From Bdellovibrionales bacterium (GTDB taxonomy: Bacteria; Bdellovibrionota; Bdellovibrionia; Bdellovibrionales; UBA1609), in contig JAHBUX010000006.1 in the NCBI GenBank assembly GCA_019637855.1, positions 124,001 through 188,000 on the forward strand: 64,000 nt of DNA, given 5' to 3'. Shown piece by piece: positions 1 through 64,000 of the stretch. The translations under genes were made by a program, and so were the position numbers. The first letter of the stretch is position 1. Each line of letters opens with the position of its first letter. The notes under the pieces were generated by a model. It was not told where the DNA came from. It did not search any database and saw only the letters and a list, made by a program, of their open reading frames with translations.

Positions 1-1075
1 TGCCTCCGCCGCGTAGTCCGGCATACAAGGGTTTGGTCGAGCTATATGAGCAACCCTGATCGTCTTGCACATTGTTCTGATTGGCGTTCTCTTTCACGCA
101 CCAGCTGACCGTCTCATTGGAGTTCCCCAGTCCGTCGAGTGTCGCCATCTGGGAATCGCTCACTGTTACCGAAGCGAGGGCGGGCGCGCTGGGCGCGGTG
201 CTGTCGAAGGTGACTTGCGCCTGCGCCGCTGTCGCACTGATCTTGAGATCCGCGTTGGCGATCCAAAGATAGAACTGCACGGTTTCACCCGAGGCAATCA
301 AGCGGCCCACATTCACCAGGTCAAAATTTGTAGGGCGAGTGGATGTCCAAATATATCCGGGGCAAGGTTCGTTGGTTGAGCGCGGCCGCACAGGTGAAGC
401 GGTCAAGCACCAGCGTCTAGCGGTGCCATCGCCACTGACTTGAATTGGTACCTGCGTTTGACGAGTGAAAGGGTTGGGGACGGTGATTGTCGGTTGTGGC
501 GGCACGGGCGGATTGTCGGTGCGTGGCTGCAGCGTCAGCTGAGTGAAGGCCACACCGACCGTATCACCGCTCGATACCGCGGTCATTTTTGTGCGTACCG
601 AACCCGAATAGATATTTACTGAGTCGATGCCCTTCGCGGTTTTTTGCGCCGAGAGCAGATTCTCTGTGCCAGGGGCGAGCGCTCCGTTTACTCGAATATC
701 CACACCCGAAACCACAACCTCCATTTCGCCGGTAAACATCTGCATGCGCGGATTGGTGAAGGTGTAGCCGACAGCAAGACTCTGGCCGGCGACTGTTTCG
801 TAGGTCACGCGCACGTCGAGCAAAAACAATCCGGGAAAGCGCGCATGGGATGGAATCACGTCGCCACTCGACAAATCCCACATCAATGTGGCCGTGCGTC
901 CATCGCCGAAGTAGAGACTGGGTGTGTTGCGTGAAGCGAGCAGCATGGCGTCCGTGCCAAGTTGGGCCTGTTCCCGGGCCGCTGCTTGGTCCTCTACCTT
1001 GGGCATATCAGTGGCCAAGCCACAGCCCGCGATAAAGATGACCCCTAAAAATAAACAAATACGGATCAGCTTCAC
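1..1075 (-). CDS. Partial exported lipoprotein, unknown function
   Basis: The frame begins with GTG at 1075, three bases after the stop of the Tat protein gene, with AAGGA six bases upstream, and runs off the left edge of the window. The N-terminus (MKLIRICLFLGVIFIAGCG) is a lipoprotein signal peptide with lipobox IAGC, so the product is probably lipid-anchored. The rest, about 350 residues in the window, is rich in Ser, Thr and Val and looks like extracellular beta-sandwich sequence, with one stretch resembling an Ig-like unit (VTFDSTAPSAPALASVTVSD). No named family is recognised. The 3' end is missing. It is the last visible gene of the cluster that starts at 5515, so a joint surface role with the LamG/CxxCH and Tat proteins is inferred from operon structure only. 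Confidence 0.8.
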   Translation of the reverse strand, partial: MKLIRICLFLGVIFIAGCGLATDMPKVEDQAAAREQAQLGTDAMLLASRNTPSLYFGDGRTATLMWDLSSGDVIPSHARFPGLFLLDVRVTYETVAGQSLAVGYTFTNPRMQMFTGEMEVVVSGVDIRVNGALAPGTENLLSAQKTAKGIDSVNIYSGSVRTKMTAVSSGDTVGVAFTQLTLQPRTDNPPVPPQPTITVPNPFTRQTQVPIQVSGDGTARRWCLTASPVRPRSTNEPCPGYIWTSTRPTNFDLVNVGRLIASGETVQFYLWIANADLKISATAAQAQVTFDSTAPSAPALASVTVSDSQMATLDGLGNSNETVSWCVKENANQNNVQDDQGCSYSSTKPLYAGLRGGG

Positions 1076-1078
1076 GTT

Positions 1079-2548
1079 TTATCCTTTATGAAGCTTGATT
1101 GTTTGCGCGCGCAAAGCGGCATCACCCAAGATGCGGTACGATTCAAGAAAGTCCATGCGACCGTTCCACGCGGCATAGTTGGCGAATACGGCTTGCGCGG
1201 CGAGATCCGCACTGGTCCCAGTGGGAAACTTTCCGTCAGCCGCTTGGCCATTGTTAAAGCCACCGATTTGCGCCGAGCTGGTGACGGGGCGTTTGGTCGG
1301 ATCGTAGGCCAGAATGTATTGCATACCGGCGATGCCGCGATCACTCATCCACGGTGAGTCGGCGGTGATGGAGTCCCCCGACACAGTGGCTCCATCGGCA
1401 CACACATAGACAAACACGGGTTTTTTCAAGAAAGCGGCGGTCTGCAGAATTTTTCCCACCACTTGACCTGCGGCAAGGTCACGCGCATCGCCGGTGGCGC
1501 GCGTGCCATCGTGATAGTCATAGCCACCCATGTTCAAGTTTACAGTGGAGGCGTTGCCAGAGATTCCGTTGTACACCATGCAGGCGAAAACCGCGTTCTG
1601 ACTGCGACGATCGTTGGCTTGAATGCCCCATATGCGCGCAAGCTCCGTGGTCAGGCTGCCGCCCACGGCCAGCGGATTGACGTCCCCGCCGCCAGTGGTG
1701 ATCAGATCCACATTGCGAATGCCCGCGCACTCAATCAACTGGCCCACCACAGTGGCGCCGCTCGATGCAGCGATTCGGCGCACTTGGCTGCCGGAGAGTT
1801 TAGAGATCGCGCGTGCCAATGCCGTCTTCTGATTTTTACTTAAACTATTTAGTGAAGCGGCATAGCCAAGGGCATTGGTTAGGTCGTTCACTCCCCCTAC
1901 CCGAAATGGTGCGGGTGGAGGGAGTAGCGAAGGCATTTGATTGATGCCCGTCACACTGTCCACAGTGCCTAGGTTAGGGAGTTTGCTACCGCTTAGGCCC
2001 ATCTTCACAACCAGTCCGCTGATATCCAGTTGATTGGCAGAGGTGTCATCGCCCAGAGCCACGGCGGTCCACACAAAGGCGGTGTTGTTCAGTGCAGCGC
2101 TGCGGGAGCCATTGGCCAGAGGATCACGTACCCCGGTCAAGAATTTACTGACCAGACCTTGGGTGTTGCCGCCGATGGCGGTGCCGGCGAAGTCGACGTT
2201 GCCGAACTCCTTTGTGACGTTAAAAGAAATTCCGGGGCCGGAGCCTTGGCCAAGCTTGGTGTAGGAGTTCAATGGGGCGCCATTGAGGTCTTTGACCACC
2301 AGTTGCGAGGCCAGGCTGGGGCCGCCGGAAAGATTCAAAGTGATAAACGGAATAAAACCCGAGCCGGCTGCGGCTAAGCAGTTGGCCGCCTGTGCCTCCG
2401 CGGCCGGTGCGCTTAGGAGCAATGAGCCTAAACTCGGACCTACGGCCCAAGCAGCAAAGGGAATTACGCCCGTCGCTAGAAACTCACGGCGAGTGGAAGG
2501 TCGCGGGTGATTTAATTTGGCCCACATGGGGATTTTCTTGTTTCCCAT
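1079..2548 (-). CDS. Tat-exported DUF1501-like protein
   Basis: The 489-residue product opens with a twin-arginine signal: STRREFLATG at residues 18-27, then a hydrophobic stretch ending in APAAEAQ. It should therefore be exported folded, possibly with a cofactor or metal. The body contains a GGYDYHDGTRATGDARDL segment and a downstream KPVFVYVCADG segment. These resemble the metal-site region and core strand of the sulfatase/alkaline-phosphatase-like DUF1501 family that accompanies DUF1592/DUF1588 proteins in planctomycetes and myxobacteria. The family call is moderate because similarity is judged by eye. It lies 10 bp after a lipoprotein gene and 3 bp before another, clearly one transcription unit. 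Confidence 0.7.
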   Translation of the reverse strand: MGNKKIPMWAKLNHPRPSTRREFLATGVIPFAAWAVGPSLGSLLLSAPAAEAQAANCLAAAGSGFIPFITLNLSGGPSLASQLVVKDLNGAPLNSYTKLGQGSGPGISFNVTKEFGNVDFAGTAIGGNTQGLVSKFLTGVRDPLANGSRSAALNNTAFVWTAVALGDDTSANQLDISGLVVKMGLSGSKLPNLGTVDSVTGINQMPSLLPPPAPFRVGGVNDLTNALGYAASLNSLSKNQKTALARAISKLSGSQVRRIAASSGATVVGQLIECAGIRNVDLITTGGGDVNPLAVGGSLTTELARIWGIQANDRRSQNAVFACMVYNGISGNASTVNLNMGGYDYHDGTRATGDARDLAAGQVVGKILQTAAFLKKPVFVYVCADGATVSGDSITADSPWMSDRGIAGMQYILAYDPTKRPVTSSAQIGGFNNGQAADGKFPTGTSADLAAQAVFANYAAWNGRMDFLESYRILGDAALRAQTIKLHKG

Positions 2549-2558
2549 CTTAAATCTC

Positions 2559-3206
2559 CTAGTACGTCAGAGCATCCACGCTCGATAAAACGGCCGTGCA
2601 AATCGAAATCGCCAGCAGGCGAGTTTGTGCCGGATCCGTCGTGTTGGCGCCGGCGGCGAACTCCTGCGCAAAGCTGACCAAACTCTCTTGTTCGGTTGGG
2701 GTGGCGGCACGGCGCCAAGAGTTGCGTGCCAGTCGTTCCATGGCCCCTGTGATCGCATCCGAACTTTGTGCTCCCAGGCCTTTGGAGAAATCCATTTCAC
2801 GAAAGAACAAGCGGTCGTCGCGTTGAGTTTCGCCAGTCGCACGGTCCCGATCGACCGCTTTGGCACAAACGGTAGAGGCCAAGTTGGCCACCGAAATCAA
2901 TGTGGGGCCTGTGGCTTGATCGAGGGCTTGATAGGAGGGCAAAGAGCCTGAGCGTTCATTGTATGTCGTGTTGATCGCGTCATCGGCCGGATCGGTCAGT
3001 TCTCCCAGGCCTTCCGTGCCCGTGCTGGAGATCATGGCTTTTAACATCTGTTCGGCAGACATAAAGCCTACGGGCGGTAAAGTTTCTCCGCGGCCCAGTG
3101 AGGAGGAAGAGTTGTCGGATCCGCCTGAGCGGAAATTCCCGCAATGCATGAGAGTCAAAGACGCGGCCAGTGTGGTCAGAGTCAGAAGAATATATTTGAG
3201 TTTCAT
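2559..3206 (-). CDS. Exported lipoprotein, unknown
   Basis: The 215-residue product has a lipoprotein signal (MKLKYILLTLTTLAASLTLMHC, lipobox LMHC) followed by a Ser/Gly-rich linker. The remainder is mostly helical with no recognised domain. It sits between the LamG/CxxCH gene (8 bp upstream) and the Tat protein gene (10 bp downstream), so it is probably co-translated and may be a small accessory subunit of the same exported complex. Function is unknown. Confidence 0.8.
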   Translation of the reverse strand: MKLKYILLTLTTLAASLTLMHCGNFRSGGSDNSSSSLGRGETLPPVGFMSAEQMLKAMISSTGTEGLGELTDPADDAINTTYNERSGSLPSYQALDQATGPTLISVANLASTVCAKAVDRDRATGETQRDDRLFFREMDFSKGLGAQSSDAITGAMERLARNSWRRAATPTEQESLVSFAQEFAAGANTTDPAQTRLLAISICTAVLSSVDALTY

Positions 3207-3214
3207 AATCCCTC

Positions 3215-5515
3215 CTACCGCCCCATACCGGTCGCGCAGGCGGCGTCCGCGGCTACGATTTGAAATAGAGTTCGCAACTTGTAGCCGCTGGCTTTAAATC
3301 TTTCGCCCCAGGAGGCGACTTCAGGGGTGATCACTGGGCCTGTTGTTTTCCCCGGCGTGCAAACGCTTTCATACACGCGTTTGGCCATGCACTCGGAAAA
3401 ACGCCTTGAGTCCGCGATCATCTGCCCGAACTGGCGCACGCCAGTGCCACCGATCTTATTGCTGCCGCCCCAGCCGAAACGGTCTCGATTGGTGGCGCCG
3501 ACGGCGTTGTTTACGAACGAATCGTCGGTGATGGTGAAGCCATTGGGGAAAGTGGTTTCGTTATGGTTCATTTTTCGGACGGTGCCGTATTGGTCTTTCT
3601 CGTTGTTGCCGAAGCCGAAGTCGCCGTTCAAGTTCACTTGCGTGTTGCGCACAAAACCGTAGGCCGAGTTGTTGACGTTCAGATTGGCGAAATCGAATTT
3701 CGCAAAGGCGCCGCGGAACCCATCCATAACGGTATGGCAACCCTTGCAGCTGGTTTCGAACTTGGTGCCGTCGCCGCCGGGAACACGGTCCACATCACGC
3801 CCGATACGGGCTGGTGAAGCGGCGGTGTCGGCCATATCGGCCATTGGCATGCACATAAATTCACGAAACGTGTATTCCACCAGTCGACGGTTGGTGCCGG
3901 CGATCGCATGTGCCGCCATAAACGCGCGCGATGTCAGCACGCCGGCCGGGTCGGGGTGAGGTACACTGGCGCCGGCGGGAGTGGTGGCGATCAGTTGCCC
4001 GGGAGGATATCCACTCGGCACCTCCGCACTGGGTACACGCATCAGCACGGCTCCAATATCCCAGCGACCGTCCTCCAAATCTTGATAGTGATTGTTCGAG
4101 GTCAAGAGATCGCGGAACACATCCGTGCGCACCGTGGCCTTGCTTGGATTGGCCATATAAAAGAAGTCTGCGTTCAGAAGTTCTTGTGCGTTACGTTCAT
4201 CTCGCGTCACCCCAATAAATGCGGCGGCGAAATCATTGAACGGAGCGCGAATGGTTTCATCGCGATTGGACATCTTCATGGCCATCTGTTTGACCGTGGT
4301 GTTTAAAAAGTCCGGATGGCCTTTTTCGCCGCTTGCGAAGTCACCGGTCACGATTTTGCTTGCCCCCAAACGATCGCCGTTTTGCAAACGCTCTTCCACG
4401 CGCAAAACCATCGGATGATCCAGCGGCACGGCTACACCGGCTAAGCGTTCGACCAGTTTACGGGCCTCATGGCGAACGGAAGTGACTTGCACGCCGGTCA
4501 GCGGGCGTACGATCGCCGCTGTGGCTTTGTTGGTCAAAGTCGCTCCTAGGATTTCGGCGCGGGTGAAGCCGCGGCAGTAAATGGCCAAATGATGGATCTC
4601 GCCGGACCAATTGCGCTGTTCATCCACATTGGTATCACCGTCTGGTTTCAACGTGAGCGGCACGAGTTCATTGCCAATCACCAGGCGCGCCTCGGCAGTG
4701 AAGGCGGGTGCCACACTGACCAGAGAGCTACGCGCAATGCGATTCACGTAGACGGTCAATGTTCCGTTGGGTTCACGGGTGGCGATGATTTCGGTCAAGC
4801 GCCCGCTGTTTTCCGTTTCGCGTACGGAGGAGAAAGCTCCGGGCACGGAGCTTTGATTGGTGGCCTGTGTGCCGCTCGTGCGCACGCGCAAAGTCACGGC
4901 CTCCGCGCCGGATTCGCCCGATTGCAAGACAGCGAAGTTCGGGTTCATAACCGAGTTTTGCGTTTGCGAATTCGAGAGGCCGACAATCATATTGCCGGCC
5001 TGCGAACCTTGAAACGGAAACCACGGGCGCACAAACGCCTGCAGCGTGAATCCGCTCGTGCAGGTGGCCAGTTTGGTGGCCGGTCCAGTCGAGATCAAAA
5101 AGGTGCGATGGCGTTGGGCGGATTGATAGCCTTCATCAGGCATGCCGCTGGCGGCGCCATTCGGTTTTGGATTGATTAGCAAATATCCGGATTGCAAAGA
5201 GGCATTGGTGCGAATGGGCGTCCCGTCGCCAGTGGGCAAGTTGCCCTCAGTGGACATCACAAGATTCAGAGCCTGACCCACTCCGGACGTGTCATTGGCG
5301 GTCGAGCCGCCGATCTCATCAAATGTATATACGGCGACAGCACCGCTATCGTCGCCACTCATATCAGGCGCGCGTAAAGCCAGCGCTTGATCCGGTGTAA
5401 AGAGCAGAAGGCCAACAAAGATGCCGATGGGTGCAAGCCTTCCTTTAAATATAAAAGCGAGCGCGAACAAACTGACCCCCCACAAAGGTTCAATATGAGA
5501 GGTTGCAAATCTCAC
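3215..5515 (-). CDS. Exported LamG-like / DUF1588-like CxxCH protein
   Basis: The gene starts with GTG at 5515 and encodes 766 residues. A hydrophobic N-terminal segment ending near FTPDQALA should act as a signal or anchor. Residues of about 60-340 look like a LamG/concanavalin-A-like sandwich (AVYTFDEIGG at its start, HHLAIYCRGFTRAEI at its end). The C-terminal half resembles the DUF1592/DUF1588 arrangement: a GVLTSRAFMAAHAIAGTNRR segment, then CKGCH at residues 590-594 followed by a MDGFRGAFAKFD motif. This is the pattern of the planctomycete-type cytochrome-like family (CxSCHxxMDPxGFAFENFD). The CxxCH could bind haem c. It is the promoter-proximal gene of the cluster, and pairing with a Tat-exported downstream protein matches the DUF1588/Tat pairs known elsewhere. 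Substrate unknown. Confidence 0.75.
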   Translation of the reverse strand: MRFATSHIEPLWGVSLFALAFIFKGRLAPIGIFVGLLLFTPDQALALRAPDMSGDDSGAVAVYTFDEIGGSTANDTSGVGQALNLVMSTEGNLPTGDGTPIRTNASLQSGYLLINPKPNGAASGMPDEGYQSAQRHRTFLISTGPATKLATCTSGFTLQAFVRPWFPFQGSQAGNMIVGLSNSQTQNSVMNPNFAVLQSGESGAEAVTLRVRTSGTQATNQSSVPGAFSSVRETENSGRLTEIIATREPNGTLTVYVNRIARSSLVSVAPAFTAEARLVIGNELVPLTLKPDGDTNVDEQRNWSGEIHHLAIYCRGFTRAEILGATLTNKATAAIVRPLTGVQVTSVRHEARKLVERLAGVAVPLDHPMVLRVEERLQNGDRLGASKIVTGDFASGEKGHPDFLNTTVKQMAMKMSNRDETIRAPFNDFAAAFIGVTRDERNAQELLNADFFYMANPSKATVRTDVFRDLLTSNNHYQDLEDGRWDIGAVLMRVPSAEVPSGYPPGQLIATTPAGASVPHPDPAGVLTSRAFMAAHAIAGTNRRLVEYTFREFMCMPMADMADTAASPARIGRDVDRVPGGDGTKFETSCKGCHTVMDGFRGAFAKFDFANLNVNNSAYGFVRNTQVNLNGDFGFGNNEKDQYGTVRKMNHNETTFPNGFTITDDSFVNNAVGATNRDRFGWGGSNKIGGTGVRQFGQMIADSRRFSECMAKRVYESVCTPGKTTGPVITPEVASWGERFKASGYKLRTLFQIVAADAACATGMGR

Positions 5516-5691
5516 GGCCTGTTTCCGGATGAGGCGCTTTGCGGTAAGCGCAAGGGACTATTCTTGATTTTATGAAGTATAGATTTTGATTATTCTCAGA
5601 ATAATGTCGAAAGGGTAAGCGTGCCTACTCTTTCAGCCTTTGTGCGTACATAAATTATGCGTATTTAGTGCCGTGAAACCCGCACCCAGCT

Positions 5692-6465
5692 TCAGAAAGC
5701 GTACCCTAGTTGAGCTTTTACAACCGTTCCGGTGGGGGCACCTTTGATTATACTCAGCACATCTTCGACGCTTTTGCGATCGGAGGCGCTTGCGGTCTCG
5801 TCCAAGAAGGCGGTGCGTGTTTTTAAAATCCAGGCCGGGAAATTTATCACCAGCCAGTCCACACTCCATACGAATCCACCGCGGGTTTGCCAACGGTTGC
5901 CGATGCCAAAGGAAGGGCCTGCGGTGGTGAGCTCCAACATATCGACAGCGCCGCGTTTGCTACCGGTCACACTCGAAAGCAGAGTGCTGCCCAGGCGAAT
6001 GCGGTAGCTGCTATGGTGTAAACCTAAAAAGTAATTGAAGCTGTTGCGCACTCCAAAGCGACGCCATAGCAAACTGATGCGATCGTCACTGACTTTACCC
6101 AGAGACACTTTGAAATAGTCAAAGCCTACGCTGCCACGGTCAAACTGGAGTTCGTAGCTCTGTGAAGGGCCATCGTTATAAACTGCGGCGATACCCACCT
6201 TGGACGGAACCCAGGTGTCGAAGTAGCCGTAGGAACCCAACACCGTCCAACGTGTTTTGGCGCGGTCGGCCCGACTCTCGGCCGCCGACTCGATCACTTG
6301 ATCCAAGGCGCCGGCGCTTGCTTGCTTTACCGGTTCTTCTCCTGGTGGAAGGTTGTGTTCATCCACTGCTCGTGCAATCTGTGTCCACGGGAGAGTGTCC
6401 TCATCGACAGGCGACAGGGCGTACAAGCAGAACACCAGGCTGAAGAGGAGCATGAGCGTGCCCAT
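5692..6465 (-). CDS. Predicted outer-membrane beta-barrel protein
   Basis: The 257-residue product has a hydrophobic N-terminus (MGTLMLLFSLVFCLYAL) that can serve as a signal peptide. It is followed by a polar linker and alternating hydrophobic/polar strands such as SYELQFDRGSVGFDYFKVSLG. It ends in GYAF, a terminal aromatic residue typical of BAM-dependent outer-membrane proteins. No family is recognised. It is separated from the orn/Smr pair by only 35 bp and reads in the same direction, so it may share their transcript. Confidence 0.7.
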   Translation of the reverse strand: MGTLMLLFSLVFCLYALSPVDEDTLPWTQIARAVDEHNLPPGEEPVKQASAGALDQVIESAAESRADRAKTRWTVLGSYGYFDTWVPSKVGIAAVYNDGPSQSYELQFDRGSVGFDYFKVSLGKVSDDRISLLWRRFGVRNSFNYFLGLHHSSYRIRLGSTLLSSVTGSKRGAVDMLELTTAGPSFGIGNRWQTRGGFVWSVDWLVINFPAWILKTRTAFLDETASASDRKSVEDVLSIIKGAPTGTVVKAQLGYAF

Positions 6466-6500
6466 GCCTTGTACTCATCCTGATCATTTCGAGTGTCAAC

Positions 6501-7037
6501 CTAAACGGGGCGCGGTTGTACAAAACTCAAATAGAATTTCATTTCCGCGATGCTTTCGCGAATGTCGTCGAGAGCGCGATGACCGTCTTTCTTTTTGAAC
6601 TTCAAATCAAAGAGCTCGTTATAAAGAACCTTCCATGAGGTGACGTCCAGCATACGGTAGTGAAGAGTCGCTTCAGTTAACGGCATGTAGCGGCGAATAA
6701 ACAGACGGTCTTGACTGATGGAATTGCCGCTCAAAATGGCCCGTTCGGCGCCAAAAAAAGATTTAATAAAGGCGGCAAGTTCTTGATCGACCAGCGTCGG
6801 ATCACTGCCGCCCGGAATCAGATCCACCAGGCCGGTCTCGCGATGCTGGCGTTTGTTCCAATCGTCCATGGCGTCCAAATAGGACTGTGGTTGTTTAAAA
6901 ACCGCATGGTAGTGACCGAGGTCGTTGAACTGGCTATCGGTGACAATGGCGGCGACTTCGATCGGCACTTCCTTTTCGACGTCAAGCCCCGTCATTTCCA
7001 TATCCAGCCATAAGAGTTTTAGATTTTTACCGGCCAC
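6501..7037 (-). CDS. orn: Oligoribonuclease
   Basis: This is the DEDD-family 3'-5' exoribonuclease that degrades 2-5 nt RNAs and linear dinucleotides such as pGpG. The 178-residue length is normal. Exonuclease motif I is WLDMEMTGLD (D12, E14), motif II lies in LSGNSISQDRLFIRRYMP and motif III in HRALDDIRESIAEMKFY near the C-terminus. The start is GTG with GGAGTG upstream. It follows the Smr gene by 6 bp, so the two are probably translated from one message. Identification is secure. Confidence 0.97.
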   Translation of the reverse strand: MAGKNLKLLWLDMEMTGLDVEKEVPIEVAAIVTDSQFNDLGHYHAVFKQPQSYLDAMDDWNKRQHRETGLVDLIPGGSDPTLVDQELAAFIKSFFGAERAILSGNSISQDRLFIRRYMPLTEATLHYRMLDVTSWKVLYNELFDLKFKKKDGHRALDDIRESIAEMKFYLSFVQPRPV

Positions 7038-7043
7038 TTTAAC

Positions 7044-7295
7044 TCACTCCATGTAGACGACCATTACGCCGTCGTTGGTTCGTCCGTTGTCCATGCGCTC
7101 GGGGCTCCACGGATAGCCGGCCAAGCGAAGATACTCCTCCACTTTGGCTTTGACCTTGCCCGTGCCTTTGCCCGGCATGATGCGCACCTGCTTTTGATTC
7201 TCATTTTTGCGCAAAAAGCTCTCGACGGCGTCAAAGACGTCATCGGTCTTAAAACCATGCAAATCGAGAGTAGGGGTTTTGCCGCTCTTCTTCAC
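7044..7295 (-). CDS. Small MutS-related (Smr) domain protein
   Basis: The 83-residue product is essentially one Smr domain: TLDLHGFKTDDVFDAVESFL at the front (LDLHG motif), then RIMPGKGTGKVKAKVEEYL, which contains the family's H/PGKG-type loop (PGKGTGK). Stand-alone Smr proteins act as nucleases or bind RNA/DNA. This one has no MutS2 core. The only usable start is GTG at 7295 (an in-frame TAG lies about 36 bp upstream), and it has a weak ribosome-binding site. It sits 6 bp upstream of orn and is divergent from the SDR operon with about 70 bp between, which must hold both promoters. Confidence 0.9.
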   Translation of the reverse strand: MKKSGKTPTLDLHGFKTDDVFDAVESFLRKNENQKQVRIMPGKGTGKVKAKVEEYLRLAGYPWSPERMDNGRTNDGVMVVYME

Positions 7296-7364
7296 GCCCA
7301 GCAGTTTATCTTGACTGGTTTCAGGCGGCTAACCACAATGCGGCAAGACTGACGGAGGTGTGGC

Positions 7365-8147
7365 ATCGAGATCTCGCTTGAGGGGCGTACAGCCCTTGTT
7401 GGAGGAGCTTCACAGGGTATTGGCCAAGCCACCGCCCGGGTTCTGGCCCAGGCTGGAGCCCGCGTCATTCTGATGTCTCGCCGCTCCGACGTTTTGGAGC
7501 AGGTGAAAGCCTCGCTGCCCAACGCCAGTGAGCACCGCACCCTGGCTTTGGATTTAGAGCGTACCGAGGATGTGGCCGCCCGCTTAGCACGGGTTGTGGC
7601 CGATGCGGGCCCGGTGACCATTTGGGTGAACAACACCGGCGGGCCTAAGGCAGGTCCATTGAGCGAAGCCAGCCCCGATGAGATGGAAAGAGCTTTTCGT
7701 GGACATGTGATGGCGTCACAGCTGATTTTGCGCGCCCTGCTGCCGGGGATGAAGGCTGAGGGGTATGGTCGCATCATCAACGTGCTGTCGACATCCGTAA
7801 AAATCCCAATTCCCAATCTGGGTGTTTCCAATCTGATCCGGGCCGCCATGGCCTCATGGGCAAAGACTTTGTCTTTGGAGTTGGGGCCGCTGGGGATCAC
7901 CGTGAACAATATTTTGCCTGGCTATACCGAAACGCCGCGGCTTGAGTCTTTGATCACCGGCGCGGCAGGTAAGAGTGGTCGCAGCGAAGACGACATTCGC
8001 CGCGATTGGATTGAGACGATTCCGGCCCGCCGTATCGGTTCGCCGGAAGAAACCGCAAAGGCCATTGCCTTCTTGGCTTCTCCGGCAGCCGCTTATATTT
8101 CAGGCACTCAGTTGCCGGTGGATGGCGGCCGCACGGGGGCGTTTTGA
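7365..8147 (+). CDS. Divergent short-chain dehydrogenase with apparent ATC start
   Basis: A Rossmann-fold SDR is evident: GGASQGIG is the cofactor glycine motif, NNTGG replaces NNAG, and PGYTETPR and the C-terminal SGTQLPVDGG are classical. The frame opens after TGA at 7350-7352 and contains no ATG, GTG or TTG before an internal ATG at 7473, which would delete the cofactor site. A GGAGG at 7354-7358 stands six bases before ATC at 7365, giving the canonical N-terminus MEISLEGRTALVGGASQGIG. The catalytic YxxxK is not visible: the aligned segment reads NLGVSNLIRAA, with Leu and Asn at the Tyr and Lys positions, so chemistry may differ from a normal SDR. It is the first gene of the ring-cleavage operon and overlaps the next by TTGA. 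Confidence 0.88.
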   Translation: MEISLEGRTALVGGASQGIGQATARVLAQAGARVILMSRRSDVLEQVKASLPNASEHRTLALDLERTEDVAARLARVVADAGPVTIWVNNTGGPKAGPLSEASPDEMERAFRGHVMASQLILRALLPGMKAEGYGRIINVLSTSVKIPIPNLGVSNLIRAAMASWAKTLSLELGPLGITVNNILPGYTETPRLESLITGAAGKSGRSEDDIRRDWIETIPARRIGSPEETAKAIAFLASPAAAYISGTQLPVDGGRTGAF

Positions 8148-9352
8148 AGTTCGACGTCTTTTTTTCCATCTGTCAGACCGATGTGGACGGCTACATGCCG
8201 TCGGAAAAGGTGATGTTTCAAAACTTCTTCGACCAGGTGACGCTGGCCGATGAGTTGGGCTACGGCACCGCTTGGGTGGCCGAAACCCACCTTTCTTGTG
8301 AAATTCAGAAGCATGGTCCCCAGCCGGTGATCCCGCACTTCAAGGGAGAGATCGGTTTGAACACCGACATCTTGCAAGTGGCGCATTTGATTTTCGCGCG
8401 CACCAAGCGTATCGAGGTCGGCTCGGCCATTCGTAATATTTTGTGTAACGGCGGGCCTATTGCCCACGCCGAAGCCATTCGCACGTTTTTATCGTTGCAT
8501 GGGCTTTCACCTGATGAGCGCCGCCGTTTGAACATCGGTTTTGCGTCAGGGCGCTTTGAGTTTTCCAATCGCCCGTATGGCATTGTTCCACGCAACGCCG
8601 TTGAGAAAGCCGCATGGCCTGCGGTTAAGGGTAAAGTTTTGCAAGAGGCGGTCGAGATCTTCTTGCGTCTGTTACGGGGAGAAAAAATCTCTCGCGCCGA
8701 TGTCGCCACTCAGGTTTTGAGCGCCGCCGATTTCCGCAACCCCCAAGAATGGGAAGCCGTTCGCCAAGTCGCCGGGCGTGAGCAAGTGGAGTTGGCGCCG
8801 TTCTGGGATTTTGAACATCTAGGGGTGATTCCATTTGAAGCCCCGCTGCAGCTTTTGAATTTGACCATTGGCACGCATGATCCGGCTTCGCAAGAATTGG
8901 CCAATCGCTATATGCCGGTGGGAGTATTTAATCTTTCGATCACGCCTCCGGCGGTGATTGAAGAGACGCATAAGCGCATGCAGAAGGTCTATCATCCCGA
9001 CGGTGGCCCGTGGACGCGCGACAAGATGCCGCGCACGGCGATGGTATTCTTAGACGCTACATCGGGGCTGTCTTCAGAGGCGCAAACCGCGAGGGCTAAA
9101 GCGGCGGCGGCCAAAGCCTGGACCAACTATTGGAAGGCGATGGAAGGCACTTTGGATCAAAAGAAAGTCGATCAAGCGGTGGGCAACACACTGGCCGGCA
9201 GCCCTGAGGCTTTGATCGAGCAGATTCGCGCCAAGTATCATCCCGAAGATCGTTTGATGCTGTGGTTTGACTTTAACAATCACGACAATGAGTCGGTGAA
9301 GAAAAGTATGCGCGTGTTTATGGAACAAGTGGCGCCGGCGCTGGCGAGGTGA
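8144..9352 (+). CDS. LLM-class flavin-dependent monooxygenase
   Basis: The 402-residue product has the bacterial-luciferase-like TIM-barrel pattern. The N-terminal MKFDVFFSICQTD strand is followed by LADELGYGTAWVAETH, then HLIFARTKRIEVGSAIRN and LNIGFASGRFEF, typical of F420/FMN-dependent luciferase-like monooxygenases. It starts with TTG at 8144 in a TTGA overlap with the SDR stop, so translation is coupled. The flavin reductase partner is not in the window. In this operon it could hydroxylate an aromatic or amine substrate before ring cleavage, which is an inference from gene order. Confidence 0.9.
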   Translation: MKFDVFFSICQTDVDGYMPSEKVMFQNFFDQVTLADELGYGTAWVAETHLSCEIQKHGPQPVIPHFKGEIGLNTDILQVAHLIFARTKRIEVGSAIRNILCNGGPIAHAEAIRTFLSLHGLSPDERRRLNIGFASGRFEFSNRPYGIVPRNAVEKAAWPAVKGKVLQEAVEIFLRLLRGEKISRADVATQVLSAADFRNPQEWEAVRQVAGREQVELAPFWDFEHLGVIPFEAPLQLLNLTIGTHDPASQELANRYMPVGVFNLSITPPAVIEETHKRMQKVYHPDGGPWTRDKMPRTAMVFLDATSGLSSEAQTARAKAAAAKAWTNYWKAMEGTLDQKKVDQAVGNTLAGSPEALIEQIRAKYHPEDRLMLWFDFNNHDNESVKKSMRVFMEQVAPALAR

Positions 9353-9355
9353 TGA

Positions 9356-10798
9356 GTGGAACAGCTCAAGAATTTTATAGGCGGCGAGTTTGTCGCTCCG
9401 AACGAAGGCAAGTACCTAGATAAAATCAGCCCGATGACGGCGCAAAAGATCTATGAGCTGCCGGATTCGTCCGAAGTCGATGTGGTATTGGCGATCAAAG
9501 CGGCGCAAGGCGCCTTTAGCGAGTGGTCGGAGAAAAAGGCCGTTGAGCGCAGTCAGATTTTAAATCGCGTGGCCGATCTGATTGATCAGCACCGCGAAGC
9601 ACTGGCGCGCGCTGAAAGCGAAGATGTTGGCAAGCCTTTAGATCTTTCGCGCACACTGGATATTCCGCGCGCGGCTTTAAATTTTCGTTTCTTTGCCAGC
9701 GCCATTTTGCACAAACACGAAATGGCCAGTGATATGGACGGCGAAGCCATCAATTACGTTTTACGTCAGCCGGTCGGCGTGGCCGGATTGATCTCACCAT
9801 GGAATCTGCCGCTTTATCTTTTGACTTGGAAGATTGCGCCGGCCCTAGCTTGCGGCAACACTGTGGTGTGTAAGCCGTCGGAGTGGACGTCGAAGACCGC
9901 ATTTATGTTGGGCTCGCTTCTCAACGAGGCAGGAGTGCCTAAAGGCGTGGTCAATATGGTGTTTGGCAAGGGGGACCCGGCCGGCGCTTACCTGGTAAAG
10001 CATCCGGGTGTGCCGCTGATCTCGTTTACCGGCGGCACCGCCACGGGCGAAAAGATTCAGACCCTGGCTGCTCCTTATGTGAAAAAACTGAGCTTAGAGC
10101 TTGGTGGAAAGAACGCCACCATCGTGATGAAAGATGCTGATCTGGCAAAGGTGATCCCGCAGATCGCGCGCGCTAGCTTTTTAAATCAGGGCGAGATCTG
10201 CCTTTGTGGTTCCAAAATCCTGGTGCAAGAGGACATCTACAAAGAATTCACCGAGCAGTTCGTCAAGCATGTTGAAAGTTTGGTGGTTGGCGATCCGATG
10301 GACAGCAAAACATTTATGGGGCCGATTGTATCCAAAACTCAGTACGATAAAGTCCTAAGCCTCCTGGAAGTGGCTAAAAAAGACGGCGGCAAGGTGCTCA
10401 CCGGTGGCGTGCGCCCCGAATTGCCGGCGGCATTTAAGGACGGTTATTTTTTACGGCCGACAGTGATTGGTGATCTCACCAATTGCAGTGAGATTCACCA
10501 AACCGAAATCTTCGGTCCGGTGGTGACGTTGAATTCATTTAAGTACGCGCACGAGGCAGTGAAGTGGGCGAACAATTCGCCCTATGGTCTCTCGGCCAGT
10601 GTATGGACCAAGAATTTAAATCAAGCGCACAAGATCGCCGCCGATCTGCGCGTAGGCACGGTGTGGGTGAACACATGGTTGAAACGGGATTTGCGTATGC
10701 CGTTTGGCGGCGCCAAGGCTTCGGGTCTAGGCCGTGAGGGCGGCGAGCACTCTTTGGATTTCTTCACCGAGACCAAAACGGTCTGCATTCAGTTGTGA
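9356..10798 (+). CDS. Aldehyde dehydrogenase, 2-aminomuconate semialdehyde type
   Basis: This is a full-length 480-residue NAD-dependent aldehyde dehydrogenase. The Asn of ISPWNLPLYL, the general-base glutamate E248 in LELGGKN and the nucleophile C282 in NQGEICLCGS are all present. The short-loop organisation and the NQGEICLCGS motif fit the 2-hydroxymuconate/2-aminomuconate semialdehyde dehydrogenase group (AmnC, human ALDH8A1-like). Start is GTG at 9356 just after the monooxygenase stop. Placement directly before the aminophenol-dioxygenase subunits supports oxidation of the ring-cleavage semialdehyde to aminomuconate. Enzyme class is certain; substrate is inferred. Confidence 0.93.
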   Translation: MEQLKNFIGGEFVAPNEGKYLDKISPMTAQKIYELPDSSEVDVVLAIKAAQGAFSEWSEKKAVERSQILNRVADLIDQHREALARAESEDVGKPLDLSRTLDIPRAALNFRFFASAILHKHEMASDMDGEAINYVLRQPVGVAGLISPWNLPLYLLTWKIAPALACGNTVVCKPSEWTSKTAFMLGSLLNEAGVPKGVVNMVFGKGDPAGAYLVKHPGVPLISFTGGTATGEKIQTLAAPYVKKLSLELGGKNATIVMKDADLAKVIPQIARASFLNQGEICLCGSKILVQEDIYKEFTEQFVKHVESLVVGDPMDSKTFMGPIVSKTQYDKVLSLLEVAKKDGGKVLTGGVRPELPAAFKDGYFLRPTVIGDLTNCSEIHQTEIFGPVVTLNSFKYAHEAVKWANNSPYGLSASVWTKNLNQAHKIAADLRVGTVWVNTWLKRDLRMPFGGAKASGLGREGGEHSLDFFTETKTVCIQL

Positions 10799-10806
10799 GG
10801 TAGAGC

Positions 10807-11694
10807 ATGGGTAAGGGGAAAATAGTTGCAGGAATCTTAGCGCCGCATCCGCCGCATCTGGTGTATGCGGAGAACCCACCGCAGAACGAACCCAAAGCCG
10901 AATGCGGATGGGAGTCCTTGCGCTGGGCCTATGAGCGGCTACGCCGTTCGCTCAGCACGCTCGAGTACGATGTGCTGATTGTGCACTCGCCGCACTGGCG
11001 CACCAATAGCGGCACGCACTTTTTAGGTGTGCCGCACTTCAAATCCATTTCGGTAGATCCGGTGTTTCCCAATCTCTTTCGTTATCACTACGATTTAAAA
11101 GTCGACGTGGATTTGGCGGAAAAGATCTGCCAAGCCGCTGCCCAAGATGGCTTGGAAACTCAGATGATGCGCAACAAAGACTTTCGCATCGACTACGGCA
11201 CCATCGTTTCTTGTCATTTGACCAATCCTGAGTGGAACAAACCCATTGTCGGTATTTCCAGTTGCGGTGCTGCTCGCTATTTCAATATGGATGTGTTGCA
11301 GGCCATGATGTTCAAGCTCGGCAAAGCCACCCGCAAAGCGGTTGAAGAGAGCGGTAAACGCGTGGTGCTCTTGTCGTCGAACTCTTTGAGTCATCGTCAT
11401 TTCACTTCCGAGCCCGAGCTTCCGGAAGATATGAGTCACGAACACATCAACAATCACAACCAGTACATCTGGGACATGAAAATGATCGACCTGATGAAGC
11501 GCGGGCGCTCCAAAGAGATCGTCGATGTGTTAACGGATTTTACGGAACAAGCTACTGCCGAAACCGACAGCGGCAGTTTGACCTGGATGCTCTCAGCTCT
11601 GGATTTTCCCACCTATCCGGCGGAAGTACATGGTTATGGCACTGTGATTGGTACCGGCAACGCTGTGGTCGAATGGCGGGAGGCTAATGTATGA
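10807..11694 (+). CDS. Class III extradiol dioxygenase, catalytic subunit (AmnB-like)
   Basis: The 295-residue product belongs to the LigB superfamily, closest in layout to the beta (catalytic) subunit of 2-aminophenol 1,6-dioxygenase. Candidate iron ligands are visible: APHPPHL (H14, H17) and VHSPHW (H60, H63), plus a glutamate in the C-terminal PAEVHGYG segment. The enzyme cleaves an aromatic ring next to a hydroxyl/amino pair to give aminomuconate semialdehyde. Its stop overlaps the start of the alpha-subunit gene (ATGA), as expected for a heteromer made in equal amounts. Confidence 0.9.
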   Translation: MGKGKIVAGILAPHPPHLVYAENPPQNEPKAECGWESLRWAYERLRRSLSTLEYDVLIVHSPHWRTNSGTHFLGVPHFKSISVDPVFPNLFRYHYDLKVDVDLAEKICQAAAQDGLETQMMRNKDFRIDYGTIVSCHLTNPEWNKPIVGISSCGAARYFNMDVLQAMMFKLGKATRKAVEESGKRVVLLSSNSLSHRHFTSEPELPEDMSHEHINNHNQYIWDMKMIDLMKRGRSKEIVDVLTDFTEQATAETDSGSLTWMLSALDFPTYPAEVHGYGTVIGTGNAVVEWREANV

Positions 11695-12638
11695 ACAACG
11701 TCGTTAAAGGCTATGTTTTGCCGGGACTGCCGCATCTAGTGCTGACTCCCGACGCCAATCCGGGGTGGAAAAAAGTCCGTCAGGCCATGGATCGTGTGCG
11801 CGACGAGATCACAGCCCTTGATGCCGATGTGCTGATGATCTACTCGACCTATTGGCCAAGTGTGATTGGGCATCAGATTCAAGCCCGGCCTACACCCGAG
11901 TGGGTGCATGTGGATGATGAGTTCCACGCTCTCGGTAGCGTTCCTTATAAGCTAAAAGTCGATAGTGAGCTGGCGCACGCTTATGTCGAAGCGGCCAAGG
12001 CGCGCAAGCTACAAGCCCGCGCCATTGACTATCATGGCTTTCCCATCGACACCGGATCGGTTGTGGTGTCCAAACTGATCAATCCGCAGAACAAGCTGCC
12101 GTGTGTGATTGTGTCTTCCAATGTTTATGCCGACCGTGCGGAAACGTTGGTGCTCGGCAAGGCTGCACGTGATGCACTTGAAAAGCAGGGCAAAAAAGCG
12201 GTGGCGGTGATTGTGAGTTCGCTGTCCAATCGCATTCACACGCAAAAGACCGAACCCAAGGATGATCATATTCATTCGTTGAAGGATCAGGAGTGGAATC
12301 TCAAATTCTTGGAGTTCCTCAAGGAGGGACGCCTTGAGGACGTGTCGCAGCTGTCGCGGCAGTTTCACAAAGAAGCTCGTGTGAACAAAGTGGCCAATTT
12401 CAAGCCCTTTTGGTGGCTGGCGGCGCTGATGGGGCAGAACAATCTCTACGCCGGCAATGTGATGGAGTATCAGCCCATCTACGGCAGTGGTGCCGCGGTG
12501 ATTTCGCTTACGCCCTCGGATAAGGCCGCCCGCGATCTGGAATTTGACGAGTCAGATCCGGATAGCTACTCCGGCGAGCGCAATGTTTTAGGCGGTACCG
12601 GCGAGCCTGCGCTCACTCAAGAGGCTTTGCATGAGTGA
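11691..12638 (+). CDS. Class III extradiol dioxygenase, non-catalytic subunit (AmnA-like)
   Basis: The 315-residue product is a paralogue of the preceding protein. The first His region survives partly (GLPHLVL), but the HSPHW metal motif is replaced by YSTYWPS, so it cannot carry the full two-His ligand set. This matches the alpha subunit of 2-aminophenol 1,6-dioxygenase, which supports the beta subunit without iron. A GGGAGG lies just before its ATG. The gene overlaps the catalytic subunit by 4 bp and the asparaginase-like gene by 8 bp. Confidence 0.88.
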   Translation: MNNVVKGYVLPGLPHLVLTPDANPGWKKVRQAMDRVRDEITALDADVLMIYSTYWPSVIGHQIQARPTPEWVHVDDEFHALGSVPYKLKVDSELAHAYVEAAKARKLQARAIDYHGFPIDTGSVVVSKLINPQNKLPCVIVSSNVYADRAETLVLGKAARDALEKQGKKAVAVIVSSLSNRIHTQKTEPKDDHIHSLKDQEWNLKFLEFLKEGRLEDVSQLSRQFHKEARVNKVANFKPFWWLAALMGQNNLYAGNVMEYQPIYGSGAAVISLTPSDKAARDLEFDESDPDSYSGERNVLGGTGEPALTQEALHE

Positions 12639-13737
12639 TTTTATCGACGTCAAAGACGTCTATCCCGACGATCCGTTCGGGGAGTCCAGCGAGGGCATTC
12701 CCACGGGCCGTGATGTCGAATGGGAGCCTTTGGTTGATTACCGCCGCAACGGTGTGAGCGAAAATACCATTCACGGCGCTGTGGCTTGGTATAGCGGCAA
12801 CAAAGAGCTGCATTCGTTCGGTGGCAATGTCTTGTGCTACGGGCGTTCGATGATGAAGCCGTTTTACGTAAAGGTTTTTGCGAAGGAGCTTGAAGGTACT
12901 ACCGATTGGCGGCAAAAGGCGATCTCGGTGTCCTCGCACAACGGCACGGCCGAGCACGTTGAGGTGTCGCAATCGCTTTTAAGTGAAAGCGAATGGGGGT
13001 TGATGCAGACCCCGCTTGACTTGCCGTTGGTGCAGTTTGGTCGGCAAGTGCGCCGCCCGCGCCGTTGGTTTAACAATAGCTCCGGCCATCACGCCGCTAT
13101 TTTAAAAGGCGCTCGCCTTAAGGGCTGGAACCGTGCTGGCTACACCCTGCCTTCGCACAAAGTGTTTCAAGAGTATCTTGAAGTGGTGAAGCGCTATTTG
13201 GGAGCGGACTTTAAACCTAAGCGCATCGCGCGCGATGGTGACGGTTTACCGACGGTGGCGATGAGCGTGAAAGAACTGGCGCAATGCTATGCGGGTTTGG
13301 CGAAGATGCGTTCCGAAGACTGGATTTGGGAGTCGATGATCCGCTATCCCGATCTGGTGGGCGGCTTTAACCGCCTCGACACCACGGTCATGAAGTCCTG
13401 CGCCGGCCAAGTCATCGCGAAAGAGGGCGCCGATGGTCTCCTCGGCATGGGCATTGTCCACAAGGACTATCCGGAGGGACTAGGTGTTGTGATCAAAATC
13501 GCGCATGGTTGGAATCCGCAAGCGACCTGGTATGTGGCGCGCGGAATTCTGGGCGTTTTGGGATTCACTTTGCGTAATCCTTATCCGCTGCGCCGGCAAA
13601 AGGCCTTCTTGGTACCGAAGGTGGTACCGCCGAAATATCTGGCGGCGTTGCGCGCGATTCCGACGTGGGATGAATGGGATCCTGATATTGACCGCTGGTA
13701 CTTTGAGCCCGGCGGACAAAATGGGCTTTGGGGATAG
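12631..13737 (+). CDS. Asparaginase II-like amidohydrolase (PF06089 type)
   Basis: The 368-residue product resembles the Rhizobium etli-type L-asparaginase II family, a serine hydrolase with a penicillin-binding-protein-like fold and unrelated to E. coli AnsA/AnsB. Visible features are RSMMKPFYVKV near residue 73, ISVSSHNGTAEHV, and NNSSGHHAAILKGARLKGW (usually CSGKHAGML). The Cys/Lys of the last motif are Ser/His here, so this is a divergent member. As the last gene of the operon, overlapping the dioxygenase alpha gene, it more likely hydrolyses an amide or lactam pathway intermediate than free asparagine. That role is inferred. Confidence 0.82.
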   Translation: MSDFIDVKDVYPDDPFGESSEGIPTGRDVEWEPLVDYRRNGVSENTIHGAVAWYSGNKELHSFGGNVLCYGRSMMKPFYVKVFAKELEGTTDWRQKAISVSSHNGTAEHVEVSQSLLSESEWGLMQTPLDLPLVQFGRQVRRPRRWFNNSSGHHAAILKGARLKGWNRAGYTLPSHKVFQEYLEVVKRYLGADFKPKRIARDGDGLPTVAMSVKELAQCYAGLAKMRSEDWIWESMIRYPDLVGGFNRLDTTVMKSCAGQVIAKEGADGLLGMGIVHKDYPEGLGVVIKIAHGWNPQATWYVARGILGVLGFTLRNPYPLRRQKAFLVPKVVPPKYLAALRAIPTWDEWDPDIDRWYFEPGGQNGLWG

Positions 13738-13761
13738 TTTAAGAATAAGGGGAGGGGAAAA

Positions 13762-14403
13762 ATGAAAACATTCACACTGATTGCGTTGACCGTTTTTGCG
13801 ACATTGTCGCATGCCGCCGACTGGAACAAAATTCCGGCGAACGATTACACGCTAGGGCCGCCGCCGGCGAAGGGCTCAGTCGAGTTCGAGCGAGATTTCG
13901 ACGTACTTCTAAATTATCAAGCGACTCGCACGAAGCAGCTGTGCGACGCTGCGGCCGCGCAAGAGCATCCTGACTTAGAGGTCATGTACAAGCCTTCCGG
14001 GCTTCTCACGGCAAAGCAACTCAAGGACTATGCGCCGCTATTTGATAAGGTCGGTCGCTACGCCGCTAAGATCGGCGGCAAATTCAAAGACGAGTATTTG
14101 CGTCCGCGCCCTTACAACGAAGACGCACGCATCAAGCCTTGTATCTCGCGTCCCGGAGGCAACAAAGCCTATCCCAGTGTTCACACCACAGTGGCTTCCT
14201 CGACGTCATGTTTGCTTGCGGCTCTCTTGCCTCAGAAGAGCGAAGCATTGCTTGAGTATGGGCACGAGTTAGGTGAGCTGCGCGTGATCGCAGGCGTGCA
14301 TCATCCGAGTGATGTGCAAGCCGGTCGCAATTTGGGACAGCAGATTTGCACGCGACTTTTGCAGGATGAGGATTTCCAAAAGCATTTCAAGAAACTGCAC
14401 TAG
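13762..14403 (+). CDS. Periplasmic PAP2-family acid phosphatase
   Basis: The 213-residue product has a signal peptide (MKTFTLIALTVFATLSHA) and the three-part acid phosphatase signature. Motif 1 is KDEYLRPRPY (K-x6-RP), motif 2 is YPSVHTTVA (PSVH instead of the usual PSGH), and motif 3 is RVIAGVHHPSD (R-x5-H-x3-D). This is the class A non-specific acid phosphatase (PhoN-like) layout. The motif 2 change is worth noting, though the histidine is kept. A GGGAGGGG site precedes the ATG. It follows the ring-cleavage operon by 24 bp and may be on the same message. Confidence 0.92.
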   Translation: MKTFTLIALTVFATLSHAADWNKIPANDYTLGPPPAKGSVEFERDFDVLLNYQATRTKQLCDAAAAQEHPDLEVMYKPSGLLTAKQLKDYAPLFDKVGRYAAKIGGKFKDEYLRPRPYNEDARIKPCISRPGGNKAYPSVHTTVASSTSCLLAALLPQKSEALLEYGHELGELRVIAGVHHPSDVQAGRNLGQQICTRLLQDEDFQKHFKKLH

Positions 14404-14423
14404 CTGATATTTGCAAAGGGAGG

Positions 14424-14503
14424 GGTCAGCTATAAAACGCGCACCAAAACGAGATCAAAAGGTATAAGTGCGCGTTTTCATGTAAAACTGGTCAAGCTGA
14501 CCC
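14424..14503. repeat. Nested inverted repeat, structured intergenic element
   Basis: Two inverted repeats are nested. The outer arms GGGTCAGCT (14424-14432) and AGCTGACCC (14495-14503) enclose the inner arms AAAACGCGCAC (14434-14444) and GTGCGCGTTTT (14468-14478), with a 23-nt loop. It lies between the phosphatase and the Ig-like lipoprotein genes. It lacks the U-run of an intrinsic terminator, so it could be a dispersed palindromic repeat, a structured RNA or a protein-binding site. Confidence 0.75.
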
Positions 14504-14552
14504 GGACCTACGCCGATCCTATATATAGGTTAACAAACTTAGGGGTTGGCGG

Positions 14553-16871
14553 ATGCAGTACGTACGTGCGTTTTCAAAGCTCTTGCAGCTGAGTGCTCTG
14601 GTGCTTTTATCCGTGGCTTGCGCTCGCAAAGTCGACGGTCCGGCGCGGGTTCGCCTCCAACTTCCAGCTGCGAAAACCTTAGCTTTAGAAGCTCTCACCG
14701 CGTCTTCGGGTAGCACATCTTGGGGCTTAAGCGACCCCAGCAATATGTCGGAAGTGGCGTGCTATGCCGTTTTGGTGAGCGGTCCTGAAACCGCGCTAAA
14801 AAACAAAGCCTGTAAAAATCTAAATGGCTCCACGGTTCTTGAGTACGGTTTGTTGTCGGGTACGGTCTCGGCGACCGCCGGCACCATTGACCTAAGTGTT
14901 CCCTCGGGTTCAAGTCGCTTGATTACTATCGTGGCTTTTGGCGCCACCTCGTCGGCTGCCTGCGTACAAGCAGAAACGGCTCCGAAAACGGCGCGCACCA
15001 GTTTGTCTTCACCGCATATCGTAGGTTACAAGCAGCTTGATCTGCTGCCGGGGAATGTGACGGTCGATATTACCGCCTCGATGACCGGCTCAACTAAGTT
15101 CGAAGATTGCACAGCGCCCTTCTTTAGTGTCACGCCGGATGTTTCCACTCCCAGCGGTCCTGCTCTCTTGGCGATGGCACATGGAACTACTTCCTATAAC
15201 TTTGCATCTGTCGGTATCGGAACGACAAAGAGCGCGACGTTGACTGTGAACAACTCGGGTGGAGCGGCCACGGCGCTCTCGGCAACCGGTCTTACCACGC
15301 CTTTTGCATTTAAGGGCGGAACCTATCCTGGCACCGGTGGCACTTGCTCATCGACGTTGGGTGCGGGTGCAAGCTGTACGCTGAGCATTGATTTCGCGCC
15401 AGCCAGTGCGGCTTACTTTCCCGCCACTCTCAATGTCAGCTACAACGATGGCACGACCGTACAGAATCTGCAGGTTCCTATGGGTGGCACAGGGGTGACA
15501 ACGGCGGCTTTGAGTTACACTGTTGGCAGCAGTTATAACTTTGGCTCTGTCACCAACGGCGCTTTTGCAGAGTACGCCGTGACGGTTGAAAACATGGGAG
15601 CTGAGACGGCGACCGCGCTGAGCGCCGGTGCGCTCTCCGCGCCGTTTTCTTATAAAGGTGGCTCTTATCCGGGAACCGGGGGCACGTGCGTGACCTCGAT
15701 TGCTAGCATGGCCTCATGTACGATTGTCGTGAAATACGCGCCGGTTGCGACCGGAGCTCATTCAGGCACGCTGGCTTTGACTTACTTTGATCAAGCGGAG
15801 AACAAGACGATCAATTTAAATCTTCAGGGCTCGGGCCAAACGGTGGCGTTCCTGATCATTTCCGATGGGCCGACCTACAGTTTCGGGACGATGCCTGTGG
15901 GTACGGCGGGCGAGAAGGTCTTCACCATCAGCAATGGTGGCACCAGCGCAGCGACTGGACTTTCTGGCAGTGTGACGGGCATGCCTTATCTCATTAAGGG
16001 TGGGTCCTATCCGGGGACAGGTGGCACTTGCGGCGCGACTATACCTGGCGGTGCAAATTGTACGGTCATTTTAAACTACATGCCGTCGTCGTCCGGAACA
16101 TTTAACGACAGCTTGCAGATTTCATACAATGATGGCGCGGGTGCACAGGTTGTGACACGGCCCTTGACGGGTATTGGTGCCAATCCTGCGCTCCTGACGA
16201 TCTCCGATGGACCGACTCATTACTATGGCCCTGTCACTTACGGTGGTGGTGTGGCCACTCACACATTCACTGTGACGAACAGCGGGCAGTTGCCGGCCAC
16301 CGCGATGAGTGAAACCGGTTTAGCGGCCCCTTTCAGTTTTCAGGGTGGAGTTTATCCCGGTACGGGCGGCACTTGTGCGAGCACGTTGGCCGGTGGGGCA
16401 AGTTGCACATTGGTTGTGATGTATATGCCCGCTGGCGGCGGCTCTCATCAAGACACTCTGAATGTATTTTATCATGATGCCGTACAGGGCCAAAACGCCA
16501 CGCGCGATCTCGACGGACAGGGTGTTGCCCCTGCGCTTCTGACTATCTCTGACCCGAGCTATGACTATGGCAACGTGGCCATCGCCTCTTCGCAGCAGAA
16601 GTACTTCACCATCACCAATTCGGGCGGCGTCAGTGCCACTTCATTGAATGGTTCAGGCCTTGCGGCCCCGTTTGCCTTTACCGGCGGTAGTTATCCTGGC
16701 TCAGGTGGTACCTGCGGCGCGACTTTGGCGGCCGGCGCCACCTGTACGGTCTCTGTGCATTTCACGCCACTCGTGCTTGGCGTCGTTAACGACACGCTGG
16801 AGATCACCTATCAGGATGGTGTTTCAAGCCAGACCGCGCAACGTTTGATCCAAGGAACGGGTGTGTTGTAA
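14553..16871 (+). CDS. Lipoprotein with five ~114-residue Ig-like (choice-of-anchor D) repeats
   Basis: The 772-residue product starts with a lipoprotein signal (lipobox SVAC at about residue 23). After about 200 unique residues come five tandem repeats of roughly 114 residues. Each has the order YxFGxV...TVxNxG, then GGxYPGTGGTC, then ASCTxxVxYxP, then LxVxYxDG. The YPGTGGTC hallmarks fall near residues 257, 371, 486, 601 and 714. This is the ASPM/SPD-2/Hydin or choice-of-anchor-D type of Ig-like module. Each repeat carries two Cys suited to an internal disulfide. It is probably a surface stalk or adhesin, and repeat number may vary between strains. Ligand unknown. Confidence 0.9.
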   Translation: MQYVRAFSKLLQLSALVLLSVACARKVDGPARVRLQLPAAKTLALEALTASSGSTSWGLSDPSNMSEVACYAVLVSGPETALKNKACKNLNGSTVLEYGLLSGTVSATAGTIDLSVPSGSSRLITIVAFGATSSAACVQAETAPKTARTSLSSPHIVGYKQLDLLPGNVTVDITASMTGSTKFEDCTAPFFSVTPDVSTPSGPALLAMAHGTTSYNFASVGIGTTKSATLTVNNSGGAATALSATGLTTPFAFKGGTYPGTGGTCSSTLGAGASCTLSIDFAPASAAYFPATLNVSYNDGTTVQNLQVPMGGTGVTTAALSYTVGSSYNFGSVTNGAFAEYAVTVENMGAETATALSAGALSAPFSYKGGSYPGTGGTCVTSIASMASCTIVVKYAPVATGAHSGTLALTYFDQAENKTINLNLQGSGQTVAFLIISDGPTYSFGTMPVGTAGEKVFTISNGGTSAATGLSGSVTGMPYLIKGGSYPGTGGTCGATIPGGANCTVILNYMPSSSGTFNDSLQISYNDGAGAQVVTRPLTGIGANPALLTISDGPTHYYGPVTYGGGVATHTFTVTNSGQLPATAMSETGLAAPFSFQGGVYPGTGGTCASTLAGGASCTLVVMYMPAGGGSHQDTLNVFYHDAVQGQNATRDLDGQGVAPALLTISDPSYDYGNVAIASSQQKYFTITNSGGVSATSLNGSGLAAPFAFTGGSYPGSGGTCGATLAAGATCTVSVHFTPLVLGVVNDTLEITYQDGVSSQTAQRLIQGTGVL

Positions 16872-16882
16872 GTTCTCTCGCT

Positions 16883-17308
16883 ATGAGCGAGAAACTATAT
16901 TCCAAAAGAGCTCCTGAGCCTGTCGGTCCATATCCCCACGCCCGCCGTGTGGGAGACCTCATCTTTGTTTCGGGTATGGGGCCGCGCCAAGCGGGCAGCA
17001 AAGAGATCCCCGGTGTCACTCAGGATGCCGCGGGCAAGGTCGTAAGCTACGACATCACCACCCAGACACGCTCTGTGATTGAGAATATCCGAATGGTTTT
17101 AGAGGATATGGGCGCAAGCCTTCAAGATGTGGTGGATGTGTCGGTGTTTCTCACCAACATGAAGCAGGACTTCCAGACCTTCAACAAGGTGTATGGCGAG
17201 TACTTCGCTTCAATCGGCCCGACCCGCACCACAGTCGAGGTTTTAAGTCTGCCCACGCCGATTGCGGTGGAGCTTAAAGTCATTGCCCATAAGCCGTTGA
17301 AATCATGA
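16883..17308 (+). CDS. RidA-family protein, 2-aminomuconate deaminase-like
   Basis: The 141-residue product is a YjgF/YER057c/UK114 trimer-forming protein. The substrate arginine lies in GPTRTTVEV. The segments GPYPHARRVGDLIFVSG, IPGVTQDAAGKVVSYDI and VDVSVFLTNMKQDF match, as remembered, the subgroup that deaminates 2-aminomuconate to 4-oxalocrotonate in the 3-hydroxyanthranilate and 2-aminophenol routes, rather than general RidA. That suits the dioxygenase/ALDH operon 3 kb upstream, although two unrelated genes intervene. There is no clear Shine-Dalgarno sequence. Its stop overlaps the next start (ATGA). Confidence 0.9.
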   Translation: MSEKLYSKRAPEPVGPYPHARRVGDLIFVSGMGPRQAGSKEIPGVTQDAAGKVVSYDITTQTRSVIENIRMVLEDMGASLQDVVDVSVFLTNMKQDFQTFNKVYGEYFASIGPTRTTVEVLSLPTPIAVELKVIAHKPLKS

Positions 17309-18786
17309 AGACCCTATTGGTGGTGATGGCTATCATCACGCGCCTGACCTCACTGGACCCGTTTACGCTGTCGGGTATCGACACTTATCAGGCCACGGGC
17401 AATGTGATCGAGCCGTTGGCGCGCACCCACCCTTTAAGCAAAGAGATGATCCCATGGCTGGCCGAGAGTTGGAGCGTGGACACCAAGGCTTCCACCTTCC
17501 GCATAAAGCTGCGCTCGGGCGTGAAGTTTCATAATGGTAAAGAGCTTGGCGCCGAAGACGTGAAGTTCACGTTTGACGCCTACTTCGATCCTAAGTTTGA
17601 GGCGGCCTCTTGGCGCGGCCTGTTTGAGGATATCTCTGAGGCCAAAGTGATCGATGCGCGAACCGTTGAGTTTCGCATGAAGAAACTCAACTATTTGGCT
17701 TTTCAAAATGTGCTGATCACAATGCGCATTTTACCGCAGTCGTTTTACGCCACGGCGGATGCAGTCGCCCGGCGCACACAGTTGATTGGGACTGGGCCTT
17801 TTCAAGTGGCGCGTTTCGAGAGTGGGCGTGCGTTGGAGCTTAAGCCCTTTGCGGACTGGTGGGGTAGTGGCAGGCCTGCCTTCCGCCTACTGATCAAAAC
17901 CGTTACGGACGCCAAGCTTGCTGAAGACATGTTTAAAAAGGGTGAGCTGGATCAGTTCGTTCTGCCGACCGGCGCGATGCCTGAAAAGCTCACCATCGAT
18001 AGCAAAAAATTTCGTCTCTATGACAACCAAGTCAGCAAAGGTGAAGCTTTAGGTTTAGATCTCAATTTGCGCCGCCCGCTGTTTCATGATCGTCGCGTGC
18101 GCGAGGCTCTCTTGGTGTTATGGGATCGTCCTATGCTCAACATGAAGGTCTATAGTGGGCGGGCTGAGCTCGCGCTCGATATGTTTTCGCCGAAGATGAC
18201 CTACTATCCCCCGGGTAAACCCGTGGTTTTTGATAGAGCTCGCGCCACCCAGCTTTTACGGGAGGCGGGGTGGAGCGACTCCAATAAGGATTCCGTGCTC
18301 GATAAGGTCGTGAATGGCGAGCGCCAAGATCTTAGTTTTACGGTGATGGTGAATTCCAGTCAGAGTGAGCGCTGGGTGTCTTTGTACGCGCAAGATGCGG
18401 CCAAGGCCGGCGTGCGCGTAAAGATCAAGCGGCTCGAAGAGACTTCGCAGTGGTGGAAGACTTTGTCTGAGGGCAAGTTTGACGTGGTCGCCGCGCAGGG
18501 CGGGGTGAGCGAAGTGGCTCATGCGGTCACTTGGCGGACGGCGGCTCCCTACAATCTCTCGGGATTCAGTTCAAAAGAGGTCGATGCTCTGCTGGATAAG
18601 CTCGATTCTGAGTTCGATCTCAAAAAGAGACAGGGGATTGAGCGCCAGGTGATTGAAAAATTACGCGCCGACATCCCGCAGGTGCCGGGGCTCTACATGC
18701 CTGGTGAACGGATTTTTTTATCCAATCGACTGCAAGTCGATTCGGAATTTCCACATAACGCATGGGCGTGGCGTTTAAAAGATTAA
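17305..18786 (+). CDS. Family 5 extracellular solute-binding protein, short N-terminus
   Basis: The 493-residue product has the SBP_bac_5 (oligopeptide/nickel-binding) pattern: IPWLAESWSVD, FRIKLRSGVKFHNGKELGAEDVKFTFD and a GTGPFQVARFESGR core. The N-terminus is odd. Only about eight hydrophobic residues precede TRLTSLDPFTLSG, where the mature domain begins, and there is no lipobox, so export is doubtful. The start is fixed by the ATGA overlap with the RidA-like gene. No ABC permease or ATPase genes are in the window. Coupling to RidA suggests uptake or sensing of a ligand related to that chemistry, an inference only. Confidence 0.88.
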   Translation: MKTLLVVMAIITRLTSLDPFTLSGIDTYQATGNVIEPLARTHPLSKEMIPWLAESWSVDTKASTFRIKLRSGVKFHNGKELGAEDVKFTFDAYFDPKFEAASWRGLFEDISEAKVIDARTVEFRMKKLNYLAFQNVLITMRILPQSFYATADAVARRTQLIGTGPFQVARFESGRALELKPFADWWGSGRPAFRLLIKTVTDAKLAEDMFKKGELDQFVLPTGAMPEKLTIDSKKFRLYDNQVSKGEALGLDLNLRRPLFHDRRVREALLVLWDRPMLNMKVYSGRAELALDMFSPKMTYYPPGKPVVFDRARATQLLREAGWSDSNKDSVLDKVVNGERQDLSFTVMVNSSQSERWVSLYAQDAAKAGVRVKIKRLEETSQWWKTLSEGKFDVVAAQGGVSEVAHAVTWRTAAPYNLSGFSSKEVDALLDKLDSEFDLKKRQGIERQVIEKLRADIPQVPGLYMPGERIFLSNRLQVDSEFPHNAWAWRLKD

Positions 18787-18952
18787 CGCTTTTCAAAAAA
18801 CTCGTTAGACAGTTCTGCGCACATTTTCCCGGTCGAAAAATTCCGTCAGTTTTGTCGACAGACAAAGGTTTCACGTTGAAGCGTATCCCCTGATTTTCTA
18901 TGAAAAATCCTGACGCCAGGCGACGATGGTCTCAAGCCAAGGAGATCGGGCC

Positions 18953-21754
18953 ATGAAAAACCTTTTAGTCACGGTGTTGATGGGAATAGCGGTAACCACA
19001 GTTGGTTGCAAACCGTCGAGCTTCAAAGCCAACGGTAAAAGTGAAATCAATCGCATGTCCTGCGTAAGCCAAAAGGCTGTCGATACGGAACACCTGGCGA
19101 TTCAAGGTGACTCGGGTGCTTCTCCTGGCCAAACCGTTCATTATAAATTGAATGAAGATGTGAATTGCTCCCCCAGCCAGACGGTGTCGTGGGCATCAGC
19201 TAGCGGCAAACCGCTTGGCGATGGTTCTGTGGTCACATCTACATATAGAAAACCCGGCGCCTATGTGGTGACCGCGCAGGTGCAAGAAAAGGGCGCGGCC
19301 GCTCCTTACGCCATGTCTTTTAAGACAGTGGTGACCGCAGGCCTTGGTATCAATGCTCCGCAAATAGGCGTGGCCGAAACAGATAGCCATTTTGAATTGG
19401 TGGTTCCTGTCGGTGTCGGCATCACAAATGCGGTGTGGAATTTTGGCGATGGTCAACCGCAAGAGAACTCTCTTGGCCCCATCGAACACACGTTCTATAG
19501 CGCCGGCACTTACAATGTGACAGTGACGGCCACTTTGGCTGATGGCGACACCTCAGTGGCCACGCACACGATTCAGATCCTGCCGGCCAATGACATTATG
19601 AATTGCGCCAATCAGCTGGCGATCTCGGGCCCGACGACCACGGTTGTAGGTTCTCCGATCTCATTGTCTCTTTTTATTCCGACTTGCATGACGACTTATA
19701 TTAACCGTCTGTCGTGGAACTTTGCTGACGGTAGCCCGTCGGTAGGAACGCAGACTGTGCAGCACACGTACACCACACCCGGTGCCTATCATGTGACCGT
19801 AGGCCTTTATACTGGTGAACAGCAACAGCCCTTCGCTACCTTGTCCATCGATATCGTGGTTGCACCCGGTGGCGAAGACCCTGGCGGTGACGATGGTACT
19901 GATCCCGGCACCGATCCCAACGAATGTTCAGAGGTCGGTCAACAGCGCCAAATCAATGGTGAGCTTTACACTGAAAACGCGTCTTGCGGAGTGAACGGTT
20001 CGCGTACGGATTCGTATCGCGATGTGGTTCAACAGCAGTGCAATGTGGTGGGCGATATCCGTCGCTGGGTCGAAACCGGCCGCAGCAAACAGCTGATCAG
20101 CGAAGGCGCATGTATGGGCCAAGCTTGTGAAGTGCCGGCCTCGGCGCTGAACGGCGCGAACCCGGCGACTTTGGGTCTATTGCTCATCGGTGGCAAGTAC
20201 TATCTGGCTGATGGCGCTAGCAAAACGTTCTACTCAAGCACTACGCCCACGGGGGCTTGCTCGACTGTGGCCGAAACTCGCTCTTGCTCGAATGGTCAGC
20301 TGGGTGGATCGACGGCGCACTCAAATCTTGTGTGTCATGAGCCGTGCCCAGGCTTCGGTGCTCATGGCACTGTGAAGACGGGTGTGATCACGGGTTCGGA
20401 AAGCGTTCCGAAAGTTTGCCCCAACGGTGAAACCGGTATCTTTGATATCTTCAACCAGGTGTCGGAGCAGATGTGTAAGGACGGCCAAGTGCTGACCTCG
20501 AACACGATGCGTGGCACTTTGAAAACTCCGGGCGAATGTCCCACTTATGTATGGGCTGGTTCGGAATCTTATTCAGCATGTTCGGCTGCTTGCGGTGGTG
20601 AACAGCAGCGCATGTTTGAATGTCGCAATAGCAGCACTGGCGAATTGGCTCCGGCTGACCGTTGTGTGGGTCCAGCTCCGGTTGTGAAGCGCGTGTGCGA
20701 TGGTAATCCCGAGGCTGTGAAGCGCTCGGAAAGCGAAACGATTCAAGAAGACGGCGGCATGTCGGATATCTGCCCCGAGAATCAAATCGGCGTGATCTCC
20801 AGAGTCCGTCAGGTGGTGGTGACCAGTAACTATGCCTGTATCGACCATGCAGTGAAGGTTGCTTCGACTACTCGCCAAGAGGGTCCGTGGCAAGAAGAGA
20901 AATACTGCCGCGACTACGTTCCTTACCGTTGTTCGCATGATTCCTTAAGCCCGACGCAAGCCACGGGTCGTTATCAGTGGATGTTGAAGTGCGCAGCCAG
21001 TGTTCCGATGATCAAAGACTTCTTGGCTGGCATGGATCGTTATGAATCCGGCAAAGGTAAGAGCACAAATACGCTCTACTTCGGCGGTCACGAAGTGTAT
21101 GCGACCTTTATGAATCGCGCCTACAAGCCCGAGAAAACTTGGAAGGCTCCGACCGATGCCAGCGGCTCTTGCGTGTTGCCCGAAACGGTGTACATCGCCG
21201 CAGTGTGCTCGGCTTCCTGCGCCCGTCCTGAAGAGATGATCATGGGACAAAGAGAAAAGAACGGTAAGCTGCAGTACGCTCCGTTCTTGCAATCTTGGCA
21301 GGAGAAGTTCGCTTACGTCGGAACTCTGCAGTCCAACAGTTCGATGAGCGCGAAGCGTGTTGTGCGCACCGCCGTAGACAACTGGGTGACGGAGCTTGAG
21401 GACACCGACCATGAGATCGTGAATTTCGTGATGAAGTCGGGTGGTCGAGTAAGCTTAACGACCAATCACCCGGTTTTGACGGCCGATGGTCGCATGAAGG
21501 AAGCCCGCGACTTCCAAGTGGGTGAGAGCATGGTGCGCTTGGGCGGCGAGCTCGATGAGATCGTCAGCGCCGAGGTCACTCAGTACCATGGCAAGGTGTA
21601 CAACGTGTTCGTGAAGTCGGCCTCGCTCCACAAAAATATCGTGGTGACGAACGGCTACTTGAACGGCACGGCCTACTTCCAAAACGAAGGTAAGAAGCAC
21701 TTGAACCGAGTCTTGTTCCGCAACAACTTGACCCATGGAGTGTTCGGTAAATGA
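18953..21754 (+). CDS. PKD-domain lipoprotein with C-terminal Hint domain
   Basis: The best start is ATG at 18953 (MKNLLVTVLMGIAVTTVGCK, lipobox TVGC), nine codons inside the longest frame. PKD-like modules follow, with typical WNFGDGQPQENSLGPIEHTF and WNFADGSPSVGTQTVQHTY segments. Then come a Gly/Asp-rich linker (GGEDPGGDDGTDPGTDP), a long Cys-rich region including a thrombospondin-like SAACGGEQQRMFEC, and a last ~135 residues resembling a Hedgehog/intein (Hint) fold. In that fold a Cys in SASCARPEEMIM stands where block A begins, TTNHPVLTADGRM is block B-like (TxxH), and HGKVYNVFV precedes the final NIVVTNGYLNGT. Hint domains self-cleave or splice, so the protein may process itself on the surface. 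The next gene overlaps by ATGA. Confidence 0.88.
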   Translation: MKNLLVTVLMGIAVTTVGCKPSSFKANGKSEINRMSCVSQKAVDTEHLAIQGDSGASPGQTVHYKLNEDVNCSPSQTVSWASASGKPLGDGSVVTSTYRKPGAYVVTAQVQEKGAAAPYAMSFKTVVTAGLGINAPQIGVAETDSHFELVVPVGVGITNAVWNFGDGQPQENSLGPIEHTFYSAGTYNVTVTATLADGDTSVATHTIQILPANDIMNCANQLAISGPTTTVVGSPISLSLFIPTCMTTYINRLSWNFADGSPSVGTQTVQHTYTTPGAYHVTVGLYTGEQQQPFATLSIDIVVAPGGEDPGGDDGTDPGTDPNECSEVGQQRQINGELYTENASCGVNGSRTDSYRDVVQQQCNVVGDIRRWVETGRSKQLISEGACMGQACEVPASALNGANPATLGLLLIGGKYYLADGASKTFYSSTTPTGACSTVAETRSCSNGQLGGSTAHSNLVCHEPCPGFGAHGTVKTGVITGSESVPKVCPNGETGIFDIFNQVSEQMCKDGQVLTSNTMRGTLKTPGECPTYVWAGSESYSACSAACGGEQQRMFECRNSSTGELAPADRCVGPAPVVKRVCDGNPEAVKRSESETIQEDGGMSDICPENQIGVISRVRQVVVTSNYACIDHAVKVASTTRQEGPWQEEKYCRDYVPYRCSHDSLSPTQATGRYQWMLKCAASVPMIKDFLAGMDRYESGKGKSTNTLYFGGHEVYATFMNRAYKPEKTWKAPTDASGSCVLPETVYIAAVCSASCARPEEMIMGQREKNGKLQYAPFLQSWQEKFAYVGTLQSNSSMSAKRVVRTAVDNWVTELEDTDHEIVNFVMKSGGRVSLTTNHPVLTADGRMKEARDFQVGESMVRLGGELDEIVSAEVTQYHGKVYNVFVKSASLHKNIVVTNGYLNGTAYFQNEGKKHLNRVLFRNNLTHGVFGK

Positions 21755-22443
21755 GACGGGTGGTCTTTGTCCCGATAGCGTTAGTTCTCGCGTGGTGGGC
21801 GATCTCGGTAACGAGGTCGCTTCCCAGTTCAACCGAAGCAGGTCGAGATCCTGCCGAGAAACCGCAAACGCCGGTGCAATCGCAAACCCCGGTTCAGGCT
21901 ACACCCGCCGCCACGCAAGTGTCTGGTGTGGAGATGGGGAGGGACATTATGGTACAGCCGTTTCAGTTTCAAAAAGAGCTAACGACCTATCTGGATCTGC
22001 AAACCAAGGTCTTTCTTAATGATGTAGAAAAGCGCGAACGTGAGGATCTGCTGCACAACACGTTGTTGATCCGAGCTCTGGGGGCCCGCCTAAAGGTCGC
22101 CAGCCGCTCGATGGAAGTGATGCGCGAGCAAGATGCGGCCATCGACCTGATTCTGGAGGCTTTAAAAGAGGGCGATAAGACCGCCGCTGCTGAAGTTTTA
22201 CGCGAAGTGGTCCAAGACGGTCAGGTTGAGGACGCCAAGATGGAGAAGACGGCCCGCGAGCAACTGGCCGGTCTAAAAGCCGAAGTTTTGTACCAGTGGA
22301 GCGCCACAAACCCGCAGATTGCCTCAAATTTACAGACTTGGCTGCCCGGCCCGGTGTCCAAAAAGATCTGGGACAACGTGGTCCGCATGCAACAGTCCAA
22401 CGCGGCCGAAAGCGCGGCTGAAGGCAGAGCGGCAAGCCACTAA
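21751..22443 (+). CDS. Single-pass membrane protein coupled to the Hint lipoprotein
   Basis: The 230-residue product has one N-terminal membrane segment (VVFVPIALVLAWWAIS), a Pro/Thr/Gln linker with a repeated QTPVQ, and then a long helical, charged domain. No family is recognised. It overlaps the Hint gene by ATGA, so the two proteins are translationally coupled and likely act together. It could be a partner, chaperone or immunity-like factor for the Hint protein, none of which is shown by sequence. Confidence 0.78.
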   Translation: MRRVVFVPIALVLAWWAISVTRSLPSSTEAGRDPAEKPQTPVQSQTPVQATPAATQVSGVEMGRDIMVQPFQFQKELTTYLDLQTKVFLNDVEKREREDLLHNTLLIRALGARLKVASRSMEVMREQDAAIDLILEALKEGDKTAAAEVLREVVQDGQVEDAKMEKTAREQLAGLKAEVLYQWSATNPQIASNLQTWLPGPVSKKIWDNVVRMQQSNAAESAAEGRAASH

Positions 22444-22510
22444 TTCCGCGGACATATTGCTTGATTCTGGGTCCCCGAGCCCTTAGATTACCAACTTCCA
22501 AAACTGGCGC

Positions 22511-22587
22511 GGGGTGGTAGTTAAGTTGGTTATAACGTCCGCCTGTCACGCGGAAGGCCGCGGGTTCGAGTCCCGTCCACCCCGCCA
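22511..22587 (+). tRNA. tRNA-Asp (GTC)
   Basis: A complete cloverleaf folds by hand. The acceptor pairs GGGGTGG with CCACCCC, the D stem GTTA with TAAC, the anticodon stem TCCGC with GCGGA around loop CTGTCAC (anticodon GTC), and the T stem GCGGG with CCCGT around TTCGAGT. Discriminator G73 is followed by encoded CCA. Its 3' end marks the edge of an accessory region. Confidence 0.97.
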
Positions 22588-22710
22588 AATTTATCGCAAG
22601 TTTAGATCAAAAAAATCGTAAGAACTGAAAATCACAGACAAAAGGTTTCAATCACTTAGAGATTCCACCGATGAAGGACGTCACACTTCATCACGCGCAA
22701 TCACGGAAGT

Positions 22711-22743
22711 TGGCTACATTCTGGCTACACGTTGGCTTCACGG
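22711..22743. repeat. Three 11-bp direct repeats, integrase arm-site-like
   Basis: TGGCTACATTC, TGGCTACACGT and TGGCTTCACGG follow each other with an exact 11-bp period, sharing TGGCTnCA. They start 124 bp downstream of the tRNA-Asp 3' end. Iterated TGGCTACA-type repeats near a tRNA 3' end are typical of arm-type binding sites of tyrosine integrases, but no tyrosine integrase gene is present. This is probably a relic attachment site. Confidence 0.65.
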
Positions 22744-22845
22744 ATTCGTTGGTTTGTCGGCCTCGCTTGCTCATCCTTTTTAGCTTTCAAAGAGCCGTTT
22801 TTTAACAATGGCTCAGGCCGAGAAAAAGGAAAGGCTAGGTACAGA

Positions 22846-23040
22846 ATGAAGGACGTTATTGGGATCGTCGTAACAATCGCGATGGCTCTTGGCGGAAGCA
22901 TGGCCCTTAAGAGGTTTCACGATACCGTCAAGCAGGCCGCACTTGAAAAGGCGTCTCAGGGGCTACCGTCCCTGACACAAATGACTCGTTCATTACAAAA
23001 ACCGAAAGGAGACCGGGGCGGAATAAAAAATACGAAATGA
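22846..23040 (+). CDS. Small membrane protein beside the serine recombinase
   Basis: The 64-residue product begins at ATG 22846 with AAAGG/TAGG upstream. One membrane segment (VIGIVVTIAMALGGSMAL) is followed by a basic, polar tail ending KPKGDRGGIKNTK. No family is recognised. It lies between the arm-site-like repeats and the recombinase gene in the same direction, so it is probably cargo or an accessory gene of the integrated element. Confidence 0.6.
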   Translation: MKDVIGIVVTIAMALGGSMALKRFHDTVKQAALEKASQGLPSLTQMTRSLQKPKGDRGGIKNTK

Positions 23041-23160
23041 TCCTGAAATCGTTCAGGAAGTGGGTTTTCTTTTTACGTTCAAAGGAGACCTCTTATATCA
23101 AATTCAGAAATCGAAGGACAAAAAGTCGGTTCATCAACAAACGCCGGGGCGACTCAACAA

Positions 23161-23865
23161 ATGGACTTGGAGCAGCCTAAGGTCTTTTTGTATCTCCGGG
23201 TCAGCACGAACGACCAAAATGTCGAGAGCCAAAAGTTCGCGCTTCTTGATTATTGCTCTCGGCAAGGGCTACAGAACTACGAGATGTTCATTGACCACGG
23301 CATTTCGGGCGCAAAGGAAAGCCGTCCGGCGCTCAATGAAATGATGGCACGAGTAGAAAAGCAAGAATGCTCGCAGGTGATCGTGTTTTCGTTCTCCCGT
23401 TTCGCTCGAAGCGTGAGTCATCTACTGAAGGCGCTCCAGAAATTCAAAGAGAAAAACATCCGTTTTGTCTCGACGACGGAACAGCTAGATACGAACTCTC
23501 CAATGGGATTGGCTCTCTTCACCATCCTCGGGGCGCTCGCGCAAATGGAGAGGGAAATTATCAGAAATCGCGTGATCGCGGGCCTTCAAAACGCAAAGGC
23601 GAAAGGCAAACGCATTGGGCGAGAGCGTAAGAGAAACGATGCTTTGATCCACTCGCTTTTAGAAGCGGGACTCAGTTTTAGGGAGATTTCGAGGATAGCC
23701 CGGTGTTCACATGGGTCTGTGTCAGCTTCTAAACGGGAGCTTCTGGCGAAAAAGGCTCTGCTGAAAGCGCAAGAGGAACAACGGAAGACTGAAGCGGCTC
23801 CCTCTTCCGCAGACGGCCCTCAAGAAGCGGCCGTCGTGGCATCTTCGATCATGCCCCCGCCGTAA
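23161..23865 (+). CDS. Small serine recombinase (resolvase/invertase type)
   Basis: The catalytic domain is complete: FLYLRVSTNDQN gives R13 and nucleophile S15, followed by VIVFSFSRFARS, NSPMGLALFTILGALAQMEREI and GLQNAKAKGKRIGR. A C-terminal HTH of the resolvase type (RNDALIHSLLEAGLSFREIS...CSHGSVSASKRE) contacts DNA, then a 40-residue low-complexity tail. ATG 23161 has no ribosome-binding site. The frame stays open upstream to 23047, and GGAG at 23084-23087 stands seven bases before an in-frame ATA at 23095, which would add 22 residues. The ATG is reported as the conservative start. The gene ends in a perfect intrinsic terminator. It may invert or resolve DNA of the element next to tRNA-Asp. 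Confidence 0.92.
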   Translation: MDLEQPKVFLYLRVSTNDQNVESQKFALLDYCSRQGLQNYEMFIDHGISGAKESRPALNEMMARVEKQECSQVIVFSFSRFARSVSHLLKALQKFKEKNIRFVSTTEQLDTNSPMGLALFTILGALAQMEREIIRNRVIAGLQNAKAKGKRIGRERKRNDALIHSLLEAGLSFREISRIARCSHGSVSASKRELLAKKALLKAQEEQRKTEAAPSSADGPQEAAVVASSIMPPP

Positions 23866-23892
23866 GTATTCTAAAGGAAGCAGAAATGTTAA

Positions 23893-23920
23893 GGGCCGCG
23901 TTTATCGCGGCCCTTTTTTT
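23893..23920 (+). terminator. Intrinsic terminator after the recombinase
   Basis: GGGCCGCG (23893-23900), a TTTAT loop and CGCGGCCC (23906-23913) form a perfect 8-bp GC-rich stem followed by seven T residues. Confidence 0.95.
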
Positions 23921-24059
23921 ATCCGAAGCTCCAAGTGCTTTCCTGACCGGAGTGCAACTGAGCGACTTTCCGGCGGCTAGGCTTCTTGAGAACAATCGAG
24001 CTTCAAACCCTACAGATCAAAGTGATTGATGATCGAGCCAAGAGATTGTGGCGTAGCAC

Positions 24060-24470
24060 CTATCTCTCGCAGATGAGTTCGTCCCAAAAAGTAATGAAAC
24101 CGTAAACCGAAGTCGATGCATCTGTAAACTTGAGCACTGACCCCTTGCCATCAACAGCAATGAAATTGAATGGCTCCCCGAGGGTCCCGGGTTGGATTTC
24201 TCGTCGTGAATTGTGGCGAGATTTTGAAAACCCAAGACGTTTGCAAATCAGGGAATCAATTTTGCCCAGATCTGTAGGCTCATAATTCTCGGTGATGGTA
24301 TAGGACCCCACCCAGTAGTTCTTTTGACCGACCAGGTAGACGGGTCTTTTGACAAGCCACGCATGGTCTTCGATTTGAATTGGTGCTTGAGAACTGTAGC
24401 CAAAAGGCACAGACTCAGCCAAGGCAATATGCACAATAGAGAAGATAAAACAGAATACAAAAATTTTCAT
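24060..24470 (-). CDS. Secreted protein, unknown
   Basis: The preferred start is ATG at 24470 (MKIFVFCFIFSIVHIALAES), which has GGAGG upstream. The longer frame to 24512 adds an unlikely polar leader. The product is about 136 residues with a clean signal peptide and no recognised domain. It follows another secreted-protein gene by 16 bp and likely shares its transcript. The neighbourhood between tRNA-Asp and the repeat-flanked cassette suggests accessory cargo. Confidence 0.78.
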   Translation of the reverse strand: MKIFVFCFIFSIVHIALAESVPFGYSSQAPIQIEDHAWLVKRPVYLVGQKNYWVGSYTITENYEPTDLGKIDSLICKRLGFSKSRHNSRREIQPGTLGEPFNFIAVDGKGSVLKFTDASTSVYGFITFWDELICER

Positions 24471-24486
24471 AGAGCCTCCTGATTTC

Positions 24487-25428
24487 TTACTTTCTCGACT
24501 GCGCCAACTCACAAAAGCCGCCAGAGGGGGCGAGCAGTGGGTTGCCGGCAGCTCTCAGTGTCAGTCTTGTTCCGTTTCTCTCAAGCTCCAGTTCCGAACC
24601 ATCGCTGATTTTTATTTTAGTGAGAGAAATTTGGCGTTCCAAAATGTCAGCTAATGTCAAGTCAGCCGCAAATCCCGTCTTCGCTAGAGTTACGTATTCG
24701 CCGCGAAAACCACGAAAATAGAATCGCAATCCCAATATTCCATTTTGGCTCTCTTCTCCCAGAAAAACTTCAAAAACCTCGGCATCACCGGCAATACCAA
24801 AACCGCACCAAGCGACGCTGGGTGAGCGCCATACGTCACCCAATTGCGGCTGTGGTTTGCTTTCGGAAAATAAATCTCCGACGAGCTTTCTTGTTTTGTC
24901 TGATTTATTTACTTTGTAGCTACGAGCGCGCTGATAAATCCATTCGTGAAAGAGTAGTGCTGCACGATCTCGGGAAGGTAGTAAGTCCCAAAGTTCGCGG
25001 TCGACTTGAATCTTGCCTTGGTTGTCTTGCACGGCAATCTGCACCTTTCGACAACCTGCCGGCAACGGCCCAATCGTGGCATCATCAGTGGGTTTCAAAC
25101 GCTCACCTGCTGGTATAAATTGAAAATCGCGCAACATAGATTCGAACATCTTTACGATACGAATTGTTGCTTCTTCACCGGGCACTCCCGGTGCATCGTT
25201 GAAGTGTCGAATAAAAAACGGAGTGTAGTAAGCCAGATTTTGCTGGAGATCTAAATACGTTCGATCTGGTTTTTGCACTCCAATCACTTCACTTTCGAAG
25301 AGATCGAGAACTCGTAACTCCGTTTCACACTTCACGCCTATACCCCCACCGCCATCGCCGACTCCGCCAGTGGCGCAGAAAGCGAGACAAGGGCAGATCA
25401 ATAAGCTTAAGAATAAAAGGGCTTTCAT
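24487..25428 (-). CDS. Secreted protein with GGVGDGGGG leader and HEWxY motif
   Basis: The start at ATG 25428 (MKALLFLSLLICPCLAFC) is preferred because GAGGAG lies just upstream, giving 313 residues. After the signal peptide comes the Gly-rich GGVGDGGGGIGVKCE, a leader seen on many predatory-bacterium exported proteins. In the middle ALLFHEWIYQRARSYKVNKSDKTRKLVGDLFSE has a single His-Glu pair, not a full HExxH, so metal binding is uncertain. No family is named. It is upstream of, and probably co-transcribed with, the 24060 gene, and divergent from the TIGR02147 regulator, which may control it. Confidence 0.8.
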   Translation of the reverse strand: MKALLFLSLLICPCLAFCATGGVGDGGGGIGVKCETELRVLDLFESEVIGVQKPDRTYLDLQQNLAYYTPFFIRHFNDAPGVPGEEATIRIVKMFESMLRDFQFIPAGERLKPTDDATIGPLPAGCRKVQIAVQDNQGKIQVDRELWDLLPSRDRAALLFHEWIYQRARSYKVNKSDKTRKLVGDLFSESKPQPQLGDVWRSPSVAWCGFGIAGDAEVFEVFLGEESQNGILGLRFYFRGFRGEYVTLAKTGFAADLTLADILERQISLTKIKISDGSELELERNGTRLTLRAAGNPLLAPSGGFCELAQSRK

Positions 25429-25557
25429 ATGCTCTCCTCGACGGCAGGGCCTCACGGATAAGATTTATAATTGAACAAAACCTTGTCGGATAGGTTTTTG
25501 TTAGCTAATTAATAAACTAATCATTGGTATTTCTGGCTAACAAATAGGTAGGCATGC

Positions 25558-26358
25558 ATGTCAATTTATGAATTTGATGATTTCAGGGCTTTCGTGAGAG
25601 CGCAACTTGGCGCTTCGGGCGAAGGCAGAGGGGTCTATGCGAAAATGGCCAAGAAACTTGGAGTCCATTCGTCGAGTCTCAGTCAGATCTTAAGCGGCGG
25701 AAAGCCATTATCGATGGAGCAGGCCGCAAAAATGACGGACTATCTTGGATTGACGGACCATGAATCGGAATACTTCCTTTGTCTCGTCCAATACGATCGC
25801 GCCGGTGATAGCAATTTGAAATCGAAGTTGTTGAAGCAGCTCAAGCGGCTTCAAGGGCAGAAAAACGATCTCTCGCTCTCTCTTCCTCATGACCAGAGAC
25901 TGACGAAAGACCAACAAATGGTTTTCTATTCCTCCTGGCTCTACAGCGCTGTTCGCGTTTTAAGCTCGATTCCTGAGTTTCAGAGCGCAGAGGCGATCGC
26001 ACAAAGACTGAATCTTTCGCGGAGAGAGTTGATGGAGAAGCTCAAGTTTTTAATCTCTACGGGCCTTTGCGAAGAGAAAAACGGAATTATTTCGCCTGGC
26101 CCTTCTTACACCCACATCGAGGCTAGCTCTCCCTTGATATCCAAGCATCATTCGAATTGGCGAGTGTGCGCGATGCAAAAGCACGCAAATCTTAAGCCGG
26201 GCGATCTCGCATATAGCTCTCTTATGTCGATTTCAAAGAAAGATGCGCTGGAAATTCAGACTCGAATAGCTGAAATGATCAAAAAAATAAATATCATTCG
26301 AGGCAAATCCGATTGTGAAGAGTTGCGAATGATCGGGGTAGACTGGATTGAAATGTAA
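25558..26358 (+). CDS. TIGR02147-family regulator (XRE-like HTH plus DUF4423)
   Basis: The 266-residue product has an N-terminal helix-turn-helix (GVYAKMAKKLGVHSSSLSQILSGGKPLSMEQAAKM) and a C-terminal winged-helix-like DUF4423 region (FQSAEAIAQRLNLSRRELMEKLKFLISTGLCEE). This two-part layout is the TIGR02147 family found mainly in Fibrobacter and Bdellovibrio relatives. It is divergent from the secreted-protein pair at 25428, with a 129-bp AT-rich gap that would hold both promoters. Its stop codon lies inside repeat copy A. Autoregulation or control of the secreted pair is inferred. Confidence 0.87.
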   Translation: MSIYEFDDFRAFVRAQLGASGEGRGVYAKMAKKLGVHSSSLSQILSGGKPLSMEQAAKMTDYLGLTDHESEYFLCLVQYDRAGDSNLKSKLLKQLKRLQGQKNDLSLSLPHDQRLTKDQQMVFYSSWLYSAVRVLSSIPEFQSAEAIAQRLNLSRRELMEKLKFLISTGLCEEKNGIISPGPSYTHIEASSPLISKHHSNWRVCAMQKHANLKPGDLAYSSLMSISKKDALEIQTRIAEMIKKINIIRGKSDCEELRMIGVDWIEM

Positions 26359-26545
26359 TGCCCAAACCCTCCGATCATCTGAATCCCGGAAATTGGCCTA
26401 GAAGACCGCCACAGTTCAAAAACCACCGCATTTTAACGCTGAAACAGCGCCCTCACCCGCCGGGTTTGATCCCGCCGATTTGCGATTTTCAAAACACGGT
26501 TCTCGCCAAGTGTTGCGTTAAACCTTAGGACAGACCCAGTTACCT
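26355..26545. repeat. Long imperfect direct repeat, copy A
   Basis: This copy begins at the TAATGCCC that contains the stop codon of the TIGR02147 gene. It shares with copy B the CTCCGATCATCTGAAT start, the CCGCATTTTAACGCT segment and the CCGGGTTTGATCCCGCCGA core up to AAGTGTTGCGTT. Beyond that, similarity weakens but can be followed (CAGTTACC.AC.G.ATCCT). In this copy the CGCTG-AAA-CAGCG hairpin is intact. Limits are by eye. Confidence 0.85.
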
Positions 26546-26603
26546 ACAGATCCTGAAAGGACGACAATGACAGGAAAGAAAAATATGTATGAGTGGCGAC
26601 GCA

Positions 26604-27692
26604 TTACTTTGTTTTCCTCGTCATTTCCATGAGAACCGATAGATTCTCGTTCCCGTGCTTCTTGAGTTGTTCAATAACCGATTCTCTATTGGTTGAATCC
26701 TGTTGTTGGCTCAACTTGAATTTCGACTCTATCTTTACGTTTTCAATCTTAAAAATCACGATCTGATCCATCATTGCCTGAGTGGCATTTTGATCAGAAG
26801 GGAGCGTCCAATTTGTTCCGTAGATTCCTTCGAACTCCTCGATTAAATCGTTCATTAATTTACTTGCTTCATCTCTTTCAGAAACGATTTTGAAATCTCC
26901 AAACGCATGAATAGCTACATAATTCCAAGTGGGAACATTTGAAAGTTTTGGTAGATACCAAGCAGGAGAAATGTATGAGTGAGGACCTCCGAAAATAATT
27001 TTCGCCTTGCCAGCTAATGCAATCTCTTCCCATTGCGGATTAGCCCTAGCCATGTGACTAACGAATTCGACCTCTTGATCACCTACTAAGCGCACAAGAA
27101 AAGGAAGATGGCTTACAGCCCCAGAAGAATTTGATGCCAACAAAGTGGCGAAGCTATTTTCCTTGATGACTTTCAAAATAAGATTAAAGTTATCTTCTCT
27201 AAAAAATTGAGGCGAATAAATACTAAGATTAGTATCCGAAATATTCATTCTTAAGATTTCAAATTCAGGACCACCGTCCACTCTAGACGGCCGCCGAAGT
27301 CCGGTCTCGACAAAGCCACATTTTTTATAGAACGGCACTGCTTCAGGATCAGGAAGGACTAATAAATTATCCCAACCTTTTTTGGCCGCCAAAGCCCGCA
27401 CAAAATCAATAGCAAGCCGACCGTATCCTTTTCTCATAGATCCAGGTTTTATCCATAGATGATCGAGAAAGTGATTTGCTCGGTCATCTATCACCGAGAA
27501 AAATCCAGCGATCTCGTTGTCAGCATTAACTACCTGAAAACAAAGATTCTCTTTTAGATACTCCGAAGACAGCATGAGCAACGGAATCGCCTTTGATAAA
27601 TACGCCTCGGAATAATTCCAATAGCGTTTCGAAGACGCTATTATTTCGTTCAACTCGGATAAATATTCTTCTCTCGCTCGCACGATTTGCAT
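26604..27692 (-). CDS. PaiA-like acetyltransferase fused to PaiB-like FMN-binding protein
   Basis: Residues 1-150 are a GNAT domain: acetyl-CoA loop region LWIKPGSMRKGYGRLAIDFV, and a C-terminal VPFYKKCGFVETG. Residues 155-355 are a PaiB/FMN-binding split-barrel domain with its hallmarks SHLPFL, FGGPHSYISPAWY and VPTWNYVAIHAFG. In Bacillus subtilis the polyamine N-acetyltransferase PaiA and the regulator/FMN protein PaiB are separate products of one operon. Here both are one 362-residue chain. The gene looks AT-richer than its neighbours, reads against the flanking regulator, and is bracketed by a long direct repeat, all suggesting acquisition. Polyamine or small-amine acetylation is the likely activity. 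Confidence 0.9.
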   Translation of the reverse strand: MQIVRAREEYLSELNEIIASSKRYWNYSEAYLSKAIPLLMLSSEYLKENLCFQVVNADNEIAGFFSVIDDRANHFLDHLWIKPGSMRKGYGRLAIDFVRALAAKKGWDNLLVLPDPEAVPFYKKCGFVETGLRRPSRVDGGPEFEILRMNISDTNLSIYSPQFFREDNFNLILKVIKENSFATLLASNSSGAVSHLPFLVRLVGDQEVEFVSHMARANPQWEEIALAGKAKIIFGGPHSYISPAWYLPKLSNVPTWNYVAIHAFGDFKIVSERDEASKLMNDLIEEFEGIYGTNWTLPSDQNATQAMMDQIVIFKIENVKIESKFKLSQQQDSTNRESVIEQLKKHGNENLSVLMEMTRKTK

Positions 27693-27731
27693 CGGTTTAC
27701 TATAGTAATGCTCTGCCGCGCTGTATAGGAA

Positions 27732-27940
27732 TCTAATGCCTCAAACCCACCCTCCGATCATCTGAATACCGGAAATTGACCCCGAAGACCGCCAAAGCTC
27801 AAAAATCACCGCATTTTAACGCTAAAATAGCACCCTCACCCGCCGGGTTTGATCCCGCCGATTTGCGATTTTCAAAACCTGGTTCTCGCCAAGTGTTGCG
27901 TTCAATCCGAGCGGCCACCCTGTTACCACCGCATCCTCAG
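27732..27940. repeat. Long imperfect direct repeat, copy B
   Basis: Aligned to copy A it shares the order TAATGCC, CCTCCGATCATCTGAAT, CCGCATTTTAACGCT, CCCGCCGGGTTTGATC, GCCGATTTGCGATTTTC and AAGTGTTGCGTT, with scattered substitutions and small indels. The distance between matching points is about 1.38 kb, so the PaiAB gene plus one repeat forms a unit. Copy B runs into a long hairpin that copy A lacks. Confidence 0.85.
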
Positions 27941-27977
27941 GCCCAGGCAGGTGGCCGCCAGAATTGAACGCAACACT
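27892..27977. repeat. Long hairpin at the end of repeat copy B
   Basis: The left arm is AGTGTTGCGTTCAAT (27892-27906), then CCGA, then GCGGCCACC (27911-27919). The right arm is GGTGGCCGC (27950-27958), CAGA, then ATTGAACGCAACACT (27963-27977). That gives 15 and 9 paired bases around a symmetric 4-nt internal loop and a 30-nt apical loop. The arms do not fit the integron R-box orientation (AAC left, GTT right). Confidence 0.85.
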
Positions 27978-28374
27978 TCGGCTCGAAAAGGCATCGGAAT
28001 TGAGCCCAAGAAAAAAGGCCCGCCGTTTGAAGCGAGCCTTTTGGATCATTCGAGCGTCAACTCACAAGTGTCATCTATACAGTGCGAGTTTAGTGGCGAG
28101 ATTCAAACCATCTCAAATACAGGACATTCCCGCGATTCCGTCGCCGAAATTTTTCTACGAAAAATCCGATTTCCCGCTACCAGACTGCGTCTTTTGGGAC
28201 GGGGAAATATCAGGATCTTAGGCATGACCCGTCCAAACGCGAAATTAGCAAAAGTCGTCGGATCATGATGGCCCATGTTCCTGACATTCACGCTTCAAAG
28301 CCATCGTTCAGGGGCCCGAAAGCTGGTGGCCGAAGGGATAAACGTCCACCGCTTCGACTCTCGGAAAAAGGTTT
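27978..28374. other. Intergenic region, one hairpin, no convincing gene
   Basis: Small open frames here have no ribosome-binding site and run through repeat sequence. The only supported element is the terminator-like hairpin at 28011-28042. The rest looks like decayed, non-coding sequence. Confidence 0.6.
28011..28042 (-). terminator. Terminator-like hairpin, minus strand
   Basis: On the minus strand AAAAGGCTCGC pairs imperfectly with GCGGGCCTTTT (one mismatch) around a short loop and is followed by TTTTTTCTT. It stands about 330 bp beyond the stop of the 28375-29361 gene, which would be the transcript it ends. Confidence 0.6.
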
Positions 28375-29361
28375 TTACTGCGGAGGATTCGGCTCGATAT
28401 CCATCTTGCCGTTCTTTTGGATTAGTTTTCCCATAGTCCACTCTGCGCCACCGTACTGATACAAGCTGGCCTCATCGACGATGTAATAACCGTTAACTTT
28501 TGGTCCAACCATCGCGAATGTTTCATGCACCTGATCCGCGATCTCGCTCCATTCGTATTTTCCATTAATAACCATATTCCAACCCCAGGCCGAATAGTTA
28601 AAGATCATACCCTTGTTGACGGTCGTCCTTGGATCGGCGGCCTGCAAGCTTTGCGCCCAATATTTGGCGTTCAGCGGCAACGGCTCACCATGACCGAGAG
28701 GCGACCAACTTGAGCTGCACTTCGTGATCCAATAGTCGTCATCCGGCCATGCATCCACCAATTCCGTGGTCAAACTGCGCTGACAGGCGCCAACATCGAC
28801 CGGAATTGTGTTCATCGCCACATAAATTGAACCGATGATGTGCTCCTGCACTGTCGAGCTACTCCAGGGCAATGCAATCATGGCCGAGTTGGTTTTCCAG
28901 GCCTGCTCTTGCGAGATCTTAGTCAGCGCCTGGCGTAGGAATTTTTCAAATACCGGCCAACCGTAGTTCTCCACCGGCAAAGTCTGCAGGTATCCCGGCT
29001 TATCGGGCAATTGATAGTACATGCTAAGGATCAAGTGCGTGGAGAGAGATGCATCGATATAGTCATAAGCGCTGTCGCGCATATCCACATAAGCCAGATA
29101 GTCGGGTGTATCCGTCGTGAGCGTGACATTCTTGGGCATGTACTGACCTGGAGTGATTTTAGCCAGCGGCACACCAACGTCGCTCTGAGGAAGATCGACC
29201 TGGCAATCCATGTAGTTGCCGTTAAGGAAACGAAAAGATTTTTTGCACGCGTCGAGGTTCATCTGTGAAAGATCAAGGTAAGTGCGGTGCAATCGTTTGT
29301 ATTCCTGCGCGGTTGCAGTGACTGATATCAATAGAGCTAACATCGCGATACCGAATTTCAT
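28375..29361 (-). CDS. Secreted protein, unknown
   Basis: The preferred start is ATG 29361 (MKFGIAMLALLISVTATAQE, a clean signal peptide), with a GGGGG site upstream. The frame extending to 29385 lacks one. The mature part of about 310 residues has many aromatic residues and several Cys suited to a periplasmic or extracellular fold. No family is recognised. It is divergent from the LysR regulator with about 110 bp between, the classical arrangement for a LysR target gene, so regulation by that protein is likely. Confidence 0.82.
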   Translation of the reverse strand: MKFGIAMLALLISVTATAQEYKRLHRTYLDLSQMNLDACKKSFRFLNGNYMDCQVDLPQSDVGVPLAKITPGQYMPKNVTLTTDTPDYLAYVDMRDSAYDYIDASLSTHLILSMYYQLPDKPGYLQTLPVENYGWPVFEKFLRQALTKISQEQAWKTNSAMIALPWSSSTVQEHIIGSIYVAMNTIPVDVGACQRSLTTELVDAWPDDDYWITKCSSSWSPLGHGEPLPLNAKYWAQSLQAADPRTTVNKGMIFNYSAWGWNMVINGKYEWSEIADQVHETFAMVGPKVNGYYIVDEASLYQYGGAEWTMGKLIQKNGKMDIEPNPPQ

Positions 29362-29470
29362 AAGGCCCCCTTTTTCCGCAAACATATGTCACGGATCATT
29401 AGAACAAAAATATATAGTCGTCATATTACACATTGATATTTTCAATAGTGTTGTTTAAAAGATTGGGCTT

Positions 29471-30352
29471 ATGAATCTGTTGCACCTTCAATATTTCCAT
29501 GCCGTCGCTCGCGAGGGCGGTTTCACGAAGGCCTCGCAAGCGCTGGGGATCCGTCAACCGGCGATCAGCCGCATGGTGGGGCAACTGGAATCATACCTCG
29601 GTTTTAAGCTCTTGGAACGACGGAGCCAAAACGTGCAACTGACAGCACGTGGGCGACGCGTTTTTGAGCGGGCGCAGAAAATCTTCGGCGAAGTCGAGCA
29701 GCTAAAAATTTCCTTAGGTGAAATCAAAGGCGAGTGTTTCGGCGATTTGAAGTTCGCCGCTGCGGAACCAATGGCTTCGGCAGTGGTGCCTGCGCTCTTG
29801 AAGCGCTATCTGCGCACTTACCCCAAGGTATATCCGCAATTCATTTCGGGGCCCGCAGACTACTTGCTTAAGAGTATTCAAACCGGCGCTTTGGAATTCG
29901 GTATGTTCTTTCATATGCCTGAACTTCACGAGGGTTTGGCGGTCATCGAACGCTTGGAGCTGCCATTTCACTTGGTGGTACGTGCGAATCTAAAAGACGA
30001 CCGTGAAACTCTCAATCGATTCATCGGTTCACGAGAAATTGACGACACGACTACAAGGCGCTTTCCGACTCTGGAAAAATGGCGTAGGCGGCATCCGGAA
30101 GCGAGCATTGGAATTTCCACGAATAATCTGACAGCCCATAAACAGATGGTGATGAACGGTCTGGGCATCGCAGTTTTGCCCGGGTTTTTACTAAAGAAAG
30201 AGCTAAGTACGCGCCGCGTTATTGATCTGCTTCCAAATGAACATTTGCGCTTCGACCTGAAAGTTGTAGCTCGCGAAACGGCGACTTTGAGTCTCAACGC
30301 AAGGGCTTTTCTTAATCTGAATCGCGACTCTCTACTGACGTCGAGAGAGTGA
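29471..30352 (+). CDS. LysR-family transcriptional regulator
   Basis: The 293-residue product has the N-terminal winged HTH (LLHLQYFHAVAREGGFTKASQALGIRQPAISRMVGQLESYLGFKLLERR) and a LysR substrate-binding domain (GDLKFAAAEPMASAVVPALLKRY...GALEFGMFF, then HKQMVMNGLGIAVLPGFLLKKEL). It is divergently placed from the secreted-protein gene at 29361, which is its probable target. Inducer unknown. Confidence 0.95.
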   Translation: MNLLHLQYFHAVAREGGFTKASQALGIRQPAISRMVGQLESYLGFKLLERRSQNVQLTARGRRVFERAQKIFGEVEQLKISLGEIKGECFGDLKFAAAEPMASAVVPALLKRYLRTYPKVYPQFISGPADYLLKSIQTGALEFGMFFHMPELHEGLAVIERLELPFHLVVRANLKDDRETLNRFIGSREIDDTTTRRFPTLEKWRRRHPEASIGISTNNLTAHKQMVMNGLGIAVLPGFLLKKELSTRRVIDLLPNEHLRFDLKVVARETATLSLNARAFLNLNRDSLLTSRE

Positions 30353-30572
30353 GCCGTGAGAGAGTTAACCGTTTCAATTACTATCGCTACCAGCGAGCCG
30401 AGATACTTTATAGCATAAATAAATGACTGCTCCTTGAAGCATTACGATCATAAGAGTGCGCTTTTCCGCGCAGAGTGACGATAAACAAAAACTGTGTGAA
30501 CACTGGCGCCAGCGATAAATGGCGCTCTGAAATCGCAAAACAAGTGGTTTTATTCAATCTCAAAGCTAGAAG

Positions 30573-31307
30573 TTAATTGCAGATTCCGGCTTTGCGATAG
30601 AATTCGATCTTCCCGTCCATGATGACTTCAGGCTGAGACTCATACACAACACCTGGAAAATCGTTTAATTGATAATTCCGGCAAGGAATTGGAAACTGTT
30701 GGGCCTTACAAATTCCTTCGCGACCCAAAAACTCTAGTGTCTCTCTTGCTTCAATTAAGCCATCGCCTAAATCCTTCGGACTATCTCCACTGCAATACAT
30801 GCCAGGAGCACCGATATAATTCATCGTGGATGCCGGGGTAGTAATAGCATCAATAATTCGGCATCCACTTCCGGTACAAAATTCCCGCTCGAACCGACGA
30901 AATGTGGCACCGGCACCCCAACTATGCGCGGCTGCTTCAAAATTAGAGCTGACTCCAATCCAAACGGCAGGATTCGCGTAACATTGAGCGCCGGAAGCTA
31001 GACGAAACGGATTTCTCACAGCGCCAGCCAGACAGTCAGTGGCCTCAATTCGGCATTTGCCCGTGGCTTCGAGCCTTTTCATTTCGATTGCCACGGCTTT
31101 TATACCGTCCGTCAGTGAAAAGGCGCAGCCAACACGAATCTGAATTCCACCCTCTGGGTTTTTGATATAGTGGCACTCGTCGATGATACGACTTCCATAG
31201 CCATCCCGCCCTTGTGAGAACCCAAGATACTCACAGACAGGAAGGGGTCCGGCAGATGCCTGGACAGAAACAAAAGCCACAAAAATGATAAAAATTAATT
31301 TCCCCAT
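30573..31307 (-). CDS. Secreted Cys-rich protein, unknown
   Basis: The 244-residue product has a signal peptide (MGKLIFIIFVAFVSVQASAG) and about fifteen Cys residues, including CTGSGCRII and CRNYQ, suggesting several disulfides in the periplasm or outside. GAGGGG precedes the ATG. No domain is recognised. It stands alone between 220-bp and 240-bp gaps in which only weak GC-rich palindromes are seen. Confidence 0.8.
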   Translation of the reverse strand: MGKLIFIIFVAFVSVQASAGPLPVCEYLGFSQGRDGYGSRIIDECHYIKNPEGGIQIRVGCAFSLTDGIKAVAIEMKRLEATGKCRIEATDCLAGAVRNPFRLASGAQCYANPAVWIGVSSNFEAAAHSWGAGATFRRFEREFCTGSGCRIIDAITTPASTMNYIGAPGMYCSGDSPKDLGDGLIEARETLEFLGREGICKAQQFPIPCRNYQLNDFPGVVYESQPEVIMDGKIEFYRKAGICN

Positions 31308-31549
31308 GAACGCCCCTCACTTAACTTCGCTTTTTATTAGCCTAGCGGAGAATTGCTGTCCAGGATTCAAACTATTCAAGGCTGCAGTTTGGATAGTTTT
31401 GAACTGATCTTTGGAGCGGCAGAAAATGCGGACGCTACTGAAGTCAGATGTTTTTGTCGGGCAGCTTCAAAAACGTGGTTTCTAATCGCCTGTGCAGGAA
31501 TCTGATGCTTTCTAAATCAAGATGCTAGACCCCTCTGAGAGGAGTCGGA

Positions 31550-32851
31550 TTAAATCTCTTGCGGGATTCGGACTTCGCGATGTTTGCCGGGCTCGTCGTC
31601 GGTCGTATTGAGCCAAACCGTGCCGCCGTCCCGTGAAATACGAACTTCGAACACGCCGCCCTTGTAACTGATATCACCCAAAAATTTTTCCTTCCTGAGG
31701 ACGACCGTACCTACTAAAGTTGAATATCGGCGGATTTTGTCCGAGTTAGGCTTCAACACGACAACTTTGAGATTTAGATCGGCCATACGGTCCACCGAAT
31801 CTTCCATCGGCCGAGAGTTTGCCAAACTAGTTCGCACGACGACCAGCGTTCCGTCGTCCATAAGGCGGGACGTACACTTGCGTCCGCCCGAACCGCGGTC
31901 TGTTAGAAGGTCAGCAGAGGTGCGTTCTTCATCGGTCGCCGAGTCTAAATCGGACGATTTAATAGACTGGACAATTTCGTTCGTTTCCAGATCCCAAACC
32001 ACCATCAAATCTTGTTCGACTCTGTCCACTTCTCTAAAGGGCGCGCCTAGTATGTATCCTATAAGAGCTTTTGCAGACATAACGAAAGTAAGATGAGCTA
32101 AAAAATAGCGGCCATCGGGTGTCAGGCCGGTTTTCAGACCGTTAATGTTCAAGACAAACGAGCCTTGTTCACTGCCTTGCCGAATTTTTTCCTTAATCTC
32201 ATTCCAACCGTTCAACCGGGTCGTGCTGGAGCGGCCATTGGCGAAGCGAAAGATGTGTAGATCAGGAAGTTGAGATGAGATTTTTGTCAGCGTATCTCTC
32301 TTCCAATCCTTATAGCCTTTATTCAATATGCCGATTGAGCCATCGCGAAGTGATGCGATCAAGGTTCCATCGAGCACTTCGTGCGTTTGCACAAGGTCAA
32401 GATCAACGTTGCCGCCGCTCCTTACTTTCTCAGGAATATTGAAAATGGAGGTCGGCTGGTGGAGCGAACGATCGATTCTGAATCCGTAACGAGCATCGGC
32501 CGAAATTTTTATGGAATACGGCCGCGGTCCCTCTAAAGTAATCTTCGAGCCGTCGACGTTTGCGTAGGTTAACTCGCGGGCGCCCATGAGTGCCTGGTAG
32601 GGGTTTACGAAGTCTTCGTCAGTGAACCTCCAGAAACCGGGGCCGCGATATTCGACGGGGCTGTTTAGAACAAGATTTTTTTTGGGTATACGCTTAAATT
32701 GCGGGAACGGCTTGGATACGCTTCGGGAAGCGTAGGGCGCGACAGCGGTGCTTGATAGTTCCTGCTCGCACGATTTGGGGGGCTTTGCAGCCTGTGAAAC
32801 GGCGGGCAGGATCAGCAAAATGGAAAGTCCAAGAGCGTATGAAGTTTTCAT
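31550..32851 (-). CDS. Secreted protein, propeller-like
   Basis: The 433-residue product has a signal peptide (MKTSYALGLSILLILPAVSQA). The mature part alternates short beta segments with recurring verdict-like strands (LIASLRDGSIGIL, DLMVVWDLETNEIVQSI, DDGTLVVVRTSL, SRDGGTVWLNT). This gives the impression of a WD40/YVTN-like propeller, but repeats are too degenerate to count. It is upstream of nothing on the same strand for about 240 bp. Role unknown, probably periplasmic. Confidence 0.8.
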   Translation of the reverse strand: MKTSYALGLSILLILPAVSQAAKPPKSCEQELSSTAVAPYASRSVSKPFPQFKRIPKKNLVLNSPVEYRGPGFWRFTDEDFVNPYQALMGARELTYANVDGSKITLEGPRPYSIKISADARYGFRIDRSLHQPTSIFNIPEKVRSGGNVDLDLVQTHEVLDGTLIASLRDGSIGILNKGYKDWKRDTLTKISSQLPDLHIFRFANGRSSTTRLNGWNEIKEKIRQGSEQGSFVLNINGLKTGLTPDGRYFLAHLTFVMSAKALIGYILGAPFREVDRVEQDLMVVWDLETNEIVQSIKSSDLDSATDEERTSADLLTDRGSGGRKCTSRLMDDGTLVVVRTSLANSRPMEDSVDRMADLNLKVVVLKPNSDKIRRYSTLVGTVVLRKEKFLGDISYKGGVFEVRISRDGGTVWLNTTDDEPGKHREVRIPQEI

Positions 32852-32947
32852 GATTCGTTAGGGGATTGCAAAATACGTGACGATAGCCCGGTGGCGCATT
32901 TGTATTGTATTAGATGTGGCCGCGCAGGATCTCGAAGGCGAGAGCCT

Positions 32948-33274
32948 TCATTTCACAAATGTCCAAACTATTTGCAAAGCGGATTTCCATTGCACTGCAC
33001 GCGACCCGTGCAGGTCACAAAATCCAATGTCTAGGTCGCCGCCCATACCGCCGTCGTGATTTACGGCAGTAGGGAAGACAAAGCCGGCCGAGGGTGAGTA
33101 GACGACCGTGTTCCCGTACTGATCGGTGTTGCCTCCCCCTCCTCCGCCATCTCCAGTGTCTTCACCTTGCGAAGGCATGGAAGTGGAGGAGCTCTTTTTT
33201 CCGCAAGCGTTAAGCGTGAAGATTATAGTTGTAGAGGCAAGGATCGACGTCAGTAGCAATGTATGTGTTTTCAT
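32948..33274 (-). CDS. Small lipoprotein with Gly-rich linker
   Basis: The 108-residue product has a lipobox (TLNAC) at about residue 24 and a Ser-rich stretch followed by GEDTGDGGGGGGNTDQYGN, then a C-terminal part with FCDLHG. The Gly-rich linker resembles the leader of the 25428 protein. No function can be assigned. It lies 96 bp upstream of the propeller-like gene on the same strand and may be co-transcribed. Confidence 0.7.
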   Translation of the reverse strand: MKTHTLLLTSILASTTIIFTLNACGKKSSSTSMPSQGEDTGDGGGGGGNTDQYGNTVVYSPSAGFVFPTAVNHDGGMGGDLDIGFCDLHGSRAVQWKSALQIVWTFVK

Positions 33275-33909
33275 TCCTTTATTCTCGGCTCGAGGAATTG
33301 AGAAATGAACACTATTTTATAGACTTGGACGAAGGGTAGTTCGATGTTTGTCTTGAATCGGGCAATATCTAAAATTTCGAAATTAATTCAGCTAGGTCAG
33401 AAGTGTTATTGAAACCAATCGAACTGCCATTATTCATGGGGTATACCGGATACTCGCCCCATTTGCCCTGCCAATTTTAGACCATTCGTCTGCTCATCTT
33501 TTCTGATTCCCCATATTCTAAAATTGCTGTTTCGTTGCGCGCTACTGCGCGCGTGTTCGCGCTGAAGCATTCACGCCTGCTGCGCTCGCCTTGAAGCTAT
33601 GGGCCTCAAAACGTTCAGTCCTTCAAATTATTTTCTCATCCTTCTAGTCAATAAATAATTGTTTATTATTTATAAACTATATATGTGCGAGGCGTTAGTG
33701 TGCATGTAAGCGCAAAATTACCCTCTTGGTTATGTCTTTCGCGAATGATTTCCTTTGGTTGGCGCAATGGGGCGTTGTTATCAGAATCTATTCAGTTAAA
33801 AATAGTTTCCATTTTTTCGTGGCAATTATTTTCTCGCTTCACTTCGTATTTTTTATTTGTCACGCTAACTAAACATTTCAATTATGAGATGAAAACCCAG
33901 GGAGAATTT
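33275..33909. other. Intergenic region before the glycine-rich protein gene
   Basis: No gene is supported. The frame open from 33685 is only upstream extension of the next gene. Visible features are a GCGCGC-TACT-GCGCGC palindrome at 33537-33552 and a strongly AT-rich tract at about 33640-33685 (TTGTTTATTATTTATAAACTA) that is a plausible promoter for the gene at 33910. Confidence 0.6.
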
Positions 33910-34803
33910 GTGAATAGTCTGCATTTTTTCACCCGCTATGTAGCGGGAGTAACTCTTGCGTTGGCATGCACATATGCATCCGCAAGCCCCTCAGCCACAA
34001 GTCAATATCGGCCGTTGGGCGTCGGCTTCGCGGCGCCTGTGATCAATGATCCATTTAACAACTCACCCAATCCTGAGACTGGCGCTATCGTATTGGATCT
34101 TGATAGCCCCGCGACGTTCAGAGGATATGACGGTACAAGTTGGAAACCACTGGGGGCGACCACCTCCACAACGCCTACGATAACGAAGTTAACGAGCAGT
34201 GGAAGCTACACTCCGCCAGTGGGAGTGCAATGGGTGAAGCTCACCGCTATTGGCGGCGGCGGTGGTGGCGGTGGTGCGAAGGGCGCTTGGGCCGGAGGTG
34301 CCGGCGGCGGCGCTGGAGCCATGGGCGTCGTTACCTTGAGTGCTTCTGCATTCGCCGGTGGCGCGACCTACTCCGTTGGTGCAGGCGGATCTGCGGGCGC
34401 AGCGACTCCTACAAATGGTGGAACTGGTGGGACTACGACAATTACGATCAATGGCATCACCTACACAGCTCCGGGAGGCGGGCCTGGCTTTTCTAACTCC
34501 AATACAACAGGTATAAACTGGGTGGGTGGAGTTCAGGGGGCAGCGATTGCCACCAATTTTGATATCAATATGGGCGGCGCTGGAGCCTTGATGGGCTTTA
34601 GCCTGTCCTCAGGTGGTCCAAATAGCGGCTTTGGCGGAAGCACCATGTTCGGCGCCGGCGGAAGCAGCGTAGGTCCGGGCAATACGGGTAATACGGCTAC
34701 AGGCTATGGTGGTGGCGGGGCCGGCGGAGCAAGCGGCAGCGCAACAGGCTACGCCGGTGGCGCAGGCGCTCCTGGAGTGATCATTATTGAGGAGCATTAC
34801 TAA
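33910..34803 (+). CDS. Secreted glycine-rich, tail-fibre-like protein
   Basis: GTG 33910 is preferred: GGAG stands five bases upstream, and the result (MNSLHFFTRYVAGVTLALACTYASA) is a good signal peptide. The first 100 residues contain a small phage-fibre-like segment (GAIVLDLDSPATFRGYDGTSWKPLG). The remainder is a Gly-rich domain of the kind on phage tail fibres (AIGGGGGGGGAKGAW, YSVGAGGSAG, GGGPGFS, ending GAPGVIIIEEHY). In phages this bundle of polyglycine helices recognises host surfaces. A secreted chromosomal version could be a surface adhesin or fibre component. Confidence 0.82.
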   Translation: MNSLHFFTRYVAGVTLALACTYASASPSATSQYRPLGVGFAAPVINDPFNNSPNPETGAIVLDLDSPATFRGYDGTSWKPLGATTSTTPTITKLTSSGSYTPPVGVQWVKLTAIGGGGGGGGAKGAWAGGAGGGAGAMGVVTLSASAFAGGATYSVGAGGSAGAATPTNGGTGGTTTITINGITYTAPGGGPGFSNSNTTGINWVGGVQGAAIATNFDINMGGAGALMGFSLSSGGPNSGFGGSTMFGAGGSSVGPGNTGNTATGYGGGGAGGASGSATGYAGGAGAPGVIIIEEHY

Positions 34804-34834
34804 ACTAACACGCACAGGAATGTGCCACGAAAGG

Positions 34835-34864
34835 TACGTTCACTCCTTTTTAGGAGTGAACGTA
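34835..34864. terminator. Strong hairpin after the glycine-rich gene
   Basis: TACGTTCACTCCT (34835-34847), loop TTTT, AGGAGTGAACGTA (34852-34864): 13 perfect pairs. No T-run follows, so it may be a factor-assisted terminator, an mRNA 3' stabiliser or a palindromic operator. Confidence 0.65.
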
Positions 34865-35256
34865 TCCTGATACGTGATCTCATGACCAGGTCGATTCTTA
34901 GTCCAGGCCTGAGATCTTGCTGCAAATCTCGCGAACTTTGTCTGACTGAGTGTATGTGTATTCGATTCTGTCTCTTTTTTCTGAGGACACCAGATTCTCT
35001 ATCAGAGATCTTATTTACGCTGCGTGTTTTTTGATTTTGTGTTTGACGAGAAAATTGCGCTGACAGGATTGCGTTTAAAGTGTGATCGTTGCGATTTTCT
35101 CCAAGCTTCTTGCGTCACCTTCTTCACGCTTCCTATGGCCATTCTTACGCGAAGAAACCCCTGTGCAGCGCTTATCCTGTAGTGCAGTTTTAAGCTCGCA
35201 AATCGGTAAAAACACCTAAATAAAACCCGTGTTAAAAGGTTTGCGGAGGTATCTAT
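34865..35256. other. Intergenic region before the HNH gene
   Basis: Small frames on both strands lack ribosome-binding sites. Apart from GGAGG just before 35257, which belongs to the HNH gene, no element is supported. Confidence 0.55.
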
Positions 35257-36132
35257 ATGAACCAAGACGTGCGCAAGCTCAGTAACGAAATATTGATCGC
35301 GCTTTTTGATAAGCGGGTTGAGCTCGAGTCTTTGAATGAGGCCGAGATGGTCGACTTTATTCGCGAGGTTATGCACCGCCGTCTGTGGCTTGAATATGGC
35401 GCTACCAGTATGTTTGATTTTATGACCCGTGCCCACTATCACTACGCGCCATCTGTGGCACAGCGAAAAATAGATGCAGCTCGCTTGCTGCAAATGTTTC
35501 CCCAGGTGAAGGAGCTGATACTTTCTGGCGAGGTGAATCTGACTCAGCTAGGGATGTTGGCCGCGGGTTTGCGACAGAAGCCGATGCCACCAAAAATGCA
35601 GAAAGAAATTCTCGAATCTATAAGAGGACAGACCATTAAGAATACTCAGGTCATTCTCAATGAACGACTTGAAATCGAGGTGAAGACACGCCCCAAGATC
35701 CGTGTTCAACGCGATGGTTCGGTTCGAGCGGAAATAACGTTCACCAAAGAACAATGGGAAGTGATTGAAAGAGCGAAAGATATCCTATCGCACTCAGTTC
35801 CAAATGGAGAGTTAACGGAGGTCCTCAGCTATTGTGCGCGCTTTACCGTTGCGAAGAAGGACTCGTCACTTCCATCGATGGAAGTGAAACCGCGTCATTG
35901 CCAAGGTGTCAGTCGCACCGCTCGCCGCTATGTCTTTCAACGCGATAAAACCTGTTGCTATGTCCATGCAGACGGCCGGCGCTGTGATTCACGCTACCAG
36001 CTCCAGGTAGACCATATTGTTTCGCTCTGGAGGGGAGGCCGCAATGACGTGGAGAATCTCCAGCTCCTTTGTGGTCTTCATAACCGCTATAAGTATGAGC
36101 AGGAGATCGCTGAATCCGCGGCGGTATCATAA
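35257..36132 (+). CDS. HNH endonuclease, DUF222-like
   Basis: The 291-residue product begins with a helical region seen in DUF222/HNH proteins (LSNEILIALFDKRVELESLNEAEMVDFIREVMHRR). It ends in an HNH fold: RYVFQRDKTCCYV, CDSRYQLQVDHIVSLWRGGRNDVENLQLLCGLHNRYK, with DH, N and H in place and two CxxC-like Cys pairs to hold zinc. GGAGG precedes the start. Such genes are abundant in Bdellovibrio relatives and of uncertain role (restriction, mobile element or repair). Next downstream is a DNA ligase-like gene in the same direction. Confidence 0.92.
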   Translation: MNQDVRKLSNEILIALFDKRVELESLNEAEMVDFIREVMHRRLWLEYGATSMFDFMTRAHYHYAPSVAQRKIDAARLLQMFPQVKELILSGEVNLTQLGMLAAGLRQKPMPPKMQKEILESIRGQTIKNTQVILNERLEIEVKTRPKIRVQRDGSVRAEITFTKEQWEVIERAKDILSHSVPNGELTEVLSYCARFTVAKKDSSLPSMEVKPRHCQGVSRTARRYVFQRDKTCCYVHADGRRCDSRYQLQVDHIVSLWRGGRNDVENLQLLCGLHNRYKYEQEIAESAAVS

Positions 36133-36260
36133 GTCCCTGATGCCGCAGGCCCTGATACCGCGCGAGAGCGAACTCGACTAGTTTCCTCAACGAGGTCAAC
36201 ATGTCGGGGAAGCAGCGTTGCGGTGGTACCAACTGCATACTATACAGCCCGTCATAAGTT

Positions 36261-36992
36261 ATGGCGATCTGCACGCGACTAAATATTTCCGCCTATATAA
36301 TCACGATTTTCTTCTTGCTATTCGTAGCCTCCCCAGACGCCGCTCTCGCCAATGCAAAACGGACGCGTGACCCTTGTCAGGTGCTTCTTACCAACAAGGA
36401 AGCCGTTCAACTCCCGAGGATCAAACCTCTCGCTTTAAGAACCAGACAGGCCCCCTTCGATGACCCTCACTATCAATTTGAATTGAAGTATGATGGCTAC
36501 CGAGGTGTCGGCTATTTTGAACAGGACCGCTGCCGTTTTGTCTCCCGCAACGATAAAATTTTAGCGCAATTCCAACAACTATGTGAAGCCATCGCATCTG
36601 AACTCAAAGTCGAAAACGCCATCTTTGACGGGGAAATCATTGCCTACGATGCCACCGGACGTCCTATCTTTAATAACATGCGCCGGCGAAAAGGGCCTTT
36701 CCAATATGTGGCCTTCGACCTTCTTTGGCTCAATAACCAAGATTTGCGCAATCTTCCTCTAGAACAGCGCCGCCAGCTGCTTCTCGAAATTTTACCCAAA
36801 AAATCCTCGCTGATGGTGGAGTCCGTGGCCTCCATTGGCAACGGGATCAAGATGTTTCAGTACATGGTCGACTACGATTTGGAGGGGGTCGTTGCCAAAC
36901 GATTGGATGGCAAATACCTGCGCACCACGAAATGGTACAAAATTAAAAACAAGTCCTATTCGCAGGCGCTGGGACGCGGAAGGTTCTTCTGA
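36261..36992 (+). CDS. Exported minimal ATP-dependent DNA ligase core
   Basis: The 243-residue product is the nucleotidyltransferase core of an ATP-dependent ligase. Motif I is KYDGYR (adenylated K76), motif III-like FDGEII has E125, motif IV is EGVVAKR (208-214), and motif V is KWYKIKN (224-230). No OB-fold follows, since the frame ends about 13 residues after motif V. The first 30 residues (AYIITIFFLLFVASPDAALA) are a signal peptide or anchor with cleavage after ALA. Sequence style is that of LigD ligase domains, not of LigE, the known periplasmic class. It is 128 bp after the HNH gene. Activity without an OB-fold would be weak, so mere polynucleotide adenylation is also possible. Confidence 0.85.
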   Translation: MAICTRLNISAYIITIFFLLFVASPDAALANAKRTRDPCQVLLTNKEAVQLPRIKPLALRTRQAPFDDPHYQFELKYDGYRGVGYFEQDRCRFVSRNDKILAQFQQLCEAIASELKVENAIFDGEIIAYDATGRPIFNNMRRRKGPFQYVAFDLLWLNNQDLRNLPLEQRRQLLLEILPKKSSLMVESVASIGNGIKMFQYMVDYDLEGVVAKRLDGKYLRTTKWYKIKNKSYSQALGRGRFF

Positions 36993-37081
36993 AGTTACGC
37001 AATGCCGCGGGGCTCTCAGTATTCCTTCGTAGCCTCTCGTGATTTGCGTTATGGTCGCGCTTTAAGAGGAGTAAACCGAGT

Positions 37082-38176
37082 ATGACGAAAAAGCTTTCAA
37101 TCAAAAAATTGCAACCGATGTCAAAGAGCCGGTCGATTGCCACTCGAGCTTTTGCCGCGCAATCGGCGACATCGCCTTTAGCGCCCTATCAGTTTGAACG
37201 TCGCGCACCCCGCGCCGATGACGTGGTGATCGAAATCTCGCACTGCGGGATCTGCCACTCGGATATCCATACGGTTCGCAGCGAATGGGGACCGGCCACT
37301 TTCCCTTGCGTACCTGGCCACGAAATCGTCGGCAAAGTGATCGCCGTCGGCAAAAAGGTTAAACGCTTTAAGGTTGGCGATCTAGCCGGCGTGGGATGCT
37401 TCGTTGACTCTTGCGGAAAATGCGTCAGTTGCAAAAACAACGAAGAGCAATTCTGCTCCGTTCATACGGCTTTTACCTATAACGGCACCGAACTTGACGG
37501 TAAAACGCCGACGCAAGGTGGATACGCGTCTCATATCGTGGTACGCGACAAATACACTTTGAAAATCAAAAAAGGACTCCCTTTAGAGCGTGTGGCCCCG
37601 CTGTTGTGTGCAGGGATCACAACCTACTCGCCGTTGAAACGCTACAAAGTCAAAAAAGGCACCAAAGTCGGCGTTGTCGGTCTTGGTGGTTTGGGGCATA
37701 TGGCGGTGAAAATCGCAAAAGCCATGGGTGGCGAAGTCACGGTTTTCAGCACCTCACCCGGAAAAGAACAAGATGCGCGTAAGCTTGGTGCTAAGAATTT
37801 CGTGATCACCTCAGACGCCAGCAACTTTGCCCCCATGGCAGGTAAGTTGGATCTAATTATTGATACGGTTGCCGCTGATCACGATTTCACACCTTACCTA
37901 GGCACTTTGAAGATCGGCGGGACTCACGTATTGGTCGGTGCCGCGCCGGAGCCGAACAAGTTCGGCGCCATGGGTGTTATCTTTGGTCGCAAGGCGATCG
38001 CGGGCTCGCTGATCGGCGGGATCAAAGAGACTCAAGAGATGCTGGATTTCTGTGCTGCTAAAAAAGTGTTTGCGGATATCGAACTGATCGAGGCCAAGGA
38101 CATCAACGCCGCCTATGAACGTACAATCAAAGGCCAGGTGAAGTATCGCTTTGTTATCGACGCGACTACCTTTTAA
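37082..38176 (+). CDS. Zinc-dependent alcohol dehydrogenase (YahK/CAD type)
   Basis: This is a medium-chain NADP-type dehydrogenase. Catalytic zinc ligands are C in HCGICHSDIH and H in PGHEIVG. The structural zinc Cys set lies in CGKCVSCKNNEEQFC, and the Rossmann motif is VGVVGLGGLGHMAVKIAKAMG. The 364 residues include about 12 extra at the N-terminus. An internal ATG at 37118 (MSKSRSIATRAFAAQ) is where homologues usually begin, but GAGGAG favours the first ATG. It reduces aldehydes, probably broad range. A perfect terminator follows. Confidence 0.95.
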   Translation: MTKKLSIKKLQPMSKSRSIATRAFAAQSATSPLAPYQFERRAPRADDVVIEISHCGICHSDIHTVRSEWGPATFPCVPGHEIVGKVIAVGKKVKRFKVGDLAGVGCFVDSCGKCVSCKNNEEQFCSVHTAFTYNGTELDGKTPTQGGYASHIVVRDKYTLKIKKGLPLERVAPLLCAGITTYSPLKRYKVKKGTKVGVVGLGGLGHMAVKIAKAMGGEVTVFSTSPGKEQDARKLGAKNFVITSDASNFAPMAGKLDLIIDTVAADHDFTPYLGTLKIGGTHVLVGAAPEPNKFGAMGVIFGRKAIAGSLIGGIKETQEMLDFCAAKKVFADIELIEAKDINAAYERTIKGQVKYRFVIDATTF

Positions 38177-38191
38177 CCGTTCCATCACTCT

Positions 38192-38222
38192 GAAGCTGGA
38201 GACTATCTCCAGCTTCGATTTT
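38192..38222 (+). terminator. Intrinsic terminator after the alcohol dehydrogenase
   Basis: GAAGCTGGAG (38192-38201), loop ACTAT, CTCCAGCTTC (38207-38216), then GATTTTG: a perfect 10-bp stem followed by a short T-run. Confidence 0.9.
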
Positions 38223-38315
38223 GCACTGCGCCCAACTCAAAATTAGTCGCACTTGCCGAACGCGCTCCGACACACGTAAAACCTAAGCTGCAAATCCAAA
38301 TATGGGGTGGGGATC

Positions 38316-39053
38316 ATGAAACAGCTTAAGGTCGTGTTCAGTTCGCTTTTAGTCATCATCGCATCATCGGCGCTGGCAGAGATACGCGAAGCCGGCTCCA
38401 TGCAGGAAGCACTTGCGTCCGTGAGGTCCACGGACTTTGTCGTATTTGATATCGACAACACCATCTTAGCGCCGACCCAAACTATTGGCAGCGATCAATG
38501 GTTCGAATACAAGGTCGAGCAAAATCGGCACAAGGGCATGAGCGATAACGCCGCCATAGAAGCTGCGGCCGTGGATTGGGCGCGCGTTCAGCAAATCACC
38601 AACGTTGAGCTGGTCGAGTCGATCACCGCAAGTTACATCCGGAAGATGCAGATGGAGGGAGTTACAGTTATCGCCTTAACGGCGCGTTCTCCGCAGGTTC
38701 GCGCGATCACTAAAAAACAGCTCGAATCCCTCGGCGTCTACTTCACGCCAAACAATGTGCTATTTGCCCAAGGTAGGAACAAAGGGGTTGTGTTGAAAGA
38801 GTACATGGGCGTTATGAAGATGCAGCCTGGGCGAATTGTTTTTCTCGATGACAAAATTAAAAACGTTCAAAATATGGATGAGGCGTTTGTTGGAGCTAGC
38901 TTCCCCAACATCAACTATCGCTATGGTGGAGCCGATGCAAAAGTACAGGCCTTCTCGCCCGAAGTTGCCGAAATCCAGTGGAAGTACTTCACCAATCAAA
39001 ACATACTGATCAGCGACGATCAGGCGGAAGATCTTCTCGGACCTCTACTCTGA
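38316..39053 (+). CDS. Exported DUF2608 (HAD-like) protein
   Basis: The start ATG 38316 follows GGGG and gives MKQLKVVFSSLLVIIASSALA, a signal peptide. The mature protein has HAD-type motifs: VVFDIDNTIL (DxDxT-like motif I, first Asp nucleophile), ALTARSP (motif II Thr), K in NKGVVLKE and IVFLDDKIKN (motif IV DD). DUF2608 proteins are secreted HAD phosphatase-like proteins known from Legionella, Chlamydia and other predators or intracellular bacteria. Substrate unknown. It overlaps the convergent cueR gene by 9 bp. Confidence 0.88.
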   Translation: MKQLKVVFSSLLVIIASSALAEIREAGSMQEALASVRSTDFVVFDIDNTILAPTQTIGSDQWFEYKVEQNRHKGMSDNAAIEAAAVDWARVQQITNVELVESITASYIRKMQMEGVTVIALTARSPQVRAITKKQLESLGVYFTPNNVLFAQGRNKGVVLKEYMGVMKMQPGRIVFLDDKIKNVQNMDEAFVGASFPNINYRYGGADAKVQAFSPEVAEIQWKYFTNQNILISDDQAEDLLGPLL

Positions 39054-39431
39054 CAATCCGTCCAATATTGGACACTCGGGGCGACCATCGCCATGGCAGT
39101 TGCGAGCGAGTTGCTTGAGGCTCTTGGACATGGCTTCAAGCTGTGCAATCTTCTGATCCAACGCCTTGACGTGCTGAAGAGCTAAGGTTTTTACCTCGGC
39201 ACTGGCGCGCGATTTGTTGCGCCACAAGCCGACTAGTTTCTTAATTTCTTTCATTGAAAAGCCAAGGTCGCGCGCTCTCCGTACGAAACTGAGAATATGA
39301 ACATCATTTTCTGTGTAAATGCGGTAGCCCGCATCCGAGCGGCCTGCTTTCGGTACAACGCCGATCGATTCATAGTGCCTTATAAGTTTTGCGCTTACGC
39401 CAGATCTTTCCGCGGCTTGTCCAATGTTCAC
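39045..39431 (-). CDS. cueR: Copper-responsive MerR-family regulator CueR
   Basis: The 128-residue product has the MerR HTH (IGQAAERSGVSAKLIRHYESIGVV), a dimerisation coiled coil, and a C-terminal metal loop CHGDGRPEC. C112 and C120 fall at the same positions as the Cu(I) ligands of E. coli CueR. It starts with GTG and an excellent AGGAGG. It is divergent from the 39539 operon, whose promoter carries a canonical CueR operator. Copper or silver sensing is well supported. Confidence 0.94.
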   Translation of the reverse strand: MNIGQAAERSGVSAKLIRHYESIGVVPKAGRSDAGYRIYTENDVHILSFVRRARDLGFSMKEIKKLVGLWRNKSRASAEVKTLALQHVKALDQKIAQLEAMSKSLKQLARNCHGDGRPECPILDGLSE

Positions 39432-39459
39432 GTGGACCTCCTGACGAGCAATTTAAGAA

Positions 39460-39481
39460 ACATTCCCACAAAAGGGAAGGT
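39460..39481. promoter_or_regulatory. Second, weaker CueR-like dyad
   Basis: ACATTCC (39460-39466) and GGAAGGT (39475-39481) repeat the half-sites of the main operator imperfectly with 8-nt spacing. It lies between that operator and cueR, so it may serve cueR itself. Confidence 0.5.
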
Positions 39482-39486
39482 TTCGT

Positions 39487-39517
39487 TTGACCTTCCAACG
39501 ATGGGAAGGTGCAGACT
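39487..39517 (+). promoter_or_regulatory. CueR-activated promoter
   Basis: A -35 TTGACC (39487-39492) overlaps the dyad ACCTTCC-N7-GGAAGGT (39490-39510). With the 19-bp spacer typical of MerR-regulated promoters, a -10-like CAGACT lies at 39512-39517. The dyad equals the consensus CueR box of copA/cueO promoters. It faces the gene at 39539. Confidence 0.9.
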
Positions 39518-39538
39518 TGTTTTGTGAAGGAGTGAGGT

Positions 39539-39925
39539 ATGCGCGCTTTGACCTTAGGATGGATAATTTGTGGAGCTTTTCAAGCCTGGGCCCATGGTGA
39601 GGACAAGCCCGGCCCGCAGGGTGGGTTTATCTCGATGCCCGGAGCCTTTCATGTTGAACTCGTACCCGTAAGTGAACAGCAGCTAAAGGTCTATCTTCTC
39701 GACTTGCATTGGAAAAATCCGACATTGAAGGATTCTTCTATTAAATTGAGCCATGGTTCTACGAGTGCCCGCTGCACCGAGCGGAAAGATCATTTTGTTT
39801 GCGATTTCCCCATGGCGGTGAATTTAAAAGAGGCGGGGGAGCTTAAGGTCGATGCGACTCGAGAAGGGCAAAAAGGCACTACCGTGAGATACTCTTTGCC
39901 GCTAAGACTCGAAAAGCATCACTAG
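39539..39925 (+). CDS. Small periplasmic protein of the copper regulon
   Basis: The 128-residue product has a signal peptide (MRALTLGWIICGAFQAWAHG) with AAGGAG upstream. The mature domain is a small beta-sandwich-like sequence beginning with HGEDKPGPQGG and containing His/Met-rich spots (MPGAFHVEL) and two Cys (CTERKDHFVC) that could bind metal. It is first behind the CueR promoter, so it is probably a periplasmic copper-handling protein. No named family is claimed. Confidence 0.82.
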   Translation: MRALTLGWIICGAFQAWAHGEDKPGPQGGFISMPGAFHVELVPVSEQQLKVYLLDLHWKNPTLKDSSIKLSHGSTSARCTERKDHFVCDFPMAVNLKEAGELKVDATREGQKGTTVRYSLPLRLEKHH

Positions 39926-39933
39926 GAGATCTT

Positions 39934-40452
39934 GTGGAACATGTAAAAACGCAAACCGTTAACACCGGTCCTTGGACAACTTATAAGCCGTTAATTTTGG
40001 TGGCCCTGTTCATCGTTGGCGTGACCATGTTGGTCGAGTTGAATGCTGGGGATTTTACGCCCATGCGAGCCATGAACACTTTTATGGCCGGTTTTTTTAT
40101 CTTCTTCTCGTTCTTCAAATTCTTAAACTTAAATGCCTTTGCCGATGCTTTCTCGACTTATGATATTTTGGCTAAGCGTTCGCGCACCTACGCTTTGGCG
40201 TTTCCGTTTGTTGAACTGGCTTTGGGCGTAGCGTTTGCCTTAAACCTATATCCTGTGGCCGCTAACATTATCACTGTCGTGTTAATGGCGGTGGGCAGCT
40301 ATGGCGTTTGGTTGGTGCTCAAACGTAAGGGCACGATTCAATGTGCTTGCCTGGGGACCATATTCAATCTGCCTATGACTAAGATCACCTTGTTTGAGAA
40401 TGGGTTGATGATGGTTATGGCGCTCGCCTCTTTAGCTCTGCATCGATCATAA
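39934..40452 (+). CDS. MauE/DoxX-like membrane protein of the copper regulon
   Basis: The 172-residue product has four predicted membrane helices (ILVALFIVGVTMLV, TFMAGFFIFFSFFKFL, FVELALGVAFALNL, ITVVLMAVGSYGVWLVL) and a conserved cytoplasmic-side loop IQCACLGTIFNLPMTKITLFE. This layout is the MauE/methylamine-utilisation-like group often found next to copper or heavy-metal genes, where the CxC pair may carry metal or a disulfide. It starts with GTG 8 bp after the preceding gene, with AGGAG, so both form the CueR operon. Confidence 0.87.
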   Translation: MEHVKTQTVNTGPWTTYKPLILVALFIVGVTMLVELNAGDFTPMRAMNTFMAGFFIFFSFFKFLNLNAFADAFSTYDILAKRSRTYALAFPFVELALGVAFALNLYPVAANIITVVLMAVGSYGVWLVLKRKGTIQCACLGTIFNLPMTKITLFENGLMMVMALASLALHRS

Positions 40453-40503
40453 GGCACCCGTTGCGCATCGGCTACGGCACTCTCTTTGCTAAGTCTCTTT
40501 TCC

Positions 40504-41721
40504 ATGAAATCCGGAAGGAATACAGCGGGCGGCGCTTGGGCACAGTGGGGCGTTGTCTTCTCTTTTAGGGTAATTTTGACTGCTTCTCTCGCTCTGCAGA
40601 GTGCCTCAGCCTTTGGCAAAGATTCCTGTGAAATCGCGCTTTCTACGATTGGCTCGCTAAAAACGCGGTTTTCCTCCGTGGTCATTGAGCAGATCCGCAA
40701 TCACCCCGTTTATGAGTTGGGTCGCAAGTATAAGGATGGAGAAGGACTTCGTTTTACGTCCAAGTTCTTTCGTGAACCATATGAGATGCATCTGCCGAAC
40801 TTCGAGGTGGGCGAATCAATTCAAGGTGCAATGGTGCAAGAGACATTGAAAACCATCTTTCCGAAAGCTGAGTTCAGGCGGCTTACGGCGTTCGATCAGG
40901 ACCCGGGCTGGGGAAGAAGAATTAATGTCGTTATTACGGATTCGGCTGAGCACGGCGGTCTTGTAGACATACACGCTTCACCCGTTATGGAGATGGGAAT
41001 TATCAAACAGGCAAATCCAGGAGTTCCGCAGGATCGCGATTTAGCCCGAGCGCGTTTGGGTCTGACTAGCTCCGAGCGTGTGGTCACGATCTATGCTTCG
41101 CGGTGGAATTTCCCTCGTTTGCCAGCGATCATTTTGGCATTGAGGAACTCGCCTCAACCGCCAAACGTTATTTTTGTGGCCAGCGGAGGGAGCGCGACAG
41201 GCGTTGATGATGTCGTGAAGCATAGATCGTACGATATGCGTGGAGACCGCGCATACAAAAACATGCGGGCGTTCGCAATCCATACATGGCCCTACCAGAT
41301 GCATGATCTTAGTCGGATTTTGCATTTTAATAGCCTTCCACGGGACAGCGGCCTTACGTTTGTGATGAATGATATGGTGGGAGCGATGCCCTTACTGTAT
41401 GCGGCTTCAGATGCCGCTATTGTTGTTGGCCCGATCAATATCTTAGAACCGCTGTCGCAAAAGACTCCGGTAATTTATTTTGCTGACGCAAAGACGATTG
41501 GCTTTTATTCTTATTTTTCAACGATGGCCTGGGTGGCTGAAGAAACAGGCGCTGGATTTCCCGTAGAAGAGGCTGGAGAGGTTCCGTCCAGGTACAATGA
41601 GGCATTGAACGTGAATAGTAAGATACTCTCGCCCCATCTCGTCACGCTATCGTCTGGTAAGACGGTATTTCAAACCTATCTGGACCATTTGCAACGTTAC
41701 CTAGAAAATCAAGATCTCTAG
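40504..41721 (+). CDS. Exported protein resembling a GT-B glycosyltransferase domain
   Basis: ATG 40504 is chosen. The frame extends to a TTG at 40486 but neither has a Shine-Dalgarno sequence. A hydrophobic stretch VVFSFRVILTASLALQSASAF acts as signal peptide after a long polar leader. The C-terminal half (RARLGLTSSERVVTIYASRWNFP, then YAASDAAIVVGPINILEPLSQKTPVIYF) follows the second Rossmann half of KDO-transferase-like GT-B enzymes. No first-half donor motifs are clear. A signal peptide on such a fold is unusual. Family uncertain. Confidence 0.72.
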   Translation: MKSGRNTAGGAWAQWGVVFSFRVILTASLALQSASAFGKDSCEIALSTIGSLKTRFSSVVIEQIRNHPVYELGRKYKDGEGLRFTSKFFREPYEMHLPNFEVGESIQGAMVQETLKTIFPKAEFRRLTAFDQDPGWGRRINVVITDSAEHGGLVDIHASPVMEMGIIKQANPGVPQDRDLARARLGLTSSERVVTIYASRWNFPRLPAIILALRNSPQPPNVIFVASGGSATGVDDVVKHRSYDMRGDRAYKNMRAFAIHTWPYQMHDLSRILHFNSLPRDSGLTFVMNDMVGAMPLLYAASDAAIVVGPINILEPLSQKTPVIYFADAKTIGFYSYFSTMAWVAEETGAGFPVEEAGEVPSRYNEALNVNSKILSPHLVTLSSGKTVFQTYLDHLQRYLENQDL

Positions 41722-41730
41722 GAGAGAACT

Positions 41731-42273
41731 ATTAAAACCGTCCAAGATGTTCTGCACTTCTGGTTTCAAGAGCTCGACACAAAAATGCATTTCGCTAAAA
41801 GTACGGAATTGGATGAAAATATCCGCGATCGATTTTCGTCTACGTACTTAGCGGCATTGAATGGAGAAACTGCGGCGTGGCGGAGTTCGCCGGAAGGACG
41901 CCTGGCTGAGATCATTGTTTTAGACCAATTCTCACGCAATATGTTTCGCGACACTCCAAAAGCCTTTGCCAGTGACGCTTTATCTTTGCGTTTGGCGCGC
42001 GAAGCCGTGACGGCCGGTGATGATAAAAAGCTGCCTGTGGCGAAGCGGGCGTTCATATACATGCCCTATATGCATAGTGAAGACCTTGAGGCTCATCGCG
42101 AGGCCGTGACGCTGTTTTCTGAGCCGGGCCTTGAGTTCAATTTGAAGTTTGAGCTTATGCATAAAGCGATCATTGATCGTTTTGGCAGGTATCCGCATCG
42201 CAATCAGATTTTAGGGAGGGTTTCGACCGCTGCTGAAGTGGAGTTTTTGAAAGAAAAGGGCTCGTCGTTTTAG
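41731..42273 (+). CDS. DUF924 family protein with apparent ATT start
   Basis: The family pattern is clear: VLHFWFQEL at the N-terminus, FSRNMFRDTPKAFASDALSLRLARE (DQFxRNxxR motif), and FIYMPYMHSEDLEAHREAV. In the only open frame (after TAG 41719-41721, the stop of the upstream gene) no ATG, GTG or TTG occurs before ATG 41785, which would remove the conserved FWF segment. GGAG (41721-41724) stands six bases before ATT 41731, giving MKTVQDVLHFWFQELD. DUF924 proteins are small helical, TPR-like proteins of unknown function. The 3' end overlaps the convergent gene by 4 bp. Confidence 0.88.
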   Translation: MKTVQDVLHFWFQELDTKMHFAKSTELDENIRDRFSSTYLAALNGETAAWRSSPEGRLAEIIVLDQFSRNMFRDTPKAFASDALSLRLAREAVTAGDDKKLPVAKRAFIYMPYMHSEDLEAHREAVTLFSEPGLEFNLKFELMHKAIIDRFGRYPHRNQILGRVSTAAEVEFLKEKGSSF

Positions 42274-43706
42274 AGGCGAAATCCCATCGAGCGAAGAGAG
42301 TCCGCCATTTCCGTCAATACACCTTGAACATCCTCCCAAGTGAATGGGAACTCACTTATCTCATTGGCAAACTTTAGCACATCTTCTTTGGCCAAAAGGC
42401 CGTCGTTCTCATCCAAGTAACTCAATAGTGCCTGCGCGAGCTGCCGAAAGCGCGGCGTGAGCTTGTCGACTGTACCTCGAACCAAGCCTTGAATCTGCGC
42501 CAGGCCCAATATGTCCTCCGGCGTCGGCGGTGGTTCGCCGTGTTCAACGATCCTTTGTGGCGTGCCGTCGGACCTGCGCTCCCAGTACACGATATGGGGA
42601 ATCAATACGATATCGGAAGTCGGGCGATCCCGTCGCGGGCGGTGGCTCTCTACGCCGGCGGCGTCAAGCGCCTGTCGCCATGATCCAAAGTGAATCAGCG
42701 CCGCACGATAGATTGTCCGCGCCCGAACGGGGTGCCCGATCATATTCTCCATAAGTATTTGTACCCGTGATTCGTGGCTTAAGAAGCTGGGGCGATCCAA
42801 ATTCAATTTTTGGTGAGAGAGCTCATACAAAACACTGCGGATCAGTTCTTGGTTCCAGGTGATTTTAGGTTCTCGCCGAGGGATATCTTGTCGACGAACC
42901 CCCGCGACAGCCAGGGCCTCACCCCAGGTCCCGAACTCCTTAATTGAGGCATTGTATAAACCTCTGGCGCTGTCGATTTCACCGAACTTCGAAAACAAAA
43001 GAAGGCGCACCAAAAGCTTTTGTCGAATTAAGTTGGAAATTCGTAAGTCTCGAATTTCCTGACTAAGAAAACGAAGTTTTGCCAACGTGTTTTCGCGAGA
43101 GCGAAAATTATGGACGTCATACTGAACGACTTCGACACGCTCGATACCCGCTACCTTCAATGCTTGATTCCACGAGCCGAATTGCCGTTTAGCGCGTTGG
43201 TAAATCGACCTCGAGTTCACGGACACTCCACAGGCTTCGCGAAGTAGGGCTCGTGTGGGCTCGTCATCTGTGCGCAGATTCATAGCGCTAGCGGAAAGAG
43301 CGATGCCTTTCGCATGTAGAGCGCGAATGCCATTCACGATCTGTTCTGGCGACAAAGGAAATCGACGGCGTAGTTGCAGGGGATCAAAACCGTTTTGCCT
43401 TAAGCCCTCGTCCCAGCTGTTGTAGCGCTTGCGAACACCGTAAATAAAGGAATCGATTTTCACATTGGTCCCAAGTTCGCGACTTAAGACTTCGTTGGCT
43501 ATCGTTGCGTGTGTGGTTCGAATTTGCGTAAATCCCAAAGGAATATCGGCAGCGTTCAGAGCGTGAAAGAGCTTTCCAATGTCCGCGCTGGCCCAATGAA
43601 CCATGGCATGAGCGTCGTGCGAAATAAGATGGTTTTCACATTCGGGAGGATTCGCCCATGCGGAGCTACCCAGAGTTAAGAGAAGTGCGGCAACGACCCT
43701 GGCCAT
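42270..43706 (-). CDS. Exported protein with homing-endonuclease-associated repeats
   Basis: The 478-residue product starts with a signal peptide (MARVVAALLLTLGSSAWANP). It then contains repeated units ending in a Y...FGSWxxAL..AG motif: RYNSWDEGLRQNGFD, QFGSWNQALKVAGIE, EFGTWGEALAVAGVR and HFGSWRQALDAAGVE. This is the HNH/homing-endonuclease-associated DNA-binding repeat. No nuclease motif is seen. A helical C-terminal part follows PTPEDILGLAQ. DNA-binding repeats behind an export signal are unusual and suggest action on foreign DNA or in another compartment, unless the signal is in fact an uncleaved anchor. Confidence 0.8.
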   Translation of the reverse strand: MARVVAALLLTLGSSAWANPPECENHLISHDAHAMVHWASADIGKLFHALNAADIPLGFTQIRTTHATIANEVLSRELGTNVKIDSFIYGVRKRYNSWDEGLRQNGFDPLQLRRRFPLSPEQIVNGIRALHAKGIALSASAMNLRTDDEPTRALLREACGVSVNSRSIYQRAKRQFGSWNQALKVAGIERVEVVQYDVHNFRSRENTLAKLRFLSQEIRDLRISNLIRQKLLVRLLLFSKFGEIDSARGLYNASIKEFGTWGEALAVAGVRRQDIPRREPKITWNQELIRSVLYELSHQKLNLDRPSFLSHESRVQILMENMIGHPVRARTIYRAALIHFGSWRQALDAAGVESHRPRRDRPTSDIVLIPHIVYWERRSDGTPQRIVEHGEPPPTPEDILGLAQIQGLVRGTVDKLTPRFRQLAQALLSYLDENDGLLAKEDVLKFANEISEFPFTWEDVQGVLTEMADSLRSMGFRL

Positions 43707-43748
43707 GGGCGCACCCTAGGCCTGATTGAAAATTCGGTCAAGGGCCGC

Positions 43749-44576
43749 CTAAAAATCCGCCATCATAATCATCGCCTCAAGCGACGTGTCTGCCGTTAGA
43801 TTCCCAGCTATGTCTTGAACCAAAAACAACTCGATGATGGAAAACGGGGCGACCATTTGGAAGAAGAGGGTGGCCGGGCGACCAATCTCATAGTTCTCAA
43901 ACACTTTGGAACTGAACAAGGATCGCCACTGCACCTTGTAAGGTAACGCGGGTTTGTTATGAAGGCGCGCCACCGCATAGTTGGCCCACCCCTTTGGAAT
44001 GCCGCTCACCTCCGCGCGAATCAAGGGCGATCCCCAAGGTAGGCTAGCCAAAAAGACATAAGGTATGTGTTGAAGCACGGTCTTAACTGCAGAGCGCTGG
44101 GCTTCGCCCCGATCTTTTTGAACTGCGGCGTCCAAAAGCTGAATCCTGGATCGCACGTCATCATTCATTTTTCCCGTAACATAAATATCCTCGCTCATAA
44201 TTTGGATCGCCGCCACCCGTGCGGGGAACTTGTCGACCTCCGAGATCACTCGCAGAGCCAGACGTTCGCAGCGACTGGGGAAGAGTTCACGAGGGTACTC
44301 GGAGAAGAGGAGGTCGTAGTAGCTCTTGCCCAGAGTCGTTTTCCACAAAACCTCTGCGTAAGGATGCCGGCCATCGTTACCCTCAACGATGGATGAGGAG
44401 GGTTGCTCTGGAGTGGCTAAATCTGTCTTGGGCGTCACGGGCGAGGGAGCGGGGGCGGGTGCGGAAGGAGATGGAGAGGGCACCCTATACCTAGGATTAT
44501 CGGGCCGGGGCCCACAAGAGCAAAAAAACAAGAGCAAGGGAAGGGCGGCAACATGGCGCAAACGTTGGCGACTCAT
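43749..44576 (-). CDS. Lipoprotein with proline-rich linker, unknown
   Basis: The 275-residue product has a lipoprotein signal (lipobox FCSC) followed by a Pro/Ser/Ala linker (PSPSPSAPAPAPSPV). The folded part of about 200 residues has no recognised domain. It includes Cys near RCERLAL and several aromatic strand-like segments at the end. The linker suggests reach away from the membrane. Confidence 0.8.
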   Translation of the reverse strand: MSRQRLRHVAALPLLLFFCSCGPRPDNPRYRVPSPSPSAPAPAPSPVTPKTDLATPEQPSSSIVEGNDGRHPYAEVLWKTTLGKSYYDLLFSEYPRELFPSRCERLALRVISEVDKFPARVAAIQIMSEDIYVTGKMNDDVRSRIQLLDAAVQKDRGEAQRSAVKTVLQHIPYVFLASLPWGSPLIRAEVSGIPKGWANYAVARLHNKPALPYKVQWRSLFSSKVFENYEIGRPATLFFQMVAPFSIIELFLVQDIAGNLTADTSLEAMIMMADF

Positions 44577-44738
44577 GGGAGCACCAGCTACAATCGTATT
44601 TTAGTTTAGTCAATTGTACGTGATTCCATGCGGGGGAGGACTGGCATGAACGGGACTGAAACCCCTCAAAACCCGGTGGATTTCAGAGAGATTTTCAGCT
44701 AGGTGATAGGGAATGACTACATTTACAGGCCTTAAACC

Positions 44739-45629
44739 GTGCTTTTCAGCGACGTTTTAGACATCCACAAAAGCTACGCTCATCCCCAAGGGCTGGGTGA
44801 TATTCTGGGTGACAGCTTTTTGTTGGAATCAAATCCCATCTATCGAAAAGTGAGGCAGGTCTCTTTAGAGATCGGCTGCCGATACGTCGAAGCTTATCCA
44901 GAGTACCTTTTGTTGCCATTTTATGAGCTTCCTAAAATTGTTGCAAACAAGTGCGTACCCTATGTTCCGCATGCGCGTTTGATGGAGGGCATTGAGCGTG
45001 GCCGGCCCGATACATTCTCAACCGAAGACGTGCCGATGCCCGAAAGCTATCATTTGCATGAATCTGCCCACGTGATCGCCGAGCATTTTTACAAAGATGT
45101 TTCATTGCGGACCCCACAGGAGAAAATCCTCAAGGCGATTTTATGTGAGAGTTTTGCCAACGCGGTCGATGCGATGGCCTGCATGCCGGCGACGGACGAT
45201 ATTCATCGCTTTTTTATCAAGCAAAACTGCTACATGCATCCCCGCCTCAAGGTGATGCGGGCGATGACTGATCTTGCGGAAACCATGGGACTTCGCTTTA
45301 CGTTTATGCTGGCGTTCTTTACCTACGTACAGGCCAATTTTTTAGCCAAGGCGCTTGGCATGAAAGCCATTCGGCAGTTGGCCGAGCGCTATGCACTAGA
45401 CCCGCAAATCGATATGAAAAGGCTAAAGAATATTCGGATCGTGCGTGCCATTGGCGAAAACCTCGATCCTCGTTTTCGTGTGACCACCACGGGCAACTTT
45501 CTTAAACAAGAGGGTTTCGAAGGCGAGGTTTACGATATCCTGAGTTTTCCGTTTCACGCGGTCTTTAAAGCTAATATGGGACTTGCAAAGGCAACCGAAG
45601 CGTTAAGTCTCACGCTGAGCGAACGCTAG
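44739..45629 (+). CDS. HExxH-containing protein, putative metallopeptidase
   Basis: The 296-residue product contains HLHESAHVIAEHF with H107, E108 and H111, a zincin-type HExxH motif. A possible third ligand is the Glu of LCESFANAVDAMAC about 27 residues on. There is no signal peptide. The start is GTG 44739, the only start after an in-frame TAA at 44733; the ribosome-binding site is weak. A separate short ATG frame with a better site begins at 44713. No named peptidase family is recognised. It is convergent with the 45632 gene. Confidence 0.75.
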   Translation: MLFSDVLDIHKSYAHPQGLGDILGDSFLLESNPIYRKVRQVSLEIGCRYVEAYPEYLLLPFYELPKIVANKCVPYVPHARLMEGIERGRPDTFSTEDVPMPESYHLHESAHVIAEHFYKDVSLRTPQEKILKAILCESFANAVDAMACMPATDDIHRFFIKQNCYMHPRLKVMRAMTDLAETMGLRFTFMLAFFTYVQANFLAKALGMKAIRQLAERYALDPQIDMKRLKNIRIVRAIGENLDPRFRVTTTGNFLKQEGFEGEVYDILSFPFHAVFKANMGLAKATEALSLTLSER

Positions 45630-45631
45630 AA

Positions 45632-46135
45632 CTATTCGCAGATGACGTCCTCGAGCCAAACTGTCCCCGCGATGGCTTCACGCGGTTTCATACCCAAAAG
45701 TATGTTTTCGACCCTAGTGAACTTGGGGTGGAACAAAATGGTCACCCCTTCTTCATTGGGACATGCAACTATAGGTAGTGTGGCGGTGTTGATAATTTGC
45801 CCTACGCGCTGGGGCGTCACATTGCCACGATTCAGCACATAGTAATATACGGAAGCTTCATCATCGTTTTGCACGATCGCGGCGACGTAGTCGGCCTGTT
45901 CTACGAGGTGGATATCCGTGTCTTCTCTTTGGCTGCGTAAGATTTCAATAAGCAGTGTTTTGGCCTTGAGTTTGTCACTGACCAAGACCGCGTTTTCATC
46001 ATTTTCGGTAGGCATTTGTCTACCTATGCTTGCGAAGCAAATCTTTGCATCGGCGAGATTTCGCACATGACATGGGTTTTCCTGGGCCGAGACCGGAATA
46101 GCAAATAGCAGGACGATCGGAGCTAAGAACGACAT
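45632..46135 (-). CDS. Secreted protein, unknown
   Basis: The 167-residue product has a signal peptide (MSFLAPIVLLFAIPVSAQ) and a small mixed fold with four Cys (CHVRN, ICFAS, ACPNE, ICE), likely two disulfides. No family is recognised. It stands alone and is convergent with the HExxH gene with 2 bp between. Confidence 0.78.
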   Translation of the reverse strand: MSFLAPIVLLFAIPVSAQENPCHVRNLADAKICFASIGRQMPTENDENAVLVSDKLKAKTLLIEILRSQREDTDIHLVEQADYVAAIVQNDDEASVYYYVLNRGNVTPQRVGQIINTATLPIVACPNEEGVTILFHPKFTRVENILLGMKPREAIAGTVWLEDVICE

Positions 46136-46326
46136 TTTTACTGTACCTCGATAGGCCAGATTTCTATCAATGACTAGGCGTCAGAACAACGAGACAATGA
46201 AGCACGGTGGTTTACGCCTGGTCCGTGCATTTTATGCTTCAATCGTTAGGACAATTTTACCAAGGGGCTTTTGCTGACGGCCAAAAGGGATGCAATTTTA
46301 TGATTGTGCGGTATTCACCATGGTGA

Positions 46327-48966
46327 ATGGTGGAGAGCAGCACAAGCGGGAAAGTTCAAAACGCCTGGTTAGCGCAGGTGAGAGCACAAATTCCAGCGGC
46401 GAGCGAGATTCTGAATCAGGAGCTTTGCCGATTTTTTCCCATGTTTTGTGAAGATCCAAACGCGGCTGCCGAGCATGGCGTCCATAGAGCCCGGTTAAAA
46501 AACTACTCCGTTCAAGACCTCGCCCTCGAATACACTCTTTTGCGCGAGTGTTTATCGGATCAGGCGACAGCGACTGTTCATCGCGCCATCGATGCGGCGG
46601 CACTCACAGCGGTTCAACATTTTCTAAACGAGCGACAGAAGCCGGGTGATCTCTCGCGCTCACAATTGTACGACTTCATCGTGCAGGCGCCTGATCCGAT
46701 GGTGCGTCTCTCTGGTCCCGAGCATGTTTTTACTATCGTGAATAAACCCTATATGGATTTCGTTGGACGCGATCCGCTGGGCATGAAAGTGCGCGATGCA
46801 TTTACCGTCGAAGAGGCAGGCGATTTTTTCGCACTTCTCGACGGCGTCTATGAGACGGGAACACCGTTTACCGGTAGAGAGCTGCCCTTAAAACTACCGG
46901 ACAAGAGCGGCGTGTTGCAGCAACACTATATCAATGTGGACTACTACCCCTCGCGGGATGCGAAGGGTAATGTCGACGGCGTCTTGGCATTTCATCACTT
47001 GGTCACCGATCAGGTGAACCTACGCCAATCCGTCAAACTGGAGCGCCACAAGCTTGGCGCGATCTTTGATAAGTCGCCGGCGGCCATGGCGTTGTGGGTG
47101 GGAGAAGAGTTGGTGTTTGAGAAATCAAACCCTCAGTTTCAAAACACCTTTCCACAGCACAAACTCGAGGGCCGCTTTGAAGATGCGGTTCCGGAGCTAA
47201 AAGCGCAGCCTTTCTTCGAACTATTGCGCAACGTATTCAGAACGGGCGTGCCGTTCGCTGGCCAAGAGATGCTGGCAAAAATCCCTAGGTATCCGGGTGG
47301 TCCGCTCGAAGATCGCTACTATGACTTCACCTATGTGCAAGTGACTGATCCGGAAGGCAAGCCTTACGGCGTATTTGATCACGCTGTTGATGTTACCGAT
47401 CGGGTGATGGCGCGCAAGCGTATTGCCGATAGTGAACATTTGCTACAGCTGACGGCCAATGCGATCCCGGCCTTGATTGCCTATATGGATAAAGATCTGC
47501 GCTATCGTTTTGTCAACGATGCCCACGAGACCTGGTTCGGAAAACCGGCCAGTTTATTTGTCGGCAAAAAAGTTTCCGACGTCGTTGGCGAAAGGGCTTT
47601 CAACGCCATCAAGCCGCGGTTTGAAAAGGCTCTTCGCGGTGAGACGTTTGAATTTGAGGAGAGAGTTGAGTTTGTCAATGGCCCACGCCAAGTTCATGTC
47701 TCTTATTCGCCTGACATCGACACTCGCACCGGCGAAGTGCGTGGCATTGTCTCTTTAGTGCAAGATGTTTCTCAGGCCAAGATCTTCGCTGATGAGCTCA
47801 AAGATGCAAAGGTTTCAGCGGAAGCGGCGAATGAGGCCAAGTCATCCTTTTTGGCTAATATGAGCCACGAGATTCGCACCCCGCTCGGCGCCATCATCGG
47901 CTTTGTGGATCTTATGAAGGACCCTGATATCACGTGGAAGGATTTCTCCGGCTACATTGGGGTTGTCGAGCGCAATGCTGAGCAGCTCCTGCGCATCATT
48001 AACGACATTTTGGATCTGGCGAAGGTTGAAGCAGGGAGAATGGTTTTAGAGGAGATCAGGTGCTCACTTCCTGAGTTGCTCTCCGACTTTGCTTCTTTGA
48101 TGGCGTTTCGAGCCAAAGAAAACGGCATTGAGTTTTCTCTTGAAGCAACATCGCCTCTACCTGAAACCATCGTGGCCGATCCGACGCGTATTCGTCAGAT
48201 TTTAAGCAATGTGGTGGGCAATGCCATCAAGTTTACGCCTCGGGGGTCTGTGAACGTGACCTTGTTCATCGAGGGGACGCAGCTTTTCGTTCGCGTTCGT
48301 GATACCGGGCGCGGTATCTCCTCAGAACAGGTCAAGGGCTTGTTTCAGCCATTTATGCAGGCCGATTCGACAACCACACGTAGGTTTGGCGGCACCGGTC
48401 TTGGCCTGGCATTGACTAAGCGATTGGCTAGATCCATGGGCGGTGACTTTGTTCTGACGGAAAGTGCTCTAGATAAAGGCAGCACTTTCGACGTCTGGTT
48501 TCAGGTTCGAATACCGGATGATGTAAGAGTGGTTGAGCCTCAACAGTTGCAGTTCTCGACGGCGATGCCGCCGAAGGTGACGCCGGCGTTACGGCGCCTA
48601 GACGGAATGAAGGTTCTAGTGGTGGATGACTCGGAGGACAATCAGGCTCTCCTTGGAATCATGCTGGAGCGTGCTGGCGTGACAGTCGAATTCGCCTCCG
48701 ATGGACAAGAGGGAGTTGAAAAGGCGTTGGCATCAGAGCACGATGTGGTGCTGATGGACATTCAGATGCCCAAGATGGATGGCTATCAAGCGCTAGAGCA
48801 TTTGCAACGCCGCGATTTCAAGACGCCGGTCATTGCGTTGACCGCGCACGCAATGAAAGAAGAGCAAGAAAAAGCGACGATCAACGGATTTTCTGATTTT
48901 GCCACCAAGCCCATTCAGCGCGAGATCTTTATGAAGCTCTTGGAGCGCTATAAGACTTCGGGATAG
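46327..48966 (+). CDS. PAS-containing hybrid sensor histidine kinase
   Basis: The 879 residues are, in order: an N-terminal helical RsbU/RsbRD-like region (about 1-110), three PAS domains (about 120-235, 240-360, 370-490), and HisKA with phospho-acceptor H514 in [19 protein letters not shown]. HATPase_c follows with N-box [15 protein letters not shown]1 VRDTGRGIS and G2 GTGLGLALT. Last is a receiver domain with D811 in [13 protein letters not shown] and the DD pair in [11 protein letters not shown]. No membrane segment is seen, so it is a soluble sensor, perhaps of redox or a ligand through PAS. No cognate regulator is adjacent, so output may be through a phosphotransfer partner elsewhere. 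Confidence 0.95.
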
Positions 48967-48998
48967 CGCCCGCGCTGAAAAACAGTTATGGTGGTGCG

Positions 48999-50111
48999 AT
49001 GGTCACCACAGCCGCTCAAATATTGCGCAAAGAATTTGAATTCAAACATCTGATCGCGACGCTCTGTCTGATTGTATTCCTGATCAGTAAGCCCTTTGCC
49101 GACAGTAACTATTGGATATCCACCTTGGCCTCTGTTTTCTTGGGCATCGCGGTGATGGCTTCTGTTCACCATGCGGAAATCATCGCCCACAAGATCGGCG
49201 AGGGTCTAGGCACATTGGTGCTGGCCCTCTGTGTGACGGTCATCGAAGTGGGACTGATTATTTCGCTGATGTCGCAGGTGGGGATGGAATCCAGTTACCT
49301 GGCGCGTGACACGGTTTTTGCGGCGGTGATGATCATCACCAATGGGATGGTGGCCCTTTGCCTTATTCTCGGTGGACTCAAGTTCAAAGAGCAGGAGTTT
49401 CAAGTCCAAGGCTCCAAGAGTTTGTTGGTCGTTCTGCTCACTTTGTCTTTTCTGGTGTTCGTGTTGCCCAACTACACGACGACGACGGCGGGCCCGACCT
49501 ACAATCCGGTGCAAATGATTTTCACCGGTGTGATATGCGTTTTGCTCTATTTGGTTTTCGTATTCTTTCAAACCACCAGTCATAAAGCCTATTTTGAAGC
49601 GGCCAGTGAGACGGCGAAAGAGGTCACCGTGAGCGAAGAGTCTCATGAGGTGACGAAGGTCGACGCTTGGTTAAGTTTTATCTCATTGTGTTTAAGTTTG
49701 ATCGCCGTGATTGGGTTGGCCAAGATGATCTCGCCGATGATTGAGCGTGGGATCGTTTTTCTGGGCGCACCTAAATCCACAGTGGGTCTTCTTATTGCGG
49801 CTATCGTTTTGTTGCCGGAAACATGGGCAGCCATTAACGCCGCCCGCGCCAACCGTTTGCAGACCAGTCTCAATCTGGCATTGGGCTCGGGCATTGCCAG
49901 TATCGCACTGACCATTCCGGCGGTGATTATCTATTCGTTCTATGAGAACCAGGAATTGGTGTTGGGTCTTGACCCTAAAAACATGGTGTTTATGGCCATG
50001 ACCTTTTTGGTGGGAATATTGACGCTGGGGACCGGCAAATCCACCCTATTGCAGGGGGCTGTGCATGCCGTGATCCTTTTGGCGTACTTTGTGATGTCGT
50101 TTGTTCCTTAG
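48999..50111 (+). CDS. chaA: Calcium/sodium:proton antiporter ChaA-like
   Basis: The 370-residue product has eleven hydrophobic segments and both CAX signature regions: IAHKIGEGLGTLVLALCVTVIEVGLI in the first half and VLLPETWAAINAARANRLQTSLNLALGSGIASI in the second, each with the conserved Glu. These are the alpha repeats of cation/proton antiporters. It exports Ca2+, Na+ or K+ in exchange for protons at alkaline pH. The stop TAG shares its last base with the GTG of the next gene. Confidence 0.94.
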   Translation: MVTTAAQILRKEFEFKHLIATLCLIVFLISKPFADSNYWISTLASVFLGIAVMASVHHAEIIAHKIGEGLGTLVLALCVTVIEVGLIISLMSQVGMESSYLARDTVFAAVMIITNGMVALCLILGGLKFKEQEFQVQGSKSLLVVLLTLSFLVFVLPNYTTTTAGPTYNPVQMIFTGVICVLLYLVFVFFQTTSHKAYFEAASETAKEVTVSEESHEVTKVDAWLSFISLCLSLIAVIGLAKMISPMIERGIVFLGAPKSTVGLLIAAIVLLPETWAAINAARANRLQTSLNLALGSGIASIALTIPAVIIYSFYENQELVLGLDPKNMVFMAMTFLVGILTLGTGKSTLLQGAVHAVILLAYFVMSFVP

Positions 50112-50572
50112 TGAGCTTAAAGTACAAAATCATGGCTCAAGAAAACGAATTGCCTCCGATTATGGCCAATGCTCGCGAAGACTTGGCGGGTAGTCTTGGG
50201 GGCGATTTTTCCCCCGGCGATTGGGACAAAATCCTTGCCCAGGCTCACGAAAAGCTGAGCCTTTCAGAAAAGCCTCCTCAGGAAGCCTGGGTGGACGTGA
50301 TTCGTGACTTTCACAGCCAGCGCTATTGGGGTTTCACTCCGGATTACGTAAAACCGAAGCCCAAGCCCGAGGATAAGGTCTTGGGCAAACGCTTTATCTG
50401 GTATTGCTTCCGTTCGTTTCTGATCACCAAAGTTGTTGTTCTCTACTTCGGTGCGCGTTGGTCGGCGGACCAGGAGCCCATCAACGGCTATATCTTCTTT
50501 GGCGCCATGATCTTTATGATAACTAGTTATGGATTGTTTATCTGGCGTTACAGCCGTGGCCGTAAGGATTGA
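50111..50572 (+). CDS. Two-helix membrane protein, unknown
   Basis: The start is GTG 50111, overlapping the chaA stop by one base; an ATG at 50132 is an alternative. The first 90 residues are soluble and acidic (LAGSLGGDFSPGDWDKIL), followed by two membrane segments (FLITKVVVLYFGARW and INGYIFFGAMIFMITSYGLFIW). It may be functionally linked to ChaA through coupling. No family is recognised. Confidence 0.75.
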   Translation: MSLKYKIMAQENELPPIMANAREDLAGSLGGDFSPGDWDKILAQAHEKLSLSEKPPQEAWVDVIRDFHSQRYWGFTPDYVKPKPKPEDKVLGKRFIWYCFRSFLITKVVVLYFGARWSADQEPINGYIFFGAMIFMITSYGLFIWRYSRGRKD

Positions 50573-50623
50573 TTGGCATAACGTCTCTGTAAACATGCCA
50601 GTTGACGTAGGGGCGTTGCGACT

Positions 50624-51127
50624 GTGAATCATTCGGTGATGAAAACGGCACGTATTTACATGCTGCTGCTGAGTATGGTCACCGTGATGGCGCCGCTGCA
50701 AATGCTGCACGCCGATCGCCTCGATCGCTCTTTAGACCGCTGGGAAGAGACTATTGTGGGCATCATCGATCGCGATTTTCCTGGCGGTGACTTTCCCCAT
50801 CTGCATCGCATTCCCACCGAAGATGAGCAGGTCATCGTTAATCTGAATATGAAAAGTTTGGTCGCGCACTTGGACTGGATAGTCTATGCCGATTTGTTAG
50901 AGAGCGGCTATGTCAGCACTCGAAACGAAGCGCGGATCGAGCGTCAGTTGAATGATTTGCGCCTTCGCATTTTGCAACGTTTGCGGCGCCCTCTGCTGGT
51001 GGCCCTACTCAATGAGTTCCAAGCTCATGGGGTGACCAAAATCTTTCGCAAGCATCCTCTGCCGCGAAATCTAGTCATACATTCCATCGGGCTGATCTTA
51101 GCCAGCTGTCCTGACCTGCTGCAGTAA
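50624..51127 (+). CDS. Secreted helical protein, unknown
   Basis: The frame starts with GTG 50624; ATG 50639 gives a cleaner signal peptide (MKTARIYMLLLSMVTVMAPLQMLHA) but lacks a ribosome-binding site. The mature part is helical and Leu/Arg-rich (QLNDLRLRILQRLRRPLLVALLNEF). No family is recognised. Confidence 0.72.
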   Translation: MNHSVMKTARIYMLLLSMVTVMAPLQMLHADRLDRSLDRWEETIVGIIDRDFPGGDFPHLHRIPTEDEQVIVNLNMKSLVAHLDWIVYADLLESGYVSTRNEARIERQLNDLRLRILQRLRRPLLVALLNEFQAHGVTKIFRKHPLPRNLVIHSIGLILASCPDLLQ

Positions 51128-51308
51128 TTCCTATCTGCATTCTCTTTTTGAGACGTTTAGCGGCTGAGTGTATGCCTTTGCGTGGCCTAAATATCCCAAT
51201 GTGGAACGAAAGCTTAGAGTTTATAGGAGTTTACCTGCACTGTCGGTAATCTACTCGTGGGTTAGCTGCACGTACAACTTGACGTAATACCCAATGGGGA
51301 CTCTTCAC

Positions 51309-53936
51309 GTGAAAATCAGAAAAGGTCGTCTCGGCGCTATCGCAGCGTCAATGGTGTTTCTTGTTCTCTCATTTCAAAACTGTTCGCGTTTCAAAATCGA
51401 TTCGGGTCAGGCCGACGCCAACAGACCTAATATGTTCTTTGCGCCGCAAGCGCTGAACCCGGGTGCCGCCACCAACGAAGACTTTGTTTACAAATGGCCG
51501 TATAGCCAGCCGCTGATGGGCACTTCGCACGTGGCTTCGCTGTACGATCCCAACGGTGTGTTTGACGCCAAGATTTTGACCCGCGGGGCGATGGATGCCC
51601 GCATTCTCGGATTCGATACTTTGAAAATTTGGGTTGATCCATACTCGCCTTCAGGTAGCAACTTCCGCTTCACCCAACCGGGTGTGACTTGGGGGATGCC
51701 GTTAGCGGATCTTTTGAAGTTGGAAGAGTTCAAAACTGTTTTCAACATGCCTTTCAAAGCTTTCTTTCTCGAGATCGACGACCCTCGTCTTTTCGATGCC
51801 AATCTGAGCGAGAGCGATCTTTCGGACGCCGCCTTGGCCGATATGGATAAACAGCTCTACGATTTCACGCGTCGCTTGATCAGTGACAACGCCGGCACTG
51901 GCCGCGTGTTTTTGATCCAGAACCACGAGGGCGACAACCATATGTCGGACTTCGGCAATGCCAAGTGGGGATTCAAAGATCCCGCTTTTATTCCGGTGAC
52001 GTCGACGTCCTATAAAAACTATGAAAAGTACTTCCGTACTCGTCAGGCCGCTATTCGCCGCGCTCGTCGCGATGCCGGCGCTCAAAACGTTGCGGTCTAT
52101 CAGGTTTGCGAAATCAATCAAACATTCCGTGTTTTCCGCCCCGACTTGCTGAAAATTCATTCGCAAGAGGCTGCTAAACACGGTCAACAGCTGGTGCGCA
52201 CGGCACTGGTGTCGGAAGTGTTGCCGTATGTGGATTGTGATGCCTACGGTTACTCAGGCTATGATGCCACTCACTTAGGCACGGTCGCTGATTTCCGCAG
52301 CGCAATTGATTTTATCAAGCAGAAGACCAAGCCCAGCGAAGCTTTTGGTCGCGAGAATGTGATGCTGACTGAGTTCGGTATTCCTGAAAACACTCAGTCG
52401 GTGAACGTGCAAAGTTACAATAAGCGCGTGAAAGATATTTTTACCGCCGTTCCTCTTCCGGTATTTGTGATTTGGCAACTCTATGACAACGAATGCCGCG
52501 CGAATTACGATTGCAATAAGCGCCACAACGGTCACATTCTCAATATCGAAGAAGATAGTTATGCCAACGGATTCTGGATGCGCAAAGCCTCTGGTGGCTG
52601 GAGCGATAGTTACCGGATTCTTGAGCCTACTCTGCGCCGCGGAGTGGATGAGCTCGAACTTGGCGTTTGGGCGTACCGTCTTTTACTTGGCCGCGAGCCT
52701 TCGCAACAAGAGAAGGACGACTTTCCAAGACGTATCGTTGCGGAAGGTCGCGAGAACTTCTTTAAAAACGTAAGCGTCTCCCCGGAGGCGCATGCTCGCC
52801 TGACAGACAATGTCTTTAAAAAGGCACTCAATCGTTCGCCGAACCAAAGTGAGGTCGAATATTGGGTGTGGAAGAACAATGGTCGCTCCTTGGGCTTTGC
52901 CGCCAACGATATTTTGCGTGGCATTCAAGCGGACGCTCCTCCGCCGCCGTCGGAACCTGAACAGCCGCGGCCCGCGCCGCCGACTAAACCGTCGGACGTT
53001 AGCGTGAGTGCGGCTCGCGTTTTCCTCACCGAGCTTTATGCGAACCTGTTGAACCGCAACCCCGATTCAGGAGGGTTGGAGTTCAACTTGGGCACTTACC
53101 GTGATGGTGCCGTGGGGGCCGCCGGCTTGGTCGTGAAGTTCCTCGACAGCGACGAGTACTTCGGCCGCTCGAAAGTTTTGAGCAATGAGGCCTACTTGTC
53201 CATGCTGTTCAAAGCTATTTTGAATCGCGATATCGACAGCGCAGGCAAGGCCTTCTGGTTGGATTTGCTAGATACCGGAAAAGTCACGCGCATGGATGTT
53301 GAAAATCAGTTGGTTGTGTCCGACGAGTTCAAAAGCAATGTGACGTCGAAAGGCATGATCTACGCGCCAACGGCAGATCGCACTTTGACGGCTCGTAATC
53401 CGAATGCGAAGCCCACGCCGAAAGCGGTAACTCCGAATCCGCCCACGCCGCCGCCGCCGGCTCCGAATCCACCTTCCGTACCACCACCGGCTCCGGTTCC
53501 GAACCCGCCCTCTGCACCACCACCGGCTCCGGTTCCGCCGACGAATCCGAATCCCAATCCGGGCACTGGTCGCTCTGCGGCGGACACAGTGGCTCGTCGC
53601 ACCTTTGTGATCTATTTGTACAAAGAGATCTTAGGTCGTGAGGCGGACAATTCCGGTCTGAATTTCTACGCCGACGGTAACGGAACTTGCGCGGAGCTCA
53701 CTGCGACTTTTGCGCGCTCCGACGAGTTCAAAGCTTATGCTCGCGCGGTGGCGCCTTATGGCTTCTTATCGCGCCTTTATGTCGGTATTTACCGTCGTGT
53801 TCCCGATAACGCTGGTTTGAAATACTGGACGGGTCTGATTATGAATGGTGTTGTGACTCGTGATCAAGTGATCGAGGAGTTCTTAAAGTCCTCCGAGCTG
53901 ACCGCCGCCTGCAAGGCGGTTAAGCTTCCATTATAA
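51309..53936 (+). CDS. Lipoprotein: TIM-barrel-like domain plus three DUF4214 modules
   Basis: GTG 51309 is preferred (MKIRKGRLGAIAASMVFLVLSFQNC, lipobox SFQNC); ATG 51294 adds five residues without a better site. Residues of about 60-430 look like a glycoside-hydrolase-type TIM barrel (GFDTLKIWVDPYSP, FFLEIDD, VMLTEFGIPE, FVIWQLYDNE, with the catalytic-type Glu in LTEFG). Then come three DUF4214 modules (near 450-545, 570-690 and 765-870; motifs RLLLGREPSQQE, LYANLLNRNPDSGGLEF, LYKEILGREADNSGLNFY), the last two separated by a Pro-rich linker (PNPPTPPPPAPNPPSVPPPA). DUF4214 occurs on S-layer and carbohydrate-active exported proteins. It may act on prey or matrix polysaccharide. Confidence 0.88.
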   Translation: MKIRKGRLGAIAASMVFLVLSFQNCSRFKIDSGQADANRPNMFFAPQALNPGAATNEDFVYKWPYSQPLMGTSHVASLYDPNGVFDAKILTRGAMDARILGFDTLKIWVDPYSPSGSNFRFTQPGVTWGMPLADLLKLEEFKTVFNMPFKAFFLEIDDPRLFDANLSESDLSDAALADMDKQLYDFTRRLISDNAGTGRVFLIQNHEGDNHMSDFGNAKWGFKDPAFIPVTSTSYKNYEKYFRTRQAAIRRARRDAGAQNVAVYQVCEINQTFRVFRPDLLKIHSQEAAKHGQQLVRTALVSEVLPYVDCDAYGYSGYDATHLGTVADFRSAIDFIKQKTKPSEAFGRENVMLTEFGIPENTQSVNVQSYNKRVKDIFTAVPLPVFVIWQLYDNECRANYDCNKRHNGHILNIEEDSYANGFWMRKASGGWSDSYRILEPTLRRGVDELELGVWAYRLLLGREPSQQEKDDFPRRIVAEGRENFFKNVSVSPEAHARLTDNVFKKALNRSPNQSEVEYWVWKNNGRSLGFAANDILRGIQADAPPPPSEPEQPRPAPPTKPSDVSVSAARVFLTELYANLLNRNPDSGGLEFNLGTYRDGAVGAAGLVVKFLDSDEYFGRSKVLSNEAYLSMLFKAILNRDIDSAGKAFWLDLLDTGKVTRMDVENQLVVSDEFKSNVTSKGMIYAPTADRTLTARNPNAKPTPKAVTPNPPTPPPPAPNPPSVPPPAPVPNPPSAPPPAPVPPTNPNPNPGTGRSAADTVARRTFVIYLYKEILGREADNSGLNFYADGNGTCAELTATFARSDEFKAYARAVAPYGFLSRLYVGIYRRVPDNAGLKYWTGLIMNGVVTRDQVIEEFLKSSELTAACKAVKLPL

Positions 53937-53993
53937 AACATTGCTCACTCTGTGGACTGTAGCTAACGTTACAGTTCCACACGGGGGTGGGGA

Positions 53994-54626
53994 ATGGTTC
54001 GGTTTTGCTTTACAGCGTTTTTTTATTTCACTTCAGTAATAGCGTGGGGACAGGTCGCTACGGTGGACACGGGCGTCTTTACAGCCGGCCGTCAGTGGAC
54101 TTGGGTTTACTCCTCCGCAGACAGTGGGGCGTGGTCGCCCTATTTGCGTGAAGTGTACACGGTCGTTGAGCGTAACGGCAGCCGTGCAACCGTGATTATG
54201 CAGAGCGGATCATTGCACAAGCCTCTGAGCGAACCTCACCATAAATTTATCGTCGACTTAGATCACTGCGAACGACAGAAGAGAGACCCTTCCGCCAAAG
54301 GTTGGACTGTGGTGCTTTACACCAAGAGTTTCGGTTCGAGTTGGGAGCTGGTTTCAAATACACACTCCAATCTTGTGTTTACAGAAAAGTTCAATTGCGC
54401 ATCGAGCCTACCTGGGAGCGCCGTGATAAGGAGTGAGCTCGAGGCAGCAGGACAGAACTATGCCATCTTCCAATTTGAGCCAGCCAAGGGTCATCCCGCC
54501 AGTTGGTACTTCAGTGATCGACAGGGACTAGAGGGGACAGCTGCGCTTAAGATGTTTCCGCCACGCGGCGATTATAAATTCGAATTCGACGTGTCGTTCG
54601 CTTCTTGTGAAAGAGCTCTTGAATAG
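53994..54626 (+). CDS. Secreted protein, unknown
   Basis: The 210-residue product begins MVRFCFTAFFYFTSVIAWGQ, a signal peptide, with GGGG upstream of ATG. The rest is beta-rich (RQWTWVYSSADSGAWSPYLREVYTVV) with Cys pairs that may be disulfide-bonded. No family is recognised. It is convergent with the barrel-protein gene, with 5 bp between. Confidence 0.78.
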   Translation: MVRFCFTAFFYFTSVIAWGQVATVDTGVFTAGRQWTWVYSSADSGAWSPYLREVYTVVERNGSRATVIMQSGSLHKPLSEPHHKFIVDLDHCERQKRDPSAKGWTVVLYTKSFGSSWELVSNTHSNLVFTEKFNCASSLPGSAVIRSELEAAGQNYAIFQFEPAKGHPASWYFSDRQGLEGTAALKMFPPRGDYKFEFDVSFASCERALE

Positions 54627-54631
54627 GGCGA

Positions 54632-55321
54632 TCACATGCCGAAGAGCATTGAAAAATAGTAGGTCTCTGCGAGGTAGCGCAAAGGGCGATTGTCGAAGGT
54701 TTCCATCGCCTTGGTTTGGTAGCTAGATTGGCGCCCGGCGAGTTTCACGCCGAATTTATCCGAGAACATCGCTTCGATGCCGACTTCACCGTAAAAGCCA
54801 GAGCCCATCACTACATCTTTGCTCTTGTAGTTCGTGCCTTGCGCCGCCAATTCTGCTTGCTTGCTGGTGTAGTTGATTTGGTGATAGCCACCCAAGCCGC
54901 CGCCTTCGATATAGGGACGAAACCAGTAGTTGTCGATCAGCTTCAGTTTAAGACCAAGGCCCAGGTCCGCAACGGACGATGTGAACTTCACATCTGTTGC
55001 TGTGTATGTGGTGGTAGACGAGAGATTGGTGTAGCGATAGTTCGAAACACCTTCGGCGGTCATGTAGCTCAGAGACAGCGTCAGATACAGATTCATCACG
55101 TTGAAGCCACGTTCAATCGCGCCAGCCACGTAAATTCCGCGATCCAAGCGCAAGTCATCTTTGGGCGCGCCGATGGCGAAATCTGTAAAGCCGGCTCCGG
55201 CGCTGCCTTGCAAACCCAAGTTGCTTGACGTGGGCAGTTTGGGAACGCCTTTGATTTGTGCATGACCGGTTGTGCCGGTGAATGCGAGGGCAAGTAGTAT
55301 GGCGAAAACTGTGCACTTCAT
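54632..55321 (-). CDS. Outer-membrane beta-barrel protein
   Basis: The start ATG 55321 (MKCTVFAILLALAFTGTTGHAQ) is preferred over the extended frame to 55345. The mature protein shows the OmpA/Opa-like pattern of amphipathic strands (GIYVAGAIERGFNVMNLYLTLSLSYM, VADLGLGLKLKLIDNYWFRPYIEGGGLGGY, GFYGEVGIEAMFSDKFGVKLAGRQSSY). It ends YYFSMLFGM rather than in an aromatic residue. It is probably an 8-stranded porin-like or adhesive barrel. Confidence 0.82.
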   Translation of the reverse strand: MKCTVFAILLALAFTGTTGHAQIKGVPKLPTSSNLGLQGSAGAGFTDFAIGAPKDDLRLDRGIYVAGAIERGFNVMNLYLTLSLSYMTAEGVSNYRYTNLSSTTTYTATDVKFTSSVADLGLGLKLKLIDNYWFRPYIEGGGLGGYHQINYTSKQAELAAQGTNYKSKDVVMGSGFYGEVGIEAMFSDKFGVKLAGRQSSYQTKAMETFDNRPLRYLAETYYFSMLFGM

Positions 55322-55465
55322 ATCGATAGTATCGGAGCAATTCATCTCAGGGCTAAGACCAGCTTTCTTGGTGACGACTGGGCCTAAGATTTGCTGTGAT
55401 AGGTGTTAGCACGTCTAGCCTCGACTTATCGGGGGCGTAAATCCACACGTGCGAGGGGAGAAAAC

Positions 55466-55831
55466 GTGAAAAGTCCAGTGCGCCTAGTGGCCATCTTTAT
55501 GGCCTTCATCATGACCAACATTCCGTATCTCGCTTGGGCTGAAACAGCCAAAGAGATGATTCCCACTGCCGCTGTGGTGGAGGAATTGTCGCGCGCGGAG
55601 GCGCAAGCCAAAGTGCAAGAGATCTTGAGTCGTACAGAAGTGCGCAGCGAACTGTTGAAGCGCGGCGTTTCAGTGGAAGAAGTGAATAGCCGTATGGCCA
55701 GCCTCTCCGACTCGGAATTGCGCCAGCTAGCCGGGCAAATGGATGCGGCTATGTACGGTGGCGATGTGGTCGGCATCTTGGTTGTGGTGTTGCTTGTGTT
55801 GCTCATCATCTACTTGGCTAAACGCATCTAA
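55466..55831 (+). CDS. PA2779-like small membrane protein
   Basis: GTG 55466 is preferred because GAGGGGAG stands just upstream; the longer frame from 55403 has no site. The ~121-residue product has an N-terminal signal/anchor (LVAIFMAFIMTNIPYLAWA), a helical middle (AQAKVQEILSRTEVRSELLKRGVSVEEVNSRMASLSDSELRQL) and a C-terminal membrane helix (VVGILVVVLLVLLIIYLA). This is the PA2779 family layout. It is followed by a PA2778-like gene with TAATG overlap, as in pseudomonads, so the two work together at the envelope. Function unproven. Confidence 0.88.
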   Translation: MKSPVRLVAIFMAFIMTNIPYLAWAETAKEMIPTAAVVEELSRAEAQAKVQEILSRTEVRSELLKRGVSVEEVNSRMASLSDSELRQLAGQMDAAMYGGDVVGILVVVLLVLLIIYLAKRI

Positions 55832-56673
55832 TGAGGGCGCTCGCTCTGCTCGGGGTCGCATTGGCGGCCTCTGTTCTGCAAGTCGGTTGCGCCACCGTGG
55901 GGCGGCAGACGCGCGAGGTTTTAAAGTCGCCACCGTCGGGAATTCCTGCGGCGGTGGTTCTTGATCAAGTTCCATTTGTAAATCAAGAAGCGGGTCATTG
56001 CGGCCCGGCCACACTGACTATGGCTCTGCGCTGGACCGGCGATGCGGCCGATGTGGAGCGTGTGATTTCCGAGGTTTACACTCCAAGCATGAAGGGGAGC
56101 TTGCAAAGTGATATGCTCTCCGCCGCTCGCCGTCATGCGCGACTAGCCGTGGCCGTCGAGACGTTGCCGGATCTATTGCGCGAAGTTGCGGCCGGAAATC
56201 CAGTGATCGTCTTTGAGAACTTAGGTTTAAGCTGGTATCCGCGCTGGCACTACGCACTTGTGGTGGGTTACGACTTGCCGGCCCAACAGATGGTTCTGCA
56301 TTCGGGGCCGAAGGCGTTTGAACGCGTGGACCTAACACGGTTTGAATATGCTTGGAATCTGGCCCAAGCTTGGGCTGTGGTGGTCTTGCCGCCCAATCGG
56401 TCGTCGGCGACAGGAACGGAGCTTGCGCATTTAAAAGGGGCGGCGGGTTTGGAGCAAGCGGGACAAGTGGCGGCGGCGGATCAAGCCTACGCCACTATGT
56501 TGAAAAGGTGGCCCGAGAGTTTGGGCGCGCTGATTGGATTGGCCAATCAGGCTTATAAACGTGGCGACTTTAAGGGCGCGGTCGGCTTTTTGAAAAAAGC
56601 GACGCAGTACCATCCCACCTCGATTACGGCTCGTCATAATCTCTCTGTCGCTGAGGATGCGTTGAAGCGCTGA
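55831..56673 (+). CDS. PA2778-like C39-type peptidase lipoprotein with TPR tail
   Basis: The 280-residue lipoprotein (lipobox QVGC, C20) has a papain-like C39 peptidase domain: nucleophile C57 in NQEAGHCGPATLTMAL and H140 in WYPRWHYALVVGYD. A two-unit TPR-like tail follows (GLEQAGQVAAADQAYATMLKRWP and ANQAYKRGDFKGAVGFLKKATQYHP). PA2778-family proteins carry this architecture. It overlaps the PA2779-like gene (TAATG). It probably cleaves an envelope or exported peptide; substrate unknown. Confidence 0.92.
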   Translation: MRALALLGVALAASVLQVGCATVGRQTREVLKSPPSGIPAAVVLDQVPFVNQEAGHCGPATLTMALRWTGDAADVERVISEVYTPSMKGSLQSDMLSAARRHARLAVAVETLPDLLREVAAGNPVIVFENLGLSWYPRWHYALVVGYDLPAQQMVLHSGPKAFERVDLTRFEYAWNLAQAWAVVVLPPNRSSATGTELAHLKGAAGLEQAGQVAAADQAYATMLKRWPESLGALIGLANQAYKRGDFKGAVGFLKKATQYHPTSITARHNLSVAEDALKR

Positions 56674-56705
56674 TTTTGGCGCGAAGATTGTAGCTCTCTT
56701 CCGTT

Positions 56706-58070
56706 ATGCGGCTGTCTTTTCTGATTTTATTGCTCATTGCCAATTTAAATGCGCTTCAAGCGGCAGAAGTCGATTTGAGCTGCGAGACAAATTTGCTGAC
56801 CCCGGTAGATCTTGCACTGCCCGGAGAATGGCAGACTGTACGCCCTGAGGTCGTTCGTCACTATTCAGCGGGAACATTTTCTTTTGTAACCCATACGGCT
56901 GAGGGGGATGCGACGGTTGTGACGCCGCGGTTGAAAGGTATTTATTTCGCCAAACGTACTGTGACTCGTGCCGGCCAACCGTTGGGAGGCTTGGGGAAAA
57001 CGACGCGTGGGCGATTTGTATTGCTCGAGCGTTTCGTGCTCGATGCGGCCCATGTGCGCGGCCTTTATATCCAGAACCGTTTGGCCCAGGCCGGGGTAGC
57101 CGTTGCGCCGTTGGGATTGACGAAGATCAAGGGAGAGATGTTTTTAGTGCGCCCGCTAGTGGCGGGACAAGCGCCGCTGGCCAACTGGGGCTTGTTACCG
57201 TCGACCGTGACTTTCGCTCAGGTACAAGATCTGGAGACGATCGCCGCCGTTTTGCAAACGCACTATCCTGGATACGTCAATTGGGGGATCATTCCCCACC
57301 ATTCATGGCGTGACCGCAGTTCCGATGCTGATTTTGCCGACGAAACTTTAAGTCTACCGTTTGCTCTGGGGCTGTATCAGTTCTTGAATCAGATTCGCTT
57401 TGTCGCCACTGAGGACGGGCGTTTGTTGCTTGAGCGTTTGCCTGCTTTGGTCAACGAAGAGGAGCTGCAGATTCCCTATCGCGTAGTGAAAGCCGAGGGC
57501 GATGCGAATTGGCGGTTTGCTCGGTGGAATTGGTATCGCTATCTTTTGGCCGCTCAACTAGGTGAGGACCAGAAGCCTGATTTCTATACCTGGCTGAAGA
57601 AAAAAGCGCAGGTAGAGTGGCAAATGCGCTTTCAGTTTTTGACCCATCTGATCCGTCGTTCGCCTGAATTTTTAGCGCGCCCGGTTCGCATGACAGGGCC
57701 ACGCATTGGCATGCTGGCGGACAATGAGGTTCCGTTTTTGCGCCCGCCTCATCTGGCGTTCAAGGATCGCAAAGCCCTTAGGTATCACTTTAAAAAGCAT
57801 GCGGCTGAGATGGGTTTAACCGAGGAAATCAGCTATGTGCAGAGTGCAGAGGCTTTTGTCGCAGCTCCACCGTCTGCGAATCGTCTCTATTTCATTCGTA
57901 AGAATGGCGATATAGTTTTAGCGCAAGCGGATGCCTCGCGCATGGTGGTATTCAGTCCAGAGGGGTTGCTACGCACCTATATGTCACCCTCCATTCATTT
58001 TCATGGTCACGCCTTCAACTCTTATTATTTCTACGAACAGATTTTGAAAGACGAAGGCTTCCTCGAGTAG
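56706..58070 (+). CDS. Secreted protein, unknown
   Basis: The 454-residue product has a signal peptide (MRLSFLILLLIANLNALQAA) and a large folded part rich in Arg and aromatic residues (NWGIIPHHSWRDRSSDADFADETL, FARWNWYRYLLAAQL, SPSIHFHGHAFNSYYFYEQIL). Several His/Asp clusters could bind metal, but no family is recognised. It is 32 bp after the peptidase gene and may belong to that transcript. Confidence 0.78.
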   Translation: MRLSFLILLLIANLNALQAAEVDLSCETNLLTPVDLALPGEWQTVRPEVVRHYSAGTFSFVTHTAEGDATVVTPRLKGIYFAKRTVTRAGQPLGGLGKTTRGRFVLLERFVLDAAHVRGLYIQNRLAQAGVAVAPLGLTKIKGEMFLVRPLVAGQAPLANWGLLPSTVTFAQVQDLETIAAVLQTHYPGYVNWGIIPHHSWRDRSSDADFADETLSLPFALGLYQFLNQIRFVATEDGRLLLERLPALVNEEELQIPYRVVKAEGDANWRFARWNWYRYLLAAQLGEDQKPDFYTWLKKKAQVEWQMRFQFLTHLIRRSPEFLARPVRMTGPRIGMLADNEVPFLRPPHLAFKDRKALRYHFKKHAAEMGLTEEISYVQSAEAFVAAPPSANRLYFIRKNGDIVLAQADASRMVVFSPEGLLRTYMSPSIHFHGHAFNSYYFYEQILKDEGFLE

Positions 58071-58071
58071 G

Positions 58072-58725
58072 CTAGCCCTCTGTTCTAGAATGTGGAGCAT
58101 CCACCTGTTTGGATTGCGCTGAGCCTTTCTGCCTTAGAAAGATACTTAGGTATGTGATCACGGCAATTGAGAGAAACTCGCTTTGCCAATTCTGAAACGA
58201 TTGAAACCAAAAATCGGAGCCACTGACAAATTGCCAGAGCGATTGCGGGCTATCGTCGGTGAGCCGGCGCTGGGCGTTCTCGGCCAACCAGCCACCGTAG
58301 GCGTGTCCCATGAAAGAGAGCGTGAAGAGCAACAGCAGCGCAAGGCTGAGGGAATTTTCGTAAACCCGGCGTAGCAGTCGTTGTTGTGCGAAGTAGAGCT
58401 TTGCATAGTGCGGCTGTGAATGTTCCTCATCCGGTAACGGATTGGATTCGGCCGAGCCACGTTGATACAAGTACGCCGAGAGCACTACAAAGATCATCAT
58501 CTGTAGGAATTCGCTCTCCCAGTTTTCAAAAGTGCTTTCTATAAAGTCGCCGGACTGCAGATACTGCCAGAAAGTGAGTAGGGTGGCGTGATGTTGTCTC
58601 AACCCCTCATTGTGCGCATTCCATCCGGTCCACATCTGACCGATCCATGACACGACAAATAGCGCCATCATCGCCAGTGTGAGGCCGTTGTCTTTCAGAA
58701 AACTGCGCGACGTTATGCGGGGCAT
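58072..58725 (-). CDS. DUF6766-like membrane protein with internal duplication
   Basis: The start ATG 58725 has GGAGG upstream; nine extra codons in the longer frame have none. The ~217-residue product is two copies of one unit: LTLAMMALFVVSWIGQMWTG...FWQYLQSGDFIESTFENWESEFLQMMIFVVLSAYLYQRGSAES and LSLALLLLFTLSFMGHAYGG...LWQFVSGSDFWFQSFQNWQSEFLSIAVITYLSIFLRQKGSAQS. Each has two membrane helices and a conserved F-NW-SEFL motif between them. This is the layout of the DUF6766 family. Function unknown. Confidence 0.85.
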   Translation of the reverse strand: MPRITSRSFLKDNGLTLAMMALFVVSWIGQMWTGWNAHNEGLRQHHATLLTFWQYLQSGDFIESTFENWESEFLQMMIFVVLSAYLYQRGSAESNPLPDEEHSQPHYAKLYFAQQRLLRRVYENSLSLALLLLFTLSFMGHAYGGWLAENAQRRLTDDSPQSLWQFVSGSDFWFQSFQNWQSEFLSIAVITYLSIFLRQKGSAQSKQVDAPHSRTEG

Positions 58726-58772
58726 CTTTTCCTCCGCGTAACCATTGTGCAATTTTCGGTGCGAGGTGGAAG

Positions 58773-59564
58773 CTAAGGAGCGTGGTTTAGGTTTTCGAGA
58801 AAGTCGTAAACTTCCGCGTAGGCGATGTCCCAGTGTCCCGCAAATGAGTGCCCGCAGGACGACAGTACGCGTGTGTAAATGGGTTTGTGCCGGCCCAAGG
58901 TGCGAAGATCAGTCAGTGCGGATTTAAAATCAATGGTGCGGTCCCTGGCCCCCAGAACGGCGAGAGCGGGAATATTCAGGGCACGAAGAGCATTGTAGGT
59001 GCTGTCTTGGCGATAGGAATTCCAAGTGGCGTAGGAAAAACCGTTCCACTTTTGGGTGGAACGCGGTCGGCTTTCGATCTCTCGAATCTGTTTTAACAGA
59101 GCGCCTTTTTGACTTTGACCGGCGTTGCTGAGCTCTTCATTCAGCCAGCCCCGCGTTCCGCCGCCTATCATAACGAGCGAACGAACGCGTTTATCCAAGC
59201 GCGCGATTTGAGGCGCTAGGTAGGCCCCTTCGGAATAGCCCATCAGGTCGATGCTATGGCCGTGCGGAATCAGAGTCTGCATTGCCGTGAGCGCGTCTTG
59301 AATGCGCAGGCGCCGGCGAAAGGAACGTTCGAAAGCAGTGGCGTCCGTCGAATGGGGGCCGATACCGGTTTTATTGATAGCTAGATAGTTGTACTGCCCC
59401 GCTAGAGGTTTACCGATCATCCCCGTCAGTTCAGTGCGGCTACCGCTATGAAAACCCGCTCCCGATTCGGGCAGATAGACCAGCCAGCGCTTGGACGGAC
59501 GGGGGGCCAGCGAATAGCCCGCCACCAAACTGCGTCCCTGAGAGAGTGCTATGGTCTTTTTCAC
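58773..59564 (-). CDS. Alpha/beta hydrolase
   Basis: The 263-residue product has the fold's markers: nucleophile elbow DLMGYSEGAYLA (S111, GxSxG), strand-turn ALAVLGARDRTIDF holding the Asp, and SSCGHSFAGHW with the catalytic His. An oxyanion-region strand (WLVYLPESGAGFHSG) precedes them. No lid insertion or signal peptide is evident. The start is GTG 59564. Substrate cannot be said; an esterase or peptidase-like hydrolase is likely. Confidence 0.9.
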   Translation of the reverse strand: MKKTIALSQGRSLVAGYSLAPRPSKRWLVYLPESGAGFHSGSRTELTGMIGKPLAGQYNYLAINKTGIGPHSTDATAFERSFRRRLRIQDALTAMQTLIPHGHSIDLMGYSEGAYLAPQIARLDKRVRSLVMIGGGTRGWLNEELSNAGQSQKGALLKQIREIESRPRSTQKWNGFSYATWNSYRQDSTYNALRALNIPALAVLGARDRTIDFKSALTDLRTLGRHKPIYTRVLSSCGHSFAGHWDIAYAEVYDFLENLNHAP

Positions 59565-59739
59565 GCTTCCCCAAAATGGCGATTTTTACGTACTTAGGCC
59601 GGCAATTGACAGGCCTGAGGCCGTCAAATCCGCTATAGACGCTTATCGCAAAGCTATCGTTAATACTGTGGAAAATTGCAAGGGCAGGGCCAGGTTTTGA
59701 CTTGAGAGTCGGGGCATCCTCAGGTGAGATGCGACCGTT

Positions 59740-60465
59740 ATGGAACTGCCGATTCTTTATAAGGACGATGCCATCGTGGTGGTCAATAAACCAAGTGGTT
59801 TGCTCGTCCATCGTAGCCTTTTGGACGCCCGTGAAACCGAGGCGGCCATGCAGCTGGTGCGTGATCAGATCGGCCAGAGGGTATATCCGGTTCATCGCCT
59901 GGATCGGCCCACCTCAGGAGTGCTGGTATTTGCCTTAAATCCCGAGGCTGCGCGCGCCCTGGCTGAGGAGTTTGCGGGGCAGAGGGTGCGGAAGACCTAT
60001 CTGGCCGTGGTACGCGGCACTCCTCCGGAGTCGGCGTTGATTGATTATGCTTTAAAGGAAGAGCTCGATGCGATTGCCGATGAGCGTGCTCGTCGCGATA
60101 AGCCCGCACAAGAGGCGCGCACCCAAGTGGAGCGTTTGGCTTGCGTCGAGGTCCCCGTGCAGGTCGATCGTTATCCCACGAGTCGCTACGCCTTGGTACG
60201 TGCCACTCCTTATAGCGGCCGCAAACACCAGATCCGTCGCCATTTACGCCATATCGGTCATCCGGTGATCGGTGATGTGAATCACGGCAGCGGTAAACAC
60301 AATCGCTATTTCGGCCAAGTCTTTGGTGTGCGGCGTCTGTTGCTGGCTTGTACAGAGATGTGTTTTGCGCATCCCGTGACTGGAACACCGGTGCATGTGA
60401 AAGCGCCCCTATGCGAGGATTTTTTGAAATGCGTAAAAGGGTTAGGATGGGGCGCTTATGTCTAG
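59740..60465 (+). CDS. truC: tRNA pseudouridine(65) synthase TruC
   Basis: The 241-residue product is an RluA-family pseudouridine synthase without an S4 domain. Catalytic D55 lies in VYPVHRLDRPTSGV. LYKDDAIVVVNKPSGLLVHRSLLD, YPTSRYALVRATPYSGRKHQIRRHLRHIGHPVIGDVNHG and the following F-G-R segment match TruC rather than RluA/C/D. It isomerises U65 of tRNA. It overlaps the DTW-domain gene by 8 bp, so two tRNA-modifying enzymes are co-expressed. Confidence 0.94.
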   Translation: MELPILYKDDAIVVVNKPSGLLVHRSLLDARETEAAMQLVRDQIGQRVYPVHRLDRPTSGVLVFALNPEAARALAEEFAGQRVRKTYLAVVRGTPPESALIDYALKEELDAIADERARRDKPAQEARTQVERLACVEVPVQVDRYPTSRYALVRATPYSGRKHQIRRHLRHIGHPVIGDVNHGSGKHNRYFGQVFGVRRLLLACTEMCFAHPVTGTPVHVKAPLCEDFLKCVKGLGWGAYV

Positions 60466-61105
60466 TGAACCGCGTTTGTGCAGGCAGCGGAAAACTAAGG
60501 AGCCCTGTCCTGGCTGTTTTTTAAATCCGCAGCTGTGTTTGTGTGCAGAGATTCCTCGTCTTGATCTGCGCACGCGAGTTTCTTTGATCATCCACTATCG
60601 CGAGCTCAGGCGCACTACCAATACGGGCCGCCTGGCTGTGAAAGCCCTGTCGAACAGCTCTATGCATGTCCGTGGTCAGGAGCGCGAGACCTTGGACTTG
60701 AGTTCGCTCCTGTTGCCGGAATATGAGAACCTGCTGTTTTTCCCTTCCGACGATGCGATCGCATTGACCTCGGAGTACGTGGCGGGTTTACGCAAGCCGA
60801 TCCACCTATTGGTGCCTGATGGCAATTGGCGACAGGCTTCTAAGGTACACTCACGCCACAAGGAGTTGAGCTCCCTTGTGCGCGTGAAAATCAACGAGCC
60901 CAATACGGCCAAATACTTTCTGCGCGCCGAATCTTCGCCGGAAGGCATGGCCACATTGCAGGCTATTGCCAGCGCTTTGCGTGTGACGGAAGGTGAAGAG
61001 GCCTTCCGCGCGTTGAATGCACTTTATCTTTTGAAGCTAGGTCGAACTCTACAGGGACGTGGGATTCAAGTCAGTCCTGACGATTTAATCCCGACGTTGG
61101 CGTAA
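60458..61105 (+). CDS. DTW-domain tRNA acp3U transferase (TapT/YfiP-like)
   Basis: The 215-residue product has an N-terminal zinc-ribbon-like CPGCFLNPQLCLCAEIP and the DTW superfamily core: VSLIIHYRELRRTTNTGRLA, and LLVPDGNWRQASK where DGNW replaces the usual DGTW. Characterised members transfer 3-amino-3-carboxypropyl from SAM to tRNA uridine 47 or 20. It overlaps truC by 8 bp. Its last 35 bp overlap the convergent gene ending at 61071. Confidence 0.9.
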   Translation: MSSEPRLCRQRKTKEPCPGCFLNPQLCLCAEIPRLDLRTRVSLIIHYRELRRTTNTGRLAVKALSNSSMHVRGQERETLDLSSLLLPEYENLLFFPSDDAIALTSEYVAGLRKPIHLLVPDGNWRQASKVHSRHKELSSLVRVKINEPNTAKYFLRAESSPEGMATLQAIASALRVTEGEEAFRALNALYLLKLGRTLQGRGIQVSPDDLIPTLA

Positions 61106-62243
61106 TCTTCACGCCGGCTGAGCGTTCACTCAGGCGAGCATAGACCGCTTTAAATTTTTCGCCATCCAAGCGTACCACGCCTAAGTGCTCTTTCTGGCTG
61201 CCGCTCATGGGAAGTATGGCATAAGGTTCAACTCCATAACGCCGAAACAGACGTAGGGTGTAGTCGTCGGTGCTCACCAAGATCGTATTGATTCCGCGCG
61301 CCAGCACGTGATCGAAGACGGTAAGGATAAGGCGGTCAGAGACTTCGGGTGGAAGAGTGTTTAAGAACTTCGCGTAGCGTGTGATTTCGCAAGTGTTGGG
61401 CAGATCGAAGTCGGCCGCCAGCTGAGCGCGGAACTGTTTGCGATTTTCTTCCGGAATACGATGTTCGAATGGGAGTAAGTCATCCGGGGGTGGCAATGGA
61501 CTGCCGACGGATTTCCATACGGCACGCAGAGTGGGGCGGAAGTAGTCAATGTCGCCCATGTAAGAGATTTGAATGGTGGACAGCAGATCGTTTTCGACTT
61601 GCTTTTGCGAGAAGTTATCCCAGGTTACTGGCGAGTCGCCTTTGAGTATGGCCAAAACTTCATTGTTGGTCGAATGTATATTCACCGCAAGCAGGTTCCA
61701 GTAGTCGACCTTAGATAGGTAGGGTTTTTCTTGTTCATAAACCTTAAGCACCCGACTATGAACCGCCCAGCGGAAATCGAATATATTTTTAAGGCGAGCT
61801 CGGCGTTGTGAGCCGTAGGTGACTCGAAGGTTCTCGTTGGGATGCTGATGAATGTGATCAAACACAATGCTGGCTACCTCCATTGCATCAGAAGCCAGGT
61901 TGGAAAATCCCACGTCGAAGAACTTATAGCTTTGTCCGTTGGTTTCCCAAGTCTCTGTGATCCAATCCTTCGGCGGTACGCGAAGGTTCGGGATCTCCAC
62001 GTTGCGCATGGGAGCCAAGCCGTCCTTCAGGCTAAACTCAAATCCCATTAGACCCAGGATTTTTACATGGTAGCGTTTGTAGGCTTGGGCTGTGCGAATA
62101 ACTTCGAGATGTCGAGCGGCCGTGAGCCAGTCGGAACACGTCGGCTCATTTTTGGGGTGAGGGAGGAGCTTTGCGATTTCAGCTTGAACAGGCAAAATCG
62201 TAAAGACAGAAAAGAACAGCAGGGCGAGACGTTGGGCAGGCAT
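61071..62243 (-). CDS. Secreted protein, unknown
   Basis: ATG 62243 (MPAQRLALLFFSVFTILPVQAE) gives a good signal peptide; a TTG at 62249 is also possible. The ~390-residue product has one Cys pair (PTCSDWL, NTCEITR) and a mixed alpha/beta middle (LRVTYGSQRRARLKNIFDF...) that faintly suggests an acyltransferase-like fold, but no motif is firm. The 3' end overlaps the DTW gene in antisense by 35 bp. Confidence 0.75.
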   Translation of the reverse strand: MPAQRLALLFFSVFTILPVQAEIAKLLPHPKNEPTCSDWLTAARHLEVIRTAQAYKRYHVKILGLMGFEFSLKDGLAPMRNVEIPNLRVPPKDWITETWETNGQSYKFFDVGFSNLASDAMEVASIVFDHIHQHPNENLRVTYGSQRRARLKNIFDFRWAVHSRVLKVYEQEKPYLSKVDYWNLLAVNIHSTNNEVLAILKGDSPVTWDNFSQKQVENDLLSTIQISYMGDIDYFRPTLRAVWKSVGSPLPPPDDLLPFEHRIPEENRKQFRAQLAADFDLPNTCEITRYAKFLNTLPPEVSDRLILTVFDHVLARGINTILVSTDDYTLRLFRRYGVEPYAILPMSGSQKEHLGVVRLDGEKFKAVYARLSERSAGVKITPTSGLNRQD

Positions 62244-62338
62244 TCGCAAGGTCGTATCACAAGCTTATACAAAAAAGCTTGAGTACTTAATTGAATGGGT
62301 AAAGGCTTCAGAACGTGGGGCAAAACGCCTTCTAAAGT

Positions 62339-62358
62339 GGAGGAGCTTTTGCTCCTCC
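62339..62358. terminator. Perfect hairpin, likely terminator
   Basis: GGAGGAGC, loop TTTT, GCTCCTCC: 8 perfect GC-rich pairs just beyond the stop of the 62373-62939 gene. No long T-run follows on either strand, so termination strength is uncertain. Confidence 0.6.
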
Positions 62359-62372
62359 AACTCTAAACGGGA

Positions 62373-62939
62373 CTAATTGCGTTTGAAGTCGGTCAACTCA
62401 AGAGTGACTTCGCCCATTTGGCTGGGCTGGATCGACTTGAGCATGCCGGTGATCGGAACGATGGTTGGATTCAACCAAGCTTGCGAATCCGAGTTGTCTT
62501 TCTTGTTGTGGATCTTGAGCCACATAGCTTCGAAAGTGCCTTTCGGAACAGTGACGTTTTCGCGGCGAGAATCAGTCACTTCTTGTTCGCCTGCATCGGG
62601 AACGTTTTGTTTTTGACCGTCAACCAAAACTTCCAACACTTTGCCATTGTTCTTATCGATCAGAGTTTCGACCTTGTGTTCACCTAAGAAGCCGAGCTTC
62701 AGATCCTGTTGCAGCCAGAAGCCCTGATCATTCGATTCACGCACGAACATATGCATGGTGCCGCTCATGATGCCGCCGTTCATGTTGTAGTCTGCAGAGT
62801 CGCCGATGGTCCAATTGATCATAGCCGACGGGTGCACATCGACCGCGAATGTGCGGGCTAGCGCTTCTGTGCTTACGGTGCCTGCATGACTTTGAACGCC
62901 AGCGGCGAACAGTGCGAAGAAAATTAATGATTTGAACAT
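62373..62939 (-). CDS. Periplasmic beta-rich protein, unknown
   Basis: The start ATG 62939 (MFKSLIFFALFAAGVQSHAG) has AAAGGGG upstream; the extended frame to 62981 is unlikely. The mature ~170-residue protein contains WTIGDSADYNMNGGIMSGTMHMFVRE, then alternating strands (QDLKLGFLGEHKVETLID, KGTFEAMWLKIHNK). The layout suggests a small lipid-carrier or DUF3108-like beta fold, not firmly assigned. It is followed by a strong hairpin. Confidence 0.78.
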   Translation of the reverse strand: MFKSLIFFALFAAGVQSHAGTVSTEALARTFAVDVHPSAMINWTIGDSADYNMNGGIMSGTMHMFVRESNDQGFWLQQDLKLGFLGEHKVETLIDKNNGKVLEVLVDGQKQNVPDAGEQEVTDSRRENVTVPKGTFEAMWLKIHNKKDNSDSQAWLNPTIVPITGMLKSIQPSQMGEVTLELTDFKRN

Positions 62940-63021
62940 GATTGCCCCTTTCCGTGGGTTTAGATCTGATAAGCGGACCACGAATGGGAATAATTGCCAA
63001 GGTTTAGTTCTGGATGTGACG

Positions 63022-64000
63022 CTACTTCACATCGAAGAAAGAGGGTGTGCTCCAGTTGGAAGTGCCTTGCGCCCCGCTCGCGCGCACTCGCCAGTAAACA
63101 CGGCCTTTCAGTTCTGCCTGTTGCAAAAGTGCGCCACGATTTTTCGAGTCGCGACGTTCGATCACATTGTTGAAGGCGGGATCTGTGGCCATTTCAAAAA
63201 CATAGTTGTCTGCGCCATTCACGCGGCTCCATGCAAACACCACGGAGATACGGCCGTTTTTCGACGGTGCGCTCGCGCCTGACTTAGGCGATTGCGGCTG
63301 TGGAGGCTCAAGTGCAAAGGCCGGTGCGATTTCAATTGTTGAGGTTTTTGAATAAGCGCTGAGCAGTTCGCCTGAGTCGGAGGCCGCCGCCACTCTCATA
63401 TAGGTCTTTCCAGGCGTGCTATTGACCGTGAGGCGAGGTCCTTTGATCAGACGCTCTTCCGCACCGGCCAAGGAGCGTGCTGGCCCGGTCTGCACCATGT
63501 ATTTGGTGGCAAGCGGTATGGCTGGCCAGTCCACATGCACCTGCTCGTTGCCAAGCGTGTTCGTCGGCACCATGAATTTGTAAGTGCCGTTCACCTTTGG
63601 CGCAGGCAACAGGACAGTCAGTTGGGCCGAGGGACTAAAGCCGCTCTGTTCACCGGCGCTGCCAAGAGCATTGACTCGCCAATAGGATTTGCCGGGTACT
63701 ACACCGCGCCATTCGACACGGGTGGCATTCGTGGTCTCTTCCGAAAGCAAATGATTGAAGTCGCGCGAGGCCGAGATCTGCACTTGATATTTGGCGGCGC
63801 CCTTCACGGGTTTCCATTCCAGAGTCGGCAACTTCTCTACGCTGCGACTGAGTGAGGCGAGATCGCGCGGTTTTGCGGAAAAGACCAGCGTCACTGTCTG
63901 CGTGAAGTGCGTGGGCCTTGGTTCTTGCAAAACCGTCTCGCTGCGCGGGCGCGCGGTCGATGCCACTTGCGGCTGGCGTACGCTGAGTTGGCGCGCACTG
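63022..64000 (-). CDS. Partial protein with fibronectin-III-like repeats
   Basis: The frame is open to the right edge, so the N-terminus is missing. At least three repeats of about 90 residues carry the fn3-like pattern W.P..GA..Y.VQIS...F, then YWRV.A.G..G..S..S: LEWKPVKGAAKYQVQIS with KSYWRVNALGSAGEQSGFS, VDWPAIPLATKYMVQTG with KTYMRVAAASDSGELLSAYS, and FAWSRVNGADNYVFEMA with VYWRVRASGAQGTSNWS. Such tails occur after FecR domains in Bdellovibrio-like exported proteins. No FecR part is visible here. Confidence 0.82.
   Translation of the reverse strand, partial: SARQLSVRQPQVASTARPRSETVLQEPRPTHFTQTVTLVFSAKPRDLASLSRSVEKLPTLEWKPVKGAAKYQVQISASRDFNHLLSEETTNATRVEWRGVVPGKSYWRVNALGSAGEQSGFSPSAQLTVLLPAPKVNGTYKFMVPTNTLGNEQVHVDWPAIPLATKYMVQTGPARSLAGAEERLIKGPRLTVNSTPGKTYMRVAAASDSGELLSAYSKTSTIEIAPAFALEPPQPQSPKSGASAPSKNGRISVVFAWSRVNGADNYVFEMATDPAFNNVIERRDSKNRGALLQQAELKGRVYWRVRASGAQGTSNWSTPSFFDVK

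Follow-up and report, generated by a model that had tools for sequence, protein, structure and literature searches.

The window, by which the whole analysed stretch of 64,000 nucleotides is meant, comes from a Bdellovibrio-related bacterium and contains a gene of the DUF924 family with the codon ATT (41731..41733, + strand) at its start position. In the best-supported reading, which is considered likely, DUF924 would be translated from this AUU under the guidance of a Shine-Dalgarno (SD) sequence, probably with re-initiation by ribosomes that finish the upstream gene at the UAG overlapping this SD.

Start region of the DUF924 gene

The stop codon TAG of the upstream gene was located at 41719-41721, and the DUF924 frame opens directly 3' of it with GAG AGA ACT ATT AAA ACC GTC CAA GAT GTT CTG CAC TTC TGG TTT. 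The SD sequence AGGAG (41720..41724, +) overlaps this stop and is followed by the six bases AGAACT and then by ATT. It matches the anti-SD of the 16S 3' end, which reads GGATCACCTCCTT in this genome. The sequence-only reading had placed the frame immediately after the TAG and GGAG six bases 5' of ATT, and the sequence bears this out, with GGAG at 41721-41724 inside AGGAG. At least 5 SD bases at a spacing of 4-11 precede 0.8% of the 31,027 ATT trinucleotides in 1.15 Mb of the genome; the corresponding value for the first ATGs of long ORFs is 8.8%.

The coding sequence from ATT (41731..42273, +) comprises 180 residues and matches the Pfam family DUF924 (PF06041) over its full length (profile 1-180 of 180) with 211.5 bits, above the curated cut-off of 27. 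A relative in PDB is 2i6h (E 2e-30). The match begins at residue 10 of the ORF, hence the first canonical start in frame, the ATG at 41785..41787 (+), comes only after the beginning of the domain. As had been noted from the sequence alone, the conserved VLHFWF motif (41749..41766, +) lies upstream of this ATG. A product started at 41785 would be devoid of the motif and thereby of FWF, which is invariant across the aligned DUF924 proteins (n = 31), and this ATG was rejected on that ground. No ATG, GTG or TTG was found in the DUF924 frame between the TAG and 41785. The hexamer coding score was 6.5 after ATT and -3.0 before it. No special structure was detected by RNA folding at the DUF924 start (z-scores of -0.2 and 0.8). 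At its 3' end the gene is overlapped by a few bases by a convergent gene with HNH-associated repeats (PF18780; 42270-43706, -).

The upstream gene (40486..41721, +) encodes 411 aa from its first canonical codon and belongs to no Pfam family. It shares one frame with DUF924, a single TAG standing between the two (40486-42273, +), a feature that the sequence-only reading had not pointed out. Due to this shared frame, read-through of the TAG at 41719 would yield a fusion in which DUF924 is the C-terminal extension of the upstream protein. Such a fusion is very improbable because the distant homologues of the upstream protein stand alone and carry no DUF924, and because an SD sequence with ideal spacing to ATT is situated at the junction; the relatives of DUF924 also possess a start of their own. 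Close homologues of either gene were not found in the other members of the genus.

Start positions of DUF924 relatives

Relatives of DUF924 were collected from the order and by scanning bacterial genomes. In each, the stretch from the upstream stop to the conserved Trp was read codon by codon, giving 122 distinct sequences including the window gene. A canonical start was present in 121 of them, the window gene being the sole exception. When the start was chosen by the best SD, the 121 relatives had ATG in 98, GTG in 13 and TTG in 10 cases. The nearest canonical codon was mostly 7-11 codons 5' of the Trp, with a mode of 9. The ATT of the window gene, 10 codons 5' of the conserved Trp, is thus at the start position of the relatives; it is the sole one-mismatch codon there, at the place where the relatives have ATG, GTG or TTG. 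One relative (L038) has ATG at exactly the same aligned position. The best relatives outside the genus were about 60-68% identical. Within the genus no close DUF924 orthologue was found: one member has a distant homologue (39%) starting with ATG and two have no match.

The distance to the Trp also bears on a missing base in the sequence, by which the out-of-frame ATG at 41747, just 5' of the motif, would become the real start (M-V-L-H-F-W-F). The probability of this is negligible, as that ATG is nearer to the Trp than the usual 7-11 codons and about 22 nt from the SD, which is too far.

The sequence-only reading had suggested checking whether related genomes keep ATT. None of the 121 distinct relatives does, all having canonical starts. 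The start position backs ATT as the start of the window gene, yet the codon is not conserved, and the conservation argument for an IF3-type regulation of DUF924 is removed.

AUH starts of infC and, as proposed, of a dehydrogenase gene

The infC gene of the same genome reads AGGAGG CTAACA ATT CGT CCA, i.e. it has an ATT start. In the order, 29 of the 30 scored infC genes have ATT (22), ATC (5) or ATA (2) after an SD. Which AUH codon is used differs among these infC loci (L110-L139), while the strong SD is constant. The organism thus appears to initiate at AUH codons.

A supporting case is a second gene of the window, a short-chain dehydrogenase (Pfam adh_short; 7365..8147, +), which has a proposed ATC start at 7365-7367. 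The SD sequence GGAGG (7354..7358, +) precedes this ATC, and the start reads TGA CGGAGGTGTGGC ATC GAG ATC TCG CTT GAG GGG CGT. The first canonical start is found only 36 codons after ATC, beyond the nucleotide-binding motif. ATC is common to all four members of the genus, with GGAGG 5-6 nt upstream in the other three, and to G009 of another genus, with AGGAGG 6 nt upstream. No canonical in-frame start upstream of the domain was found in the window gene, G002 or G009, and in G002 an in-frame TGA stands two codons 5' of ATC. The remaining relatives have mostly canonical starts. A shared base error in five separate assemblies is unlikely, and the ATC site is therefore solid at the level of the sequence. 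The dehydrogenase locus (7353-8147, +) heads a gene run that also includes an LLM-type ORF at 8144 and, at 9356, an aldehyde dehydrogenase-like ORF. No published report of this ATC start was found in a partial literature search. The conserved ATC is the more interesting companion to the DUF924 ATT. Since its ATT is not conserved, DUF924 is less likely than the dehydrogenase to have a purposeful regulatory role.

These cases, together with the position of ATT, its SD and the lack of an alternative, give good support to the earlier proposal that ATT is the start codon of DUF924. The main alternative is an error or a recent change at 41731-41733: either the codon is truly canonical and a base was misread, or a start-codon mutation has lately lowered the expression of an ordinary gene. 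Such an origin of the ATT is considered unlikely. It would agree with the canonical starts of all 121 distinct relatives, with the ATT being known from one assembly alone and with the same-genus genomes having no close DUF924 for comparison. However, the DUF924 ORF is intact across the full domain, and the same genome has the ATT infC and the conserved ATC dehydrogenase, which makes real ATH starts at least as expected as a start-codon error.

Screening for further AUH starts

The own genome was screened over 1.15 Mb, one third of its length, with 974 coding-like ORFs. ATH starts without a canonical alternative were detected only in DUF924 and the dehydrogenase; infC was missed because of an upstream in-frame TTG. 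In the same screen no overall enrichment of ATH was found among the codons after SD sequences (2/26), which counts against the AUU reading of DUF924. The two cases in 974 ORFs indicate that AUH initiation is rare here, and together with the lack of ATH enrichment they give no support to a genome-wide use.

The comparison with G001, a genome of the same genus, covered about 300 pairs of homologous ORFs, and infC was the sole credible shared ATH start among them. A second shared hit resembled an antisense shadow ORF and a third had canonical codons adjacent. A set of 36 flagged pairs consisted, as judged by eye, mostly of alignments that extended into 5' UTR sequence. In G001, one ATC candidate (C2:186751) resembled the prfB frameshift site. 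In the window, a serine recombinase ORF (Resolvase; 23047-23862, +) has ATA after an SD, but this ATA (23047) is probably no start since the domain begins after the first ATG. An NAD-epimerase ORF of G001 (L304; C1:392288-393172, -) has ATT after GGAGG. Its Rossmann motif is not preceded by any canonical start, and no close orthologue of this ORF was found among 40 relatives.

Discussion

Translation of DUF924 from the AUU at 41731 could proceed as follows. The well-spaced AGGAG would hold the 30S subunit at the AUU, probably assisted by ribosomes that complete the upstream gene at the UAG overlapping this SD, and the initiator fMet-tRNA would pair with AUU through a third-position mismatch. 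The actual initiation at AUU, a low yield, the contribution of the upstream stop and an effect of IF3 on the yield are the inferred parts of this scheme. The yield of DUF924 from AUU is probably low, a reduction being expected from the reporter work on S. aureus AUU and AUA starts (PMC13009471). The control through IF3 that the sequence-only reading had considered is plausible for DUF924 by extension from studies of other genes (PMC5472188, PMC13009471). A wider proposal is that the genus and some of its neighbours have a small set of AUH-started genes beyond infC which respond jointly to the level or the fidelity of IF3 and would add an IF3 regulon to the cases known so far. The candidate members would be the conserved ATC dehydrogenase, DUF924 and the ATT epimerase of G001; this proposal is speculative and quite improbable.

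To our knowledge, documented bacterial AUH-start genes besides infC are few. AUU starts are already known, and DUF924 is probably a new example of them. A partial search of the literature yielded no paper on DUF924 and none on AUU starts in Bdellovibrio. Gene finders restricted to ATG, GTG and TTG truncate such proteins, DUF924 by 18 residues including the invariant motif. That the dehydrogenase, a metabolic gene of the same window, has a conserved ATC suggests that the lineage can retain AUH starts, and this gene is a directly testable second case.

In comparison with known systems, DUF924 resembles infC in its AUH start (AUU, AUC or AUA in infC) and strong SD, and an ATT infC is present in the same genome. 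In contrast to the non-conserved ATT of DUF924, the AUH start of infC is conserved across the order and is autoregulatory in E. coli, as determined by experiments cited in PMC5472188, the autoregulation being based on repression by IF3. E. coli pcnB, in which the AUU start limits expression (Binns and Masters 2002, as cited in PMC13009471), is likewise an example of AUU use outside infC, although the gene is unrelated. In S. aureus, cvfC1 (AUU) and ccpN (AUA) combine strong SD pairing with a lowered yield in reporters (PMC13009471) and are similar to DUF924 in having an AUH start with a strong SD. Their starts were mapped by ribosome profiling and are conserved, whereas the ATT of DUF924 is known from the sequence of one species. 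Streptomyces sigR differs in having a GTC start instead of ATT and in its repression by IF3, which was demonstrated experimentally (PMC5472188), and shares with DUF924 a non-canonical start of the sort that is overlooked by standard gene prediction.
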